Below are positions 1 through 64,000 of a DNA stretch of 64,000 bases, one piece after another. A model generated the notes under the pieces. It ran no database searches. It saw nothing but the letters and a program-made list of their open reading frames with translations, and had not been told where the DNA came from. This stretch comes from Paracoccaceae bacterium (GTDB lineage Bacteria > Pseudomonadota > Alphaproteobacteria > Rhodobacterales > Rhodobacteraceae), in NCBI GenBank assembly GCA_024642725.1, contig JAHEAO010000004.1, forward strand, positions 1-64,000, written 5' to 3'. Every line of letters starts with the position of its first letter. The first letter of the stretch is position 1. The position numbers and the translations under genes are program-made.

Positions 1-242
1 AATTGAGCTGCAAGCGTTTCGGCCCAAACCGGGCCATTGCTGAAACGTCCTGCATCGCTGGGCGCGGCAAAGCCGATGATGCCATCCAGCTTGCCGTCAT
101 CGGACAGGCTGTCACCGAAAGCATAATAGCCGGAATAGGTGTCAGACAGCGTCGTTGCGAAGCCCGGCAAGACCGCCGTGAACGATATCGCTGTCGCCAC
201 GATCATTGTCTTCACGACTCTTGCTTGTGATTGAACCTTCAT
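1..242 (-). CDS. GDSL/SGNH-family esterase or lipase, secreted (partial, 5' end only)
   Basis: The reverse strand encodes the first 80 residues of a protein that runs off the left edge of the window. It begins MKVQSQARVVKTMIVATAIS, a basic stretch followed by a hydrophobic stretch that looks like a Sec signal peptide ending near GFA (about residue 28). It is followed by YAFGDSLSDDGKLD, the block-I motif of the SGNH/GDSL hydrolase family, with the nucleophile Ser in GDS. Such enzymes cleave ester bonds of lipids or polysaccharides and are often secreted. The catalytic Asp-His block lies outside the window, so substrate and full length are unknown. A purine-rich AGGGAGAGGGAAAG Shine-Dalgarno region sits just upstream of the ATG at 242. 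Confidence 0.75.
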   Translation of the reverse strand, partial: MKVQSQARVVKTMIVATAISFTAVLPGFATTLSDTYSGYYAFGDSLSDDGKLDGIIGFAAPSDAGRFSNGPVWAETLAAQ

Positions 243-266
243 CTTTCCCTCTCCCTTTTTTGAACG

Positions 267-306
267 TTGATCAGTTCGAAAATGCACAGTTTTGATCATT
301 GGTCAA
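267..306. promoter_or_regulatory. TTGATCA half-sites and dyad upstream of the GDSL gene
   Basis: An AT-rich island 25-65 bp upstream of the GDSL gene start carries TTGATCA at 267-273 and again at 292-298. The second copy is the left arm of a near-perfect dyad, TTGATCA-T-TGGTCAA, at 292-306 (one mismatch between the arms). The position fits a promoter with an operator for the leftward gene. The regulator is unknown; the spacing is one base longer than an FNR box. Confidence 0.35.
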
Positions 307-435
307 TATTTTTTATGAACGACGATCAGAAAGGCTGCCCAGCGGATTTTCACCAAAGGGTTCCGTTTGAGGGATGCCTGGCGGGGTGGGCGAGAGGGTT
401 TTGGGGTGGGAGTGCGACCGGGCCGGCCGCCAATG

Positions 436-466
436 AAAAGGGCCCCGGCGTTTCCGCCGGGGCCCT
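436..466 (-). terminator. Rho-independent terminator of pnp
   Basis: A 12-bp perfect stem (439-450 with 455-466, tetraloop TTTC on the + strand) is followed on the minus strand by a short T run. It lies 21 bp after the pnp stop codon. Confidence 0.8.
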
Positions 467-486
467 GATCTGCAGACTGGCGAAGC

Positions 487-2625
487 TTAGTCTTCCGCGT
501 CAGCCGCTTCTTTTGCCAGCTCTTCGCCAGTGGTCTGGTCGACCATCTTCATCGCTAGGCGCACTTTGCCGCGATCATCAAAGCCCAAAAGCTTGACCCA
601 AACCTCCTGGCCTTCCTTCAGAACATCCGAGGGATGGTTCAGGCGGCGGTTTTCGATCTGGCTGACATGCACAAGGCCATCGCGCTTGCCGAAGAAGTTC
701 ACGAAGGCGCCGAAATCGACGATCTTCACAACCGTGCCCTTGTAGATATGGCCTTCTTCCGGCTCGGCCACGATTGAATAGATCATGTCATAGGCCTTCT
801 TGATCGCTTCACCATTGGGCGAGGCAATCTTGATGACGCCGTCGTCGTTGATGTCGACCTTGGCGCCGGACGTTTCCACGATCTCGCGGATGACCTTGCC
901 GCCCGAGCCGATCACTTCACGGATCTTGTCAGTCGGGATCTGCATCGTTTCGATACGCGGCGCATGGATCGAGAATTCGCCGGCACCCGTCATTGCCTTG
1001 GACATCTCGCCAAGGATATGCATCCGGCCGTCCTTGGCCTGCGACAGGGCGGTTTCCATGATCTCGGGTGTGATGCCTGCGACCTTGATGTCCATCTGTA
1101 GCGAGGTGATGCCGTTCTCGGTTCCTGCCACCTTGAAGTCCATGTCGCCGAGGTGATCCTCGTCGCCCAGAATGTCGGTCAGAACGGCGTATTTGCCGTC
1201 ATCTTCAAGGATCAGGCCCATGGCAACACCGGCCACGGCTGATTTCAGCGGAACGCCCGCATCCATCATCGACAGTGAACCACCGCAAACCGACGCCATC
1301 GAGGACGAGCCGTTGGATTCGGTGATCTCGGACACGACGCGGATGGTGTAGGGGAAATCGGTGGCCGCAGGCAGAACTGCCTGAAGCGCGCGCCATGCCA
1401 GTTTGCCATGGCCGATTTCACGACGACCCGTGAACCCGAAGCGGCCAACTTCGCCGACCGAATACGGTGGGAAGTTGTAATGCAGCATGAAGTTCGACCG
1501 ATAGGTGCCGTGCAGCGCGTCGATCATCTGTTCGTCGTCGCCGGTGCCAAGCGTGGTCACCACGAGGCCCTGAGTTTCGCCACGGGTGAACAGGGCAGAG
1601 CCATGGGTCCGGGGCAGAAGACCGACTTCAGATGTGATTGGACGGACGGTCGTGGTGTCACGCCCGTCAATACGCTTGCCGGTTTTCACGACGTCGCCGC
1701 GCAGGATCGAGCTTTCCAGCTTCTTGAACGCAGACCCAAGGTTTTCGTCGGCCAGCTGTTCCTCGCTCAGCTTGCCACGAACGGTTTCGCGCGCCGCTGC
1801 AATCGCGCTGGTGCGCTCTTGCTTGTCGGTGATCGCGAAGGCAGCGCGCATGGCTTTTTCGCCAGCTTTCTTGACCGCTGCGTAGAGGTCCGAGTAGTCG
1901 ACCGGCTGAAAATCAAATGGCTCCTTCGCGGCCGCCTCGGCCAGCGAAATGATCAGGTCGATCACCGGCTGCATGGCGTCGTGGCCAAACTTCACCGCGC
2001 CCAGCATTTCGACTTCCGACAGCTCGTAGGCTTCGGATTCAACCATCATCACGGCGTCCTTGGTCCCGGCGACGACAAGGTCGAGCCGCTGCTCGGGCTT
2101 GTTGCGCAGGTCGTGCATCTCGTCGACGGACGGGTTCAGCACGTATTCGCCATCGACAAAGCCAACGCGGGCCGCACCAATCGGACCCATGAACGGGGCA
2201 CCCGAAATCGTCAGAGCGGCGGAGGCCGCGATCATCGCTACGACGTCTGGATCGTTAACCAGGTCGTGGCTGAGCACGGTGCAGATCACCAGAACTTCGT
2301 TCTTGAAGCCGGGCACGAAAAGCGGGCGGACAGGGCGGTCGATCAGACGGCTTGTCAGCGTTTCTTTCTCGGTCGGGCGCGCCTCGCGCTTGAAGAAACC
2401 GCCCGGGATCTTCCCGGCGGCGTAGTATTTCTCATTGTAGTGAACCGTCAGCGGGAAAAAGTCCTGCCCTGGCTTCTGTTCCTTGGCGAATGTCACGTTC
2501 GCCATGACACTGGTTTCGCCCAGTGTCGCGATGACCGAACCGTCGGCCTGCCGGGCAACCTTACCCGTTTCCAGTGTCAGCGTTTCGTCGCCCCACTGCA
2601 TTTCTTTCTTCGTCACATTAAACAT
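487..2625 (-). CDS. pnp: Polyribonucleotide nucleotidyltransferase (PNPase)
   Basis: This is a 712-residue phosphorolytic 3'-5' exoribonuclease that degrades mRNA with phosphate and can also add 3' tails; it is a core degradosome enzyme in the cytoplasm. The full architecture is visible. Two RNase PH-like domains flank an all-helical linker (catalytic repeat around [19 protein letters not shown]). A KH domain follows ([18 protein letters not shown], about residues 560-580), then an S1 domain ([20 protein letters not shown], about residues 625-645) and an acidic tail. Length matches alphaproteobacterial PNPases. The gene has its own strong terminator. In many relatives it directly follows rpsO; here cysK on the opposite strand separates the two. 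Confidence 0.98.
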
Positions 2626-2931
2626 CTATGGTTTCCTATATGGGAGCGCTCCCGGGCGTTCCCGGGTCTCCCGTTTGCATGGCGGCCCCATTGCCGCCGA
2701 CCCCATCATCCTTTTTCATGCGCGCCGGGGTCCGGGCGTCACGTCTCAGATTGCGGGGCCATACAGGAAGACGGATCAGAAGGGAAGGGCCAGCCGCGCG
2801 AACGCGATGCGGACGGCGGGTTCTGGTTATCGGGATTTCGGTGATCTGCAGCGACAAATGTCGCAAAGGATGCTAAAGAAACGGCTTGCAACCGCGTTGC
2901 AGCGAAAATCATGGCAGGGGAGGGCCTGAAT
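2626..2931. promoter_or_regulatory. pnp/cysK divergent intergenic region with three palindromes
   Basis: About 306 bp separate the divergent pnp and cysK starts and must hold both promoters. GGGAGCGCTCCC (2642-2653) is a perfect palindrome close to the pnp start. GCGACA-AA-TGTCGC (2851-2864) and TGCAAC-CGC-GTTGCA (2887-2901) are perfect inverted repeats close to cysK and are plausible operator or leader-hairpin sites. Short ORFs on both strands lack Shine-Dalgarno signals and family features, so I see no gene here. Confidence 0.4.
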
Positions 2932-4008
2932 ATGGGAATTCGGACAACGAAGGGGCGCGGAAAGCGCTACGCGTCGATACTCGACACGGTCGGCGATACG
3001 CCCGTCATACGCATCAACCGTATCGCACCGAAGAATGTAACGGTCTACGTCAAATTCGAAGCGTTCAACCCCGCGGGTTCGGTCAAGGATCGGCTGGCGC
3101 TCAATATCATCGAGGCGGCTGAGCGCGAAGGCCGGCTGAAGCCGGGGCAAACGGTTGTAGAGGCGACTTCCGGCAATACCGGCATCGGCCTTGCGATGGT
3201 CTGCGCTGCAAAGGGCTACCCGCTTGTTGTCACGATGGCCGATAGCTTCTCGGTCGAACGGCGGCGGCTGATGCGGTTTCTCGGGGCCAAGGTCGTGCTG
3301 ACGCCGCGTGCGCTCAAGGGATTCGGCATGTACAGCAAGGCCAAGGAACTGGCCGAAGCGAACGGCTGGTTCCTGGCTAGCCAGTTCGAGACGCCGGATA
3401 ATGCGAACATCCACGAAAGCACCACGGGCCAGGAAATTCTTGCCGATTTCAAAGGTGAGCAACTGAATTACTTCGTTTCTGGTTACGGCACCGGCGGCAC
3501 GGTTTCGGGTGTCGGGCGCGTGCTGCGCAAAGAGCGGCCCGAGACAAAAATCATCCTGACGGAACCGGCCAATTCGGCGATTTTGGCATCGGGATATGTC
3601 AATAAGCGCAATGCCGCGCACCAACCGACGGAAAGCCACCCATCGTTTCAGCCGCACCCGATTCAGGGCTGGACCCCGGATTTCATTCCCTACGTGCTGC
3701 AGGAAGCTGTGGATGGCTCCTATTACGACGACCTGATCCCGGTTGCCGGGCCGGACGGCATCGCCTGGTCCCGTCGCCTTGCAGCCGAAGAGGGGATTTT
3801 CACCGGTATTTCGGGCGGTTCGACATTCGCGGTTGCTATGAAGATCGCTGAGACTGCGCCGAAGGGGTCGGTTCTGCTCGTCATGCTTCCAGACACCGGA
3901 GAACGCTATCTGTCGACGCCGCTTTTCGAAGGTATTGCAGAGGACATGAGCGACGAGGAAATGGCAATTTCGCTTTCAACGCCGACCGCGCAGATGGCAG
4001 CAGAATAG
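2932..4008 (+). CDS. cysK: Cysteine synthase A (O-acetylserine sulfhydrylase)
   Basis: This PLP enzyme makes L-cysteine from O-acetyl-L-serine and sulfide, the last step of sulfur assimilation. The PLP lysine is K52 in NPAGSVKDR. SGNTG at about 80-84 binds the substrate carboxylate, and GTGGT at about 186-190 holds the PLP phosphate. The product is 358 residues, longer than the ~310-residue enteric enzyme because of a C-terminal extension (about 40 residues after the GISGG region). The ATG at 2932 was chosen over the in-frame ATG at 2911 because the purine-rich block GGGGAGGG sits just before 2932. The gene is monocistronic and lies between pnp and rpsO on the opposite strand. Confidence 0.95.
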   Translation: MGIRTTKGRGKRYASILDTVGDTPVIRINRIAPKNVTVYVKFEAFNPAGSVKDRLALNIIEAAEREGRLKPGQTVVEATSGNTGIGLAMVCAAKGYPLVVTMADSFSVERRRLMRFLGAKVVLTPRALKGFGMYSKAKELAEANGWFLASQFETPDNANIHESTTGQEILADFKGEQLNYFVSGYGTGGTVSGVGRVLRKERPETKIILTEPANSAILASGYVNKRNAAHQPTESHPSFQPHPIQGWTPDFIPYVLQEAVDGSYYDDLIPVAGPDGIAWSRRLAAEEGIFTGISGGSTFAVAMKIAETAPKGSVLLVMLPDTGERYLSTPLFEGIAEDMSDEEMAISLSTPTAQMAAE

Positions 4009-4033
4009 CCAGGGGACCAGCCAAGCCAAAGAA

Positions 4034-4057
4034 AAACGCGCCCGGTAGGGCGCGTTT
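4034..4057. terminator. Bidirectional terminator between cysK and rpsO
   Basis: A 10-bp perfect stem, AAACGCGCCC with GGGCGCGTTT (loop GGTA), lies 25 bp after the cysK stop and 27 bp after the rpsO stop. On the minus strand it continues into a five-T run, so it most clearly terminates rpsO. It can also act on cysK. Confidence 0.8.
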
Positions 4058-4084
4058 CGGAATTTCACACTCGGTGAGCCGGTC

Positions 4085-4354
4085 TTAGCGGCGCAGACCC
4101 AGACGCTCGATCAGCGACTGGTAGCGGGCTTCGTCCTTGCCCTTCACATAGTCCAGCAACTTCCGGCGCTGCGCGACCATCATCAGAAGGCCACGGCGGG
4201 AATGGTTGTCTTTCTTGTGGGTCTTGAAATGCTCTGTCAGCGTCGCAATACGGCTGGACAGAACGGCAACCTGAACTTCCGGCGAACCGGTGTCGCCTTC
4301 TTTGGTGCCGAATTCCTTCATCAGACGCTGTTTTTCTTCAACAGTGATCGACAT
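4085..4354 (-). CDS. rpsO: 30S ribosomal protein S15
   Basis: The 89-residue product is the full-length primary 16S rRNA-binding protein S15, which binds the central-domain three-way junction early in 30S assembly. Diagnostic segments are [40 protein letters not shown] and [11 protein letters not shown] clear AAGGAGA Shine-Dalgarno precedes the ATG. In relatives the order rbfA-truB-rpsO-pnp is common. All four are present here on the same strand but not contiguous. Confidence 0.98.
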
Positions 4355-4498
4355 CGGGGTCTCCTTTTCAGATCAAAGGGTTAATGGCGCAAGCCGGGAT
4401 GTCGTCCAGCAGGGCCCATGGAGAATGTCCGACCAAAAGCGCGGCGCGGATGCGGGCGTATAGGAGAGAATCATCGGAAAGAAAAGTGTTTTCGGCCG

Positions 4499-4786
4499 CT
4501 ATCTGCTTTGGATCTGGTCCGCGATCTGTCCCGCCCAGTCGCCGATGATCGGAATGAAGTCGATCTTGGCGAGCAGGATCAGCAGGAACGATAGCAGCAG
4601 GGTTGCGCCGACCGCCGTTCCCAATCCCATCGCAAGGCCGCGCAGGAAGTGGTTCCACAACAGGCGCGGCAAAGAGTTCTGAACCCGTATATATTTGTGC
4701 GAATTCAGCTTTTCGAGCTGCTTGCGCAGGGCCACAAGCTCTGGCTTGATATCGGTATCGGGGGCGTCAGAGCGTTCCTGGGTCAT
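4499..4786 (-). CDS. DUF5665-type small membrane protein
   Basis: The 95-residue protein has a charged N-terminal third (LRKQLEKLN, probably helical), then LPRLLWNHFLRGLAMGLGTAVGATLLLSFLLILLAKIDFIPIIGDW, which forms one long or two short membrane segments. This arrangement matches the DUF5665 family of small inner-membrane proteins, whose function is not known to me. It lies 16 bp downstream of the alpha/beta hydrolase on the same strand and is probably cotranscribed with it. Confidence 0.7.
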   Translation of the reverse strand: MTQERSDAPDTDIKPELVALRKQLEKLNSHKYIRVQNSLPRLLWNHFLRGLAMGLGTAVGATLLLSFLLILLAKIDFIPIIGDWAGQIADQIQSR

Positions 4787-4802
4787 GGCAGGCCCAACTC
4801 AA

Positions 4803-5699
4803 TCAGGGTTCAAGGAAGAATGGCAAGAACGAATTGATCACGGCGGCCGGATTTTCCTCCATTACGAAATGCCCGCTCTTGCAGGTGCTATCGGTCAGGT
4901 GTTCAGCCCAGCCGCGCCAGGCGGCGGCCGGGTCTCCAGTTTGTGCCGGAAAGCCATCCTGGGCCCATAGGAAATGAAGCGGCGCCCCGATGCGGCGCCC
5001 AGCGGCCTTGTCCGCATCATCCAGCGCCCGGTCGAATGTTGCCCCGGCGCGGTAGTCGGCACACATTGCCGCTACGCGGGCCGGGTCCGATGCCTGCGCG
5101 CGGTAGCTCTCAAGTGAGGCCTTGGGAAAGACGGACAGGGACTTGCGCAGCGTCCAGGCTGTCAGGGTCCAGTCAAGATAGGCAATCGGGTCGGCGTTGA
5201 TCATACGTTCGGGCAGCGGGCTGGGTTGAGCCAGAAAGGTCCAGTGGTAGGCCTTTAGTGCCAAGTCCGCTGTCCAGGCGGCCCAGAAATCACCCGTCGG
5301 GACGATTTCGATGATTCCAAGTTTAGCGACCAGATCAGGCCGGTCGAGCGCGATGCGATAGGCGACGCGGGCACCCCGGTCATGACCGAGTATTCGCGCG
5401 GAGGGCAGGTTGAGACAGGCCAGCATCGCGGCGATGTCTCGGCCCATCTGGCGTTTGGAGTAGACGGAATGTTCAGCATCATCCGGCGGCGCCGCACTGT
5501 CGCCGTAACCGCGAAGGTCCGGGATAATTACTTGAAAGTGCTTGGCAAATTCCGGGGCGACGCCGGCCCAGCACATATGGTTCTGCGGATAGCCATGCAG
5601 CAGCACTAGTGGCAGACCGCTGCCCCCGACATGCACCGAAAGGTCCACCCCGTCACCTGGAACCCGCAGTGTGTCGAACCCGTCGATTGCCGACTTCAC
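4803..5699 (-). CDS. Alpha/beta hydrolase, fluoroacetate/haloacetate dehalogenase-like
   Basis: The 298-residue protein belongs to the haloacetate dehalogenase branch of alpha/beta hydrolases. HGYPQ (35-39) forms the oxyanion region. GHDRGARV places an Asp nucleophile at D107, flanked by R108 and R111; the equivalent arginines bind the substrate carboxylate in fluoroacetate dehalogenases. H152-W153 in YHWTFLAQP matches the halide-pocket His-Trp, Y216 matches the pocket Tyr, and H277 in SGHF is the general base. E131 sits where family members usually carry the acidic member of the triad. C-F or C-Cl hydrolysis of haloacetates is inferred from these residues; a related epoxide hydrolase-like activity is possible. 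Confidence 0.75.
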   Translation of the reverse strand: MKSAIDGFDTLRVPGDGVDLSVHVGGSGLPLVLLHGYPQNHMCWAGVAPEFAKHFQVIIPDLRGYGDSAAPPDDAEHSVYSKRQMGRDIAAMLACLNLPSARILGHDRGARVAYRIALDRPDLVAKLGIIEIVPTGDFWAAWTADLALKAYHWTFLAQPSPLPERMINADPIAYLDWTLTAWTLRKSLSVFPKASLESYRAQASDPARVAAMCADYRAGATFDRALDDADKAAGRRIGAPLHFLWAQDGFPAQTGDPAAAWRGWAEHLTDSTCKSGHFVMEENPAAVINSFLPFFLEP

Positions 5700-5837
5700 C
5701 CCAAGCCCCCGCCACTGCCTGATTTGCTTCAGGATATGGTCTTCGGCGAATTTGGGAAGAATTGTTTTTACTAAGCGCGATGTTGCCAGGATGTTCCATG
5801 TTATCCCCGCCTTGGGTCAATGGGGAATGGTGCTGGC

Positions 5838-6665
5838 ATGCTTTATGCGATGTTGCTTTTGGGGCTGATACCGGCGGTGCTGCTGCCGGATTTTCTTGCC
5901 GAACAGGATGATGAGTTGGATGACGAGCCGTTCCAGCACGACTCGCAGGATGCGCCGGTCAGTCTTCTGGACGACCCCGATGAGGCGGCGTTGGAAGAGG
6001 AGCCGGAGCCGGGCCATGCGGCGGCAGCGGACAGTCTAGACCCAGTGATCGAGGACGACATCTTGATCGATACCGAGCTAGGTGACGATGGTTTGCCGCC
6101 GGTCATCGAAGAGGATCAGCAGGAGGACGAACTGGTGGCGCTGGACCCGGTGATCGAAGACGATATCCCGCCCGCCGAGCCGCCGGAAATCACGGGAGAC
6201 GTTCTTGCCCCGGTGATCGAAGACGATAGTGATGAGGGGTATCCCGATCCCGATGAGGCTGAAATACTGACCCCGGTGATCGAGGATGACGTTGCCGTTG
6301 ACGACCCCGATGAAGAGCCGCTTGCGCCGGTGATCGAGGATGACTCGGCGGTGGCAGAGGACGGCGAAAGGTCCGACCCGCTTGCCGAGGACAGCAATGC
6401 CGACACTGCCGGGACATGGCTGAACGCGAACGATCTGGCCTCTGGCGGCTACGCCGAGATCTCTGGTTTCGAGGTTGGCACGGACGTGTTGCAGGTGTCG
6501 CTTGATCCTGGCCACGGACTGCCCGATCTGACCGTCGCCAGCCGCCCGTCAGAGGATGGCGCGGACAGCGAGATTCTGATCGGTGACCGATTGGTTGCGA
6601 TGCTGAAGGACGCGCCGGACGTGCCGGTCGAAGATATTGTCCTGACAATCCAGAGACTGGCCTAA
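5838..6665 (+). CDS. Acidic repeat protein with PVIEDD repeats and serralysin-like C-terminus
   Basis: A 275-residue, extremely acidic protein of unknown function. An N-terminal hydrophobic segment, MLYAMLLLGLIPAVLLPDFL, is a likely membrane anchor. The middle holds six near-copies of the hexamer PVIEDD (about residues 69, 88, 104, 125, 146 and 164; the second reads PVIEED), spaced 16-21 residues apart in Asp/Glu-rich linkers. The last 80 residues (SGGYAEISGFEVGTDVLQV ... EILIGDRLVAMLKD) resemble the beta-rich tails of serralysin/RTX-like proteins common in Rhodobacterales. The ATG at 5838 was chosen because GGGGAA lies 10 bp upstream; an ATG at 5820 would add six residues. It overlaps the convergent DUF1643 gene by 4 bp. 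Confidence 0.7.
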   Translation: MLYAMLLLGLIPAVLLPDFLAEQDDELDDEPFQHDSQDAPVSLLDDPDEAALEEEPEPGHAAAADSLDPVIEDDILIDTELGDDGLPPVIEEDQQEDELVALDPVIEDDIPPAEPPEITGDVLAPVIEDDSDEGYPDPDEAEILTPVIEDDVAVDDPDEEPLAPVIEDDSAVAEDGERSDPLAEDSNADTAGTWLNANDLASGGYAEISGFEVGTDVLQVSLDPGHGLPDLTVASRPSEDGADSEILIGDRLVAMLKDAPDVPVEDIVLTIQRLA

Positions 6666-7171
6666 CGTGGCCAAGGCATCGGTTGCTGATGATAGCCGAT
6701 GTAGAGCGGGTGTTTGGGGTGGCCCGCCTGCGTCAGCCCTAGGCTGAACAGCGCCTTGCCGGTCTTGCGCAGCAACGCTTCGACCTGCTGGCCGCGATCC
6801 AGATGCTCGCCATGTGTCCCCCAGGCGCAGATCACCTGATCGGCCCAATCCAGCGCTGCAAGGATGGCATTGTCGTTGTCGGGGCCGACCGGGTCTGCGG
6901 CCGCACGCATCGCTTTCGGGTCGGTATCGCGCCAGGCGAAGATGTTGGTCACCTGAAACGCCCCGAAGCCAAGTGTTCGGGCGCGTCTTTCACAGCGCTC
7001 GACCGTCGGGTCGTTCTGCACTTCCGTCGCGGTCGAAGGGTTGAGCATGATGAACGTCGCTCGTAGACCGGCACCGTCCCATGTGCGGGTCAGGCTGTAG
7101 CGATAGCGTTCGCAATCGGAATATTCCGCGATGCTGGCGGCATCGCCCTTCTGGTGAGTTCGCAGGATCAT
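6662..7171 (-). CDS. DUF1643 domain-containing protein
   Basis: The 169-residue protein carries the DUF1643 pattern: an N-terminal YRYSLTRTWD, LRATFIMLNPSTATEVQNDPTVERCERRARTLGFGAFQVTNIFAWRDTDP, and a later ICAWGTHGE. The family is widespread and its biochemical role is not established. It lies 45 bp downstream of truB on the same strand and may be cotranscribed with rbfA-truB, which is not in itself evidence for an RNA role. Confidence 0.8.
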   Translation of the reverse strand: MILRTHQKGDAASIAEYSDCERYRYSLTRTWDGAGLRATFIMLNPSTATEVQNDPTVERCERRARTLGFGAFQVTNIFAWRDTDPKAMRAAADPVGPDNDNAILAALDWADQVICAWGTHGEHLDRGQQVEALLRKTGKALFSLGLTQAGHPKHPLYIGYHQQPMPWPR

Positions 7172-7216
7172 TGGCCGGTCATGCCAAGACAGGATCGAAA
7201 TCGCAAGCCGTCGGGG

Positions 7217-8122
7217 TCAATGATTGAAAACTCGGCTGGGATGCAATTCTCCGGATCTGTAAATTCCGATGGCAACGGCTTTGCCATCGAGTGACGCCCA
7301 TGCCTCATCTCCGTACTCAGCCTCCGAGGTCAGCACCATGCCCGGATTGCCATGCCGCAGTCGTGCCGCAGCCTCGGCGGTGCAGCGCAGTTCCGGCAGG
7401 TCCGCCAGCCCGGCTTCCACAGGCAGCAGGTGCGCGTCGAGTTCTGCCGACTTCGCCTTGTTCTGTAATTCTTCCATGGTGATGCCGTCCTCGGCGACGA
7501 AGGGACCCGACCAGACGCGCCGCAGCATCTGCACATGGGCGTGGCAGCCAAGGGCTTCGCCCAGATCGCGCGCAATCGACCTGACATAGCCACCTTTGCC
7601 GCAGACCAATTCAAGCTCTGCATGGTCGTCATCGGGACGAGAGACCAGTTCAAGGCTTTCAACCCAAAGCGGGCGGGCCTCGAGTTCCAACTCCTCGCCG
7701 TCGCGCGCGAGCTTATAGGCGCGCTGACCATCGACTTTGACGGCGGAAAACTGTGGCGGCACCTGCATGATATCGCCGACGAAGCCGGTCAGAGCCGCGC
7801 AGATATCATCGTCGGTCGGACGCGCATCGCTTTCGGCGATGACCTCGCCCTCTGCGTCATCGGTATTGGTGGCCTGCCCAAACCGGACCAAGAAGCGGTA
7901 GGCTTTCATCGCATCGGTGATGTAGGGAACCGTTTTTGTCGCTTCGCCTAACGCTACCGCAAGAACGCCCGTCGCTTCGGGGTCTAGCGTGCCGGCATGC
8001 CCGGCCTTATTTGCGTCAAAGGCCCATTTCACCTTGTTGACAACAGCAGCCGAACTGACGCCGGCGGGCTTGTCCACCACCAGCCAGCCAGAAATGTCGC
8101 GGCCTTTCTTGCGCCGCGCCAT
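7217..8122 (-). CDS. truB: tRNA pseudouridine(55) synthase
   Basis: TruB converts uridine 55 in the T-loop of tRNAs to pseudouridine. The 301-residue protein shows the catalytic motif [12 protein letters not shown] with the nucleophilic aspartate at D47. It also has the family segments [52 protein letters not shown] and [12 protein letters not shown], plus a short C-terminal PUA-like tail. Its ATG overlaps the rbfA stop codon by 1 bp (TAATG arrangement), so the two are translationally coupled, as in many bacteria. Confidence 0.97.
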
Positions 8123-8529
8123 TACTCTTCCTCTGACCTGTCCAGATCGCGTCGAACGTTTTCCTGTTCGAACAAGCGCCGGGTGTCGTCGAGCCGGTCG
8201 AAGGTCTCGTCGATCGCGAATTTGATCTCGGGCGAGAACTTGATCGTCAGTTCCTTCGTGACAGCGCGTCGCAATTCGTAGCGGTTCCGCTGCAGCGCCG
8301 ACAAAGCCTCTTCCCGCCCCTGTCCGCCGAGCGGCAAGATATAGGCGGTCGCGATGCGAAGATCGGGTGAGACGCGAACCTCGCCCACAGTAATCGACAT
8401 TCGGTTGAGGTCCGGGTCGTGAATCTCACCGCGGATCAAGATGTCCGACAGGGTGCGGCGGATCAATTCGCCGACCCGCAATTGCCGCTGCGACGGTCCG
8501 CGGCTTTCATGTTGCATGTTCTTTGCCAT
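8122..8529 (-). CDS. rbfA: 30S ribosome-binding factor A
   Basis: RbfA is a small KH-fold factor that matures the 5' end of 16S rRNA and is needed for cold growth. The start at 8529 gives 135 residues beginning MAKNMQHES; the motif [22 protein letters not shown] and the central [24 protein letters not shown] are family hallmarks. A much longer in-frame ORF continues upstream to about 9330, but it is antisense to dapB and has no homologous content. The gene is followed immediately by truB and diverges from dapB, with about 100 bp between starts. Confidence 0.95.
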
Positions 8530-8628
8530 GACCGCCCAGATATGCCCGAATTGACGGGGCTGCAACAGGGGGCTTTGCGTAACCCGTCCTAAGCGGCTAA
8601 ACCGGGCCGAAGCTGGAAGGAGCAGGAC

Positions 8629-9438
8629 ATGAGCGAGTTGCCGGGGATCGTGGTCACAGGCGCGTCGGGCCGGATGGGGCAGATGCTGATCCGTACGGTT
8701 CTTGCTTCTGACAAGGTGCGGCTGGTCGGTGCGGTAGAGCGCCCGGGCCACGATTGGATCGGCAAGGACGTTGGCGTTTCGATGGGCGGGCTGGCGGTTG
8801 GCCTGAACGTCACCGATGACCCGCTCGAGGTTTTTGCGACAGCGCAGGCAGTGCTCGATTTCACCGCTCCCGCTGCCACAGTGGAATTCGCGGCGCTCGC
8901 CGCACAGGTGCGGGCTGTGCATGTCATCGGCACCACGGGGTTGTCGGAAGGCGACCTGAAGAAGATCAACGCCGCGTCGCACCATGCTGTCATCGTGAGG
9001 GCCGGGAACATGAGCCTTGGCGTCAACCTTTTGACCAAGATGACCAAACTTGTCGCCGCGGCGCTGGATGAGGATTTCGATATCGAGATCGTCGAGGCGC
9101 ATCACAGCCGGAAAGTGGATGCGCCTTCGGGCACGGCGCTGATGCTGGGTGAGGCCGCGGCAGAGGGGCGGGGCGTTAAACTGTCCGAGGTTTCCGACCG
9201 GGGCCGCGATGGTTTGACGGGCGCGCGCAAGCGCGGCGACATCGGGTTCGTGGCGATCCGGGGCGGCGACATTGTCGGCGAACATGACGTGATCTTTGCA
9301 GGTGCAGGAGAACGCATCATCCTGCGCCATATTGCAACCGACCGCAGCCTGTTTGCCAAGGGTGCGCTGAAGGCCGCGCTGTGGGGTCAGAACAAGAAGC
9401 CCGGCGAATATGACATGATGGATGTTCTTGGGCTCTGA
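8629..9438 (+). CDS. dapB: 4-hydroxy-tetrahydrodipicolinate reductase
   Basis: DapB reduces 4-hydroxy-tetrahydrodipicolinate with NAD(P)H in the lysine/diaminopimelate pathway. The 269-residue protein has an N-terminal dinucleotide loop, [12 protein letters not shown]. The catalytic segment is [20 protein letters not shown], containing the His-His and Lys of the active site, and [18 protein letters not shown] follows. AAGGAG 7 bp before the ATG supports the start. The partner dapA is 42 kb away in this window. The gene converges on the small SDHAF4-like gene with a 6-bp gap. Confidence 0.97.
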
Positions 9439-9444
9439 GCGATT

Positions 9445-9627
9445 CTAGAAATCGACCGCGATGCCCTTTTTTTCCCAATCGCCGTAGCGCACCGGTTCTG
9501 GCCCGTCGCGACCGCCAAGTTCCAGCGGGCGTTTTTCGGCATCGGCCTGTTTGCGCCGCGCCTCTGCTTCGGCCAGAGCGCGCTGTGCTTCCGGTGGCAA
9601 GGTGCCGATGTCGCGGTCTTTGGCCAT
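9445..9627 (-). CDS. SDHAF4-like (DUF1674) succinate dehydrogenase assembly factor
   Basis: A 60-residue protein with a charged helical N-terminus and the C-terminal signature LGGRDGPEPVRYGDWEKKGIAVDF. This matches the DUF1674/SDHAF4 family, whose eukaryotic members bind the flavinated succinate dehydrogenase subunit during assembly. The ATG at 9627 begins MAKDRDIGTLPPEAQ. A longer ORF to 9711 overlaps the rsmB start and looks unreal. The bacterial role is inferred from homologues. Confidence 0.8.
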   Translation of the reverse strand: MAKDRDIGTLPPEAQRALAEAEARRKQADAEKRPLELGGRDGPEPVRYGDWEKKGIAVDF

Positions 9628-9703
9628 TCTGCTGGTCCTTGTTCGTCCTGCCTCAGTGATATAGGGCCCGTTGCGGCAGAACAACCGCCGAGGACCGTCC
9701 GTC

Positions 9704-10969
9704 ATGAGCATTCTGGGTCAGGCCCCCCGTCAGGCAGCTTTGCAGTTGCTGAACGCCGTGACCGGCGAAAAGGCGATGCTGTCCGATCTTCTGCCCAAGG
9801 CGCTTGACCGGCTTCCCGCAGAGGAACGCGCGCGCGCTGCACGTCTGGCGATCACCACTTTGCGCTGGATGGACCGCGCCGACCGCATGCTGGGCCCCCA
9901 TCTGCGCCAGAGACCGCCCGAGCCGACGCTGAATGCGCTGCGCCTTGGCACGGTCGAATTATGTGTCGACGGCGCGGCAAGCCACGGGGTCGTCAATGCT
10001 ATGGTTGCCCTGGTCAAGGCCGACCCCCGGACCGTTCGGACTGCCGGTCTGGTCAATGCGGTGCTGCGCAAAGTCGCGGCCGGGATCGACAAATGGCAGG
10101 CTCTGCCGGTTCCGCAACTACCGAAATGGTTGCGCAAGCAACTGATCGCGGATTACGGCAAGGCGACGGTTGCAGAGATTGAAAAGGCCCATGCCGCAGG
10201 CCCCGCGCTGGACCTGACGGTCAAAGAAGACGCGGCGGGCTGGGCTGAACGGTTGGGCGGGCAGGTTTTATCGACCGGATCCGTTCGTCTGAATGCCCAG
10301 GCTCAGGTGACCGCGCTGGCTGGATATGCAGAGGGCGGCTGGTGGGTTCAGGATGCGGCGGCGACGCTTCCCGCAAGGGCGCTGGCCGCGCAGCCGGGGG
10401 AAAGGGTGCTGGACCTGTGCGCAGCACCCGGCGGCAAGACGTTGCAGCTTGCGGCGACGGGTGCCGATGTGACCGCGCTGGACATTTCCGGCCCCCGCAT
10501 GGCGCGGGTCGAAGAGAACCTGAAGCGGACGGGTCTGTCCGCGCATCTGGTCACCACCGATGCGCTGCACTATGCCGCCGATCCGTTTGATGCGATCCTG
10601 CTGGATGCGCCCTGTTCTGCCACCGGAACGATCCGGCGGCATCCCGACCTGGTCTATGCCAAGGACAGCAGCGATTTTCCCGCGCTCTTCGCGCTACAGG
10701 CGGCGATGATCGACAAGGCGCTTTCGTTGCTGAAGCCTGGAGGCCGGCTTGTCTACAGCACCTGCAGCCTTCTGATCGACGAGGGTGAAGAACAGGTGCG
10801 CGACGCGCTTGCCCGCCATCCGGCTCTGTCCGTGGACGTTGCGGTGCTGCGCCTGCCGGGGATAGATCCCGGATGGATTTCCGAGACGGGCCTGCGCACT
10901 TTTCCGCATTACATGGCGGAGCTTGGCGGCATGGACGGGTTTTTCGTCACGCTGTTCCGCAAGCCCTAG
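9704..10969 (+). CDS. rsmB: RsmB/NOP family 16S rRNA m5C methyltransferase
   Basis: This SAM-dependent enzyme of the RsmB type methylates C5 of a cytosine in 16S rRNA. The 421-residue protein starts with a NusB-like helical domain (about residues 1-140). The Rossmann methyltransferase part has motif I, LCAAPGGKTLQLA; motif IV, LLDAPCSATGTIRRHPD; and motif VI, YSTCSL. The two catalytic cysteines (PC and TC) are present. ATG 9704 follows a GAGGA box; an upstream in-frame TTG at 9671 is less likely. The 3' end overlaps the convergent ABC permease gene by 4 bp. Confidence 0.92.
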   Translation: MSILGQAPRQAALQLLNAVTGEKAMLSDLLPKALDRLPAEERARAARLAITTLRWMDRADRMLGPHLRQRPPEPTLNALRLGTVELCVDGAASHGVVNAMVALVKADPRTVRTAGLVNAVLRKVAAGIDKWQALPVPQLPKWLRKQLIADYGKATVAEIEKAHAAGPALDLTVKEDAAGWAERLGGQVLSTGSVRLNAQAQVTALAGYAEGGWWVQDAAATLPARALAAQPGERVLDLCAAPGGKTLQLAATGADVTALDISGPRMARVEENLKRTGLSAHLVTTDALHYAADPFDAILLDAPCSATGTIRRHPDLVYAKDSSDFPALFALQAAMIDKALSLLKPGGRLVYSTCSLLIDEGEEQVRDALARHPALSVDVAVLRLPGIDPGWISETGLRTFPHYMAELGGMDGFFVTLFRKP

Positions 10970-12099
10970 TCCAGCGTTTGCCGGTAACGGCGCAGGGCGA
11001 TGACCACGACCACCAACATGATGATGCTAATGGCCAGCATGTCGCCCGAAATGTCCGGCAGGGCGGCCCCTTTCAGCATCACCTTGCGCGTCAGACGCAG
11101 GAAATGCGTGGCCGGAATCGTTGTGCCGATCACCTGCGCCCAACCCGGCATTCCTGCAAACGGGAACATGAACCCTGACAACAGGATTGTCGGGAGCAAG
11201 GTGAAGAAAGATATCTGCATTGCCTGCATCTGAGATTTGGCGACTGTTGAGATCAGGAACCCAAGTGCCAGATTGACGATGATGTAAAGATTGAAGCCCA
11301 GAAAGAAGGCCAGCCGGCTGCCGATGAACGGGACATCAAAGAGGAACCGCGCCGCGATCAGAAAGACGAAGGTCTGCACGTAGCCGACGAGCACATAAGG
11401 AATGATCTTGCCCAGCATCACTTCGGCCGGGCGGACCGGGGTTGCGATCAGCGCTTCCATCGTGCCTTTCTCGGTTTCGCGCACGATGGCGACCGCAGTG
11501 ATCATCACCATTGTCATCGACAAGATGATGGCCAGAAGGCCGGGCACGATATTGGTCGATGTCTTGCCTTCGGCATTGTACTGGCGGTGCACCGTGATGC
11601 TGAAGGGTGGCGGCGCGCCGGCGGTGTATTGCAGCGGTCCGGTCAGTACATCGGCAATCGCGGTGTCGATGATACCGGACATTGCCGCGACCGCGCCGCT
11701 GGCGGCTGCCGGATCAGAGGCATCAGCGGACAAAAGAATGTCCGGGTTCAGCCCGCGCACGACGTCGCGTTCAAAGTTGGGCGGCACCACCAGAACAAAA
11801 TTCGCAGAGCCTTCGCGCAGCGCGCGGTCGCCTTCTTGCTGGCTGGTGACGATGCCAATGAAGTCGAAGTAGTCCGAGGTCTGCATTCCCATCACGACGG
11901 CCCGCGCGATTGGTCCGTCGTCTGCCATTTCAACAAGCGTCGGCAGGTGCTTGGGGTCTGAATTGATCGCGAAGCCGAACAGCAAAAGTTGCATGATCGG
12001 AATCCCGATCATCATGCCGAAGGTCACGCGGTCGCGCCGCATCTGCACGAATTCCTTGAACAGGACCGCTCCGAATCGCGCGAAGGAGAACAGGTTCAT
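10966..12099 (-). CDS. ABC-2 type transporter permease
   Basis: The 377-residue permease has one N-terminal membrane helix, a large periplasmic domain (about residues 40-175), and five to six C-terminal helices including NIVPGLLAIILSMTMVMITAVAIVRETEKGTMEALIATPVRP, the ABC-2 signature region seen in YbhS/YbhR and YhhJ. With the upstream ATPase and HlyD adaptor it forms a tripartite export pump that could reach the outer membrane through a TolC-type channel encoded elsewhere. It is the last gene of the four-gene operon, overlapping the ATPase gene by 4 bp. The substrate is unknown; drugs or other toxic small molecules are likely by analogy. Confidence 0.9.
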   Translation of the reverse strand: MNLFSFARFGAVLFKEFVQMRRDRVTFGMMIGIPIMQLLLFGFAINSDPKHLPTLVEMADDGPIARAVVMGMQTSDYFDFIGIVTSQQEGDRALREGSANFVLVVPPNFERDVVRGLNPDILLSADASDPAAASGAVAAMSGIIDTAIADVLTGPLQYTAGAPPPFSITVHRQYNAEGKTSTNIVPGLLAIILSMTMVMITAVAIVRETEKGTMEALIATPVRPAEVMLGKIIPYVLVGYVQTFVFLIAARFLFDVPFIGSRLAFFLGFNLYIIVNLALGFLISTVAKSQMQAMQISFFTLLPTILLSGFMFPFAGMPGWAQVIGTTIPATHFLRLTRKVMLKGAALPDISGDMLAISIIMLVVVVIALRRYRQTLD

Positions 12100-13046
12100 C
12101 CCGGCACCGCCGGGGTCAGAAAGTTGTCAGTGGCACCCGCCATCAGGTAGATGAACGCTTCTTCCAGTTCGGCGTCCTTCTTCTGCCATTTGTGGGTCTT
12201 GCGCTTCTGCTGCTCTGCTGCGACCCGGTCGAGCGCCTTGGCGTTCGTGCCAGAGACATGCAGAACCGCGCCGAAACGTGCCACCTGGTCGACCCCTTCA
12301 GTCCTGCGCAGTTCGGCCTCCAACTTCGAGATTTCCGGCCCTTCGACACGCCATGTCGTAAGCCCGATGATCCGCGGAATCTCGCGGGCCGGGCCCGAGA
12401 TCAGCTTTTTCCCATATGCGATATAGGCGATGTAGTCGCACTGGATCGCTTCATCCATGTAGTGGGTCGACACAAGCACAGTGACGCCGGCGGCCGAAAG
12501 CCGCCTTATCTCGTCCCAGAAGTCCCGCCGAGCCTTCGGATCTACACCGGCGGTTGGTTCGTCCAGAAGCAGCAGCTGCGGATCGTGGAGCAGGCAGGCC
12601 GCCAGCGACAGACGTTGTTTCCAGCCACCCGAAAGCGTCCCGGCCAGCTGGTCCGCTCGATCCGAAAGTCCAAGGTCCGCAAGCGCTTTCTGAACCTTGG
12701 AACGGCGGTCCTTCATCCGGTACATTCGGGCCATGAAATCAAGGTTCTCGCGGATGGTCAGATCTTCATAAAGCGAAAAGCGTTGGGTCATGTAGCCGAC
12801 ATGTTCCTTGATCTGCTGCGGTTCGGTCAGAATGTCATAGCCAAGGCACTGGCCGGACCCGCCATCGGGGATCAGGAGGCCGCACATCATCCGGATTGTC
12901 GTGGTCTTGCCGCTACCGTTGGGACCGAGAAAACCGTAGATCGCGCCTTTGGGCACCTCCATGTCGAAACTGTCTACCACGGTCCGGTCCCCGAAACGCT
13001 TGGTCAGGCCGCTGACCGCGATTGCTAGTTCGGCCTCCGTCGTCAT
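12096..13046 (-). CDS. ABC transporter ATP-binding protein (export type)
   Basis: The 316-residue ATPase drives the neighbouring ABC-2 permease. The Walker A is GPNGSGKTTTIRMM (about residues 39-52), the signature is LSGGWKQRLSLAACLL, and the Walker B is LLLLDEPTAGVDP. A tail of about 90 residues after the nucleotide-binding domain is typical of YbhF-like and DrrA-like exporters. Its start and stop each overlap the adjacent operon genes by 4 bp, indicating translational coupling. Confidence 0.93.
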   Translation of the reverse strand: MTTEAELAIAVSGLTKRFGDRTVVDSFDMEVPKGAIYGFLGPNGSGKTTTIRMMCGLLIPDGGSGQCLGYDILTEPQQIKEHVGYMTQRFSLYEDLTIRENLDFMARMYRMKDRRSKVQKALADLGLSDRADQLAGTLSGGWKQRLSLAACLLHDPQLLLLDEPTAGVDPKARRDFWDEIRRLSAAGVTVLVSTHYMDEAIQCDYIAYIAYGKKLISGPAREIPRIIGLTTWRVEGPEISKLEAELRRTEGVDQVARFGAVLHVSGTNAKALDRVAAEQQKRKTHKWQKKDAELEEAFIYLMAGATDNFLTPAVPG

Positions 13047-13993
13047 GGCAGCATTCGCAGCGTGATCGGCTGGCCGGGCAGGACGCCACTGGCACCCTCC
13101 AGCCGGGCTTCAGCACGAAACACAAGCCGGGCGCGTTCGTCGCGGCTGTACAGGATCGGCGGTGTGTGTTGCGGGCTTGACGACATCCGCGTGATCATTG
13201 CGGTCAGCCCTTCGGGGCATCCGTCGCAGGACACCGCCAGCCGGTCTCCGACTGAAAAGGTCGCGCGTTCAGGTTCGGGCACAAAGAGGATCGCCTTCAA
13301 CCGATCCGGTTGATAGAGCGAAATGACCGGCGTTCCGGTTGCTGCAACCTCACCGACATCGAAGTAGATGCGATCGACAAGCCCATTGACGGGGGCCGAC
13401 AGGATGCGATTGTCCAGCGCTGATTGCGCCCGGTCAACCTCTGCCCGCGCGCCTTGCAGCGTCGCTTCCGCAGCCAGTTGCTGTGCATTCCGCGCAGGCA
13501 GTTCGGCAACCGCAAGCTGGGCGCGAAGCTGCGCCACCTGCGCATCCGCCGACTGGACCCGGGCGCGGTCGGTGTCCACCTGGGCCGGCGGCACGAGCCC
13601 CTTCGCCAGAAGTTGCAGCGACCGGTCGAGCGTCAGCTGTGCCAGATGCTGATCGGCTTCCGCGTTGGCGACAGAGGCACGGATGACCTCGATCTCGGCA
13701 TCGCGGCTGCCGGTCATCAGATTGTCGAGATTGGCTTGCGCGACTGCAACGTTCGCCTCAGCCGCGTGCAGGGCGGCGATTTCGGCGGTTTCGTCCAGAA
13801 ATACCAGCTGCTGGTCCGCTGAAACGGCCTGTCCTTCGCTGGCGTCGATGGAGGTGATCCGGCCGGGGCTCGAGGGCGCGACGTAAAGGTAATCGGCTTC
13901 GACATAGCCGTTGTAAGAAGGGTCGGGCGCCATGCCCCAACCTGGGATCACGGCGGCAATGATCGCCGCCAACCATGCCGGCAAATCGCTCAT
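13043..13993 (-). CDS. HlyD/EmrA-family periplasmic adaptor of an ABC exporter
   Basis: The 316-residue membrane-fusion protein has a short N-terminal hydrophobic anchor (WLAAIIAAVIPGW), then a lipoyl-like half-motif with the GYVEADYLYVAPSSPGRITSIDASEGQAVSADQQLVFLDE segment. A long coiled-coil hairpin rich in Ala/Gln/Leu (about residues 70-185) and a beta-barrel with ILSAPVNGLVDRIYFDVGEVAATGTPVISLY follow. It should bridge the inner-membrane pump and an outer-membrane channel. It closely resembles YbhG/YhiI-type adaptors encoded beside ABC-2 exporters. It is the second gene of the operon, starting 4 bp inside the TetR gene. Confidence 0.9.
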   Translation of the reverse strand: MSDLPAWLAAIIAAVIPGWGMAPDPSYNGYVEADYLYVAPSSPGRITSIDASEGQAVSADQQLVFLDETAEIAALHAAEANVAVAQANLDNLMTGSRDAEIEVIRASVANAEADQHLAQLTLDRSLQLLAKGLVPPAQVDTDRARVQSADAQVAQLRAQLAVAELPARNAQQLAAEATLQGARAEVDRAQSALDNRILSAPVNGLVDRIYFDVGEVAATGTPVISLYQPDRLKAILFVPEPERATFSVGDRLAVSCDGCPEGLTAMITRMSSSPQHTPPILYSRDERARLVFRAEARLEGASGVLPGQPITLRMLP

Positions 13994-14628
13994 GGGTTTG
14001 TCTCCGGTTCCAAACCTGCAAAGAGAATCGTCAGGTGGTTTTCAATCAGCCGTTCAAGGTTCAGACCGTCAGAGGGCTCAATACCGAAAACCTCGGCAAG
14101 CATGAGATGCATCAGCAGCGGTCCCATGATGCTGCGCACCGTCAGTTCCGGATCGACCTTGCGGATGTGCCCGCCCTCGACACCCTGTCGCATTAGCGAT
14201 GTCAGCGCGGGGATCGCGCGATCCAGAACTTCGTCGCGATACATCTGGGCAATTTCGGGGGCGCTCACGGCCTCACGCAGGACAAGTTTGGGAACGGCCA
14301 GCGCTGCTTCGCTGCCAAGCTTTCCCGCGATCATGTTCAGGAACTGGCGGATCACCGGGCGGGGGTCGCCCCGGTAGGTGGCGATCATCGAAATTGCGGC
14401 GTCCGCGATCGGTGCGACGGCGCGGTGCACCAAGCCTTCCAGAAGGGCCTTCTTGGACGGAAAGTAAAGGTAGACCGACCCTTTGGACAGGCCGGCATGG
14501 CGCGCGATCTGTTCGACGGATGTTGCTGCATAGCCCTGCGCAGCAAACAGGGCAACGGCGGCGTCCAGAACCTCGTCCGGTCGCGCCTCGGCCCTTCTGC
14601 GGAATTTGGGTTTGGGATCAGATGTCAT
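13990..14628 (-). CDS. TetR/AcrR-family repressor of the efflux operon
   Basis: The 212-residue regulator has a TetR-type HTH (VLDAAVALFAAQGYAATSVEQIARHAGLSKGSVYLYFPSKKALLEGLV, about residues 20-67) and a helical ligand-binding C-terminal domain. It is the first gene of the operon with the HlyD adaptor, ATPase and permease. A perfect palindrome lies 6 bp upstream of its ATG, which strongly suggests that it represses itself and the pump genes and is released by a pump substrate. The divergent side faces the 3' end of the MFS gene, so the operator serves only this operon. Confidence 0.92.
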   Translation of the reverse strand: MTSDPKPKFRRRAEARPDEVLDAAVALFAAQGYAATSVEQIARHAGLSKGSVYLYFPSKKALLEGLVHRAVAPIADAAISMIATYRGDPRPVIRQFLNMIAGKLGSEAALAVPKLVLREAVSAPEIAQMYRDEVLDRAIPALTSLMRQGVEGGHIRKVDPELTVRSIMGPLLMHLMLAEVFGIEPSDGLNLERLIENHLTILFAGLEPETNP

Positions 14629-14634
14629 TTTCCT

Positions 14635-14660
14635 TAAATAACTGACCAGTCAGTTATTTA
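14635..14660. promoter_or_regulatory. Perfect palindromic operator for the TetR repressor
   Basis: Two perfectly complementary 12-bp arms, TAAATAACTGAC and GTCAGTTATTTA, are separated by CA. The core TGACCAGTCA resembles known TetR-family operators. It sits just before the TetR start codon, where a bound repressor would block transcription of the whole operon. Confidence 0.8.
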
Positions 14661-14710
14661 CAAGAGCGCTTGAAAAACCGAGCCCATTTCAAGGCAAAGT
14701 GATCTGGGTA

Positions 14711-15955
14711 TTAAGCGGCGAGGGGGGTGGACATCGGCCGTTCCCGGATCGGAAGGTGCACGATTGCCGAAAACGCACCGACACCGACGCCGACCCACCA
14801 GACGGCGGTATAGGTGCCGTAAAGGTCGTAGAGCCGCCCCCCCAGCCAGATGCCAAGGAAGCTGCCCAGCTGGTGCGACAGGAAGACAACGCCGTAAAGC
14901 GTTCCCATATAGCGCAGCCCGTAGATATGCGCGACGAGACCTGCCGTAAGCGGCACGGTTGCAAGCCACATGGCGCCCATGGAGACGGAAAAGAGAACCA
15001 CTGTCATCGGCGTGATCGGGGTCAGGATAAAGGCAGCGGCCACGATGGTGCGGCCAAGGTAGATCGAGGCCAGCAGGTATTTCTTCGTATATCGTTTGCC
15101 GAGGTATCCCGCTGTAAGACTGCCGGCGATATTGGCCAGCCCGATCAGAGAAATGGATATCGCACCCAGCGCCGAGGTTGTTCCGACCCCCAGAGACGCA
15201 AGGGTTCCGGAGGGGTCGATCGCGCCGCACATCTCTGTCACCATCGCGGGAAAATGCGCGGTGATGAAGCCCAACTGATAGCCGCAGGAAAAGAAGCCAA
15301 GGAAGATCAGCGCATAGCTCGGATCGCGAAAAGCCTGCATCAGGACCCGACCCATCGAAGCTTCAAGCTCTGCCTGGCTTGCGGTTTTGGGCGCGCGCAT
15401 CATTGGCAGGGTCAGCACGGTTGCAAGGATCGCTGCGGCGAAGATCAGGAAAACGCTCTGCCAGGACATGAACCCCATAAGCCATTCGGCGACGGGCGCG
15501 CCAATGACCTGCCCGGCAGACCCGGCGGCGGTGACGATTGCCAGCGACATCGACCGGTTCTCATCCGAACTCGCCCGGCCAACCACGGCCAGAATCACAC
15601 CAAGTCCGGTTCCCGCGACACCAAATCCGACGAGGATTTCCAGAAACTGGTGCTGTCCCGGGGTGACAGCGTAAGAGGACAGGATCAGACCGGCGGCGTA
15701 TGTGATCGCCCCTAGGAAGATGGATTTCCGGTCTCCGATCTTCTCTGCCAAGGCCGCAAACAAGGGCTGGCCAAATCCCCATGCAAGGCTCTGGATCGCG
15801 ATTGCCATCGAGAAATCGGCCCGCAGCCAGCCGAATTCCTCGGCAATCGGAATCTGAAAGACGCCGAACGAGCCACGGATCGCAAAGCTGATCATGATAA
15901 TAAAGCAACCGACCAAGAGGACCGGAGTAAAAAGGCCGCCGCGCACGTCTGACAT
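14711..15955 (-). CDS. Major facilitator superfamily transporter
   Basis: A 414-residue, 12-helix MFS carrier with the A-like loop AALAEKIGDRKSIFLG between helices 2 and 3 and GYLGKRYTKKYLLA between helices 8 and 9. It belongs to the oxalate/formate-antiporter-like and monocarboxylate-transporter-like branch by overall look; the substrate cannot be read. AGGAGA precedes the ATG. It ends about 50 bp from the TetR operator and is transcribed on the same strand, upstream of the efflux operon, but the operator suggests a separate transcription unit downstream. Confidence 0.85.
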   Translation of the reverse strand: MSDVRGGLFTPVLLVGCFIIMISFAIRGSFGVFQIPIAEEFGWLRADFSMAIAIQSLAWGFGQPLFAALAEKIGDRKSIFLGAITYAAGLILSSYAVTPGQHQFLEILVGFGVAGTGLGVILAVVGRASSDENRSMSLAIVTAAGSAGQVIGAPVAEWLMGFMSWQSVFLIFAAAILATVLTLPMMRAPKTASQAELEASMGRVLMQAFRDPSYALIFLGFFSCGYQLGFITAHFPAMVTEMCGAIDPSGTLASLGVGTTSALGAISISLIGLANIAGSLTAGYLGKRYTKKYLLASIYLGRTIVAAAFILTPITPMTVVLFSVSMGAMWLATVPLTAGLVAHIYGLRYMGTLYGVVFLSHQLGSFLGIWLGGRLYDLYGTYTAVWWVGVGVGAFSAIVHLPIRERPMSTPLAA

Positions 15956-16070
15956 GAGGTTCTCCTGTTGCGGAACCCTAAGTCCGGCAAATCGCAGGCA
16001 TCGTCAATTCAAGAAATGTGCGTGAAAGGATTAGCTTTTCTTATGAAGCCCGCCGGATTATCTCAGGGCG

Positions 16071-17138
16071 ATGTCGCAAAGCCTTGAGCAAATCTACGCG
16101 GAAAAGGTCGCGGCCAGTCATCTGGCGGCGGACCCGGCACAAATGGCCGTCCTGCCGCAGCTTGAATCGATCCGGCACTGGCTGGAACAGGCGCCCGCCA
16201 AAGGCCTGCGAGGGCTGTTTAACAAGGGTTCCCCGACACCGAAGGGCTTTTACCTTTGGGGCGGAGTCGGGCGCGGCAAGTCCATGCTGATGGATCTTTT
16301 CGTCGAAGCCACCGATGCGCCCAAGCGCCGGGTGCATTTCCATGCCTTCATGCAGGAAATCCACGCCGGAATGCATGAAGCCCGCAAAAAGGGTGTCGAC
16401 GATGCGCTCAAGCCGGTGGCCGAGGCGGTCGCCGCCGATATCCGCCTTTTGGCCTTCGACGAGATGCAGATCACCGACATCACCGATGCGATGATCGTGG
16501 GTCGCCTCTTTGAACAGCTTTTCGCCGCTGGTGTCGTGGTCGTCACCACCTCGAACCGCCCGCCTGAGGATCTGTACAAGAACGGCCTGAACCGGGCGCT
16601 TTTCCTTCCGTTCATCCAACTCATCAAGGACCGCATGGTGGTGCAGCATCTGGCCGCAGAAGCCGACTACCGGCAGGACAAGCTGACCGGTGCGCAAACC
16701 TATTTCTCTCCGGTCAACGATGCCGCGCGCCTCGCGGTTCAGGCCATTTGGCAGGATCTCGTCACTGCACCTCCCGCGCCGCTGACGCTAAAGGTCAAGG
16801 GGCGCGACGTGGTACTTGAGGCCTTCAGCAACGGTGTCGCACGGGTGCCGTTCTGGGAGCTTTGCGGCAAGCCGCTGGGGGCTGCCGACTATCTGGCGGT
16901 GGCCGAGGCCGTGCGCGTCCTGATCCTAGAGGAAATTCCGCGCCTCAGCCGGTCGAATTTCAACGAAGCGCGGAGGTTTGTGACGCTGATCGACGCGCTT
17001 TATGAGGCGAAAGTCCGGCTGATCGCAACCGCTGCCGATATTCCGGAACGTCTGTATGTCGAGGGTGAAGGCACCTTCGAATTCGAACGAACGGCCAGTA
17101 GATTGCGCGAAATGCAGAGCGATGGCTGGGGCGCCTGA
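16071..17138 (+). CDS. zapE: AFG1-family ATPase, cell division protein ZapE
   Basis: The 355-residue AAA-like ATPase has the Walker A YLWGGVGRGKSMLMD (about residues 62-76). Other family segments are RRVHFHAFMQEIHAGMHEAR, RLLAFDEMQITDITDAMI (Walker B) and VVTTSNRPPEDLYKNGLNRALFLPFI. ZapE of enterobacteria acts at the Z-ring late in division; the mitochondrial relatives AFG1/LACE1 help degrade respiratory subunits. Either role is possible. The gene converges on folC with a 3-bp gap. Confidence 0.93.
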   Translation: MSQSLEQIYAEKVAASHLAADPAQMAVLPQLESIRHWLEQAPAKGLRGLFNKGSPTPKGFYLWGGVGRGKSMLMDLFVEATDAPKRRVHFHAFMQEIHAGMHEARKKGVDDALKPVAEAVAADIRLLAFDEMQITDITDAMIVGRLFEQLFAAGVVVVTTSNRPPEDLYKNGLNRALFLPFIQLIKDRMVVQHLAAEADYRQDKLTGAQTYFSPVNDAARLAVQAIWQDLVTAPPAPLTLKVKGRDVVLEAFSNGVARVPFWELCGKPLGAADYLAVAEAVRVLILEEIPRLSRSNFNEARRFVTLIDALYEAKVRLIATAADIPERLYVEGEGTFEFERTASRLREMQSDGWGA

Positions 17139-17141
17139 GGC

Positions 17142-18416
17142 TCAACTGTTTTCGCGAAGCACGTTGCCTGCAAGGTAGAGCGACCCGCAGATCAAGATGC
17201 GTGCATTGGGATCGATTGCAACGATGTCACGCACAGCGTCGATGACATTGTCGGAAGCCGTCGCATTCAGTCCCGCCTTGATTGCGGCGCCAAGGGTCTC
17301 GGCCGCAGTCAACGTATTCGCTTCGCCCGGTATCGACACCGCGTGGAGGCTGGTCGCAACCCCGGCAAGGGGTCTCAGGTAGCCACCGATATCCTTCGTG
17401 TTCAGCATTCCACAGATCAGATGCGTCGGGCGCGCCGGCAACCGGCCGAGCGCTTCGGCCAGCGCTTCGCCGGCGGCAGGATTGTGGCCACCGTCCAGCC
17501 AAAGCTCGGCTTGGCCCGCCGCCTCGACCAATGGCCCATGGCGCAGACGTTGCAGGCGCGCGGGCCAAAAGGCTTCTGTTACCGCGGCCGAACATTCCGC
17601 TTCGCCGAATCCCAGATGGCGCAGGGCGGCGATTGCCATACCAGCGTTCTGCACCTGGTGTCGGCCGATCAGCGTGGGCAATGGTAGATCGAGAAGCCCG
17701 GTTTCGTCCTGATAGACCATGCGACCGCGTTCCTCGGCGACATGCCAGTGCTGGCCGTGAACCAACAGGGGCGATCCGAGTCGCGCCGCCTTCGCCTCGA
17801 TGACCTCGAGTCCTTCTTCCTCTTGCGGGCCGACAATGCAGGGCACGCCGCGCTTCAGAATGCCGGCCTTTTCGCCCGCGATCTCGGCCAGTGTCTCACC
17901 CAGATATTGCTGATGATCGAGCGACACCGGCGCAATGATGGTCAGGGCCGGGCGTTCAACGACATTTGTCGCGTCCAGCCGCCCGCCAAGACCGACTTCC
18001 AGAAGGGTGTATTCCGCCGGGGTCCGCGCGAAGGCCAATAGGGCTGCGCAGGTGGTTATTTCGAAATAGGTGATATTCTGGCCGGAGTTCAGCCGTTCGC
18101 ATTCGTCCAGCACCGCTGCCAGCGCGTCTTCGGAAATCAATTCTCCGGCCAGCCGGATCCGTTCGTGGAAGCGCGCGAGATGCGGCGAGGTGTAGGCATG
18201 TACGCGTTTGCCGCCCGCCTCGAGCCCGGCGCGGATCATCGCCTGGGTCGACCCTTTGCCATTTGTCCCGGCAATGTGAATGACGGGGGGCAAGTCGCGC
18301 TCCGGATGGCCAAGTGCGGCGAGCAACCGCCAGACCCGATCCAGCGTCAGGTCGATGATCTTGGGGTGCAGCGACATCATCCGTTCAAGGATGACGTCCG
18401 ATGTCCGGGGGGTCAC
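17142..18416 (-). CDS. folC: Bifunctional folylpolyglutamate/dihydrofolate synthase
   Basis: FolC adds glutamate to dihydropteroate and then to folates. The 424-residue protein has the P-loop [16 protein letters not shown] (about residues 47-62), the HARFHERI-type folate loop ([20 protein letters not shown]), and the Mur-ligase-like [16 protein letters not shown] and [24 protein letters not shown]. It starts with GTG inside the accD 3' end (4-bp overlap) in the conserved accD-folC order, linking fatty-acid and folate synthesis genes in one transcript. Confidence 0.96.
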
Positions 18417-19354
18417 TTTTCGGCGCTCGGTTTTTCCGACTTCGGCTCAGGGGCCGGGGCCGCCTTTGCCTCTGCGGGCGGCGGCAGATCGCCTTTCACC
18501 GCCGGCGGTTTTCCAGTCAGCATCCGAACGATGGTGATCAGTTCATCGCGCAGCGCCTTTCGGTGTGTCACTCGGTCGAGCATCCCGTGATCCAGAAGGT
18601 ATTCGGCCCGCTGGAAGCCTTCGGGCAATTTCTCACGGATCGTCTGTTCGATGACGCGCGGTCCGGCAAAGCAGATCAATGCATTTGGTTCTGCGATATG
18701 CACGTCGCCCAGCATGGCGTAGCTGGCTGTCACGCCACCCGTCGTCGGATGCGTCAGCACCACGATATAGGGGAGCCCGGCTTCCTTCAGCATCTCGACC
18801 GCCACAGTCGACCGCGGCATCTGCATCAGCGACAGGATGCCTTCCTGCATGCGCGCGCCGCCCGCGGCAGAGAACAGGACCAGTGGTCGCTTGAGTTTCA
18901 CGGCACGCTCGGCGGCGGCGATGATCGCATTGCCCACATACATGCCCATCGACCCGCCCATGAAGGAAAAGTCCTGCGCGGCGGCGATGATCGGCGTTCG
19001 GCCGATTTCACCCTCGGCGACCAGCATCGCCTCTTTTTCACCTGTTTGCTTCTGGGCGGCTTTCATGCGATCGGGATATTTCTTCTGATCACGGAAATGC
19101 AGCGGGTCTGCAATAGGTGCTGGAACGGCAACTTCTCCGAAGATGCCGCCATCGAAGAGCGCGGCGAACCGGTCGCGCGGGGCAATCGCCATGTGGTGAT
19201 CGCAACTCGTGCAGACGTTCAGATTCTCGGCGAGTTCGCGGTGAAACAGCATGGTGCCACATTCGGGGCATTTCGACCACAGGTTCTCCGGCACCTCGCG
19301 GCGCGAAAACAGGGAGTTTATGGTCGGGCGAACATAGTTCGAAATCCAGTTCAT
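18413..19354 (-). CDS. accD: Acetyl-CoA carboxylase carboxyltransferase subunit beta
   Basis: AccD pairs with AccA to move the carboxyl group from carboxybiotin to acetyl-CoA, making malonyl-CoA. The N-terminal zinc ribbon is complete: C29, C32, C48 and C51 in [23 protein letters not shown]. The crotonase-like domain shows [20 protein letters not shown] and [13 protein letters not shown]. The last 30 residues are a Pro/Ala/Glu-rich tail. The gene is followed by folC and is 313 residues long, usual for the group. Confidence 0.97.
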
Positions 19355-19416
19355 CGCGCTTTGGCCTTAGTGGTCTGCATCTGCATTGAAATAAGCCGCG
19401 GGCACGGGAAATGCAA

Positions 19417-20301
19417 TCAACGCCTCAGCACCCGACGCAGGATCGCCCAGAGCAGAACCATGGTGACCAGGTCACCGAGGGAAAGCAGTGGCACCAGTTC
19501 GGTATCATCGAGCGAATAGGGGGTCCGAAAGAGCGCAAGCCCAGAGAGCGCACCATCGGTTGACAGGATCAGCATCGCGACAAAGTTGTTTGCGAAGTGA
19601 TAGCCCCAGCCAGCACCAATACTGCCCGTCGCCCGTGTCAGATCGGCTGCGACCAGCCCAAACCCCGCAGCGGCAATGACAACGATCCAGGCATTTGCCC
19701 CAGCGGTTGCAGGGCTGTAATGCAGCGCTCCGAAAAGCAGCGACGGCAGGAGCAACCAGATCAGCGGGGATCTAAACCGGGCCGCGAGCTGCTGCATGAG
19801 ATAGGCGCGGAAAACCAGTTCTTCGGCGAGCGTCTGAACCAGCAGCCCGCAAAGCGCGAGCGGCAGGAAAGTCAGCCATTGGCCGAAGGGAAGGTTGGGC
19901 AAAGCGTCAAATTGCAACGACCAGATCATCAGCAGAATTGAATAGGCCGCAAGGACCGTCACCGCCGCAATCACGAAATCACGCACGACACGCACAGCAG
20001 GGCCGAACAGCGATGCGACGGAACGTTTGTGTATCGCCAGAACAACGATCGCGGGCCCCAGCGCCATGCCGATGAAGCTTGCCATCAGGAGAAGCATCGC
20101 CGTCGGGGTGGATCCTTCGGCGACACGGTCCAGCCAGACGCCAATTCCTTCAGATCCGACCGCCAGCCAGACCAGACAGAACAGGACAGCAAGTCCCGCC
20201 AGGTAGACCAGCGCGATGAGAATCGAACCGACGATCAGCCGCCAGATCTGCGGACGCCTGCGCGCCGCATCAACGTAACGATCGAAAAATGGGTTGAACA
20301 T
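19417..20301 (-). CDS. CPBP-family intramembrane glutamic endopeptidase
   Basis: A 294-residue membrane protein with about eight hydrophobic segments. The CPBP/Abi motifs are present: EELVFRAYLMQQL (EExxxR), FGALHYSP (FxxxH) and GWGYHFANNFVAML (HxxxN). Family members are Rce1-like intramembrane proteases whose bacterial substrates are mostly unknown; some give bacteriocin self-immunity. ATG 20301 (MFNPFFDRYVD) follows an AGGCAGG stretch; a TTG at 20334 would add 11 residues. It diverges from ilvD. Confidence 0.85.
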   Translation of the reverse strand: MFNPFFDRYVDAARRRPQIWRLIVGSILIALVYLAGLAVLFCLVWLAVGSEGIGVWLDRVAEGSTPTAMLLLMASFIGMALGPAIVVLAIHKRSVASLFGPAVRVVRDFVIAAVTVLAAYSILLMIWSLQFDALPNLPFGQWLTFLPLALCGLLVQTLAEELVFRAYLMQQLAARFRSPLIWLLLPSLLFGALHYSPATAGANAWIVVIAAAGFGLVAADLTRATGSIGAGWGYHFANNFVAMLILSTDGALSGLALFRTPYSLDDTELVPLLSLGDLVTMVLLWAILRRVLRR

Positions 20302-20439
20302 GCCTGCCTGCTCGATGCTCGATTTTTGCCCCAACGATAGGAGGAATGCCCGGGCAGGGCAATCGCTGGCGCTCGGGCTTGTGAATCGGGTTTCAGCGCA
20401 CTATTCCGGGGGCAATCCGGATCAGCGAGGGGCTATCTT

Positions 20440-22173
20440 ATGAAAAACACGAAATTTGACAAATCCCGTTTGCCCAGCCGCCATGTGACCGACGGTCCCG
20501 CGCGCGCTCCGCACCGGTCCTATTACTATGCGATGGGCCTGAACGAGGATGAAATCGCCCAGCCCTTCGTCGGTGTGGCCACCTGCTGGAACGAAGCCGC
20601 GCCCTGCAACATCGCGCTGAACCGCCAGGCGCAAGCAGTCAAGCTCGGCGTCAAGGCCGCCGGTGGCACGCCCCGCGAATTCACGACTATTACCGTCACC
20701 GACGGTATCGCAATGGGGCATGAGGGCATGCGGTCCTCGCTGGCCTCGCGTGAAGCTATCGCGGACACCGTTGAATTGACGATGCGCGGCCATTGCTATG
20801 ACGCCATCGTCGGACTTGCCGGTTGCGACAAGTCGCTCCCGGGCATGATGATGGCGATGATCCGCCTGAACACGCCGTCGGTTTTCATCTACGGCGGTTC
20901 GATCCTTCCGGGGCGGCTCAACGGCAAGGATGTCACCGTTCAGGACGTGTTCGAAGCCGTTGGCAAGAACCAGGCCGGCAATATGTCGGAGGAAGAATTG
21001 ACGATTCTCGAACGTGTTGCCTGCCCATCTGCAGGGGCTTGCGGCGGCCAGTTCACGGCGAACACTATGGCCTGTGTGTCCGAGGCGATCGGCCTTGCGC
21101 TGCCCAATTCCTCGGGTGCCCCGGCGCCCTACGAATCCCGCGACCAGTATTCCGAAGCGTCCGGCATCGCGGTGATGAACCTGATCGAAAAGAACATTCG
21201 CGCCCGCGATATCGTCACGCTGAAGTCGCTGCAGAACGCGGCACGGGTCGTCGCCTGCACCGGCGGTTCGACCAATGCCGGTCTGCACCTGCCGGCGATG
21301 GCGCATGAGGCGGGCATTGAGTTTGACCTTGATGATGTCTGCGAGATCTTCCGCGACACACCTTATTTTGTCGATCTCAAGCCGGGCGGCGCTTATGTCG
21401 CCAAGGATCTTTACGAGGCGGGCGGTGTGCCGGTCGTGATGAAGGAACTTCGCAAGGCGGGTCTGATTCACGAAGACTGCATGACCGTCACCGGCCGCAG
21501 CATCGGCGAGGAAATCGACATGGTCGAACGCGAAGCCGACGGAAAGGTCATCTACCCGGTCACGTCCCCGATCACCAAGACCGGCGGCGTGGTCGGGCTG
21601 AAGGGCAATCTCGCCCCGGAAAGCGCCATTGTGAAGGTCGCAGGCATGTCCCCTGCGGAACAAGTCTTCACTGGTCCGGCACGTGTCTTCGAATGTGAAG
21701 AAGAAGCGTTCGAGGCGGTCAAGGCGCGCAGCTACAAGGAAGGCGAAGTCTTGGTCATCCGCAACGAGGGTCCCGCTGGCGGCCCGGGCATGCGTGAGAT
21801 GCTGGCCACGACCGCCGCTTTGTCGGGTCAGGGCATGGGCAAGAAGGTCGCGCTGATTACCGATGGGCGATTCTCGGGGGCCACGCGCGGCTTCTGTGTC
21901 GGCCATGTCGGACCCGAAGCCGCACAGGGCGGACCAATCGGCCTGCTCAAGGATGGCGATGTCATCACCATCGACGCGATCAAGGGCGAAATCTCTGTCG
22001 CGCTGTCCGATGCCGAACTGGCAGAGCGCAAGAAGGCCTGGAAAGGCCCACGCGAAACGCTTTATGCCAGCGGCGCGCTCTGGAAATACGCCCAGCTTGT
22101 CGGCCCGACCAACAAGGGCGCGGTCACTCATCCCGGAGCCAAAGCCGAACGCCATGTCTACATGGATCTCTAG
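20440..22173 (+). CDS. ilvD: Dihydroxy-acid dehydratase
   Basis: IlvD removes water from 2,3-dihydroxy acids in valine, leucine and isoleucine synthesis. The 577-residue protein carries the Fe-S cluster cysteines in [27 protein letters not shown] and [26 protein letters not shown], and the C-terminal [27 protein letters not shown]. The three-cysteine pattern is that of the IlvD/Edd family, and the GLALPNSS block fits IlvD rather than Edd. Its 3' end overlaps the following putative lipoprotein gene by 20 bp. A 577-residue ORF on the opposite strand is a shadow of codon bias. Confidence 0.97.
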
Positions 22174-22810
22174 GGCCGCTGCGGTTTCGATCCTTGTTGC
22201 GCTTCCGGGCTGTCTTGTCAGTCCGGAGGTAACGCGGCGCGCGCCCCAGAAGATTACCGTGGCCGATCGCAGCGTGATCGTCGCGGGGCCGCCGGGCTAT
22301 TGCATCGACACCGCTGCGACGCGGGATTCCACGACCGGCGCCTTTGTTCTGCTGGGCAGCTGCGCTTCCATAGCTGGCAACCCGAATGCACGGACCCCGA
22401 CAGCGCCGGCCCTTCTGACCGCGTCGATTTCCCCGGTCAGCCCGGCGCTCGCCACGGCCTCATCGACACAGCTTGAATCCTTCTTCCGCTCGGCGTCTGG
22501 CAGGGCGGCGCTGGCGCGTGACGGCCGGGCAGGCTCTGTCCGGATCCTGAAGATTCAGCAGCAGGGCGGCGCCTTGTATATAAAGGCGCGCGATATCAGT
22601 GCGAAATCCGATGGCGGTCTCGTGCGGGAGTACTGGCGTGGGATTTTCGACCTGGGCGACCGCCTTGTCACCGTTTCGGTGATCGGTTTCGCCGACCGCC
22701 CGCTGAGCGATCTGGCAAGTCTTGCGACGCTCGATGCTTTCGCGGCACGCATCCGCGCCGAAAACCACGGGATGCTTGCCAGCAGTACGAATCCGCGTTT
22801 GCCCGGATGA
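22154..22810 (+). CDS. Putative lipoprotein of unknown function
   Basis: A 218-residue protein starting [20 protein letters not shown]; the hydrophobic segment ending at C20 resembles a type II signal peptide, although Pro at -2 is unusual. The mature part has no motif I recognise; RSGYCID-like and [25 protein letters not shown] segments suggest a compact alpha/beta domain in the periplasm. The ATG at 22154 lies within the end of ilvD, so translation is probably coupled. It is followed 56 bp later by the DUF6478 gene on the same strand. Confidence 0.7.
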
Positions 22811-22866
22811 AACCTTTCCGTGCAAGATGGGCGAAGGCGGACCAATCGGCGGAGCCGGGATAAGCA

Positions 22867-23640
22867 ATGTCAGAGCGGATCAATAGTCTCCTCGACCGCG
22901 CTCTTCACAAGAGGGTGCTGCGACGCTGGTCGCAGATGGTTGACCGGGCCCGCACGGTCGATCTTGCGACGCTGCGGCGCATGCGCAGCCGCGCGCGCGA
23001 AATCAGACGCCGCGTGGATGAGGTCCTGCACATTGCCGATGCGCGCCTGACCTTGCCGCTGATCGGCACCAATGCCATCGTCAAGCCACTGCATTCTGAT
23101 TGGGCCTGGCGGCCGCAGATCTGGCGCGGCCCGGTAAGCCCTCCGGGCATTGCCGCGGTCGAGACCCGGCAGACGCTGGGCAGTGGCGTAACGGTGTTTC
23201 ACGATTGCCGCATATCAGAACTCACCTTCCGGCAGATTCGAAACAGCCGCGAAGAAGACCTTGCGCCTTTCGGCCTGAGGATGGACGTGTTCCGGTTTGA
23301 TGGCAGCTTCCTGTCGTTGGCGATAGACCTGCCGCCGGAAGCAGTCGCTGGCCTTCAGCGCCGGCACCTGATGCGCCTGACAATGGCGGTTGAAATGGAA
23401 CAGCCGTTGGAAATCTTTGCGCGGCTGAACGTCAAGCATGGTCCGAACACGGAACAGATCGTCCGGGAACTGCCGCTGAACGAAGGCGATGTGATGGTCG
23501 AGTTCGACCTCGCCTATACCAATATGAATGAAAAGCGAGTCGAACGGGCATGGATTGACCTGATCTTTGAAAGCCCAGAGATGAACCAGATCGTCCTGCG
23601 GGACGTGACATTGGCGCGCAGGCCGCGAGCAGAGGTTTAA
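22867..23640 (+). CDS. DUF6478-like protein
   Basis: The 257-residue protein has a basic helical N-terminus (RVLRRWSQMVDRARTVDLATLRRMRSRAREIRRRVDEVLHIADARL) and a beta-rich remainder with HSDWAWRPQIWRGPVSPPGIA and FGLRMDVFRFDGSFLSLAIDLP. This pattern is familiar from an uncharacterised family of Rhodobacterales (DUF6478). No signal peptide or catalytic motif is visible. The all-beta look suggests ligand binding rather than catalysis, which is an inference. It is followed after 11 bp by another unknown gene. Confidence 0.7.
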   Translation: MSERINSLLDRALHKRVLRRWSQMVDRARTVDLATLRRMRSRAREIRRRVDEVLHIADARLTLPLIGTNAIVKPLHSDWAWRPQIWRGPVSPPGIAAVETRQTLGSGVTVFHDCRISELTFRQIRNSREEDLAPFGLRMDVFRFDGSFLSLAIDLPPEAVAGLQRRHLMRLTMAVEMEQPLEIFARLNVKHGPNTEQIVRELPLNEGDVMVEFDLAYTNMNEKRVERAWIDLIFESPEMNQIVLRDVTLARRPRAEV

Positions 23641-23651
23641 AGGGGGCAGTC

Positions 23652-24029
23652 ATGTCAGATTTCACCGTCACCAAGACGCGCATCCATGCCGGGATATGGG
23701 AAGGACTGATCGTTGCCGCCGAAACCGGCAATGCCGATCCGAAGATCACCGTGACGCATCTGGAAAAGCCTTTGACGAGTTTCGCGGTCAGCAAAGACGC
23801 CGCTCCCGGTCGCTGGGCGCTGCGCATCGCCATCCCGCCAGAGCTTCTGTCGGACGGTGTGCAGGTCTTCGTGATCTCCGACAAGTCAACGGGCGAAAAG
23901 CTCGACAGCTTCTCCATTGTCACCGGCGAGCCGCTCGAAGATGATATTCGCGCCGAGGTCGAGTTGCTTCGCGCCGAACTTGACATGCTCAAGCGCGCCT
24001 TCCGCCGGCACTGCCTGGAAACCGCCTGA
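23652..24029 (+). CDS. Hypothetical protein with C-terminal helix
   Basis: A 125-residue protein with a predicted beta-rich first 95 residues (FTVTKTRIHAGIWEGLIVAA ... VQVFVISDKSTGEKLDSFSIVTG) and a C-terminal amphipathic or coiled-coil helix (EDDIRAEVELLRAELDMLKRAFRRHCLET). AGGGGG precedes the ATG. It follows the DUF6478 gene closely, and the two beta-rich proteins may work together. I do not recognise a family and give no function. Confidence 0.65.
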   Translation: MSDFTVTKTRIHAGIWEGLIVAAETGNADPKITVTHLEKPLTSFAVSKDAAPGRWALRIAIPPELLSDGVQVFVISDKSTGEKLDSFSIVTGEPLEDDIRAEVELLRAELDMLKRAFRRHCLETA

Positions 24030-26090
<2,061 letters not shown>

Positions 26091-26230
26091 CATATTGATA
26101 AATAATATTAAAATTTGAGGTGTTAATAGCAGGTTCATACTTCGGTTTCCCTGCCACGAACGTTCTCCATAAATCCCCAGTATTGTCCGCCGCACACCGT
26201 ATTCCTGCCTGAATTGGAAACGATACCTCT

Positions 26231-26248
26231 GTCTTGAGGGGCCAAGAC
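26231..26248. promoter_or_regulatory. Dyad just upstream of the LysR gene
   Basis: GTCTTG and CAAGAC form a perfect inverted repeat separated by AGGGGC, ending 14 bp before the ATG of the LysR regulator. It could be an operator or a leader hairpin. The preceding 26091-26230 is notably AT-rich (for instance around 26095-26115) and probably contains the promoter. Confidence 0.35.
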
Positions 26249-26262
26249 TACAGGTAACGCGT

Positions 26263-27168
26263 ATGGACAGACTAACTGAGATGGAGGCCTTTGCTACGGT
26301 CGTAGACCAAGGCGGCTTCACCGACGCGGCCAAGAAAATGGGAATTTCGAAATCTGCCGTTTCGAAACATGTTTCTTCTCTTGAGGCGCGCTTGGGGGCG
26401 CGGCTTTTGAATAGAACCACGCGGCGGGTCAGTCCCACGGAAATTGGCCTCGCATATTATGATCGCGCTCGGCGCGTTCTCAACGATGCCGGCGAAGCGG
26501 ATTCGCTTGTAACCTCGATGCAATCTGCACCATCGGGCTTGCTGCGGATCTCTGTCGCCACCGACTTCGGCGTCAATCACTTGTCGCCGATTCTGGGCGA
26601 GTTCCTGCAGGAATTTCCGGACATCACCATGAATATGGTGCTCAACAACCGTTATGTTGAACTGATTTCCGAAGGCTTCGACATGGCCATCCGGATCGGA
26701 GAGCTTGAAGACAGCACGCTGCGTGCCCGCAAGCTGACCGAGACGACAAAGCGGATGGTCGGATCGCCCGCTTATTTCCAAAAGCACGGCCGCCCTCAGA
26801 AAATCGACGATCTGAACGAACACAAGCTTTTGCATAATTCTACTCAGGCCAACAACGCTGTCTGGAAACTGACTGCCCCCTCAGGCGAAAAGCGTCAGGT
26901 CCGCACGGCAGGCTGGCTTACCGTGAATGACGGCCAATCTCAGCTCAATGCCGCCATCTCGGGCCTTGGGATCGCCTATCTCCCGTCATTCCTCTACGCT
27001 GACGCTCTTGCCAGCGGATTGGTAGAAGAAGCGATCCCAGAGTTGCCGATTGAAACTCAGGGCATCTATGCGGTCTACCCGCCGGGACGCTTCACTCAGC
27101 CGAAGGTGCGCGCCTTCATCGATTTCCTTGTGCAGGCCTTCGCCGACAAGGGGCCCGACGCCTGGTAA
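26263..27168 (+). CDS. LysR-family transcriptional regulator
   Basis: The 301-residue regulator has a LysR HTH at the N-terminus (MEAFATVVDQGGFTDAAKKMGISKSAVSKHVSSLEARLGARLLNRTTRRVSPTEIG) and an effector-binding domain of two alpha/beta lobes. The phrase LSPILGEFLQEFPDITMNMVLNNRYVELISEGFDMAIRIGELEDSTLRARKL places it in the large DmlR/AaeR-like subgroup. No target is obvious: fadH is upstream on the same strand and the gene downstream is convergent. Confidence 0.92.
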   Translation: MDRLTEMEAFATVVDQGGFTDAAKKMGISKSAVSKHVSSLEARLGARLLNRTTRRVSPTEIGLAYYDRARRVLNDAGEADSLVTSMQSAPSGLLRISVATDFGVNHLSPILGEFLQEFPDITMNMVLNNRYVELISEGFDMAIRIGELEDSTLRARKLTETTKRMVGSPAYFQKHGRPQKIDDLNEHKLLHNSTQANNAVWKLTAPSGEKRQVRTAGWLTVNDGQSQLNAAISGLGIAYLPSFLYADALASGLVEEAIPELPIETQGIYAVYPPGRFTQPKVRAFIDFLVQAFADKGPDAW

Positions 27169-27189
27169 CAGGGGCTAGGCTTCGAAAAT

Positions 27190-28134
27190 CTATTGGGTCG
27201 AGGTCAATATGACCTCGACCCTTCTGTTTTTATTGCGCCCGTCTTCGGTCTGGTTCGACCAGCGAGGCGCAAGAAAACCAACACCTTCCGCCACGATCTG
27301 CCGACTCGGAACCGAATAGGCTGTGACGAGCCGTTCCAGCACCGAGGCCGCGCGGCGCTGCGACAACGCGATGTTACCCGCAAGCGACCCCTGTGCATCG
27401 GTATGTCCGACAAGCGCAACGGTCTGGCCCGGATTGTCGAGCAGGAACTGTGCCAGCCGCGCCAGCGACGCATATCTACCCGCTTCAAGGTCCGACGAAC
27501 CTGTTGCGAAGCTCAGATCGTCGAGCGACAACCAGCCTTCTTCCAAGAGCGTTTCGATCATGTCGACGGGCGCGATTGCATCCGGTTCGCTGACCGAGCC
27601 ACCCGCTTGGGTGTCAACGGACGCAGGTTGACTGGCCGACGCGTCGTCAACAAAGTCCACCTGCACGAAACCGCCAGTGTTGCTGCGGCTGACAATCAGG
27701 TTCCGGTACTCATTGGTGCCAGGGCGCCAGGCAGAGAGAAATCGGAAATCTCCAAGATCGACATGCATCACGGGCTCTTCGACCAGATCGAGGGCGTAGC
27801 GGAAATCGTAGCCACCGCAATCGTCGTCTTTACAATCCAAGAGAATCTCGTAGCCCATTTCGGTCAACTGCCTGCGCAGCGGCGTCATGATCTGACTCGT
27901 CGACAGGCTTGACTCGCGCACCTTCCAGACTTGCGAATGCCGGGTTCCTTCCACGACCTCAAACGACACGGCGCCGTCCCGGAATGGGCCGACCGCAAAT
28001 TTCGATTCGGTTTGATCGGAAATGCGTTGTGCCACCATCAGCGCGCTGACGGGCATTTCCAGCGTCTCGGCCAGTGCCCCCATCGGACAAAGCCCGGCGA
28101 CGGTCAGGAAGAAGATGGCGCTTCGGCCCCTCAT
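27190..28134 (-). CDS. OmpA-family peptidoglycan-associated outer-membrane or periplasmic protein
   Basis: The 314-residue protein has a signal peptide (MRGRSAIFFLTVAGLCPMGALA) and an N-terminal domain of about 130 residues resembling DUF4892, with LRRQLTEMGYEILLDCKDDDCGGYDFRYAL. After a low-complexity linker comes an OmpA-like C-terminal domain (VALVGHTDAQGSLAGNIALSQRRAASVLERL and GRNKNRRVEVIL), which binds the diaminopimelate of peptidoglycan. Its ATG overlaps the stop of the preceding peroxidase-like gene by 4 bp, the last position of a four-gene operon. Confidence 0.88.
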   Translation of the reverse strand: MRGRSAIFFLTVAGLCPMGALAETLEMPVSALMVAQRISDQTESKFAVGPFRDGAVSFEVVEGTRHSQVWKVRESSLSTSQIMTPLRRQLTEMGYEILLDCKDDDCGGYDFRYALDLVEEPVMHVDLGDFRFLSAWRPGTNEYRNLIVSRSNTGGFVQVDFVDDASASQPASVDTQAGGSVSEPDAIAPVDMIETLLEEGWLSLDDLSFATGSSDLEAGRYASLARLAQFLLDNPGQTVALVGHTDAQGSLAGNIALSQRRAASVLERLVTAYSVPSRQIVAEGVGFLAPRWSNQTEDGRNKNRRVEVILTSTQ

Positions 28135-28706
28135 CGCGCCTGCGCGTGGTATTCGTCATTCGGACGCATATCTACGGCCGAGGCGACCCGGTTGGTCATG
28201 TTGAAGAAGGCCGCGACAGAGGCAATGTCGAAAATATCCCGGTCGCTGAATCCGACGTCGCGCAATAGATTGCGGTCGGCTTCCTCTATTCGGGCGCTCG
28301 ACTCCGTCAGTTTCGCCGCGAAATCCAACATCGCGCGCTGCCGTTCTTTCAGGGATGCGGCGCGGTAGTTCATCACCATAGCCTCGCCCAGGGCCGGATC
28401 GCCGGAAATCTGCCGGACGGCCGCGCCATGCGCAACCTGACAGTACCAGCACCGGTTGATCGAGCTGACGACAACTGCGATCATCTCGCGCTCCAGTTTG
28501 GTCAGGCCAGAGGCCCCCAGCATCAGATCGTTGTACATGGCGGTAAAGGCGTTCAGCTTGTCGACGTCAAAGGCGTAGGCGCGCAGCACGTTGGGCACGA
28601 GCCCCAATTTTTCCTGACAGATCTTGAAATACTTTTGCGTTTCTGGCGGCAAGGGATCGACCTGCGGCAGGTCAAGGGCGGTGGGCTTCTTGGGGTCTCG
28701 CGTCAT
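28131..28706 (-). CDS. AhpD-like carboxymuconolactone-decarboxylase-family peroxidase-related enzyme
   Basis: The 191-residue all-helical protein contains LEREMIAVVVSSINRCWYCQVAHGAAVR, the CxxC and His of AhpD-like alkylhydroperoxidases, and belongs to the uncharacterised peroxidase-related branch (PDVLRAYAFDVDKLNAFTAMYNDLMLG at the front). Such proteins use a cysteine pair to reduce peroxides. The substrate and partner reductant are unknown. It lies between a GNAT and an OmpA-family gene in one operon. Confidence 0.87.
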   Translation of the reverse strand: MTRDPKKPTALDLPQVDPLPPETQKYFKICQEKLGLVPNVLRAYAFDVDKLNAFTAMYNDLMLGASGLTKLEREMIAVVVSSINRCWYCQVAHGAAVRQISGDPALGEAMVMNYRAASLKERQRAMLDFAAKLTESSARIEEADRNLLRDVGFSDRDIFDIASVAAFFNMTNRVASAVDMRPNDEYHAQAR

Positions 28707-28716
28707 GCCGGGCCTC

Positions 28717-29445
28717 TTAGTCAGGGTTCTTTATGCGATAATGATACCGACCAACCGGCCTCATGCCCATGCGCGAATAAAGCGCATTGGCAGCGTCGTT
28801 GGCCGCGGTAACGATCAACGAAAGATGCCGGGCCCCGTTCTCCCCCGCCCAAAGCGCTGCCGCCCGCAGGATGTTCCTCGCAGCCCCCTGCCGGCGCGAC
28901 CTTTCTGCGACCTCAATCGCATGGATCATGGCGACATCCCCCGCGACTGCGACAAAGGCGCATCCTGCCGCCCGGTCCTCCTGCCGCGACAGAATCGCGG
29001 TCTTGGCGCCTTCAACCCTGCTCATGACATTGATGCGTCCTGGGCCGATGCCCCCCTGCGCCCAAAGCTCGGTCATGATCGCCAGCGGCGGCCAGATCGC
29101 AAATGTCGCGATCGGCGGCGGAGTTTCCAGCGTCAGCAGGTCAACCGCTGCCGTGTATTGCAAGACCGGGTCCTTGATCCTGTAGCCCCGCGCGTCCAGC
29201 TCCGCATCCAAGGCTTCGTCCCCGGCCCGTATCATGAACAGCCTCGGCTGACCGAGTTGGTCCATCGCCTGTTCCGCCTGCGAAATCGCCGATGCGGTGA
29301 ACTCGTCTTCCCGCGTTGCCGCGGAAACCCGCTGCCCGCCACCAAGACCTTCGCGGATCATCCATGGTCCGAAACGCCAGCGCCGGGCCGGCGGCCATGT
29401 CGCCTCTGTCACCGCATAAAGCTGCGCCGCATCGGGGGACGTCAC
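28717..29445 (-). CDS. GNAT-family N-acetyltransferase
   Basis: The 242-residue protein has a single C-terminal GNAT domain: VAMIHAIEVAERSRRQGAARNILRAAALWAGENGARHLSLIVTAANDAANALYSRMGMRPVGRYHYR, with the RRQGAA acetyl-CoA loop and the ALYSRMGM motif B. The N-terminal ~110 residues are less conserved. It starts with GTG overlapping the upstream cinA-like gene by 4 bp. The acceptor is unknown. Confidence 0.87.
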   Translation of the reverse strand: MTSPDAAQLYAVTEATWPPARRWRFGPWMIREGLGGGQRVSAATREDEFTASAISQAEQAMDQLGQPRLFMIRAGDEALDAELDARGYRIKDPVLQYTAAVDLLTLETPPPIATFAIWPPLAIMTELWAQGGIGPGRINVMSRVEGAKTAILSRQEDRAAGCAFVAVAGDVAMIHAIEVAERSRRQGAARNILRAAALWAGENGARHLSLIVTAANDAANALYSRMGMRPVGRYHYRIKNPD

Positions 29446-30173
29446 GTCGTCCCGTCCGCAAAAAGCGCAGTCAGTTTCAGGATCGCTTCGTTGACGAGGG
29501 ACGCGTCGCTGCCCCGGATGACGATATTCGCGCCGTAGGCGCCGTTCTGTATGAACGGGTAAGACCCGATGGACAGGGCCGGGTATTCTTCGGCCAGCCG
29601 CGCAAGGGGTCCTGCGATATCGCCTTCCGGCCGGTCGAAACGGACGGTTTGGCTGACCAGCGGCGCGCCCCCGGCCAGTTGCGGCAGGACAGAGGCGACC
29701 ATCGCCTCGAAGACTGCGGGAACGCCGGCCATGACATGGACATTGCCGATGCTGAAACCCGGAGCGCCGGACACCGGGTTGTCGATCAGGCGCGCGCCGT
29801 CCGGGATGCGTGCCATGCGCAGGCGCGCCTCGTTCAGCTCGGTTCCCATGCGTTCGTATCGTTCCGCAAGGATCGCGCGCGCGTCATCGCGCACTCCGAT
29901 TGACACGCCAAAGGCGCAGGCGATGCAATCGGCCGTGATATCATCATGCGTCGGCCCGATGCCGCCCGAAGTGAAGACGTAGTCGTAGGCATCCCGCAAA
30001 GCCTGGGTAGCCGAGACGATGCTTCCGGCGTCGTCCGCCACAACCCTGACTTCTTTCAGGTCGATGCCATGTTTCGTCAGTTCCTGGGCCAGAAAATGCA
30101 TATTGGAATCCCTTGTCCGACCGGACAGGATTTCGTCTCCGATGACCAGCATTGCGGCAGTGGGGTTCGACAT
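29442..30173 (-). CDS. CinA-like molybdopterin-binding (MoaB/MogA fold) protein
   Basis: The 243-residue protein is the N-terminal molybdopterin-binding type of competence/damage-inducible protein CinA, without the C-terminal nicotinamide-nucleotide amidase domain. The segments AAMLVIGDEILSGRTRDSNMHFLAQEL, TSGGIGPTHDDITADCIACAF and NPVSGAPGFSIGNVHVMAGVP are diagnostic. Full CinA recycles NAD precursors, but this short form's role is unproven; it may be a pyrophosphatase-like enzyme. It heads the operon with GNAT, AhpD-like and OmpA-family genes. Confidence 0.88.
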   Translation of the reverse strand: MSNPTAAMLVIGDEILSGRTRDSNMHFLAQELTKHGIDLKEVRVVADDAGSIVSATQALRDAYDYVFTSGGIGPTHDDITADCIACAFGVSIGVRDDARAILAERYERMGTELNEARLRMARIPDGARLIDNPVSGAPGFSIGNVHVMAGVPAVFEAMVASVLPQLAGGAPLVSQTVRFDRPEGDIAGPLARLAEEYPALSIGSYPFIQNGAYGANIVIRGSDASLVNEAILKLTALFADGTT

Positions 30174-30242
30174 GTCTCTTGGCTCCGTGGGCTCTTCAAT
30201 TGCGTATAATGGGCCGCTTCAAGGGATTCCATCCCCTTGCAC

Positions 30243-30262
30243 GGACCATGCAGGTCTGGTCC
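30243..30262. promoter_or_regulatory. Inverted repeat upstream of map
   Basis: GGACCA and TGGTCC (8-bp spacer) lie 55 bp before the map start codon, downstream of a TATAAT-like box at 30205-30210. It may be an operator or 5' UTR hairpin for map. The link is positional only. Confidence 0.3.
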
Positions 30263-30316
30263 TTTCGGACGTCAGCGCATATGTAGTCGGAAACAACCAC
30301 CAAACGGAGCGATCCC

Positions 30317-31153
30317 GTGGATGAGCGCAATCGAGGTCGCGTGACCAAAGACGGTATTCGGATATACGAGGTCTCGGACTTCGCCGGGATGCGCAAGGCT
30401 GGTCATCTGGCTGCGCAAATACTTGATGAGATTGCTGAATATGTCGAACCGGGGGTGACGACCGCGCGGCTGGACGAAATTATCACCAACAAGGTAGAGG
30501 CCGCCGGCGCGAAATCCGCGACCATCGGCTACAAGGGCTATCAGCATGCCAGCTGCATTTCGGTGAATCATGTCGTCTGCCACGGCATACCCGGCGGCAA
30601 GATTCCCGGACGCAGCAATGATGTCATCCTCGATCAGGATATCATCAACATCGACGTCACCGTGATCGTCGACGGCTGGTATGGCGACACCAGCCGCATG
30701 TATGTCGCGGGAACACCCAAACCTTTTGCCGAACGCCTCATTCAGGTCACGCATGACGCGCTGATGAAGGGGATCGAGGCGGTCAAGCCGGGCAATACTT
30801 TCGGAGATATCGGTTTCGCGATCCAGCAATTCGTTGAGGCGGAACGCATGTCCGTCGTGCGTGATTTCTGTGGGCACGGTCTTGGCCGTGTCTTTCACGC
30901 GCCGCCGAATGTTCTGCACTACGGTCGCCCGGGCACCGGCGCGACACTTGAGGAAGGCATGATCTTCACCATCGAACCTATGGTGAACCTCGGCCGTCCG
31001 GAAACCCGAATTCTGCCGGATGACTGGACCGCTATCACGCGCGACAAGAAACTGTCGGCGCAGTTCGAACATTCTGTCGGTGTGACTGCGGAGGGGGTCG
31101 AGATCTTCACGCTGTCCCCTGCGGGGCTTTTCCACCCCACGAAGCCGGCCTGA
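30317..31153 (+). CDS. map: Type I methionine aminopeptidase
   Basis: MAP removes the N-terminal methionine of nascent proteins. The 278-residue protein shows all five metal ligands expected from the E. coli enzyme: D103 (NIDVTV), D114 (YGDTS), H177 (CGHGLG), E210 (TIEP) and E241 (FEHS), plus the substrate histidine H184 (FHAPP). It appears to start with GTG at 30317, with ACGGAG about 8 bp upstream. The N-terminus is about ten residues longer than in E. coli. It diverges from the cinA-like operon. Confidence 0.96.
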   Translation: MDERNRGRVTKDGIRIYEVSDFAGMRKAGHLAAQILDEIAEYVEPGVTTARLDEIITNKVEAAGAKSATIGYKGYQHASCISVNHVVCHGIPGGKIPGRSNDVILDQDIINIDVTVIVDGWYGDTSRMYVAGTPKPFAERLIQVTHDALMKGIEAVKPGNTFGDIGFAIQQFVEAERMSVVRDFCGHGLGRVFHAPPNVLHYGRPGTGATLEEGMIFTIEPMVNLGRPETRILPDDWTAITRDKKLSAQFEHSVGVTAEGVEIFTLSPAGLFHPTKPA

Positions 31154-31252
31154 TCCCTGATCTTCTGCCGCAAAATCTTCGCCGCGCCCCGGCAGAAATC
31201 CGGGTGTCGCCGCTTTCACCAACACACCGCCCCCCGGATACGGAACTTTACC

Positions 31253-32293
31253 ATGACCCGATCGCTGAGAATTCTTCTTGTTGCATCCATTGCCAGCCTT
31301 GGCCTCGGCGGGTTTGCCGCCGCGCAGGAATTCACGCTGCGGTTTCAGCATTTCGTTTCTCCGCTATCGGCAAATCCGACCTACTTCATGGAGCCCTGGG
31401 CCCGGAAGGTCGAAACGGAGTCAGGCGGGCGCATCAAGATAGAGATTTTCCCGATGATGCAACTGGGGGGCAAAGCGCCTGACCAGTACGATCTGATCCG
31501 CGACGGAGCGATCGATGGTGGCTGGGTCATCCCGGGCTACCAGCCCGGTCGCTTTCCGCAGTCCGAAGCACTGGAACTGCCTTTCATGGTCACGAAATCA
31601 GGCGAAGAGGCCAGCAAAGCGGCCTGGGTTTACACCCAAAAATACCTGATGGACGATTTTTCCGATGTCCATGTGATCGTCGCGCATATGCACGGGCCCG
31701 GTATCGTGCACAAGAAAGGCAGCGCGGTCCAGAGCGTCGAGGATTTCAAGGGTCTCAAGCTCCGCGCCCCGTCCCGACCTGCAACCCTGCTTCTGGACAA
31801 GCTTGGTGCTGTTCCGATCGGGTTGCCGGTTCCGGCCTTCCCCGAAGCCTTGGCCAAGGGCGTGCTCGATGGCGGCGTCATCACCTGGGAAATGTCGCCG
31901 TCGCTCAAGCTGAACGAGCTGACGGACAGCCATACAGACGTGGCCGGCGACAAGTCGTTGTACAACCTCTATTTCATATGGGCGATGAACAAGGCAAAAT
32001 ACGATGCCCTGCCGGATGATCTGAAGGCGGTGATCGATGCCAATTCCGGCTTTCACGCCTCAGCTCTCGCCGGGCGGGCGCATGACACCGGCGATACGGA
32101 AGGTCGCGACCTGATGGCCGCCGATCGCAATGAAATCGCCACCCTGTCGGAATCCGAAACAGATCGGATCAAGGTGCTTGGGGAAGAGGTGATCGCAGAC
32201 TGGATTGCCGAGATGACAGGGCGTGGTCTTGACGCGGCTGCACTGGTTGCCGATGTCCGCGCGGCAGTTCAGGTAACCCGCGACGCCGAATGA
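31253..32293 (+). CDS. TRAP-transporter solute-binding protein (DctP family), orphan
   Basis: A 346-residue periplasmic protein with signal peptide MTRSLRILLVASIASLGLGGFAAAQ and the DctP pattern LRFQHFVSPLSANPTYFMEPWARKVETESGGRIKIEIFP, FKGLKLRAPSRPATLLLDKLGAVPIGLPVPAFPEALAKGVLDGG. DctP proteins deliver organic acids or similar solutes to a DctQM permease. No dctQ or dctM gene lies beside it, so it either serves a distant permease or is a remnant or sensor protein. The downstream neighbour (rsmD) is convergent with a 19-bp gap. Confidence 0.92.
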   Translation: MTRSLRILLVASIASLGLGGFAAAQEFTLRFQHFVSPLSANPTYFMEPWARKVETESGGRIKIEIFPMMQLGGKAPDQYDLIRDGAIDGGWVIPGYQPGRFPQSEALELPFMVTKSGEEASKAAWVYTQKYLMDDFSDVHVIVAHMHGPGIVHKKGSAVQSVEDFKGLKLRAPSRPATLLLDKLGAVPIGLPVPAFPEALAKGVLDGGVITWEMSPSLKLNELTDSHTDVAGDKSLYNLYFIWAMNKAKYDALPDDLKAVIDANSGFHASALAGRAHDTGDTEGRDLMAADRNEIATLSESETDRIKVLGEEVIADWIAEMTGRGLDAAALVADVRAAVQVTRDAE

Positions 32294-32311
32294 CCGCGGC
32301 GGCGGACGGCG

Positions 32312-32875
32312 TCAGGCGACACGTTCTAGAATGCTGACGATCGTGTCGCCGTATTTGCGCTGGTCGCGCAGCCGCAATCCGGGCGGGATCTCTGGCGGTC
32401 GGTTTTCTTCCCAGACGATAATTGCGCCCGGAGCGAGCCAGTCGCCGTCCAGCGCGGCGGCAATCGCCTTTTCGCCCAGACCCATGCCGTAGGGCGGATC
32501 AAGAAAGACCAGTTCTGCACGGCGGCCGTGCCGGTCGCCCAACTTGGTCGCATCGCGGCGAAACAACTTGGTCGTGCCCTGCGTCCGCGTCAGGTCGATG
32601 TTTCTGCGGATCAGCGCACGCGCCTTTGTTCCATCATCGACGAAGGTGACATTCGCGGCCCCCCGTGACAGTGCTTCGAACCCCAGCGCGCCGGTGCCTG
32701 CGAATAGGTCCAGCACCTCTTTGCCCCGAATCGGGTCGCCATAAGCTCCGCCCATCAGCACGTTGAAAATGCTTTCCCGGACGCGGTCCGTGGTGGGTCG
32801 CAGATGCGCGCCCTCGTCGCCCTTGCCGACAGGGGCCAGAGTCAGCCCGCGCAGAGTGCCCGCGATGATCCGCAT
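32312..32875 (-). CDS. rsmD: 16S rRNA (guanine(966)-N2)-methyltransferase
   Basis: RsmD methylates G966 of 16S rRNA. The 187-residue protein has the SAM motif LDLFAGTGALGFEALSRGA, catalytic FLDPPYGMGL (DPPY motif) and the N-terminal RIIAGTLRGLTL typical of RsmD. It sits 4 bp downstream of the flavoprotein gene on the same strand, so both are probably cotranscribed. Confidence 0.95.
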   Translation of the reverse strand: MRIIAGTLRGLTLAPVGKGDEGAHLRPTTDRVRESIFNVLMGGAYGDPIRGKEVLDLFAGTGALGFEALSRGAANVTFVDDGTKARALIRRNIDLTRTQGTTKLFRRDATKLGDRHGRRAELVFLDPPYGMGLGEKAIAAALDGDWLAPGAIIVWEENRPPEIPPGLRLRDQRKYGDTIVSILERVA

Positions 32876-32878
32876 AGA

Positions 32879-34090
32879 TCAGGCCTTAAGCAAGGCTTTG
32901 AGGTCCGTCGCAGGGTCCGCAACGACATCGGGCGCCGGTGATTTTCCGGCTTCGATCAGCCGTTTGCCAACCATATAGGCGCGCGGATCGTTTGCGGCGT
33001 CGACCGCAAGCAACTGGTCGCCCCGATAATACCAGAACGATCGTGCGCCTTCAGCCTCGCCCTCGCGTTCGACCACCTTGTCATAGCCTGCGTTCAGCCC
33101 CGCGATTTGCAGCTTCAGGTCATACTGATCCGACCAGAACCACGGCTTCGCCTCATAGGGTTTGCCCGCGCCAAGCATGTTGGCGGCGACACATTCTGCC
33201 TGATCGATTGCATTGCCGACACTCTCCAGCCGGATCCTCTTGTCCTTGTAAGGGAATGAAGCACAATCGCCCGCCGCCCAGATGGCGGGGTCGGAGCTCC
33301 GCCCCTCGGCATCCACCCTGATCCCGTTCTCGATCGCCAGCCCCGCAGCCTCGGCCAATTCGGTAGCCGGGGCAATGCCGACGCCGACAAGCACGAAATC
33401 GACCGGCAGTTCACTTCCATCGCTCAATCGCGCCGCCGTGACGTGCCCGTCGCCCAGCAGTCGGTCCAACCCGATGCCCTCGCGGATGGTGACACCGTGG
33501 CCCTGATGGGCGGCACGGAAATAGTCAGAGGTTTGCGGCGCTGCGACGCGCTGCAGGATGCGTTCGGCCATTTCGACCAGAGTCACCTTCAGCCCCTTCT
33601 TCGACGCCACCGCCGCTGCCTCAAGCCCGATATATCCGCCGCCGACGATCAGCACCCGCCGCCCTTCACGGAACTCCGGTTCCATCGCATCGACATCGGC
33701 GAGGGTGCGAACGGCATAGACGCCCTCCATGTCACCACCGATGGCGGCCGGCAGGCTGCGCGGCACCGATCCGGTCGTCAGGGCAAGTTGGTCATACTTC
33801 ACCTGTTCGCCGCCAACGGTCACTGTCTTGGCTGCCGGATCGATTCCGGCCACCTTCTGTCCCAACCGCAGCGCAATATCATGTTCTGCATAAAAGCTTT
33901 CGGGCCGCAGATAGAGCCGCTCGAGCGCCATTTCACCCAGGAGATAGCCCTTCGAGAGCGGTGGACGCTGGTATGGCGGCACCGGTTCTTCGCCGATCAG
34001 GGTGATGTCGCCGTCAAACCCGAGGTCACGCAATTTGGTGACCAGTGACTGTCCGGCCTGCCCGGCCCCGATGACAACGATATGGCTCAT
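32879..34090 (-). CDS. FAD/NAD(P)-dependent ferredoxin-reductase-like oxidoreductase
   Basis: The 403-residue flavoprotein has an FAD loop MSHIVVIGAGQAGQSLVTKLR and the signature PYQRPPLSKGYLLG. The NAD(P) loop VLIVGGGYIGLEAAAVASKKG follows, then the FAD-pyrophosphate motif IWAAGDCAS and the DQYDLKLQIAGL C-terminal domain. This set belongs to the rhodocoxin/putidaredoxin-reductase family (cytochrome P450 or dioxygenase electron chains). No ferredoxin or P450 gene is adjacent. ATG 34090 fits the glycine-rich start; an ORF extension to 34147 is not supported. The gene is divergent from the peroxiredoxin gene. Confidence 0.9.
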   Translation of the reverse strand: MSHIVVIGAGQAGQSLVTKLRDLGFDGDITLIGEEPVPPYQRPPLSKGYLLGEMALERLYLRPESFYAEHDIALRLGQKVAGIDPAAKTVTVGGEQVKYDQLALTTGSVPRSLPAAIGGDMEGVYAVRTLADVDAMEPEFREGRRVLIVGGGYIGLEAAAVASKKGLKVTLVEMAERILQRVAAPQTSDYFRAAHQGHGVTIREGIGLDRLLGDGHVTAARLSDGSELPVDFVLVGVGIAPATELAEAAGLAIENGIRVDAEGRSSDPAIWAAGDCASFPYKDKRIRLESVGNAIDQAECVAANMLGAGKPYEAKPWFWSDQYDLKLQIAGLNAGYDKVVEREGEAEGARSFWYYRGDQLLAVDAANDPRAYMVGKRLIEAGKSPAPDVVADPATDLKALLKA

Positions 34091-34175
34091 GCCTGCCCCC
34101 ATTTTTCTGCTGGTCAGCGTCCCGACCGACCCTATATCTAGCGCCAAGCGAAACGCAATCTTGCAGGGCCCCTAC

Positions 34176-34664
34176 ATGACGATTTCAATTGGTGAACAAT
34201 TACCTTCCGCAACGCTTCTGCAAATCGGGCAGGACGGCCCCGAAGAAGTCTCGCTCGATGACAAGATAAAAGGCCGCAAGGTTGTCATCTTCGGTCTTCC
34301 GGGTGCTTTTACCCGGACCTGCACTGCGGCCCATGTGCCCAGTTTCATCCGCACCAAGGATCAGTTCGATGCCAAGGGCGTGGATGAGATCATCTGCATC
34401 GCGGTCAACGATCCGCATGTCATGAACGCCTGGGCCAAGTCCACCGGGGGCGGCGAGGCGGGCATTACCTTTCTTGCCGATGCCGCAAGCGCCTTCACCG
34501 GCGATATCGGCATGCAGTTCGACGCCCCGCCCGCTGGCTTCTACAAGCGTTCGATGCGCTACGTCATGTATGTCGAAGACGGCGTCGTGAAAGTGCTGAA
34601 CAAGGAAGAACAGCGCGGCGTCTGTGAAATGACGGCAGGCGAAACGCTGCTTACCCAGATCTGA
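34176..34664 (+). CDS. Peroxiredoxin, Prx5 (AhpC/TSA-type)
   Basis: A 162-residue thiol peroxidase that reduces hydrogen peroxide or organic peroxides. The peroxidatic cysteine is C49 in PGAFTRTCTAAHVPSF, a Prx5-type active site; the usual P-T-C triad appears with Arg in place of Pro. FLADAASAFTGDIGM and RYVMYVEDGVVKVLNKE are family features. Prx5 enzymes often use glutathione or glutaredoxin. The start at 34176 was chosen because the longer ORF to 34002 is antisense to the flavoprotein gene. Confidence 0.93.
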   Translation: MTISIGEQLPSATLLQIGQDGPEEVSLDDKIKGRKVVIFGLPGAFTRTCTAAHVPSFIRTKDQFDAKGVDEIICIAVNDPHVMNAWAKSTGGGEAGITFLADAASAFTGDIGMQFDAPPAGFYKRSMRYVMYVEDGVVKVLNKEEQRGVCEMTAGETLLTQI

Positions 34665-34668
34665 GCGC

Positions 34669-34965
34669 TCACGGCATCAGGCTGTCCATCTTTCTGGCCA
34701 GCCTGACGTCAAGCTCGGTCAACCCGTTGGCATCATGCGTGCTCAACACGACCTCGACGGTCCTGTAAACATTTGACCATTCCGGGTGGTGGTTCAGCTT
34801 CTCGGCCCAAAGCGCCACCTGCGCCATCCAGCCGAAAGCCTGAACGAAATTTTTGAAAACAAATGTTTTCCTGATTGCATCGCGCCCCTCGACCGGCGCC
34901 CAGCCGGTGCCTTCCAGTTCGACCAATGCGGCATTGCGGGCCTCGACGCCCAACAGCTCGTTCAT
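34669..34965 (-). CDS. phhB: 4a-hydroxytetrahydrobiopterin dehydratase (PCD/DCoH)
   Basis: A 98-residue pterin-4a-carbinolamine dehydratase that dehydrates the 4a-hydroxy pterin cofactor after phenylalanine hydroxylation. The key motif [36 protein letters not shown] has the catalytic His-His and Trp. phhA, the phenylalanine hydroxylase, is not in the window. The gene overlaps the 3' end of the DUF482 acyltransferase by 4 bp and ends the four-gene operon. Confidence 0.95.
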
Positions 34966-36143
34966 ATGTCTTCCTCCCCCGTTTTGCGGAACGGCCCGTA
35001 GCCGGTCAGAAACTCGTTCTCTTCCTTCACCGCGGCGCGTTCCTCATCCAGAAACTGTGCAACCGCCCGCCTGAATCCCGGATCTCGGATCCAGTGCAGC
35101 GAATGGGTGACGACGGGCAGATAGCCTCGTGCTAGCTTGTGTTCGCCCTGCGCCCCGGCCTCGACCCGCGAAAGGCCATGTTCGATGGCAAACTCGATCG
35201 CGCGATAATAGCAGAGTTCGAAATGCAGGTTGCGGTGGTCTTCGATGCAGCCCCAATAACGGCCGTAGAGAACGCTGCGGCCAATGAAATTCAGGGCTCC
35301 GGCAAGATAGGTCCCACCGCGTTCGGCCAGCACCAGCAGTATGTCGTCCCGCATCGTTGCCTGAACCTCGTCAAAGAAGGCCCGCGTCAGATAGGGCCTG
35401 CCCCATTTCCGCGCGCCCGTATCCTGGTAGAACTGCCAGAATGCATCCCAGTGTTCCGGCTCGATCCTGTCCCCCGTCAGCGACAGGATCTGCCCGCCGA
35501 AACCCGTTGCAACGGTCCGCTCCTTGCGGATGTTCTTTCGTTTTCGAGAGGACAGATCGTTCAGGAACGCCTCGAAACTGTCATAGCCGCGATTGACCCA
35601 GTGGAACTGCTGGCTCGACCTGTGCATCAACCCGAGGGCTTCGCCCGCGGCGGCCTCTTCCGAGGTGCAAAACGTAATGTGCAGCGACGACAGTTCGTTC
35701 TCTGCGGCAACCTGCACTGCGCCCTGAACCAGGGCCGCCATACCGGTGTCGTGAAATCCGGGCCGGATCAGAAATCGGCGACCGGTGGCTGGCGTGAATG
35801 GGACAGCGATCTGCAATTTTGGGTAATATCGCCCGCCCGCGTTTTCATAGGCATTCGCCCAGGAGAAATCGAAGATGTATTCGCCCTGGCTATGGCCCTT
35901 GGAATACATCGGCGCAACGGCGATGATCCGACCCTCGATGCGGGCCGACAAGTATCGCGGTGTCCAGCCGGAGCCCCGGCCAACCGAACCCGACCGTTCC
36001 AGCGCCGCGAGGAATCGGTAGGTCGTGAACGGATCGAACGGCCGTCCTCCGTCTTCTGCTTCGGGGCAGGCGCAGGCATCCCAATCCTCGGCACCGATTT
36101 CATCAATCGTCGCGTGCAGGCCTATTTCAATGCGCGTCTCGAT
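34962..36143 (-). CDS. DUF482 / GNAT-like acyltransferase with no canonical start codon
   Basis: The reading frame encodes a DUF482-type (peptidogalycan biosynthesis-like) GNAT-superfamily acyltransferase. The core is clear: [53 protein letters not shown] and [18 protein letters not shown]. The conserved N-terminal region ([41 protein letters not shown]) lies upstream of the first ordinary start codon, a TTG at 35951. From the TGA that ends the GDPD gene to 35951 the frame has no ATG, GTG or TTG. I place the start at ATC 36143, with GGGAGA eight bases before it, giving 393 residues, which fits the family. ATT at 36131 is an alternative. A sequencing error cannot be excluded. Confidence 0.65.
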
Positions 36144-36197
36144 CTTTGGTTCTCCCGGCCATTGTTCGTCTGCTAGCTGGCCCTCGGTGATTTGAAA

Positions 36198-36968
36198 TCA
36201 AGTGCCGGGCAAAGTGGCGAGATACCCTTCGAAAGTGACATTGCCGGCTACAAGCCGGGCCTTTGCCTCGGCCTTGGGAGACCGGATTGTCCAGCACAGT
36301 ATCGCGCCGCCCGCCGCCTTGATCTCGGACACGCGGGCGCGTTTGAGATCGCTGGCCTGATGCGAGATGAAACTGGCGCCGACCCGGTCATAATCAGGGA
36401 TACCGCGTAGCCGCACCAAGGTCGCGCGCGGGATTCCGCGCCAGTTGGCGATGCTGAAATTGCAGGTTGTCAGGCCGCGCGGGACATCCGGCGCGGCTTC
36501 GGCAAGAGCCGCCACCGAATGAGGGTTGAAGGACATCAGTGCCACCGGCCCGCCGTAACCTTTCAGTGCCTTAGCAACCGCCTGTTCAAGCTCACCCACC
36601 GCGCGGCCGAGCTTACCATCCTGGTCCTTGATCTCGATCAGCAGGGGAACCTTGCCTGCGACCAGATCCAACACCTCGGGCAAGGTCGGGATGCCTTCGT
36701 CGCCGCCCTTCAGGGGAATCTTCGCCAGCGTCGCGGCATCATGTTGCCGGACCAGCCCCTTGCGGGCCGTCAGCCGTCCAAGATCGTCGTCGTGAAACAC
36801 CATCGCCTGGTTGTCGGCCGATAGCTGGACGTCCAGTTCGATGCCATATCCCCGTTCCATCGCCGCCCGCATCGCGGCGCGGGAATTTTCCGGCCGCCCC
36901 GCCTCAAGGTCGTGCAAGGCGCGATGCGCCAGCGGGGTCGTCAGGAAGGATGGCGCCAGTTTTGTCAT
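36198..36968 (-). CDS. Glycerophosphodiester phosphodiesterase-family protein
   Basis: A 256-residue TIM-barrel hydrolase with the GDPD motifs HRALHDLEAGRPENSRAAMRAAMERGYGIELDVQLSADNQAMVFHDDDLGRLT (metal and catalytic E/D/H residues) and LLIEIKDQDGKLGRA. It should release sn-glycerol 3-phosphate from glycerophosphodiesters. No signal peptide is visible, so it is probably cytoplasmic. The ATG overlaps the RidA stop by 4 bp. The next gene in the operon continues in the same frame after the TGA at 36198-36200. Confidence 0.9.
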   Translation of the reverse strand: MTKLAPSFLTTPLAHRALHDLEAGRPENSRAAMRAAMERGYGIELDVQLSADNQAMVFHDDDLGRLTARKGLVRQHDAATLAKIPLKGGDEGIPTLPEVLDLVAGKVPLLIEIKDQDGKLGRAVGELEQAVAKALKGYGGPVALMSFNPHSVAALAEAAPDVPRGLTTCNFSIANWRGIPRATLVRLRGIPDYDRVGASFISHQASDLKRARVSEIKAAGGAILCWTIRSPKAEAKARLVAGNVTFEGYLATLPGT

Positions 36969-37429
36969 CTGATCTGGAAGACCGCCTCGATCTCGACCGC
37001 AACACCCAGGGGCAGCGCCGCCACACCGACTGCTGCGCGCGCGTGCTTGCCCGCGTCCCCAAGTACCTCGACCATGAAGTCCGACGCGCCGTTAATTACT
37101 TTTGGATGGTCGGTGAAGTCAGGGTGGGAATTGACGAAGCCGCCAAGTTTGACCACCCGGACGAGCCGGTCAAGATCGCCTTCGCAGGCCGCCTTCAACT
37201 GCGCCAGCAGGTTGATCGCGCAGACCCGCGCGGCGGCCGCGCCGTCCTCGATGTTCATCCCGTCACCCAGCCGACCCTTGATCAGCCCGTCAGGTCCGGT
37301 CGAGATCTGGCCAGAGACATAGACCATGTCGCCGGCCCTGACATAGGGCACGTAATTGGCCGCCGGAGCGGGGGCAGAGGGAAGGGTCACGCCCAGTTCC
37401 ACCAATTTGGCCTCTATGCGTCCGCTCAT
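36965..37429 (-). CDS. RidA-family protein (YjgF/YER057c/UK114), long form
   Basis: A 154-residue trimeric-type protein whose canonical members hydrolyse reactive enamine/imine intermediates. It matches the longer RidA-like family (VRAGDMVYVSGQISTGPDGLIKGRLGDGMNIEDGAAAARVCAINLLAQLKAACEGDLDRLVRVVKLGGFVNS). The catalytic arginine region common to RidA is less clear here, so imine hydrolase activity is not certain. A strong GAGGAGGAC Shine-Dalgarno precedes the ATG. It heads the operon with GDPD, DUF482 and phhB. Confidence 0.9.
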   Translation of the reverse strand: MSGRIEAKLVELGVTLPSAPAPAANYVPYVRAGDMVYVSGQISTGPDGLIKGRLGDGMNIEDGAAAARVCAINLLAQLKAACEGDLDRLVRVVKLGGFVNSHPDFTDHPKVINGASDFMVEVLGDAGKHARAAVGVAALPLGVAVEIEAVFQIR

Positions 37430-37464
37430 CGTCAGTCCTCCTCTGGAAATTGTCAGGGCGGACG

Positions 37465-37674
37465 CTAGCGGTGTTGTGACAGGTTGAAAACCGCTTTCTC
37501 AAGCACTCGAAGTTCACGATGCTGCGCCTTCGTTTCAAGCTCCCGCCGGGATCGGGCTGCACCCGGCCGTTCATCTGCGTGACGCAGGCGGTGAAATCCG
37601 ACCATCTGTCCAAATAGCTGCAGAAAAAGGGTGACCTCTGGTCTATTAAGCTGTTCCATGACTTCGTCGGACAT
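37465..37674 (-). CDS. Possible small protein upstream of the RidA gene
   Basis: A 69-residue frame starting MSDEVMEQLNRPEVTLFLQLFGQMVGF and ending in a charged helix (RSRRELETKAQHRELRVLEKAVFNLS) lies between ridA-like and mlaA. It has a plausible amphipathic helix and a basic tail but no good Shine-Dalgarno, and it is not a family I know. Its third-codon GC is lower than that of its neighbours. It may be a real small gene or part of the leader of the RidA operon. Confidence 0.35.
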   Translation of the reverse strand: MSDEVMEQLNRPEVTLFLQLFGQMVGFHRLRHADERPGAARSRRELETKAQHRELRVLEKAVFNLSQHR

Positions 37675-37720
37675 GTGAAACTGGTTCCGGGGTTCAGTTT
37701 GTTTCCGGAGAGGGCGTTTG

Positions 37721-38464
37721 TTGAATTCAAGATTACCTTTCCTGCTTGCGCTTGTTTTCTCTGGCCTGCTTGGCGGATGCGGGACACCAGAGATCGCCAG
37801 TGGAATCAACGATCCCTACGAAGAGGTGAATCGCCGCAATCATGAGAAAATCGTGAATGGCGACCGGTCCTTCCTGCGTCCTGCCGCTTATGGGTATGCC
37901 GGGGCCGTGCCCAAGCCGGTGCGCACCGGCATCAGCAATTTTGCCGCGAACCTCGGTTTGCCGAGTGATGTTCTGAACAACCTGCTGCAGTTGCGGCTCC
38001 CCGATGCAATGCACAACAGTGTCCGGTTCCTGGTGAATTCCACAGTTGGCCTTGGCGGCGTTCTTGACCCCGGGTCGCGGATCGGACTGACCGCGCGCGA
38101 CACGGATTTCGGTGAAACCTTGCATGTCTGGGGTGCCGGTGAAGGGGTCTACGTTGTGTTTCCCGGCGTCGGGCCGTCGACCACCCGCGATGTTGTGGGA
38201 AAGGGTGTCGATCTGCTGATCAACCCGGTCTGGTATCTGGTTGGCCTGCCAGAGGTGCTGGCCTATCCCGTCGTCGTCGGGCTGGCCGCGCTTGATACGC
38301 GCTACAGTTTCGGCGAGACGGTCGATTCGTTGCTTTATGACAGCGCCGACAGCTATGCCCAGACCAGATTGCTCTACCTTGAAAACCGGCGCTTCCAACT
38401 GTCCGGAGGGGTGCAAGAAGAAAATGGCGACCTATATGACCTTTATGATGAAAGCTTTGAGTAA
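37721..38464 (+). CDS. mlaA: MlaA (VacJ) outer-membrane lipoprotein
   Basis: MlaA extracts phospholipids from the outer leaflet of the outer membrane and passes them to MlaC. The 247-residue protein starts MNSRLPFLLALVFSGLLGGC with a lipobox and C20, then NDPYEEVNRRNHEKI, LNNLLQLR and DPGSRIGLTARDTDFGETLHVWGAGEGVYVVFPGVGPSTTRDVVG, all typical of VacJ. The start is a TTG (37721, or 37718 directly before it) placed about 7 bp after GGAGAGGG. mlaC follows at once. Confidence 0.93.
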   Translation: MNSRLPFLLALVFSGLLGGCGTPEIASGINDPYEEVNRRNHEKIVNGDRSFLRPAAYGYAGAVPKPVRTGISNFAANLGLPSDVLNNLLQLRLPDAMHNSVRFLVNSTVGLGGVLDPGSRIGLTARDTDFGETLHVWGAGEGVYVVFPGVGPSTTRDVVGKGVDLLINPVWYLVGLPEVLAYPVVVGLAALDTRYSFGETVDSLLYDSADSYAQTRLLYLENRRFQLSGGVQEENGDLYDLYDESFE

Positions 38465-38465
38465 G

Positions 38466-39056
38466 ATGCAAGATCGGCGTTCTGTCCTGTTCGGCCTGGC
38501 AGCGATCGGCGCTGCTTCGGTGTTTCCGATGCGCGCTTTCGCGTTCAGCCCTGCCCAGGCCGAGGCGCAAATTACGAAAGTGGTTGCCGATATCACGTCG
38601 ATCATCAACAGCGGTAAGCCGGTTTCGTCGATGATCGGCAGTTTTGAACGGCTCTTTGCGACCTATGCCGACGTGCCGCGCGTGGCGCAGCTGGTTCTTG
38701 GTGCCGACAATCGCCGTGCAACGCCCGCCGAACGGACCGCCTTCGCGAAATCATTTCAGGGTTATATGGCGCGCAAGTACGGCAAGCGTTTCCGTGAATT
38801 CATCGGCGGCAAGATCACCGTGAACAAGACGCGCACGGTCAAGACTTATTACGAAGTGGTCACAACCGCGCAGACCGCACAATGGGCACCCTACGAAGTG
38901 ATCTTCGTCGTCGCGAACACAAACGGACGGTTCATCGATATCGTGATCGAAGGCATAAGCCTTATAAAGGCCGAGCGCACGGAGATCGGCGCCATGCTGG
39001 ACCGGCGCGGCGGCAATATTAGCCAGATGATCGAAGATTTGCAGAAAGCGGGCTGA
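38466..39056 (+). CDS. mlaC: MlaC-family phospholipid-binding protein
   Basis: A 196-residue periplasmic carrier that would take phospholipids from MlaA. RRSVLFGLAAIGAASVFPMRAFA is a signal peptide with an RR pair, possibly Tat-type. Family segments include VVADITSIINSGKP, FERLFATYADVPRVAQLVLG, YMARKYGKRFREFIGGKITV and GISLIKAERTEIGAML (Tgt2/MlaC). The start at 38466 lies 1 bp after the mlaA stop; an ATG at 38448 would overlap mlaA and add six residues. mlaFED are not in the window. Confidence 0.9.
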   Translation: MQDRRSVLFGLAAIGAASVFPMRAFAFSPAQAEAQITKVVADITSIINSGKPVSSMIGSFERLFATYADVPRVAQLVLGADNRRATPAERTAFAKSFQGYMARKYGKRFREFIGGKITVNKTRTVKTYYEVVTTAQTAQWAPYEVIFVVANTNGRFIDIVIEGISLIKAERTEIGAMLDRRGGNISQMIEDLQKAG

Positions 39057-39068
39057 TCCCGGGCCGAT

Positions 39069-39176
39069 TCAGGCCTGGGAATCATCCATGCAGTAGGCAA
39101 CCGCGGAAAGTGCAAAAAGCAGAAATTCCGGTGACATCAGAAGTGTGGTGAAAACCGGTTGCAGCAGAAATTCCAA
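39069..39176 (-). CDS. Possible 35-residue hydrophobic mini-protein
   Basis: The frame encodes MEFLLQPVFTTLLMSPEFLLFALSAVAYCMDDSQA, starting with TTG at 39176 and preceded by AAGGAAG with a 7-bp spacer. The product has two short hydrophobic helices and an acidic tail and could be a membrane-bound small protein. The upstream leader (39198-39275) contains two long hairpins. I know no homologue; short ORFs of this size can occur by chance, so this is a candidate only. Confidence 0.4.
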   Translation of the reverse strand: MEFLLQPVFTTLLMSPEFLLFALSAVAYCMDDSQA

Positions 39177-39676
39177 GATCGTTCTTCCTTTTTCAGGTTC
39201 GCGAACTGGCTGGTGAGTCAGCCGGATGGTCTTTCGACCAGTCCGGCTGATCGGGAGGCATCGGCACGTCCCGATGATCCCATCACACAACTTGTTACTC
39301 GAACACTCGTTATACTCAGTTTGTACTTAAGAACTCGTTACCGAAGCACTGACGCTGTTATGGCCCTCTGTTTGTGACCCGGATTTGACGCCATCAGGAT
39401 GGAAAAGGGCGAAATCTGTCCGAGAATTTTCTCTGCTCAATCGGAAGGTTCTTGGCTCCGTGCCACGTGGGGAAACAATGCTGCCGCCAGATCACTGAAA
39501 AGCGGGCCGGGACAGTGCTGAGCCCGCCGATTGTTGCGCCGGGGACGACAAGCATACAACCTCTACGCGATAACGAAATATGGCCGTAGCGCCCTATTCC
39601 CATTGTTTCGTTTGGGAAACAGTGTGTTGCAGGGCTATCGACGAAAGAATGGCCGGGAAACCCTGCAAACCGTGGC
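39177..39676. other. 500-bp intergenic region before PBP1A with inverted repeats
   Basis: No convincing gene lies here. It holds GTTCGCGAAC (39198-39207) and a strong hairpin at 39218-39250: TCAGCCGGA/TCCGGCTGA plus TGGTC/GACCA, loop TTTC and one bulged G. A second hairpin lies at 39250-39275 (ATCGGGA/TCCCGAT). Two direct repeats contain ACTCGTTA at 39305-39312 and 39333-39340. The right half should include the promoter of the leftward mini-ORF and the 3' side of PBP1A; the remainder looks featureless. Confidence 0.5.
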
Positions 39677-41851
39677 TCAGTTCTTGCCGAAGATCGCTCC
39701 CAGAACGTCCAGTAGAATGTTCTCGGCATCTCTGTCGTTTCTGTTTTTCCGATTCTGGCCGCCGTTCTTGTTGTCCTGCCAGCGCTCCGAAGTCTGCACT
39801 TCGGGCGGGGCGGCGGGGCGGATCATCGGCAAGGGACGCGCCGGCAGGCCTTCGTGCACGCGCACCATGACCTCATGCCATATCTCGGCGGGCAGGCCGC
39901 TACCGGTGACCCCCGAAAGCGGCCGGTTGTCGTCATATCCCATCCAGACGCCGGTCACGTAGTCAGCCGTGAAACCCAGGAACCACGCGTCGCGCGCGGC
40001 CTGCGTGGTGCCGGTCTTGCCTGCCGCCTCGCGGTCGGCAAGCTTGGCGCGGACACCGGTGCCACTATCGACGACCTGGTTCATCATGTAGATCAATTGC
40101 TCAGCAGCCTGTGGCGTAATCACTCGTTCGCCCATACCGCCGTCTTGCCCCATCAAGACCGTGTTGTCTCCCTGCAGCCGCAGTTCGGTCATCCCGTAGG
40201 GCTCCACGCTTGATCCGCCGTTCAGGATGCCGGCATAGGCGCCCGTCATCTCGATAAGCGTCGATTCGGAAGCTCCCAGCGCGAGCGCCGGGCCCGGCGC
40301 CAGTTCGCCCTTGAGCCCGAAGCCTTCGGCAATTGCCCGCACCTTGTCGGGGCCGACGAACTCGGCCACCTTGACTGCCGGGATATTATAGGACCGCTTG
40401 AGCGCCTCGGTAAGTGTAACCCGCCCGTGATATTCGTGATCATAGTTCGATGGCGACCACGGGCCGGAGCCGGGGATGTTGATCGTCAGGGGTTCATCCA
40501 CCACCGTGTCGGCATAGCTATAGCCCAGATCCAGGGCCGTGGCGTAGACGAAGGGCTTGAAGCTCGACCCGGTCTGACGGTTGGCTTGGATGGCGCGGTT
40601 GAACTGCCCTGCAACACCCTTGAACTTGCGCCCGCCGACCATCGCGCGCACCGCGCCGTCAGCCGACATCACCACGATCGCGGCCTGTGCTTCCGACCCT
40701 TCCTTGACCTTGGTGTCAAAGATCGTCTGCAAAGCGTCTTCAGCCGCTTTCTGGATGCGCTGGTCGAAGGTGGTCTTCAGGATCACGTCCTCGGTCGTGT
40801 CGTTGGTCAGGAAATTCGGGCCGCTGTCCATCACCCAATCCGCAAAATAGCCACCGGCGCGCGCCTCGGCGGCCTCTGACAGCTGGGCCGGATGGGCACG
40901 GGCGTTGTCGGCCTCGGCCGCGGTCAGATAGCCCTGATCCTCCATCAGCCCGATGATGACGCTGGCGCGGTCCTGGCTGCGCTGCAGGTCCGCCGTTGGC
41001 GCAAAGCGTGACGGGGCCGTCAGAAGCCCTGCCAGCATCGCCCCTTCCGCCGGTCCGACCTCGGCTGCCGATTTGCCGAAATAGCGCTGGCTCGCGGCCT
41101 CGAAGCCGCGCGATCCGGCACCCAGATAGGCGCGGTTCAGGTAGATCGTCAGAATCTCGTCCTTGGTATACTTTGCCTCCATTGCCATCGCGTAGATGGC
41201 TTCCTTGGCCTTGCGCCAGATTGATCCGGCACGGCAGTCGGCCTCGTACTCGGCCTCGGTCTTCCAGACGGCAGGGTCATAAGGCACCCCAAAGCACAAG
41301 AGCTTGGCTGTCTGCTGCGTTATCGTCGATCCGCCATTGCCCGACAACGGCCCCCGGCCTTCGCGCATGTTGATGCGGATGGCGCTGGCCACACCGCGCG
41401 GGCTCACCCCGAAATGCCAGTAAAAGCGTTTGTCCTCGGTGGCGACCACCGCGTTGCGCAGGTCCTCCGAGACCGTATCGGCAGTGATATAGCCGCCGAA
41501 CTGTTCGCCGCGCCATGCGAAAACCTTGCCGTCCCGGTCCAGAAGGGTCACCGAACCGCGCTGACGCGCGTCGAGCAGTTCTCCGACGGGCGGCAGGGTC
41601 AGGTAATAATAGCCGATCGCCAGAGTCAGCAGGATACCCCCCAGCACGGCGCTGCGCCAGGTGATCCACCAGACCAGGCGGGTGAACCAGCCGATGATGC
41701 CGAAGAAAATCCGTGCAAAGATGTTGCGGCGCGGCTTCGCGGCCCGCCGGGTCCGCGCCTTGCGCGCAGGCTTCTTGGGCGGCGGCTTTGCCGCCTTTTG
41801 ATAGCGCCGCTCCGCGACCAAAGGCGGCCGCTTCTTACCATTTCCACTCAT
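39677..41851 (-). CDS. Class A penicillin-binding protein 1A
   Basis: A 724-residue bifunctional murein polymerase. After a basic cytoplasmic N-terminus and one membrane helix (AVLGGILLTLAIGYYYL), the GT51 glycosyltransferase domain has ATEDKRFYWHFGVSPRGVASAIRINM and GGSTITQQTAK. The transpeptidase has SSFK (SxxK), SYN (SxN) and KTGTT (KTG-T). The C-terminus is rich in Asp/Asn/Lys. It polymerises glycan strands and crosslinks them at the inner membrane. The mrcA-like symbol is not assigned because the family has several paralogues. Confidence 0.95.
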   Translation of the reverse strand: MSGNGKKRPPLVAERRYQKAAKPPPKKPARKARTRRAAKPRRNIFARIFFGIIGWFTRLVWWITWRSAVLGGILLTLAIGYYYLTLPPVGELLDARQRGSVTLLDRDGKVFAWRGEQFGGYITADTVSEDLRNAVVATEDKRFYWHFGVSPRGVASAIRINMREGRGPLSGNGGSTITQQTAKLLCFGVPYDPAVWKTEAEYEADCRAGSIWRKAKEAIYAMAMEAKYTKDEILTIYLNRAYLGAGSRGFEAASQRYFGKSAAEVGPAEGAMLAGLLTAPSRFAPTADLQRSQDRASVIIGLMEDQGYLTAAEADNARAHPAQLSEAAEARAGGYFADWVMDSGPNFLTNDTTEDVILKTTFDQRIQKAAEDALQTIFDTKVKEGSEAQAAIVVMSADGAVRAMVGGRKFKGVAGQFNRAIQANRQTGSSFKPFVYATALDLGYSYADTVVDEPLTINIPGSGPWSPSNYDHEYHGRVTLTEALKRSYNIPAVKVAEFVGPDKVRAIAEGFGLKGELAPGPALALGASESTLIEMTGAYAGILNGGSSVEPYGMTELRLQGDNTVLMGQDGGMGERVITPQAAEQLIYMMNQVVDSGTGVRAKLADREAAGKTGTTQAARDAWFLGFTADYVTGVWMGYDDNRPLSGVTGSGLPAEIWHEVMVRVHEGLPARPLPMIRPAAPPEVQTSERWQDNKNGGQNRKNRNDRDAENILLDVLGAIFGKN

Positions 41852-41975
41852 TGCTCGGGTTCCGCCGCCTGTATTTTTGGCAAGAGTATCCTGTCCGGTC
41901 GGAATTGTGGAGCGTCTTCGATTCGAATTGACGCTTTAATGATATGCTTAAATTTTATGCAAAAGCGCAGATTTG

Positions 41976-41990
41976 TGCAAAAATTGTGCA
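41976..41990. promoter_or_regulatory. TGCA-type dyad in the glnK promoter region
   Basis: TGCAAAAATTGTGCA lies about 115 bp before glnK, with more GCA-containing elements just upstream (41958-41980). Arms TGCAAAA and TTGTGCA are imperfect complements. The layout recalls NtrC enhancer sites, which would fit nitrogen control, but the core is two bases shorter than the usual consensus. No good sigma-54 -24/-12 box was seen. Confidence 0.3.
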
Positions 41991-42104
41991 ATGCTGCCAT
42001 TTTTTCCCGCGTTTGGCAGCGCGTTTCTCTGTCAAATGCTGCGACGCGGCGCAAGTCTTTGCCTGCAGGCCTGAGGGCCACCTGCCACATGGAAGGGGAA
42101 ACAC

Positions 42105-42443
42105 GTGAAATTGGTAATCGCAGCAATCAAGCCGTTCAAACTGGAAGAGGTGCGCGAAGCTCTCACCGGAATCGGCGTGCGCGGAATGATGGTCACAGAG
42201 ATAAAGGGCTTCGGCTCTCAGTCGGGCCATACAGAGATCTATCGCGGCGCTGAATACGCCGTGAACTTCGTACCGAAGGTCAAACTCGAAATCGTCGTCG
42301 CCGATGGCATGGCCGACGAAGTTGTCGAGACGATCACGCGAACCGCCAAGACCGACAAGATCGGCGACGGCAAGATATTCGTCCTTGATGTGGAAGCCGC
42401 CGTTCGCGTCCGCACGGGCGAATCCAATGACGAAGCGCTTTAG
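42105..42443 (+). CDS. glnK: Nitrogen regulatory protein P-II (GlnK type)
   Basis: A 112-residue trimeric signal protein that senses ATP, 2-oxoglutarate and uridylylation and inhibits AmtB when nitrogen is plentiful. The T-loop has Y51 in YRGAEYAVNF, the uridylylation target. The C-terminus FVLDVEAAVRVRTGESNDEAL is complete. It starts with GTG after a GGAAGGGGAA box and sits 23 bp before amtB, the usual glnK-amtB pair. Confidence 0.97.
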   Translation: MKLVIAAIKPFKLEEVREALTGIGVRGMMVTEIKGFGSQSGHTEIYRGAEYAVNFVPKVKLEIVVADGMADEVVETITRTAKTDKIGDGKIFVLDVEAAVRVRTGESNDEAL

Positions 42444-42466
42444 GCGCCAGACACCAAACGAGAGAG

Positions 42467-43798
42467 ATGAAAATGTCCAGAATTTCAAAAATTATGGGTC
42501 TGACCGCCGCAGCATCGGCGCTCGCCCTTCCGGCATTCGCACAAGATGCGGCCGCCGCCGAGCCGATCATGGATAAGGGCGATGTCGCCTGGATGATGGT
42601 GTCGACGTTGCTCGTCCTCCTGATGATCCTGCCCGGACTTGCATTGTTCTACGGCGGGCTCGTCCGTACCAAGAACATGCTTTCGGTTCTGATGCAGTGC
42701 ACCGTCATCACCGCGCTCGTCATGGTGATCTGGGTGGTATACGGTTATTCCTTCGCCTTCGGCGGCGGCACCAGCCCCTATTGGGGTGGCCTGGGCAAGG
42801 TCTTCCTGGCCGGCGTCACCATGGATTCGATGGCCGCGACTTTCACCGATGGTGTTGTCATACCGGAATTCGTCTTCATCGCCTTCCAGATGACCTTTGC
42901 CGCGATTACCCCGGCCCTGATCGTCGGTGCCTTCGCCGAACGCATCAAGTTCTCTGCCGTGCTTCTTTTCGTGGCGCTCTGGGTGACCTTCGTCTACTTC
43001 CCGGTCGCGCATATGGTCTGGGACAGTGCGGGCCTGATCTTCAACCTCGGCGCGCTCGACTTTGCCGGCGGCACGGTGGTGCATATCAACGCGGGCATTG
43101 CTGCCCTTGTCGGCTCGATCATGGTCGGCAAGCGTATCGGTCTGGGCAAGGATATGATGGCCCCGCATTCGATGACCTTGACCATGGTCGGCGCGTCGTT
43201 GCTCTGGGTTGGCTGGTTCGGCTTCAATGCCGGTTCCAACCTCGAAGCCAATGGCGGCGCCGGGCTTGCGATGATCAACACATTCACGGCAACGGCTGGC
43301 GCAATCCTCGCCTGGTGCGCGATCGAGGTAATGTCACGCGGCAAGGCCTCGATGCTGGGGGCGGCCTCGGGCATGGTTGCGGGTCTTGTCGCCGTCACCC
43401 CGGCTGCCGGTTCGGTCGGTCCGGTCGGAGCCATCGTTCTTGGCGGCATCGCCTCGGCGGGATGCTATTTCTTCGTCGCGGTCGTGAAGAACAAGTTCGG
43501 CTATGACGACAGCCTTGACGTCTTTGGTGTGCATGGCATCGGCGGCATCATCGGCGCTGTCGGCACCGGTATCTTCACTGCGCCGGGACTTGGCGGAACA
43601 GGTGGCGACGACTATTCGCTGGTCGGCCAGACCTGGATCCAGATTGAAGCGGTGGTGATCACGATCGTCTGGTGCGCAATCGGTTCGTTCATTCTCTACA
43701 AGCTGGTCGACATGATGGTTGGTCTGCGGGTTGATGAAAGCTCGGAACGTCAGGGTCTTGACCTTACCTCGCATGGCGAAGCTGCTTACCACAGTTGA
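42467..43798 (+). CDS. amtB: Ammonium transporter AmtB
   Basis: A 443-residue trimeric channel for ammonium uptake with a cleavable signal peptide (MSRISKIMGLTAAASALALPAFAQ) and 11 membrane helices. The twin-His pore residues appear in FVYFPVAHMVWDSAGL and DVFGVHGIGGIIGAVGTGIF; the LFYGGLVRTKNMLS segment is the family signature. Its partner glnK is directly upstream, and a strong hairpin with a T-rich tail follows. ATG 42473 is an alternative start. Confidence 0.97.
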   Translation: MKMSRISKIMGLTAAASALALPAFAQDAAAAEPIMDKGDVAWMMVSTLLVLLMILPGLALFYGGLVRTKNMLSVLMQCTVITALVMVIWVVYGYSFAFGGGTSPYWGGLGKVFLAGVTMDSMAATFTDGVVIPEFVFIAFQMTFAAITPALIVGAFAERIKFSAVLLFVALWVTFVYFPVAHMVWDSAGLIFNLGALDFAGGTVVHINAGIAALVGSIMVGKRIGLGKDMMAPHSMTLTMVGASLLWVGWFGFNAGSNLEANGGAGLAMINTFTATAGAILAWCAIEVMSRGKASMLGAASGMVAGLVAVTPAAGSVGPVGAIVLGGIASAGCYFFVAVVKNKFGYDDSLDVFGVHGIGGIIGAVGTGIFTAPGLGGTGGDDYSLVGQTWIQIEAVVITIVWCAIGSFILYKLVDMMVGLRVDESSERQGLDLTSHGEAAYHS

Positions 43799-43822
43799 TC
43801 CGTCCATCCCTCTGATTGGCTG

Positions 43823-43853
43823 GGGCCGCCGGTATTGTCCGGCGGCCCGATTT
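43823..43853 (+). terminator. Rho-independent-like terminator after amtB
   Basis: A 10-bp perfect stem GGGCCGCCGG/CCGGCGGCCC (43823-43832 with 43839-43848, loop TATTGT) is followed by GATTTC. It begins 25 bp after the amtB stop, close to the 3' end of the convergent oxidoreductase gene. Confidence 0.7.
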
Positions 43854-44842
43854 CATTGAGGCACAGGTTGGCCACTCGCCTCATCACCGACGACGATCAC
43901 CACGCCGCCGCGCTTATGACGACTCTCGACTCTTCGGTGCGCGTCCGCGGTCTGTTCCAGCGGGAAGCGCGCGTCGATCACCGGGCGGAGGGTCCCCTGT
44001 GCCAGCAGTCCGGCCAGGTAGTCCAGGTCGTCCTGACTGTCTCCGGAAACTCCGACCTTCACCCTCCCGCGTTCGGTAATCAACGCCTGCGCGATTTCCC
44101 GCAGCCCGAACTCGATCGGCAGGTAGATGCCTTGCGCGGTCAGCACCCGCTTGACCGTGGCAAAGCGCGTCTTGCCGACGGTGTCAAAGACCAGATCCCA
44201 GTGCTTGCCGCTCTTGGTGAAATCCTCACGCGTGTAATCGATGACGTGATCCGCGCCCAGATCGCGCAGCAGGTCAAGATTGCCGGTGCTCGCCACTGCG
44301 GTCACCTCGGCGCCGAAATGCTTGGCCAACTGCACTGCGAAAACCCCGACGCCGCCGGACGCGCCGTTGATCAGCACTTTCTGGCCCGGCCCAACCTTGG
44401 CATAGTCGCGCAAGAAGACCAGCGCCGACAAGGCGCCGAACGGCACGGTGGCGGCTTCGTCATAGCCCAACGCCCCAGGCTTGGCTGCAACGGCCGCGTC
44501 TTCCCGGATCGCGAGGTATTCTGCATGCGCGCCGCGCGGCGCGAGGCCAAAAACTGCATCGCCGCCCTTGAACCGGGTCACGCCCTGACCCCTCGCCACG
44601 ACACGCCCGGCAAATTCCATGCCCGTCACCTTGTGTCGGGGGCGGAACAGCCCGAACATGACCCGCCCCGGCAGCCAGGCATAGCCGGGGAAGGCAGCGG
44701 CCCGAATGCGCCAGTCGGCGGTCGTCACGGAACTTGCATAGACCCTGATCAGGACCTCATTGTCGCCAATATCCGGCCGGTCGACCGCGCCGATCTTCAG
44801 CGCTTCCGCAGCCCCGTATCTTTCGTGAATGACGGCTTTCAT
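43853..44842 (-). CDS. NAD(P)-dependent alcohol dehydrogenase / quinone-oxidoreductase-like MDR protein
   Basis: A 329-residue medium-chain reductase without the catalytic zinc ligands of classical ADHs: the ASSVTTADWRIRAAA N-terminus and the coenzyme loop VLINGASGGVGVFAVQLAKHFGAEVTAV are those of the QOR/ZTA1 group. It should reduce quinones or enones with NAD(P)H. ATG 44842 (MKAVIHERYG) follows GAGGGA; the ORF extends 15 residues upstream but without support. It diverges from the LysR gene at 44941, a classical regulator-target layout. Confidence 0.88.
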   Translation of the reverse strand: MKAVIHERYGAAEALKIGAVDRPDIGDNEVLIRVYASSVTTADWRIRAAAFPGYAWLPGRVMFGLFRPRHKVTGMEFAGRVVARGQGVTRFKGGDAVFGLAPRGAHAEYLAIREDAAVAAKPGALGYDEAATVPFGALSALVFLRDYAKVGPGQKVLINGASGGVGVFAVQLAKHFGAEVTAVASTGNLDLLRDLGADHVIDYTREDFTKSGKHWDLVFDTVGKTRFATVKRVLTAQGIYLPIEFGLREIAQALITERGRVKVGVSGDSQDDLDYLAGLLAQGTLRPVIDARFPLEQTADAHRRVESRHKRGGVVIVVGDEASGQPVPQ

Positions 44843-44919
44843 GGTTTCATTCCCTCGTGATTTTCTGACTGCCATCGGAATACCCATGCGCCAATACCAA
44901 TGAAATTGACTAAATCCGT

Positions 44920-44931
44920 CATAGTGCTATG
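44920..44931. promoter_or_regulatory. CATAG-TG-CTATG dyad between the oxidoreductase and LysR genes
   Basis: This short dyad lies between the divergent start codons and overlaps the upstream ATG candidate (44929) of the LysR gene. It may be part of a LysR-type binding site that controls both genes. The arms are only 5 bp. Confidence 0.25.
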
Positions 44932-44940
44932 CGTTTTTGC

Positions 44941-45837
44941 ATGGATTGGCGATCTGTAAACTTCGACTGGAACCGGGCCCGTGCGTTCCTTGTTACCGCG
45001 GAAGAAGGCTCTTTGTCTGCCGCCGCCCGCGCCCTTGGCATGGCGCAGCCAACGCTGGGGCGTCAGGTCTCGGCGCTCGAAGACGAACTTGGGGTGGTGC
45101 TTTTCGAACGCGTCGGCAAGGGGCTTGCGCTTACACCAAATGGTCTTGATCTTCTTGATCATGTGCGCGCCATGGGCGAGGCCGCCGGGCGCGTGTCGCT
45201 GACTGCCGGCGGGCAGGCGCAGTCGATCGAGGGTAATATCTGTGTCACGGCCAGCGAGATTTACGCAGCCTACCTGCTGCCGCCCATCGTAGCGAAACTG
45301 CGGCTCGAGGCCCCCGGCATCGAAATCGAAATTGTCGCCTCCAACTCAGCCATCGATCTGCGGCGGCGCGAAGCCGACATAGCCATCCGGAATTTCCGCC
45401 CGACACAGCCTGACCTGATCGCGAAGAAGATCAGGGATGATCGTGCCCGGCTCTATGCCGCCGCCGATTATCTTGACCGGCTTGGCAACCCGGCAACGCC
45501 GCAGGACCTCTCGCGGGCGGATTTCATCGGCTTTGACACGACCGGGACGATGATCGAGGGCCTGAACCGGCTTGGGTTGTCGCTCACCCGGCGCAATTTC
45601 CCGGTGCTGACGACAAACCACCTTGTGCATTGGGAACTGGTCAAACAGGGCGTCGGTATCGGCGTCTTTCCCGAGGCAATCGCGGAATCCGAGCCCACCA
45701 TCCGAGAGGTCCTGCCCGGGCTTGATCCGATGATCTTTCCGATCTGGCTGACCGCGCACCGGGAACTGAACACCAGCCGCAGGGTGCGGATGGTGTTCGA
45801 TTTTCTTGCGGAAGAACTCGCGGCCGTCAAGAAATGA
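44941..45837 (+). CDS. LysR-family transcriptional regulator
   Basis: A 298-residue regulator with an N-terminal HTH (FLVTAEEGSLSAAARALGMAQPTLGRQVSALEDELGVVLFERVGKGLALTPNG) and the LysR effector domain (LLPPIVAKLRLEAPGIEIEIVASN; LVKQGVGIGVFPEAIAESEP). It probably controls the divergent oxidoreductase, by position. An ATG at 44929 would add four residues; neither start has a strong Shine-Dalgarno. Confidence 0.9.
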   Translation: MDWRSVNFDWNRARAFLVTAEEGSLSAAARALGMAQPTLGRQVSALEDELGVVLFERVGKGLALTPNGLDLLDHVRAMGEAAGRVSLTAGGQAQSIEGNICVTASEIYAAYLLPPIVAKLRLEAPGIEIEIVASNSAIDLRRREADIAIRNFRPTQPDLIAKKIRDDRARLYAAADYLDRLGNPATPQDLSRADFIGFDTTGTMIEGLNRLGLSLTRRNFPVLTTNHLVHWELVKQGVGIGVFPEAIAESEPTIREVLPGLDPMIFPIWLTAHRELNTSRRVRMVFDFLAEELAAVKK

Positions 45838-45968
45838 GCGTCCCAAGAAGTTTTTAATGCCGAAACCATCGAAACACTCTGGGCAAGTTTCTTCTGATCT
45901 GTATCCTTGTTTCGTAGGCTCCGAGGTCAACCATGTCGGCGCAAGAAAAACCTTTGGGGGGTAATCCA

Positions 45969-46784
45969 GTGAAAATTCGTCAACTGAAATTAATTCGGCG
46001 CACCGTTGCGATGGGCCTTTCGGTCTTGGCAGCTTCTTCTGGCAGTGTCGCTTTTGCACAAAGCTCGCAGACGCAGGAACTAGCCAAATCACTCTCCAAC
46101 CCCGTCGCCGCGCTCATCTCTGTCCCGCTACAATTGAACTACGACAGCGGTTTTGGTCCCTTAGACGGGTCTGCGACGGTGCTCAATGTACAGCCCGTGG
46201 TTCCGATCTCGTTAAACGAGAACTGGAACCTGATCTCGCGCACGATCCTTCCGATTCGCAGCCAGACCGACATATTCGGACCCTCGGGAACCCAATCCGG
46301 GCTTGGCGATACTATCCAATCCCTGTTCTTGTCGCCGAAGGCGCCGACAGCCGGGGGGCTGATCTGGGGTGCCGGCCCGGTCTTCCTTATCCCGACCTCG
46401 ACGGAACCGGAACTCGGAGTCGGTGAATGGGGTGGCGGCCCGACTGCGGTTGCTCTGATCCAGAAGGGGCCTTGGACCTTCGGCGGTCTTGCCAACCACA
46501 TCTGGACCTTCGACAGCGACACGGTGAACGCGACCTTCCTGCAGCCCTTCGTCACCTATACGACACCCACGGCATGGACCTACGGGGCGAATCTTGAAAG
46601 CACCTATGATTGGAACGCAGAGGAATGGACGGTGCCGCTCAACCTCTCGGTCGGCAAGATCGTATCCTTCGGGGACCAGTTGGCGTCCGTAACCGCCGGA
46701 GTGGGCTATTATCTGGACAGCCCGGAAAACGGTCCTGACGGCTGGCGCGGTCGGCTGGTGCTGACCTACCTGTTCCCCAAATAG
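45969..46784 (+). CDS. Outer-membrane beta-barrel protein (phenol-pathway MetA/transporter-like)
   Basis: A 271-residue protein with signal peptide ending near AFAQ, followed by repeated amphipathic beta-strand patterns (FGPLDGSATVLNVQPVVPISLNENWNLISRTILPI; GAGPVFLIPTS; WTYGANLESTYDW) and a final aromatic-containing strand, LVLTYLFPK. It resembles the MetA-type phenol degradation family of small barrels, but no exact substrate is known. The GTG at 45969 follows GGGGGG; an ORF start at 45933 is less likely. It is monocistronic. Confidence 0.8.
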   Translation: MKIRQLKLIRRTVAMGLSVLAASSGSVAFAQSSQTQELAKSLSNPVAALISVPLQLNYDSGFGPLDGSATVLNVQPVVPISLNENWNLISRTILPIRSQTDIFGPSGTQSGLGDTIQSLFLSPKAPTAGGLIWGAGPVFLIPTSTEPELGVGEWGGGPTAVALIQKGPWTFGGLANHIWTFDSDTVNATFLQPFVTYTTPTAWTYGANLESTYDWNAEEWTVPLNLSVGKIVSFGDQLASVTAGVGYYLDSPENGPDGWRGRLVLTYLFPK

Positions 46785-46817
46785 CGGCTCCGGGACATAC
46801 CGATCAGCGCGTTATTG

Positions 46818-46872
46818 TTTAAAGAACGCGTTAAACAACGGGCGCAAGCTTTAACGAACGCGTTAAACAACG
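46818..46872. repeat. Tandem repeat with two hairpins between the barrel and aminotransferase genes
   Basis: A 23-bp unit, TTTAA(A/C) followed by GAACGCGTTAAACAACG, occurs at 46818-46840 and 46850-46872 with one mismatch and a 32-bp period. Each copy can also form a stem: TTGTTTAA/TTAAACAA at 46815-46838, and TTTAACG/CGTTAAA at 46850-46867. It lies in the 3' UTR of both convergent genes and may act as a terminator or mRNA-stability element. It lacks a T tract. Confidence 0.6.
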
Positions 46873-46876
46873 CTCG

Positions 46877-48061
46877 TCAAACGCCTGCCGCGACGATCGC
46901 TTCGGCAAGGATGGGAACCGTTTTCGCGTTCAGCCCGGCAATGTTCAGCCGGCTGTCCTCGACCATGTAGATGCCGTTCTTCTCGCGGATGGTCTGAACC
47001 TGTTCCGGGGTCGCCCCAATCCTGCTGAACATGCCTCGGTGCCTTGAGATGAAATCGAAGCGGTCCGAATTCGTGCGCTGCCGCAACTCAGACGCCAGCT
47101 GCTCTCGCAGGCCCAGCATGGACAGGCGAACCTCTTCCAGTTCAGTCTTCCAATCCGCCCTAAGCTCTTGATCATTAAGGATCATCGTGACCAGACGCGC
47201 ACCATGATCAGGTGGGAAGGAAAAGTTCTGCCGGTTCAGGAACGCCAGCGTGCCCTGCGTTACTGGCTGGCCCTTGGCACTATCAGACACCGCCATCAAT
47301 ATGCCCGTGCGCTCGCGGTAAATGCCGAAATTCTTGGAACAGCTGGCCGCGATCAGAGTCTCGGGTAGGCTGGATGTCAGCAGCCTCACCGCCGCTGCAT
47401 CTTCTTCGAGCCCATCGCCAAACCCTTGATAGGCAAGGTCAATCAAAGGAATGGCTCCGACCTTTTGCAGATGCTCAATGACTGTCTTCCATTGGTCCAG
47501 CGTCAGGTTTGCGCCAGTCGGATTATGGCAGCAGCCATGCAGCAGAACCGCGTCCCCCGCCTTCAACCCTCTGAGATCGCTCATCATTCCATCAAAGTCG
47601 ACACCCCGGGTCGCCTCATGGAAATAGCGATACTCTGCCATTGGCATGCCAAGATACTTGATGATCGACGGGTGGTTCGGCCAAGTCGGAGCCGACAACC
47701 AGACCGTCGCGCCCGGTGCCGCCAGCCGGATCAGTTCCAGCGCCTGCCGGATCGCCCCAGTTCCCCCCGGCGTAGCCGCTGCCGACACCCTGTCATTGCT
47801 GACTGCCCCTGCCAGGATCATGTCGCGCATCGCTGCGCCATAGGCCGGATCACCCGCCAGACCGGTGTATGATTTTGTTGTCTCGGTTTCCCAAAGCAGC
47901 TTTTCGGCGGCCTTGACGGACCGCATGATCGGCGTCAGGCCTTCGGCGGTTTTGTAGACTCCCACGCCCAGATCAATCTTGTCCGAGCGCGGGTCGTCGC
48001 GGAACATCTGCACCAGCATCAGAATCTTGTCGGGGGCCTGCGGTTTCAACTGCTCCAGCAT
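46877..48061 (-). CDS. Aromatic amino-acid/aspartate aminotransferase (class I, Iγ)
   Basis: A 394-residue fold-type I PLP enzyme. MLEQLKPQAPDKILMLVQMFRDDPRSDKIDLGVGVYKTAEG matches the TyrB/AspC family, and SCSKNFGIYRERTGIL holds the PLP lysine and arginine. It should exchange amino groups between 2-oxoglutarate and aspartate, tyrosine or phenylalanine. It starts directly at the stop of the sulfurtransferase (TGATG) and so forms a two-gene operon with it. Confidence 0.93.
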   Translation of the reverse strand: MLEQLKPQAPDKILMLVQMFRDDPRSDKIDLGVGVYKTAEGLTPIMRSVKAAEKLLWETETTKSYTGLAGDPAYGAAMRDMILAGAVSNDRVSAAATPGGTGAIRQALELIRLAAPGATVWLSAPTWPNHPSIIKYLGMPMAEYRYFHEATRGVDFDGMMSDLRGLKAGDAVLLHGCCHNPTGANLTLDQWKTVIEHLQKVGAIPLIDLAYQGFGDGLEEDAAAVRLLTSSLPETLIAASCSKNFGIYRERTGILMAVSDSAKGQPVTQGTLAFLNRQNFSFPPDHGARLVTMILNDQELRADWKTELEEVRLSMLGLREQLASELRQRTNSDRFDFISRHRGMFSRIGATPEQVQTIREKNGIYMVEDSRLNIAGLNAKTVPILAEAIVAAGV

Positions 48062-48918
48062 CACATATCTCCCGTTGCGACTTTCAGATCGTCGTACATG
48101 CCCCATTCGGCCCAGGACCCGTCATAGAGAGAGTGCTTATCGTGGCCGACGATCTCGAGCGCGAGGCTGATGATCGCTGCGGTCACGCCCGACCCGCAAG
48201 TGGTTATGACCGGCTTGCCAAGATCGACCCCGGCACTGTCGAAGACTTTTCGCAATGCGTCTGCGGATTTCATCGTGCCATCGGGATTTAGCAGGTCGCG
48301 GTAAGGTAAATTCTGCGAACCAGGAATGTGCCCCGACCGCAGCCCGGGTCTTGGTTCAGCTTCATCGCCCCGGAACCTTCCGGGTGACCGAGCATCCAGT
48401 ATCGTATGGTCACCCAATTTCGCCGCAGCAGCGACCTGAGTGACGTCCCGCACCAGATGCGCCTGGCGCTGAACGGTCATGTGGCGGTCGCGCACGATCG
48501 GCGGCATATCTTCGATCGGTCTTCCTTCGGCCCGCCATTTAGGGAAACCGCCATCGAGTACGGCGACGTCCATTTTGCCCATCAAACGGAACAGCCACCA
48601 GACTCTTGGCGCAGAAAAAATGCCGGCCCCATCGTAAACCACGACCTGATGTCCGTCACCGACACCCATGGCCCGCATGCGGGCCATGAACTTTTCCGTC
48701 GGGGGCGCCATATGCGGAAGCTCTGAGCGCTGGTCGGATATCTCATCGATGTCGAAGAAGCGCGCGCCCGGAATATGTGAGGCCTCGTATTCCGCTTTCG
48801 CGTCCCGGTTCATGTCGGGCAAGAACCAAGAAGCATCCAGAACGCGAAGATCAGGATCTTTCAGATGCGCAGCCAGCCAAGCGGTTGAAACCAGTGTCTT
48901 TGGATTGCTGTATGGCAT
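48061..48918 (-). CDS. sseA: 3-mercaptopyruvate sulfurtransferase
   Basis: The 285-residue enzyme has two rhodanese domains; the second carries the active site C241 in TTCGSGVTAA, the CGSGVTA loop typical of mercaptopyruvate sulfurtransferases rather than the CRKGVT loop of thiosulfate sulfurtransferases. It transfers sulfur from 3-mercaptopyruvate to thiols or cyanide. ATG 48918 (MPYSNPKTLVST) begins the protein. It is coupled to the aminotransferase gene, whose product can make 3-mercaptopyruvate by deaminating cysteine; this pairing is an inference. Confidence 0.93.
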   Translation of the reverse strand: MPYSNPKTLVSTAWLAAHLKDPDLRVLDASWFLPDMNRDAKAEYEASHIPGARFFDIDEISDQRSELPHMAPPTEKFMARMRAMGVGDGHQVVVYDGAGIFSAPRVWWLFRLMGKMDVAVLDGGFPKWRAEGRPIEDMPPIVRDRHMTVQRQAHLVRDVTQVAAAAKLGDHTILDARSPGRFRGDEAEPRPGLRSGHIPGSQNLPYRDLLNPDGTMKSADALRKVFDSAGVDLGKPVITTCGSGVTAAIISLALEIVGHDKHSLYDGSWAEWGMYDDLKVATGDM

Positions 48919-48975
48919 GGTGCCCCCGAATTGACTCGAAAAGTGCGTAACGAGCAGAGGGCGATTTCGCAAGGG

Positions 48976-49010
48976 TCGGGCGTCCGATCCAGACGCCCGA
49001 CGCGTTTTTT
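48976..49010 (+). terminator. Forward-facing intrinsic terminator between minus-strand genes
   Basis: TCGGGCGTC and GACGCCCGA (48976-48984, 48992-49000) form a 9-bp perfect stem followed on the + strand by CGCG and six Ts (49005-49010). Genes on both sides read leftward, so this faces the opposite way to known transcription and may stop an antisense transcript or belong to the downstream gene's leader. Confidence 0.65.
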
Positions 49011-49014
49011 AGGC

Positions 49015-49308
49015 TTACTTTGCCATCATCTTCTTGATGATGCCAACGACCACCATCAGAACGCCGCCGCCAACGCCACCGGACGCGACTTGGCCGATGA
49101 TGGCACCAATGTCCATTCCGCCCGCCGCCGCGTCAGCCGCCGCGCCGCCACCGCTGAAAAGCGCGCCGAGGATCTGGCCCCCAAGTCCGCCGCCAACGAT
49201 GCCAGCAATTGTATTGCCAAGAGTTCCAAGACTCTGGTTCTTCAGAACCCCACCTGCGATATTGCCGCCGATGGCGCCCGAGACCAGCTGTATTAAAAGC
49301 TGTTCCAT
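49015..49308 (-). CDS. Gly-rich small membrane protein of unknown function
   Basis: A 97-residue protein, [55 protein letters not shown], very rich in Gly, Ala and Ile with many GxxxG-like steps, and a C-terminal hydrophobic helix ending KKMMAK. It resembles small Gly-rich membrane or lysine-tail proteins seen widely in alphaproteobacteria; the function is unknown. It lies upstream of sseA on the same strand. Confidence 0.6.
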
Positions 49309-49428
49309 TCAGATTCCTTCCTGTCGGGTCTGTTAAGACCTTGCACCGAAGCCTGACCCACCTGCTTCGATTGAAGCGGACTCTACCAAATTATTGGAAT
49401 CTAGCAACAATTTGCTCAGTTGGGCGGC

Positions 49429-49902
49429 TCAGCCGCCGTGACGCAGAAGTCTTGCTTTCTGGCGGTTCCAGTCGCGCTTCTGCTCGGTGGCGCGTTTGTC
49501 CTGCGTCTTCTTGCCTTTGGCGATGCCAATCTTGACCTTAACGATGCCGCGATGGTTGAAATACATGACAAGCGGGACCAGCGTCATTCCCTGCCGCGAC
49601 GTCGCCTGCCAGAGCTTCGACAGCTCTTTTCTTGAGACCAGAAGCTTGCGCTTGCGTCTCTCTTCGTGCCCCCAGGTCTTGGCGGGATCGTAGCGCGCAA
49701 TATGGCTGTTGATGAGCCATAGTTCACCCTCCTCAACCGACGCATAGCTTTCTGCGATATTGGACTGGCCGGTGCGAAGGGACTTAACCTCCGATCCGGT
49801 CAACATGATACCGCATTCAAGGTCATCCTCGATTGCGTAATCGTATCGCGCCCGCCGGTTCTCGGCGATGACTTTGTAATTCGGATCGGTGTTCTTGGCC
49901 AT
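49429..49902 (-). CDS. smpB: SsrA-binding protein SmpB
   Basis: SmpB brings tmRNA to stalled ribosomes. The 157-residue protein has [41 protein letters not shown], and the C-terminal basic tail [26 protein letters not shown] that inserts in the mRNA channel. ATG 49902 was chosen over 49914, which adds four residues; neither has a strong Shine-Dalgarno. The tmRNA gene itself is not in this window. Confidence 0.96.
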
Positions 49903-50030
49903 GATGGAGCGCATATAGCGGCTCTGCCCGGCAAGTCCAAGCGACTGGTTGATCTGACCGGCATTGACGCTGCCGACAGAGGGTGAAACCTTGCCATCGG
50001 ATTAACCAACGGCAGGACAAGGACGATTCC

Positions 50031-50468
50031 ATGCTGATTCAAATCGTGATCGGATCTGCATTGCTGCTGGTTTCAATCGCCATTGCCGGAGGCAGTTTGT
50101 GGACGCTCGAATCCATACTGATGCGCGCAAATCCGTGGCTGACGCGCGAACCGCATCGTCAGAAGATCATGCTGGTTCTTTGCGTCGCGTCGGTTTGGGC
50201 GCTTGCGGTGGTTTCCATCGGAGTTTGGCTTTGGGCTGCAACTTTCTGGGCGCTGGGAATCTTCTCGGATCTTGAGACCTCGCTCTATTTCTCGCTTGTG
50301 TCATTCACGACGCTTGGCTTCGGTGATATTCTTTTGCCAAAGGAATGGCGTCTTCTGTCCGGTCTGGCGGCCACCAACGGACTTCTGAATTTCGGCGTGC
50401 TGACGGCCATATTGATTGAAGCGGTCCGGCAGGTGCGGATTCGGCAACTTGATCAGTCCGGCAGTTGA
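50031..50468 (+). CDS. Two-helix potassium channel
   Basis: A 145-residue membrane protein with three hydrophobic segments and the pore loop SLVSFTTLGFGDIL, where TTLGFGD is a K+ selectivity filter (TxGFGD). It is a minimal KcsA-type or two-pore-like ion channel. AAGGAC precedes the ATG. It lies on the + strand between smpB and dapA, both on the minus strand; an alternative start at 49983 is not supported. Confidence 0.88.
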   Translation: MLIQIVIGSALLLVSIAIAGGSLWTLESILMRANPWLTREPHRQKIMLVLCVASVWALAVVSIGVWLWAATFWALGIFSDLETSLYFSLVSFTTLGFGDILLPKEWRLLSGLAATNGLLNFGVLTAILIEAVRQVRIRQLDQSGS

Positions 50469-50493
50469 TGCTTGTGGACTAAGCCCAGCCTGC

Positions 50494-51369
50494 TCAGTTG
50501 ATCAGGCCGGCGTAAACCATTGCGTTCCGAATCTTATGTTTCGTTTGATCGGTCAGACCAACCAGCGGTAGGCGAACGTCTTCGGAACAACGGCCAAGCA
50601 GCGACAGGCCGTATTTCGCGCCAACAAGGCCCGGCTCAAGAAAGATTGCCGTGTGCAGCGGCATCAACCGGTCCTGAAACTGAAGCGCCTTTGCGAAATC
50701 CCCTGCCAGCATCGCCTCTTGGAACTCTGAACATAGCCGGGGTGCTACGTTCGCCGTCACGGAAATGCAGCCAACACCGCCATGGGCGTTGAAGCCGAGT
50801 GCCGAAGGGTCTTCGGCAGACAGCTGAATGAAATCCGTGCCGCAGGCTTCACGTTGCCTTGAAACCCGTGCCATGTCAGCAGTCGCATCTTTCACGCCGA
50901 CGATTCTGGGCAGTTTGGCCAATTCTCCCATCGTCTCTGGGCTCATATCGACCACAGAGCGGCCCGGAATGTTGTAGATGAAGATCGGAAGGTCGCAACA
51001 ATCGTGTAGCGCCTTGTAATGAGCAATGAGGCCCGCTTGGGTCGGCTTGTTGTAGTATGGCGTCACGACCAGCGCGGCATCTGCACCGACACTAGCGGCA
51101 TGCTTCATCAGACCGATTGCTTCAGCGGTGTTGTTGGACCCGGCGCCAGCAATGACCGGCACCCTGCCGGCAGCCGCTTTGACAACATGCTCCACCACGA
51201 TTTCATGTTCGCGGTGGCTCAGCGTCGGGCTCTCCCCGGTTGTGCCCACAGGCACGAGTCCGTGGCTGCCTTCCTCGATTTGCCATTCGACCAGCTGTTT
51301 GAGCGTATCAAGATCCAGCTCGCCGTTCTTGAACGGCGTCACCAGGGCTGGAAGCGACCCTTTGATCAT
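50494..51369 (-). CDS. dapA: 4-hydroxy-tetrahydrodipicolinate synthase
   Basis: DapA condenses pyruvate with aspartate semialdehyde, the first step to lysine and diaminopimelate. The 291-residue TIM barrel shows [34 protein letters not shown], the tyrosine in [13 protein letters not shown] and the Schiff-base lysine in [17 protein letters not shown] precedes ATG 51369. A 7-bp hairpin lies 22 bp upstream of the start. It diverges from the lytic transglycosylase gene. Confidence 0.97.
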
Positions 51370-51391
51370 GACACGTCTCCTTTTCGTGGTT

Positions 51392-51409
51392 GGGCGACCC
51401 GAGTCGCCC
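51392..51409. promoter_or_regulatory. Hairpin in the dapA leader
   Basis: GGGCGAC and GTCGCCC (loop CCGA) form a perfect 7-bp stem ending 22 bp before the dapA start codon, and could regulate access to its Shine-Dalgarno or be an operator. The known lysine riboswitch is much larger, so it is not that. Confidence 0.3.
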
Positions 51410-51526
51410 GATTGCAGGCGCGCGGACCCTAGCGGCCCTTCGCAGGATTGCCAAGTTTGTGAGTTGCCGATCGTCATAGTAAATATACATTGTGTCACTG
51501 TCGGGTAGACCAAAGGATAATGCGCA

Positions 51527-53467
51527 ATGAAGCGTTTAGTTGCCGGGCTGGCGTTTGTGCTTGCCCTCAGTTCGGGTGCATGGGCGCAGGACAAGGCCGC
51601 CGCGGGTGCGATGATTTCGGCCATGCAATCCGTTGAAACAAGGGACTGGGTGAAGGCAGGCACACTTGCCGCGCCAGCGGGGCAGGTCGGCAAGGACATT
51701 ATCGAGTGGCACCGTCTGCGGTCTGCAACTGGAACCTTCGCAGAGTACCAGAGCTTTATTGCCCGTCGCCCGGACTGGCCGGGAATGACGTATCTGAAAA
51801 AGGCTGGCGAGGCATCCATCCCAAAGGACGCCGATCCCAAGCAGGTCATTGACTATTTCGTCGGGCAGGACCCGCAGACGGGTGTTGGCGCCTTGCGGCT
51901 TGCTGCGGCTCTGCAACAGGTTGGCGCGGGCGATCTGGCGGCCGCGGCGGTCGTTAAGGCATGGCGGGAGTTGTCGCTGACCCAAGCCGAGGAAGGTGCG
52001 TTCCTGTCGCAGTATTCCAAGACATTGGCCCCGCACCACTCCGCCCGACAGGATGCCTTGCTGTGGCGAGATCGGGCGACCGAGGCTGAACGGATGCAGG
52101 CGCTGGTCGATTCAGGAACCGCGAAACTGGCCGCTGCGCGCATTGCGCTGATCCGGAAAGACGATGGCGTGGACGCGCTGATTGCCGCCGTTCCTTCAGC
52201 ACTGTCCGATGACCCCGGTCTTGCCTATGCGCGGTTCCAGTGGCGGGACTCGAAGGGTCGCATCAATGATGCGACGGCCTTGATGCAGGAACGTTCCGCG
52301 TCGAAGGAGTCTCTCGGGCAGCCAGAGGCTTGGTCGAATCGCAGGCGAGATCTGGCGCGACAGTTGATGCGCGATGGCAAGGCAAAGGAAGCCTACCAGC
52401 TTGCCAGCCGGCACTACCTGACGGAAGGCGATGACTATTCTGATCTGGAGTGGCTGTCAGGTTTCATCGCCCTGACCGACCTCAAGGACCCAGAGACCGC
52501 GCTGAAACATTTTCGGCATCTTCGGATTGCCGTGGCCACGCCGATTTCGCTTGGACGGGCGGGGTATTGGGAAGGCCGTGCCTATGAAGCGACGGGAAGA
52601 ACCGAAGACGCCCGCGCGGCTTATGCCTTCGGCGGCGAATTCCAATCCAGCTACTATGGCTTGCTGGCTGCCGAAAAGGCGGGCCTGCCGATGGATGCGG
52701 ATTTGCTGGGCAAAGAAGCCTATGCCGATTGGCGCAGCGCCAGTTTTGTGAAGTCCTCGGTCTTTCAGGCCGCGATGCTGCTGCGCGCCGCCGATCAGCC
52801 GCTCTTGTTCACCCGCTTCCTGCGCCACCTTGCCGAAAGCCTGACGCCATCGGAACAAGGCCAGCTTGCGGAAATGGCGTTGCAACTGGATCAACCCTAC
52901 GCCGCCGTCTATTTGGCAAAATACGCGGCCGATGGCGGTGTCGTACATATGCGCCCGTATTTCCCACTTCCTGAGATCGCCAAGAACAAATTCTCGGTAC
53001 CGACAGAGCTTGCCTTGTCGATCGCGCGGCGTGAGAGCGAATTTTATTCGCAGGCAACCAGCCCTGCCGGGGCACGCGGCTTGATGCAGGTCATGCCGGG
53101 TACCGCCAAGATCATGGCGGCCAAGCTCGGCATGACATATGAGGCCGGGCGGCTGACTTCTGATCCGGGCTACAACACGACGATCGGTAGTGCGTATCTT
53201 GCCGAACTTATCAGCGAGTTCGGTCCGGCTTATGCCTTGGTCGCGGCGGGTTACAATGCCGGCCCGGGCCGCCCGCGAAGCTGGATACAGACCTACGGCG
53301 ATCCGCGCGACCCGGCCGTCGATGCGGTCGACTGGGTCGAGCACATCCCTTTCAACGAAACCCGGAACTATGTCATGCGGGTCATGGAATCGGTGGTGAT
53401 CTACCGCGCGCGGCTGACCGGTCAGACCGGGCCGATCCGCCTGTCAGAGGAACTTAAGGGCCGATAG
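51527..53467 (+). CDS. Soluble lytic murein transglycosylase (SLT family 1)
   Basis: A 646-residue periplasmic enzyme with signal peptide [21 protein letters not shown]. Most of the protein is a long superhelical U-domain. The C-terminal SLT domain has E503 as the catalytic acid in [31 protein letters not shown], then [18 protein letters not shown] and [15 protein letters not shown]. It cleaves the murein glycan to 1,6-anhydro ends. Its 3' end overlaps the convergent DMT gene by 46 bp. Confidence 0.95.
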
Positions 53468-54339
53468 GATCTTCGTGCTGCGCGCTGTTCGCGCCAGAGT
53501 GTGAACATACCCGCAGAGACCACAAGTGCGGCGCCGATGGCGACGTTTGCCTTGAGTGTCTCGTGAAAGACGATCAACCCGATGGCCGAGGCGAAGACCA
53601 ACTGAAGATATGCAAAGGGCTGCACAGCGCTTGCCTCGGCGACCTCGTAACAGCGGATCAAGAGCCAGTGCCCAAGGGCTCCCGTCACGCACAGCACGCC
53701 CATCAAACCGTAGTCCGCAGTGGTCATCGGTTCCCAGAACCAGATCCCCGCCAAGGTCATCGCGACTGCGCCGACAACCCCGGTCCAGAAGAAGCTCGTG
53801 GCAGTACTGTCTCGCCGTGCCGCATAGCGGGTCAACAGACCGTAGAGCGCGAACATCATGGCCGACGCCAACGGCACAAGCGCAGTCACGGCAAAGACCG
53901 TATAGCCCGGATTAAGGATGATCAGTACCCCGACAAACCCTACTGCGATTGCCGCCCATCTGCGCCATCCGACCTTTTCGCCCAGTATCGGCCCGGACAG
54001 GGCTGCGACCAGCAGTGGGTAGCTAGTAAAGACCGCATGGGATTCAATGAGACCAAGCAGGACAAAAGCCAGGACCATGACGCAAATCTCGCCGGCAAGA
54101 AGCAGCCCCCGCAAGACCTGCAATGGCAGTTGGCTGGTTGCAGCAGCTTGGCGGATGCCTCCGGCCTTGCGCCCGGCCACGGCAATAACGAAGGCCGCGA
54201 AGAACCAGTAGCGGATCATCACCACCATCATGACGTTGTATTCCCCGGCCAGGTGACGCGAAAGACCGTCCTGCATCGCAAAGACGAAGGTCGTTGCGAT
54301 CATGAGCAGGATGCCAAGGCGAGTATTCGTGTCGCTCAT
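53422..54339 (-). CDS. EamA/DMT-family transporter
   Basis: A 305-residue exporter with ten membrane helices in two EamA halves, beginning MSDTNTRLGILLMIATTFVFAMQDGLSRHLAGEYN. Segments such as FTSYPLLVAALSGPILGEKVGWRRWAAIAVGFVGVLIIL and AVQPFAYLQLVFASAIGLIVFHETLKANV are typical of the drug/metabolite transporter family. The substrate is unknown. It starts 4 bp inside the mnmD gene and is cotranscribed with it; its 3' end overlaps the transglycosylase gene. Confidence 0.9.
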   Translation of the reverse strand: MSDTNTRLGILLMIATTFVFAMQDGLSRHLAGEYNVMMVVMIRYWFFAAFVIAVAGRKAGGIRQAAATSQLPLQVLRGLLLAGEICVMVLAFVLLGLIESHAVFTSYPLLVAALSGPILGEKVGWRRWAAIAVGFVGVLIILNPGYTVFAVTALVPLASAMMFALYGLLTRYAARRDSTATSFFWTGVVGAVAMTLAGIWFWEPMTTADYGLMGVLCVTGALGHWLLIRCYEVAEASAVQPFAYLQLVFASAIGLIVFHETLKANVAIGAALVVSAGMFTLWREQRAARRSYRPLSSSDRRIGPV

Positions 54340-55019
54340 GTCCGCGCTGCAAGTTGGCCGATCGTCATGTGCCGTTTGCGGCCATAGCCCGGAACTCGTT
54401 TCACCACGAAACCGGCTTCTGACAATGCCCGCCTTACATGTCCAGCGGCCGTATAGGTCGCGAAGGTTCCGCCGGGCGCGGTGTGACCGGCGACCGCGGC
54501 CATTAGCGCCGCTTCCCAAAGTTCCGGGTTCTTGGCTGGAGAGAAACCATCAAGAAACCAGGCGTCGGCGTGTCCCTGCCAAACCGGCAGGGTCGTCCTT
54601 GCATCGCCTTCAATGATCGAAACGGATATTCCGGGAAGATCAAAGTTCCTCTTGCCCGCTTCCCATTCAGCCAGAAAACTGTCCACCAATGCCTGCGGTA
54701 GGGGAAAATGCGACAGGGCCGTTCGGATTTCTGATGATGAAAGAGGGAATGCTTCGAAGCTCGTATAGCGGATCGCTGCGGCGGTTTGGTGTGACTGAAG
54801 GGCGATCGCTGTGGCCATGAGGTTCAGCCCGGTCCCAAATCCGAGCTCAGCGATGCTGAAACCCGGCCTGAAGCGCTTGGGCAGATCATTTCCTGACAGG
54901 AAGACATGCCCTGTCTCTGCAAATCCATCGTGGATCGAATAATAGGGGTCATCGAAGCGCAGCGATACCGGCGTGACCCCGTCCCGCCATTCCACCCGAT
55001 CTGTCTGGTCTGCTGTCAT
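54336..55019 (-). CDS. mnmD: tRNA 5-methylaminomethyl-2-thiouridine methyltransferase MnmD
   Basis: The 227-residue protein corresponds to the N-terminal (MnmC-methyltransferase) half of E. coli MnmC: WRDGVTPVSLRFDDPYYSIHDGFAETGHVFL, SAM motif IAELGFGTGLNLMATAI and the signature WFLDGFSPAKNPELW. It should methylate nm5U to mnm5U at wobble position 34 of tRNAs. The oxidoreductase half is a separate gene in the opposite direction 50 bp away (55070). ATG 55019 (MTADQTDRVEW) was chosen over the longer ORF. Confidence 0.92.
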   Translation of the reverse strand: MTADQTDRVEWRDGVTPVSLRFDDPYYSIHDGFAETGHVFLSGNDLPKRFRPGFSIAELGFGTGLNLMATAIALQSHQTAAAIRYTSFEAFPLSSSEIRTALSHFPLPQALVDSFLAEWEAGKRNFDLPGISVSIIEGDARTTLPVWQGHADAWFLDGFSPAKNPELWEAALMAAVAGHTAPGGTFATYTAAGHVRRALSEAGFVVKRVPGYGRKRHMTIGQLAART

Positions 55020-55069
55020 CCAATGACCTACACCCGCAATCCAAGCGACAATGGTTAAGGGGGCGTGGA

Positions 55070-56110
55070 TTGGCAAGGATTGACGTGACGGTTATGGGCG
55101 CCGGGGTCTTCGGCCTTTCAATCGCCTGGGTTTGCGCCCGACGAGGTGCCAAAGTCCGAGTGGTGGACCCAAAGGGACCAGGTGGCGGGGCAAGTGGCGG
55201 CGTGGTCGGTGCTCTGGCACCGCACACGCCGGAAAACTGGAATGAAAAGAAGGCGTTTCAGTTTGATAGCCTGACACTGGCCGAGGCCTTCTGGGCGGAG
55301 GTCGACGCCAGCAGCGGATTTGACTCCGGCTATGGCAGGACCGGGAGACTGCAACCCATCCATGACGATCGGGCCCTGACTCTTGCCGAAGATCGCGCAA
55401 GCTCGGCGGCTGAGCTCTGGCAGGGACAAGCTGTCTGGCGAGTGGCCCCAGCGCAAGACTACGGTCTTTGGGCGCCGGCCAGCGCGACCGGACTTGTCGT
55501 CCACGACACGCTCACAGCCCGGATCGACCCCACTCGCGCCTGTGCGTCGCTGGCGCGTGCACTGACCACTTTAGGGGTAGAGATTCTGAAAGAGGCATTG
55601 CCGGAGGGCAGGACAGTCTGGGCCACAGGCTACGAAGGCTTGCTGGCGCTCTCGGATGAATTGTCCAGACCCGTTGGCGGCGGAGTAAAGGGGCAGGCAG
55701 CGCTGCTGCGGCACGACGCTTCTTCGGCGCCCCAGGTTTTCTCTGACGGTCTCCATATCGTGCCGCATGACAACGGCACCGTCGCGATCGGATCGACAAG
55801 TGAACGCGACTTCGACCAGCCTTCCGGAACGGACGCGCAGTTGGATGCGTTGATCGCACGCGCCATCAGAGCTTTTCCAGCGCTTGAGGGTGCGCAAGTT
55901 GTCACGCGTTGGGCAGGCGTCCGCCCCCGCGCAAAGAGCCGAGCCCCGATGTTAGGCCCCTATCCCGGGCGAAAGGATCAGTTCATCGCGAATGGAGGCT
56001 TCAAGATCGGCTTTGGCATGGCGCCGAAAGTCGCCGAGGTCATGGCGGCTCTGGTCCTCGATGGCGTAGATCATATCCCCCAGGACTTCCGGGTCGGGGC
56101 CAGTTTTTAG
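55070..56110 (+). CDS. FAD-dependent oxidoreductase, MnmC oxidoreductase-like
   Basis: A 346-residue FAD amine-oxidase-like protein: VTVMGAGVFGLSIAWVCARRGAKVRVVDPK is the FAD-binding site, followed by GGASGGVVGALAPHTPENWNEKK and the C-terminal VRPRAKSRAPMLGPYPG... NGGFKIGFGMAP. GALAPHTP and the FAD fold match the C-terminal half of MnmC, which removes the carboxymethyl group from cmnm5U, but a D-amino acid oxidase-like role is possible. The TTG at 55070 or a GTG at 55085, after AAGGAT, is the start. Pairing with mnmD (divergent, 50 bp) supports the tRNA role. Confidence 0.75.
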   Translation: MARIDVTVMGAGVFGLSIAWVCARRGAKVRVVDPKGPGGGASGGVVGALAPHTPENWNEKKAFQFDSLTLAEAFWAEVDASSGFDSGYGRTGRLQPIHDDRALTLAEDRASSAAELWQGQAVWRVAPAQDYGLWAPASATGLVVHDTLTARIDPTRACASLARALTTLGVEILKEALPEGRTVWATGYEGLLALSDELSRPVGGGVKGQAALLRHDASSAPQVFSDGLHIVPHDNGTVAIGSTSERDFDQPSGTDAQLDALIARAIRAFPALEGAQVVTRWAGVRPRAKSRAPMLGPYPGRKDQFIANGGFKIGFGMAPKVAEVMAALVLDGVDHIPQDFRVGASF

Positions 56111-56910
56111 GAGGCCGTCGCCTCCATGCAAAGCCGTCCACCCGGGCCCCTGACCCACAATGCGCCGTCCTTCCAGCACAGCTCTGCCGCTTCGTCGTGC
56201 ATCAGCGGCGCGGTTGCGCGAAACGAGAACTTGGCCAACTCTCCCAGTTGTTCCCGTGCCAATTGGACCAAGAGCTGTGCCAGAAGTGGCCCATGGACGA
56301 CTAGGCCTTCATAGCCCTCGACCTGCCGTGCATAATCGAGGTCGTAGTGTATCCGGTGCCCGTTGAATGTCAGCGCCGAATACCGAAACAGCATTGTCGT
56401 ATCGAAAGTGACTACTCTGCAAAGGTCTTCGTCATTCGGTGCCTGCCTGCGTTCCGGCCCTGCACCCTCGGGCCACGGCGTACGGTAAACAATATCCTGA
56501 AATTCCGTAACGCAAAGACGGGCGTTCTGCCTGATTTCGTGCCTTAGCGTGACAAATCCAAGCGGGCCGGTCCTTCCTTGCTTTTCGATCAGGCCATCAA
56601 CGGTCGTTCGCTTCTGTGCCGGACTTCCCAGACGAACCGGCGCGTCAAAGATCAGCCGTCCTCCGGCCCACATTCGCTGGGGCAATCCCAGGTCGGGGAT
56701 TAGACCGATTCCAACAGCGGGGTGTCCGTCGCGGCCCAATGCCGAAGGCGGCTTTGCATCCCAGAAATAGATTTGATGCCAGAATGGTGGCAGCATTTCG
56801 CCAACGCTTGGGGCATCGCCGGCCAGCGACAAGGTGGCATGAAGCGCGGCGGCGCGTTCCGGGTCCAGTTGGTCGTTGAAGGTCTGGCTCTGTCCGATTG
56901 TCTTGTGCAT
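56107..56910 (-). CDS. MaoC/FAS1-like dehydratase (hydroxyacyl-CoA hydratase type)
   Basis: A 267-residue protein with two hot-dog-fold halves of the HTD2/mesaconyl-C4-CoA hydratase group: WAGGRLIFDAPVRLGSPAQKRTTV, LRHEIRQNARLCVTEFQDIVYR and YSALTFNGHRIHYDLDYARQVEGYEGLVVHGPLLAQLLV. It should hydrate an enoyl- or mesaconyl-CoA. No CoA-pathway partner is adjacent. It converges on the FAD oxidoreductase with 4 bp overlap; ATG 56910 fits the family start MHKTIGQSQ. Confidence 0.83.
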   Translation of the reverse strand: MHKTIGQSQTFNDQLDPERAAALHATLSLAGDAPSVGEMLPPFWHQIYFWDAKPPSALGRDGHPAVGIGLIPDLGLPQRMWAGGRLIFDAPVRLGSPAQKRTTVDGLIEKQGRTGPLGFVTLRHEIRQNARLCVTEFQDIVYRTPWPEGAGPERRQAPNDEDLCRVVTFDTTMLFRYSALTFNGHRIHYDLDYARQVEGYEGLVVHGPLLAQLLVQLAREQLGELAKFSFRATAPLMHDEAAELCWKDGALWVRGPGGRLCMEATAS

Positions 56911-56930
56911 GATCCAACCTAGCGACAGGC

Positions 56931-57344
56931 ATGGAGAGCAAGCAAGTGGAACCACGGATATCTGGCCTCGATCATCTGGTCCTTACGGTGACCGAAATTT
57001 CGCGGTCTGTTCATTTCTATACCACTTGCCTTGGGATGGTTTCGGAGGTCTTCGGGGCCGCCGACGGTACGAAGCGCTGGGCATTGAAGTTCGGGAGCCA
57101 GAAAATAAATCTTCATCTTTCTGGCGAGGAATTTCTGCCAAAGGCAGAAAATCCTTCGCCCGGATCCGCAGATCTGTGTTTTCTGTCGAATGCGCCGCTC
57201 ACGGACTGGCAGGTTCATTTGCGCTCCAAGGGGATTGCCGTCGAGGAGGGTCCTTTGCCGCGAACTGGGGCGACCGGAACAATAATATCTATCTATCTGC
57301 GCGACCCAGATGGCAATCTGATCGAGATTTCGAACCCAGCATAA
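56931..57344 (+). CDS. VOC-family (glyoxalase-like) protein
   Basis: A 137-residue vicinal-oxygen-chelate protein: ISGLDHLVLTVTEISRSVHFYTTCLGMVSEVF at the front and ISIYLRDPDGNLIEISNP at the end, with the metal-binding His (DHLVL) and Glu (LIEI) of the two half-sites. It may be a glyoxalase, fosfomycin-resistance-like or dioxygenase-type enzyme; the substrate is unknown. It diverges from the MaoC-like gene with 20 bp between the ATGs. Confidence 0.87.
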   Translation: MESKQVEPRISGLDHLVLTVTEISRSVHFYTTCLGMVSEVFGAADGTKRWALKFGSQKINLHLSGEEFLPKAENPSPGSADLCFLSNAPLTDWQVHLRSKGIAVEEGPLPRTGATGTIISIYLRDPDGNLIEISNPA

Positions 57345-57586
57345 AATCGGGGGAGTGGAAGCCTCATTGATTCCAGAAAAGTCTTCGCCGCGGAATCCGT
57401 TCGCAGTGGCCGGGGTTGGCGATCTGGCTGAAGTTTGCGTTACGCCGCCCCTTTACGCAGCGGCCCCAAGATGCCAAGCAATTAGCTATGCGTCATTCGC
57501 GCCACTGTGAAAGTCTCCCGAAGCGTTGACGGGGCATGAACTGGCCCTGGCGGACTTTAAACGGAACATCGTATGGAAGGTCTACT

Positions 57587-59281
57587 ATGACGGGTTTGGC
57601 AGGTGGCCACGGCACAAAACTGCGGCACGGCGGGCAGATTCTGGTCGAGCAGCTCCGGCTCCACGGGGTAGCGCGCGTCTTCTCGGTGCCCGGTGAAAGC
57701 TTTCTGGCGGCGCTTGACGGATTGCACGACAGCGGCATCGCCAACATCGTGTGTCGTCATGAAGGCGGTGCCGCGATGATGGCCGAGGCGAGCGGCAAGC
57801 TGACAGGTCGCCCGGGCGTCGCGTTTGTGACGCGGGGGCCGGGGGCAACAAACGCTAGTGCAGGTATCCATATCGCGCGACAGGACTCGACGCCAATGAT
57901 CCTTTTCGTCGGTCAGATCGCACGCAATCATCGTGACCGCGAGGCGTTTCAAGAAGTCGATTATCGTGCCTTCTTCGGCCCGCTGGCCAAATGGGCCGCC
58001 GAGGTTGAGGATACCGCGCGCCTGCCCGAATACATCAACCGCGCTTTCCATGTTGCAATGTCCGGCCGGCCGGGCCCCGTCGTTCTGGCGCTGCCCGAAG
58101 ACATGCTCAGTGATGTGTCGACCGCACCGGCCCTGCCGCCAACAGCGCCCGCACGTGCTGGTGTCAGCCTGGATCAGGTCCATGCGATCATGGCCAGCCT
58201 GTCACGCGCAGAACGTCCGCTGATCATCGCCGGCGGATCGGACTGGTCGGCCGAGGCGGCAGAAGACCTGCGCCGTTTCGCCGAGTCGCAGAACCTGCCG
58301 GTCACGGTGACCTTCCGCCGGCAGGATCATTTCGACAATCGCGCACCGCAATATGCAGGCGATCTGGGGGTTGGCATGAACCCCAAACTTTCAAGCCGAT
58401 TGCGCGAAGCTGACATGCTTCTTGTGCTGGGATCACGGCTTGGGGATATTGCAACCGGGGGCTACGAACTGATGGACCCTGCGGAGGCCGGAAAGACCAT
58501 CTTGCATGTTCATCCCGATCCGGATCTTCCGGGGTCGGTCTTTCGAACCGATCTGGCAATAACGGCGAGACCGTCGGACATGGTCGCTGCGCTTGCGGCG
58601 CAGAATGCTGCCAGTGGCAAATGGGCCGATTGGACCCGATCGGCACGCGCGGAATATGAAGCTTGGCAGAAACCCAAGGAAACCCCCGGCTCCGTCAAGA
58701 TGGAGGCAGTTGTCGGCTGGCTCTCTGCCAACCTGCCGGATGACGCAATCTTGACCAATGGGGCGGGCAACTACGCTGCCTTCCTGCATCGATATTTCCG
58801 CTTCAAACGCTATGGCACACAATTGGCGCCGACATCCGGTAGCATGGGCTACGGTTTTCCGGCAGCCATTGCCGCCAAACTTCATGACCCGGCAAAGGTG
58901 GTCGTTTGTCTTGCCGGTGACGGCTGTTTCCAGATGACGCTGAATGAAATGTCGACGGCCCGGCAGCATGGGGCCAACGTGGTCACCGTAGTCGCCAACA
59001 ACGGTCGCTACGGGACAATCCGCATGCACCAGGAAAGGCACTATCCCGGCCGGGTGAGCGGCACCGACCTTGCAAACCCGGATTTTGCGGCGCTTGCGCG
59101 GGCCTATGGCGGTCACGGGGAAGTGGTCGAGGCGACAGACGACTTTTCCGCCGCGTTCGAGCGGGCACTTGCAGCGGAGCGTCCCGCGGTGATCGAACTC
59201 AAGCTCGACCCAGAGGCTTTGTCGACTGGGCTTACACTGAGCGAGACCCGCGCCCTTGGGGAAAGGACGCACAGGCTTTGA
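57587..59281 (+). CDS. Thiamine-pyrophosphate enzyme, acetolactate synthase-like
   Basis: A 564-residue ThDP enzyme of the acetolactate synthase/benzoylformate decarboxylase superfamily. It has the FSVPGESFLAAL catalytic Glu region, RHEGGAAMMAEASGKLTGRPGVAFVTRGPGATNASAGI and the ThDP motif GDGCFQMTLNEMSTARQHGANVVTVVANNGRYGTI (GDG...NN). The reaction cannot be read from sequence; no small regulatory subunit lies beside it, so it is probably not IlvB of valine synthesis. ATG 57587 follows GAAGG. Confidence 0.85.
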   Translation: MTGLAGGHGTKLRHGGQILVEQLRLHGVARVFSVPGESFLAALDGLHDSGIANIVCRHEGGAAMMAEASGKLTGRPGVAFVTRGPGATNASAGIHIARQDSTPMILFVGQIARNHRDREAFQEVDYRAFFGPLAKWAAEVEDTARLPEYINRAFHVAMSGRPGPVVLALPEDMLSDVSTAPALPPTAPARAGVSLDQVHAIMASLSRAERPLIIAGGSDWSAEAAEDLRRFAESQNLPVTVTFRRQDHFDNRAPQYAGDLGVGMNPKLSSRLREADMLLVLGSRLGDIATGGYELMDPAEAGKTILHVHPDPDLPGSVFRTDLAITARPSDMVAALAAQNAASGKWADWTRSARAEYEAWQKPKETPGSVKMEAVVGWLSANLPDDAILTNGAGNYAAFLHRYFRFKRYGTQLAPTSGSMGYGFPAAIAAKLHDPAKVVVCLAGDGCFQMTLNEMSTARQHGANVVTVVANNGRYGTIRMHQERHYPGRVSGTDLANPDFAALARAYGGHGEVVEATDDFSAAFERALAAERPAVIELKLDPEALSTGLTLSETRALGERTHRL

Positions 59282-59362
59282 CCCCGTTGGGGCAGTTGGC
59301 AGGGACTTAAAGCTGTTGGCGCCTCCAGTGCCCGGGGCGCCCAAAGCCATTCCAAATAGGGA

Positions 59363-59983
59363 TTAGAATTCGACGCCGATCTGCGCCTTGATTCCTGACC
59401 GGAAGGGATGTTTGACCAGTTCCATCTCCGTCACCAGATCGGCGATTTCTATCAGGTCTTCATGGGCATTCCGCCCGGTCAGGACGACATGGGTCATCGG
59501 CGGCTTTTCGGTCGTCAGGAAAGACACCACATCCGCGATCGGCACATACTCGTAACGGATTGCGATATTGATCTCGTCCAGCAATACCATCTTGTTCGAT
59601 GCATCGCGGATCAGGTCCTTGGCCTTTTCCCAAGCTGCCGTCGCCATCTCTATGTCGCGGGTCTTGTCCTGAGTTTCCCACGTGAAGCCTTCGCCCATCG
59701 TATGGAATTCACAGGTGTCAGTGAAACGGGACAGGATGAGGTCACGTTCGCCCGTCGACATGCCGCCCTTGATAAACTGGACGACAGCGCATTTCATTCC
59801 ATGCGCAATACAGCGAAAGATCATCCCGAAGGCGGCCGAGCTTTTGCCCTTTCCCTTGCCGGTATGGACGATGATCAGGCCCTTCTGATCGGTCTTGGTC
59901 GCCATGATCTTGTCGCGCGCGGCCTTCTTCTTGGCCATCTTCATCGCGTGTCGTTCGGTGTCGTTCGTGGCTTCGTCGGTCAT
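59363..59983 (-). CDS. cobO: Cob(I)yrinic acid a,c-diamide adenosyltransferase
   Basis: CobO attaches the adenosyl ligand to the corrin cobalt in the aerobic cobalamin pathway. The 206-residue protein has the P-loop HTGKGKGKSSAAFG (about residues 40-53), AVVQFIKGGMSTGE, FTWETQDKTRD and VLLDEINIAIRYEYVP, all typical of CobA/CobO. ATG 59983 begins MTDEATND. It lies 7 bp after lrgB on the same strand, so lrgA-lrgB-cobO are likely cotranscribed. cobN is 2.4 kb upstream. Confidence 0.95.
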   Translation of the reverse strand: MTDEATNDTERHAMKMAKKKAARDKIMATKTDQKGLIIVHTGKGKGKSSAAFGMIFRCIAHGMKCAVVQFIKGGMSTGERDLILSRFTDTCEFHTMGEGFTWETQDKTRDIEMATAAWEKAKDLIRDASNKMVLLDEINIAIRYEYVPIADVVSFLTTEKPPMTHVVLTGRNAHEDLIEIADLVTEMELVKHPFRSGIKAQIGVEF

Positions 59984-59990
59984 GGCGTCC

Positions 59991-60707
59991 TCAGATGAAC
60001 AGGCGGATGATATATGGCGCTGCAATGGCGGTGAACAATGCGTTTACCCCCATTCCGACGCCAGCGAAAGCGCCGGCGGTTTCGTTGACCTGGAATGCTC
60101 GCGCCGTTCCGATGCCATGTGCTGCGACACCAACTGCAAAGCCGCGTGCGCGCCAGTCCCGTATCTTCATCATGTTCAGCAGCGGCGTGGCGACGACGGC
60201 GCCCGTGATTCCGGTGAGGATCACCAAGACAGCGGTAAGGGTCGGAGAGCCGCCGATCGCCTCGGAAACGCCAAGGGCGACCGGGGCAGTTGCGGATTTT
60301 GGCGCTAGTGACAACAGCACCTCACCCCGCACACCCAAGGCCCAGGCGATTCCAATTGCGCTAAGCATCGCAGTCAGCGACCCGGCGACAAGTGCTACCA
60401 TCATCGGCAAGGCTACGGCCCGCACGCGAGCGAGGTTGACGTAAAGTGGGATCGCAAGTGCAACGGTCGCCGGTCCGAGGATGAAGTGAACGAATTGTGC
60501 GCCTGCGAAATACGTCGGGTAGGGCGTGTCCGTGACGCCCAGGACGATCGCCAGAAGAACGACGGCAATCAGGACCGGATTGGCCAAGGGGTTGCCCCTT
60601 GCTGCCCGGTAGAGCGCGTCACCAATGCTGTAGGCGACCAACGTGGCTGTCAGCCAAAGTAGTGGTTCCTGCGCAAGATAGGTCCAGATGTCAGCGAATT
60701 CAGACAT
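59991..60707 (-). CDS. lrgB: LrgB-family membrane protein
   Basis: A 238-residue membrane protein with about seven to eight helices and the LrgB segment FVHFILGPATVALAIPLYVNLARVR, LSLAPKSATAPVALGVSEAIGGSPTLTAVLVILTGITGAV, HGIGTARAFQVNETAGAFAGVGMGVNALFTAIAAP. LrgB and LrgA were first seen as holin/antiholin-like murein hydrolase regulators; homologues transport small organic acids such as pyruvate or glycolate. It overlaps lrgA by 8 bp and precedes cobO. Confidence 0.93.
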   Translation of the reverse strand: MSEFADIWTYLAQEPLLWLTATLVAYSIGDALYRAARGNPLANPVLIAVVLLAIVLGVTDTPYPTYFAGAQFVHFILGPATVALAIPLYVNLARVRAVALPMMVALVAGSLTAMLSAIGIAWALGVRGEVLLSLAPKSATAPVALGVSEAIGGSPTLTAVLVILTGITGAVVATPLLNMMKIRDWRARGFAVGVAAHGIGTARAFQVNETAGAFAGVGMGVNALFTAIAAPYIIRLFI

Positions 60708-61053
60708 CTCTCGATCCTGTCAGCCGGGCAACGGCAAGAAATGTCCAGACGCCGACAATGATCGACAACACGGTGCTGGTCAGGATCGCGGCCATGAGTG
60801 GCAAGCCGTCGGTTCCCAGCTTGTCGAGATGTCCGACGACTCCAACGCCTGCGGGAACGAACAGCAACGAAAGATGCGACAGCAGCGCCTGACCGGTCTT
60901 GCGTATCGCCTCCGCAAGCTGCGGCACGACAAGCAGCGCAACCAAGAGCAAGGCCATGCCCAGAACAGGGCCGGGCAGCGGCAGATGCAGGGCGCGGGAG
61001 ATGACCTCGCCGGCCAATTGAAAACATAAAAGAACAGTGATGTGACGGATCAT
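60700..61053 (-). CDS. lrgA: LrgA/CidA-family membrane protein
   Basis: A 117-residue, four-helix protein (MIRHITVLLCFQLAGEVISRALHLPLPGPVLGMALLLVALLVV, LFVPAGVGVVGHLDKLG, TSTVLSIIVGVWTFLAVARLT) with the LrgA/CidA pattern LPLPGPVLGM and LFVPAGVGV. It partners with LrgB in a small transporter or antiholin-like complex. ATG 61053 was chosen; the longer ORF to 61113 has no support. It begins the lrgA-lrgB-cobO unit. Confidence 0.9.
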   Translation of the reverse strand: MIRHITVLLCFQLAGEVISRALHLPLPGPVLGMALLLVALLVVPQLAEAIRKTGQALLSHLSLLFVPAGVGVVGHLDKLGTDGLPLMAAILTSTVLSIIVGVWTFLAVARLTGSRDV

Positions 61054-61152
61054 CCTGGCGTCCCGGTTTGCCTCTGCGTGATGGTAGACATGCGGGGCGG
61101 TGGCGCAAGCCAAGATCGGAGCTTAACGCTTTGGTAACCCAAAGGGCCTCAG

Positions 61153-61467
61153 ATGCCCGGGATGATCAGGTCGTTCACGATAGTCTCGCTTGCCGCGATC
61201 CTGGCGGGCTGCGCCAGCCCGGCTTTCCTGGGAGAACGCTCACAGGTCGTGACCGAGGCAGGCAGCACGTTCCGCGTTTACATGCGGTCCGGCAGCGGAG
61301 AGGTTGAAGCGCATCGCGTCAGCCCCGAACTTCTGCCAAGCCGTTCGCTTGTGTTGGCAAAGGCAGAACAGGCAATCGCGATTGCCACAGGCTGTGATAT
61401 CATCCCCGGCACGATGGAGGGCGATCAAGCGATCATAAAGGCAGAGGTCGATTGCGTCCTTCCCTAG
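61153..61467 (+). CDS. Small putative lipoprotein
   Basis: A 104-residue protein, MPGMIRSFTIVSLAAILAGC, with a clear lipobox LAGC (C20). The rest contains VYMRSGSGEVEAHRVSPELLPSRSLVLAKAEQAIAIATGCDIIPGTMEGDQAIIKAEVDC, with two cysteines in the mature part. No family recognised. The hairpin CTTTGG-TAAC-CCAAAG at 61129-61144 lies just before its ATG. It converges on the GFA gene with a 4-bp gap. Confidence 0.7.
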   Translation: MPGMIRSFTIVSLAAILAGCASPAFLGERSQVVTEAGSTFRVYMRSGSGEVEAHRVSPELLPSRSLVLAKAEQAIAIATGCDIIPGTMEGDQAIIKAEVDCVLP

Positions 61468-61471
61468 TCCG

Positions 61472-61867
61472 TTATGACGAAGAAGGCGTCCGCTTCTCCA
61501 AGTCGTCTTCGATCTCAAGCCACTTAAGATGTTCGTCCCAGTGAAAATGCACCTCTGGCTGGTAGGTCTCCGGGTCGTCCAGAAGTGCCGCGTAGAAATG
61601 GATCTCGTCGGGCAAAGCATCTGTCTGGTAGGATACCTGACTGCCGCAGATTGGGCAAAACGACCGGGTCACTCCGGGCGATGACGCAAAGGTCGCAGGC
61701 AAGGCGCCGGTCCATCGCCAGTGGCCGTTCGGCACACCGATGAAGGCGGTGATCGGAGACGCGGTCGCCCGGCGGCAGCTGTCGCAATGGCAATAGCCAC
61801 TCCAGTTTTCTTCGCCTTTGAATGCGAATCTCACGGAGCCACACAGGCAGTGGCCGGATCGTTTCAC
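61472..61867 (-). CDS. GFA-family (glutathione-dependent formaldehyde-activating) protein
   Basis: A 131-residue zinc protein with the GFA cysteines CLCGSVRF, YCHCDSCRRATASP and RSFCPICGSQVSY. Family members bind S-hydroxymethyl-glutathione, but most are uncharacterised and their function is unproven. It overlaps the upstream GNAT gene by 4 bp in the operon with cobN. Confidence 0.9.
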   Translation of the reverse strand: MKRSGHCLCGSVRFAFKGEENWSGYCHCDSCRRATASPITAFIGVPNGHWRWTGALPATFASSPGVTRSFCPICGSQVSYQTDALPDEIHFYAALLDDPETYQPEVHFHWDEHLKWLEIEDDLEKRTPSSS

Positions 61868-62337
61868 GAGATGTCCTTTCGAAATCGGTATGACGTAGGC
61901 CTGTCATAGCCTGGATGGGCCGACTCGGCGATCTTGCGGAACCCCATGGCAGCGAAAAACCCGTGGTTCTCGGTCAGCTCGACACGGGCTTCAAGTTCGA
62001 CTTTGGGCAGGCCAAGGGCCTTTGCGCGTTGTTCGGCCAACCGCATCAGGCGAAGGGCATGCCCCTCATCTCTCTGGTCCAAGGCGACGGCGAGCTTTCC
62101 AAGGTAAAGGCATGTGTCCTGAGGCGTCAGGAAGACGCAGGCAAAAGGCGGTCGACCGATCACCCAGACCTCGGCGCTTGCAGCGGTCAAGGCGATGCCG
62201 GTCACCGTCAATTGATGCATTGATGATGGCGGGTCTATACGCCCTTGCATGAAGGCGAAGCTGTCGCGGATCAGGGTCAGGATATCGGGGATCGACCGAT
62301 CGTCGGGCTCAATGCGATATGGCGTCGTATCGGCCAA
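61864..62337 (-). CDS. GNAT-family N-acetyltransferase
   Basis: A 157-residue single-domain GNAT. LGKLAVALDQRDEGHALRLMRLAEQRAKALGLPKVELEARVELTENHGFFAAMGFRKIAESAHPGYDRPTSYRFRK contains the acetyl-CoA loop (QRDEGHA) and the AAMGF motif. The acceptor is unknown. It lies 10 bp downstream of cobN and overlaps the GFA gene by 4 bp. Confidence 0.88.
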   Translation of the reverse strand: MADTTPYRIEPDDRSIPDILTLIRDSFAFMQGRIDPPSSMHQLTVTGIALTAASAEVWVIGRPPFACVFLTPQDTCLYLGKLAVALDQRDEGHALRLMRLAEQRAKALGLPKVELEARVELTENHGFFAAMGFRKIAESAHPGYDRPTSYRFRKDIS

Positions 62338-62347
62338 GCGTGCAACC

Positions 62348-64000
62348 CTATGCCCGCAGCCTGTCTAGCAATGCACGGGCAGAGTTGGACCGCGGCTGCC
62401 ACAACCCGCGATCGATCGCCTCTGACAGTCGGTCCGCGATCTCCCGGAGGGCAGGCGCGTTATGGGTTTCGATGAATCTCCGCGTTTCGTCGTCCTCCAG
62501 AAATGCCGCATGCACCAGATCAAATTGGTGAGACTTGACAGCACCTGTCGTCGCAGCAAAGGCGAACATGTAATCAACCGTCGCCGCGATTTCGAATGCC
62601 CCCTTGTAGCCATGACGCTTCACGCCATCGATCCACTTCGGGTTGACAACCCGGGACCGGACGACGCGGCCGATCTCGTCTTCGAGCGTCCGGATCACCG
62701 GCCGCTCTGGCCGGGAATGATCATTGTGATAAATCGGGCGGTCCTGTCCCTGAAGGGTCGAAACGGCCGCCGCTGCGCCGCCCTCAAACTGATAGTAATC
62801 GTCGCTGTCCAGCAGGTCGTGCTCGCGATTGTCCTGATTCTGAACGATCGCATCGGTTTGGCGTAGCCGTGTTTCGAATGCCCCTCGCGCCCGCTTGCCT
62901 TCGGCCTCTTTTCCATAGGCATAGCTGCCCCATTCCAGATAGGCTTCGGCCAGATCCTTCTTTTCGCCCCAAAGTCGTTCGTCGATCATAGCTTGAAGTC
63001 CTGCGCCGTAGGCGCCCGGCTTTGACCCGAAGACACGGTACTGCTCGCCTTCTTCGGCCTTGGCGCGCGCCGCGGCGGGATTTAGATCGGCTGGCTCTTC
63101 CAGAGCCATCACGGCACGGGCGGCCGAATCCACCAAGGCGATCAGTTGTGGAAACGCGTCGCGGAAGAAACCCGAAACCCGCAGCGTCACGTCGACGCGG
63201 GGTCGTCCAAGTGCTGTAGCCGGGATAATCTCGAACCCGGTAACACGGCGGTTTGCGCTGTCCCATTGAGGCTTGACGCCCATCAACGCCAGACATTGCG
63301 CGATGTCATCACCACCGGTGCGCATGTTCGCCGTTCCCCAAGCGGTCAAAAGCATTGCCCGAGGCCAGTCACCATGGGTCTGCAGGTGCTTTTCGATCAG
63401 CATATTGGCGGATTTCCATCCGAGTGCCCAAGCCGTGGGGGTCGGGACCGCGCGGCTGTCGACGGAATAGAAATTGCGTCCTGTTGGCAGAACATCCAGC
63501 CGTCCGCGTGTTGGGGCACCGGATGGGGCCGGCGCGACGAAGCGGCCATCAAGTGCGGTCAAGAGACCTTCCCCTTCGTTGTTTCCGCAGGCGCGGACCG
63601 CCGGGTAGACGACAGCGTGAATCTCCTCGATCACTGCCCGCGTGGCAGTCCATGACGGGTCGGGTTCGGTCCCCTCGATCAAATAACCCGCAAGGGTCTC
63701 CAGCCGTTCGACTGTATCGCCAAGGCTGCGCCATGTGGCAGTTCCACAGGCCCTAAGCGTCTTGGGGTGCGGCCCGTCCCAAGTTGCCGCCATGTCGCAA
63801 TCAAGCGGATCGAAGGCCAGCTTCAGATCCGACGCCAGCGCCCGGATTAGGGAAGCATTGCCTTGCCTCCCGTCACCCCGTGGAACGCGGACCAAAGCCT
63901 GCACCAGATCCCGTTCCAGTCTTCCGGCCGGGGATTGCCCGAAGATGTGCAGACCGTCACGGATTTGCGCCTCTTTCAACTCGCAGAGATAGGCGTCGAG
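62348..64000 (-). CDS. cobN: Cobaltochelatase subunit CobN (partial, C-terminal part)
   Basis: The last 550 residues of CobN, the large subunit of the ATP-dependent CobNST cobalt chelatase that inserts cobalt into hydrogenobyrinic acid a,c-diamide. The reading frame runs off the right edge. Recognisable parts are GRNFYSVDSRAVPTPTAWALGWKSANMLIEKHLQTHGDWPRAMLLTAWGTANMRTGGDDIAQCLALMGVKP and LRQTDAIVQNQDNREHDLLDSDDYYQFEGGAAAAVSTLQG. The subunit is about 1100-1250 residues, so roughly half is missing. It shares the cobalamin region with cobO. Confidence 0.95.
   Translation of the reverse strand, partial: LDAYLCELKEAQIRDGLHIFGQSPAGRLERDLVQALVRVPRGDGRQGNASLIRALASDLKLAFDPLDCDMAATWDGPHPKTLRACGTATWRSLGDTVERLETLAGYLIEGTEPDPSWTATRAVIEEIHAVVYPAVRACGNNEGEGLLTALDGRFVAPAPSGAPTRGRLDVLPTGRNFYSVDSRAVPTPTAWALGWKSANMLIEKHLQTHGDWPRAMLLTAWGTANMRTGGDDIAQCLALMGVKPQWDSANRRVTGFEIIPATALGRPRVDVTLRVSGFFRDAFPQLIALVDSAARAVMALEEPADLNPAAARAKAEEGEQYRVFGSKPGAYGAGLQAMIDERLWGEKKDLAEAYLEWGSYAYGKEAEGKRARGAFETRLRQTDAIVQNQDNREHDLLDSDDYYQFEGGAAAAVSTLQGQDRPIYHNDHSRPERPVIRTLEDEIGRVVRSRVVNPKWIDGVKRHGYKGAFEIAATVDYMFAFAATTGAVKSHQFDLVHAAFLEDDETRRFIETHNAPALREIADRLSEAIDRGLWQPRSNSARALLDRLRA

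Follow-up and report, generated by a model that had tools for sequence, protein, structure and literature searches.

A palindromic operator conserved ahead of a TetR-HlyD-ABC export operon in Alphaproteobacteria is the likely control site of its own repressor

The 26-bp palindrome at positions 14635 to 14660 (minus strand) of the window, by which we mean the whole 64-kb stretch of DNA analysed here, is almost certainly the binding site of the TetR-family repressor whose gene it precedes, and it recurs in front of the same export operon across the Alphaproteobacteria. In the full account that we favour, and which we consider very likely to be right, the palindrome would be a combined operator and promoter through which TetR represses its own operon until an inducer releases it, the pump would then export, and the repressor mRNA would start without a leader. 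Regulation of this kind is ordinary and here well supported, and it leaves the general picture of TetR-controlled exporters unchanged.

The four genes of the operon all lie on the minus strand. The first encodes a TetR-family repressor of 212 aa (13990 to 14628; TetR_N, 2.5e-19) whose N-terminal helix-turn-helix scores 69.2 bits with PF00440, for which the cut-off is 24. It is followed by an HlyD/YbhG-like periplasmic adaptor of 316 aa (13043 to 13993; HlyD_3, 7.7e-13; PRK03598, 4.7e-33, below cut-off), by an ABC ATPase of 316 aa with a single nucleotide-binding domain, or NBD (12096 to 13046; ABC_tran, 2.1e-32), and by an ABC-2 permease of 377 aa with RbbA-like sequence (10966 to 12099; ABC2_membrane_3, 5.1e-47; RbbA C-terminal part, 3.8e-64, below cut-off). 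The initial annotation had read a four-gene TetR-HlyD-ABC ATPase-permease operon here, each gene overlapping the next by 4 bp, and both the reading frames and the Pfam matches confirm it. Since one operon encodes an adaptor of the HlyD type together with an ABC ATPase and a permease of the ABC-2 type, the system has the gene content of an MFP-ABC tripartite exporter. A converging frame (9671 to 10969) meets the far end of the operon, and on its 5′ side an MFS gene on the same strand (14711 to 15955) has its stop at 14711, 50 bp from the palindrome; the encoded transporter is L-lactate transporter-like, with a model score below the cut-off. We considered the MFS gene as part of the unit and rejected it, since an MFS match adjoins TetR in none of the 21 relatives described below. 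Read-through from this gene into the operon is possible, and a terminator-like site was not found between the two.

Inverted-repeat detection gave the palindrome as TAAATAACTGAC CA GTCAGTTATTTA, that is, two arms of 12 nt (14635 to 14646 and 14649 to 14660) that are 100% complementary across a 2-nt gap, which is the perfect 12+2+12 arrangement with a CA spacer that had been claimed. Its position six bases 5′ of the TetR gene also stands, the gap comprising 14629 to 14634 and the frame 13990 to 14628. Perfect 12-bp arms with a spacer of 0 to 5 nt occur at three places in the window (14635, 27195 and 439). When up to three mismatches are allowed, the 16-bp core is found five times in the window against an expectation of 1.4 ± 1.3, and the exact core is found there at the 14635-14660 site only. 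The conserved core of the operator spans 14639 to 14656 (TAACTGACNNGTCAGTTA); the TetR start codon lies 10 nt past it and a strong Shine-Dalgarno sequence is absent. Of 20 clade sites, only 9 keep complementarity at the outermost aligned pair, -4/21, and only 10 at the next, -3/20, which points to a conserved operator of about 18 to 22 bp and to a perfect 26 bp that is partly peculiar to the source genome.

Relatives of the repressor with 49 to 72% identity were taken from 198 genomes of the family (10) and from a contig collection (13), and removal of two duplicates (L017 = L048 and L020 = L053, judged inter alia by identical upstream sequence) left 21. Matches at 31% identity or less were kept out of this set; six distant matches (L102 to L107) have no HlyD-ABC downstream, and in a seventh (L108) the TetR hit is absent. 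The core TAACTGACNNGTCAGTTA stands before the TetR start with at least 14 of 16 bases in 19 of the 21 relatives, and HlyD and ABC genes lie immediately downstream in 20. One of the two exceptions, L097, has its half-sites six apart instead of two. The other, L101 (also L158; 49% identity), reaches 9/16 at best, so that the site is absent, and it is also the sole relative in which HlyD and ABC genes do not follow TetR; site and pump are thus missing together. Flanking columns are low in information across 20 clade sites, and the conservation of the core therefore does not come from close relatedness.

The same arrangement extends to a class-wide set of 25 homologs with 31 to 50% identity, drawn from 385 genomes of the class, in which the core is found at 14/16 or better in 20 and at 12/16 or better in 24. 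Among 1075 control windows of 288 bp taken elsewhere in the same loci, none reached 13/16 or more and six reached 12/16. HlyD and ABC genes directly follow TetR in 23 of these 25 homologs; in the other two the contig ends too early (L130) or the pump is absent (L133), and L133 also has the weakest site of the set (11/16). After the downstream side had been fetched again for 24 of the homologs (all except L130), a permease was found in 20, the contig stopped short in three, and L156 was without a pump. The repressor conforms to the TetR family in that a palindromic site adjoins its gene and has been conserved along with it. The initial annotation had proposed a self-regulated export operon and had left it to the TetR-HlyD-ABC loci of relatives whether the palindrome recurs or is missing from all of them; it recurs, and that it does so ahead of this operon throughout the class supports the proposal as far as sequence comparison can.

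We scanned genomes with an 18-mer pattern, allowing at most one mismatch. In the family, 9 of 198 genomes have a match, in all nine cases at a TetR of this operon type, and in the class 16 of 385 do, the match lying at a TetR-HlyD locus in 14. A sample of the phylum gave matches in 20 of 398 genomes, ten of them alphaproteobacterial and ten not. Nine of the former are at TetR-HlyD and the tenth (G833) is at a TetR, HlyD being absent from the sequence examined, while one of the latter (G887) is at TetR-HlyD and the remaining nine look like chance. The G887 locus (L191), which is outside the class, has a perfect operator core before its TetR-HlyD pair, and this suggests transfer or a wider spread of the operator. 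A reversed control pattern was commoner in the family than the real one (27 against 9 of 198 genomes), so the raw counts show no enrichment and the telling evidence is the location of the real matches. When each alphaproteobacterial genome with a match is counted once, 27 of 30 have it at TetR-HlyD (the others are G205, G323 and G833), and the motif would thus predict, across the Alphaproteobacteria, pumps controlled by this TetR subfamily.

These scans also bear on whether the site is bound by some other regulator, or whether this TetR is a global one with many targets. TGAC-type palindromes do serve other TetR proteins, for example Thermus SbtR, whose site is given as TGACYRNNYRGTCA (PMC4948773), and the source genome contains five other TetR-like matches to the TetR protein. 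Yet the site co-occurs with the TetR of the operon, and the source genome, in an assembly that is 98.95% complete, has a single 18-mer match at one mismatch or fewer and no second site, so that we find both versions very unlikely. The same genome holds 15 further sites when the 16-mer is allowed two mismatches; among the nine examined, eight are inside reading frames and one is a terminator-like hairpin, so that the search for a wider regulon in the source genome found none. The palindrome is probably the sole operator of its TetR there.

The palindrome might alternatively act as an RNA hairpin, either an attenuator or a terminator of the upstream MFS gene, and not as a DNA operator. It can be folded as RNA and sits between the MFS stop (14711) and the TetR start, and a second perfect 16-bp core at C15:36138-36153 (L007:1501-1516), between two sox-like frames, belongs to a longer hairpin with a run of T's after it and is probably a terminator. 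We nevertheless regard an RNA role as extremely improbable, because the folding energy of the palindrome is ordinary (z = -1.05; 26 of 200 shuffles equal it), a terminator scan found nothing at its position, the site persists in relatives that have no MFS match beside TetR (0 of 21), and it is the exact letters that are conserved and not the pairing alone.

Read as the operator of TetR, the palindrome also has the paired arm changes that would be expected for a dimer site. In a set of 42 sites (L097, L101, L109, L110 and L133 excluded), several arm pairs show symmetric double changes; the pair -2/19 is complementary in 39 of 42 sites with four double changes, and 1 of 500 shuffles was as good, a comparison in which kinship is uncorrected. 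In the repressors themselves, the recognition-helix region keeps an (S/T)KG..YLYF-like motif in most members. The half-sites TGAC...GTCA are shared with the operators described for Thermus SbtR and TTHB023 (PMC4948773, PMC7022988), whose regulons differ from the operon found here. In the SbtR operator, TGAC and GTCA are six bases apart, whereas the gap here is two bases in nearly all sites and six in L097, L109 and L110 (ACTGAC-N6-GTCAGT). The N6 of these three loci is close to the Thermus SbtR spacing, and the recognition helices are similar.

The promoter is apparently built into this switch. A putative -35-like hexamer, TTGTAA (14658 to 14663, minus strand), has its TTG (14661 to 14663) just outside the palindrome, abutting the left arm, and a putative -10-like hexamer, TATTTA (14635 to 14640, minus strand), lies 17 nt past it in the right arm. 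The latter is weak, with 3/6 matches to TATAAT, and a consensus promoter scan returned nothing at the operator region. Of the 21 aligned clade sites, 20 have the TTG at position -7 relative to the core and L094 has it one nt further out, a mirror copy on the right side being absent, and in most sites the right arm contains a TANTNA-type hexamer 17 nt past the -35-like one. The spacing of TTG and ATG was analysed in 21 of 22 sequences (the window and its 21 relatives, L101 excluded), and in 18 of these 21 an in-frame ATG lies 9 to 11 nt past the core, the exceptions being L056, L049 and L058.

As a rule, transcription starts about 7 nt past the -10, which places the predicted start on the A of the TetR ATG, and from this spacing and the missing Shine-Dalgarno sequence the tetR mRNA is probably leaderless in the clade of the window. 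For the latter point we analysed 18 of the 22 sequences, excluding L056, L049 and L058, where the ATG is not at the fixed place, and L101, where the site is absent. A Shine-Dalgarno energy of -4.5 kcal/mol or lower was found at 0/18 TetR starts, 14/17 HlyD starts, 2/17 ABC starts and 13/17 permease starts, and since the ABC starts are also without it, its absence alone is no proof of a leaderless mRNA. Leaderless mRNAs are common in the alphaproteobacterial class (PMC4117421, PMC3616915), with 375 described in Caulobacter (PMC4117421) and 171 in S. meliloti (PMC3616915), where promoters are reported in which the TTG is conserved but the -10 only poorly so (PMC3616915). The proposed tetR transcript resembles them in having its AUG at the first base, but differs in that this is deduced here from spacing only.

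Control could also operate as proposed on an mRNA with a normal or short leader, the fixed TTG-to-ATG distance then reflecting another constraint, such as a second factor or a TetR that blocks ribosome access; this is possible, although we doubt it. In its favour, other class members have a TTGAC further upstream and three clade members are off the TTG-ATG spacing. On the other hand, most of the 21 have TTG, hexamer and ATG spaced as in a leaderless promoter, without a Shine-Dalgarno sequence, and L097 keeps the TTG-to-ATG distance unchanged despite its differently spaced half-sites. The clearest leaderless-promoter arrangement that we saw is in L110, where TTGTAC is followed by an 18-nt spacer filled by the operator and by a perfect TATAAT, with the ATG five nt beyond.

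Outside the clade, the TTG at -7 is found in 3 of 25 homologs, and several have a TTGAC at -27 to -30 instead, which would put the -10 in the left arm and leave a short leader. The operator covers the core promoter in either register, and occlusion is therefore the simplest reading of repression. We are evenly divided on the broader idea that these loci form a class-wide, single-target module of regulator and pump, in which the operator is the promoter spacer and the repressor mRNA is leaderless. If so, a block of about 38 bp would hold the -35, the operator, the -10, the transcription start and the start codon, and the register of the promoter would have moved from lineage to lineage (the start being on the ATG in the clade of the window and inside the operator elsewhere) while the operator stayed.

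In the mechanism that we propose, a TetR dimer would bind TAACTGACNNGTCAGTTA and, with the -35-like TTG right beside the left arm and the -10-like hexamer within the right one, would thereby exclude RNA polymerase and silence tetR together with the HlyD, ABC and permease genes. TetR would be released by a small molecule that is probably itself a pump substrate, transcription would begin on the A of the ATG in the clade of the window, probably giving a leaderless mRNA, and the adaptor, the one-NBD ATPase and the permease, presumably as homo-oligomers, would export the molecule, with a TolC encoded elsewhere probably serving as the outer membrane partner. The search for TolC-type genes elsewhere that the initial annotation had recommended did find two candidates, neither in the operon: a TolC-family gene on contig C22 that exceeds the model cut-off, and a weaker match on C64. 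The whole would be a compact one-site sensor-exporter unit.

For the pump, the closest known systems are YbhGFSR and RbbA. The adaptor matches the YbhG model (PRK03598) best, whereas the ATPase and the permease come closest to parts of RbbA; none of the three reaches the equivalog cut-off. In the E. coli cecR (ybiH)-ybhGFSR operon the genes come in the same order, from TetR through the HlyD-type adaptor and the ABC ATPase to the ABC-2 permease, with a palindrome just 5′ of the regulator gene, and its pump proteins show identities of 30% (adaptor), 38-45% (ATPase) and 24-28% (permease) to those found here. However, YbhGFSR has two NBDs in YbhF and two permeases, whereas the present operon has one of each, and all complete operons that we saw encode a single ATPase, which has a single NBD, and a single permease to match. 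Orthology of the repressor to CecR, suggested by the gene order, was rejected: BLASTP gave no hit between the two at E ≤ 1, the CecR model scored 23.2 bits against a cut-off of 365, and the core of the E. coli palindrome (TTAATCAATCATTTGATTAA) differs from that of the operator here. RbbA (YhiH) resembles the pump in that parts of its model match the ATPase (3.4e-74) and the permease (3.8e-64), but these matches reach 250 and 217 of the 1050 bits of the cut-off and the two are separate proteins in this operon. The pump is thus YbhGFS/RbbA-like but has a single NBD and a single permease, and by the tests used its TetR does not qualify as an ortholog of CecR. For YbhFSR, links to the transport of tetracycline and of Na+/Li+ and to sensitivity to cefoperazone and chloramphenicol are on record (PMC7190983).

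A search of the PDB returned general TetR relatives only, and a search of the open-licence PMC literature by operator sequence and text did not find a paper describing the operator. Related ATPases are also encoded on plasmids, among them those of Paracoccus and Niveispirillum, with 54-61% identity in the best 15 of 21 records. In the E. coli cecR locus (L088), an in-frame ATG lies 2 nt past the palindrome, preceding the start codon of the annotation by four codons. The orphan TetR relative at L158:7925-8551, which is without pump or operator, lies just 5′ of a frame that we take to be DEAD-box helicase-like; E. coli cecR adjoins rhlE, an RNA helicase gene, a likeness that may be coincidence.
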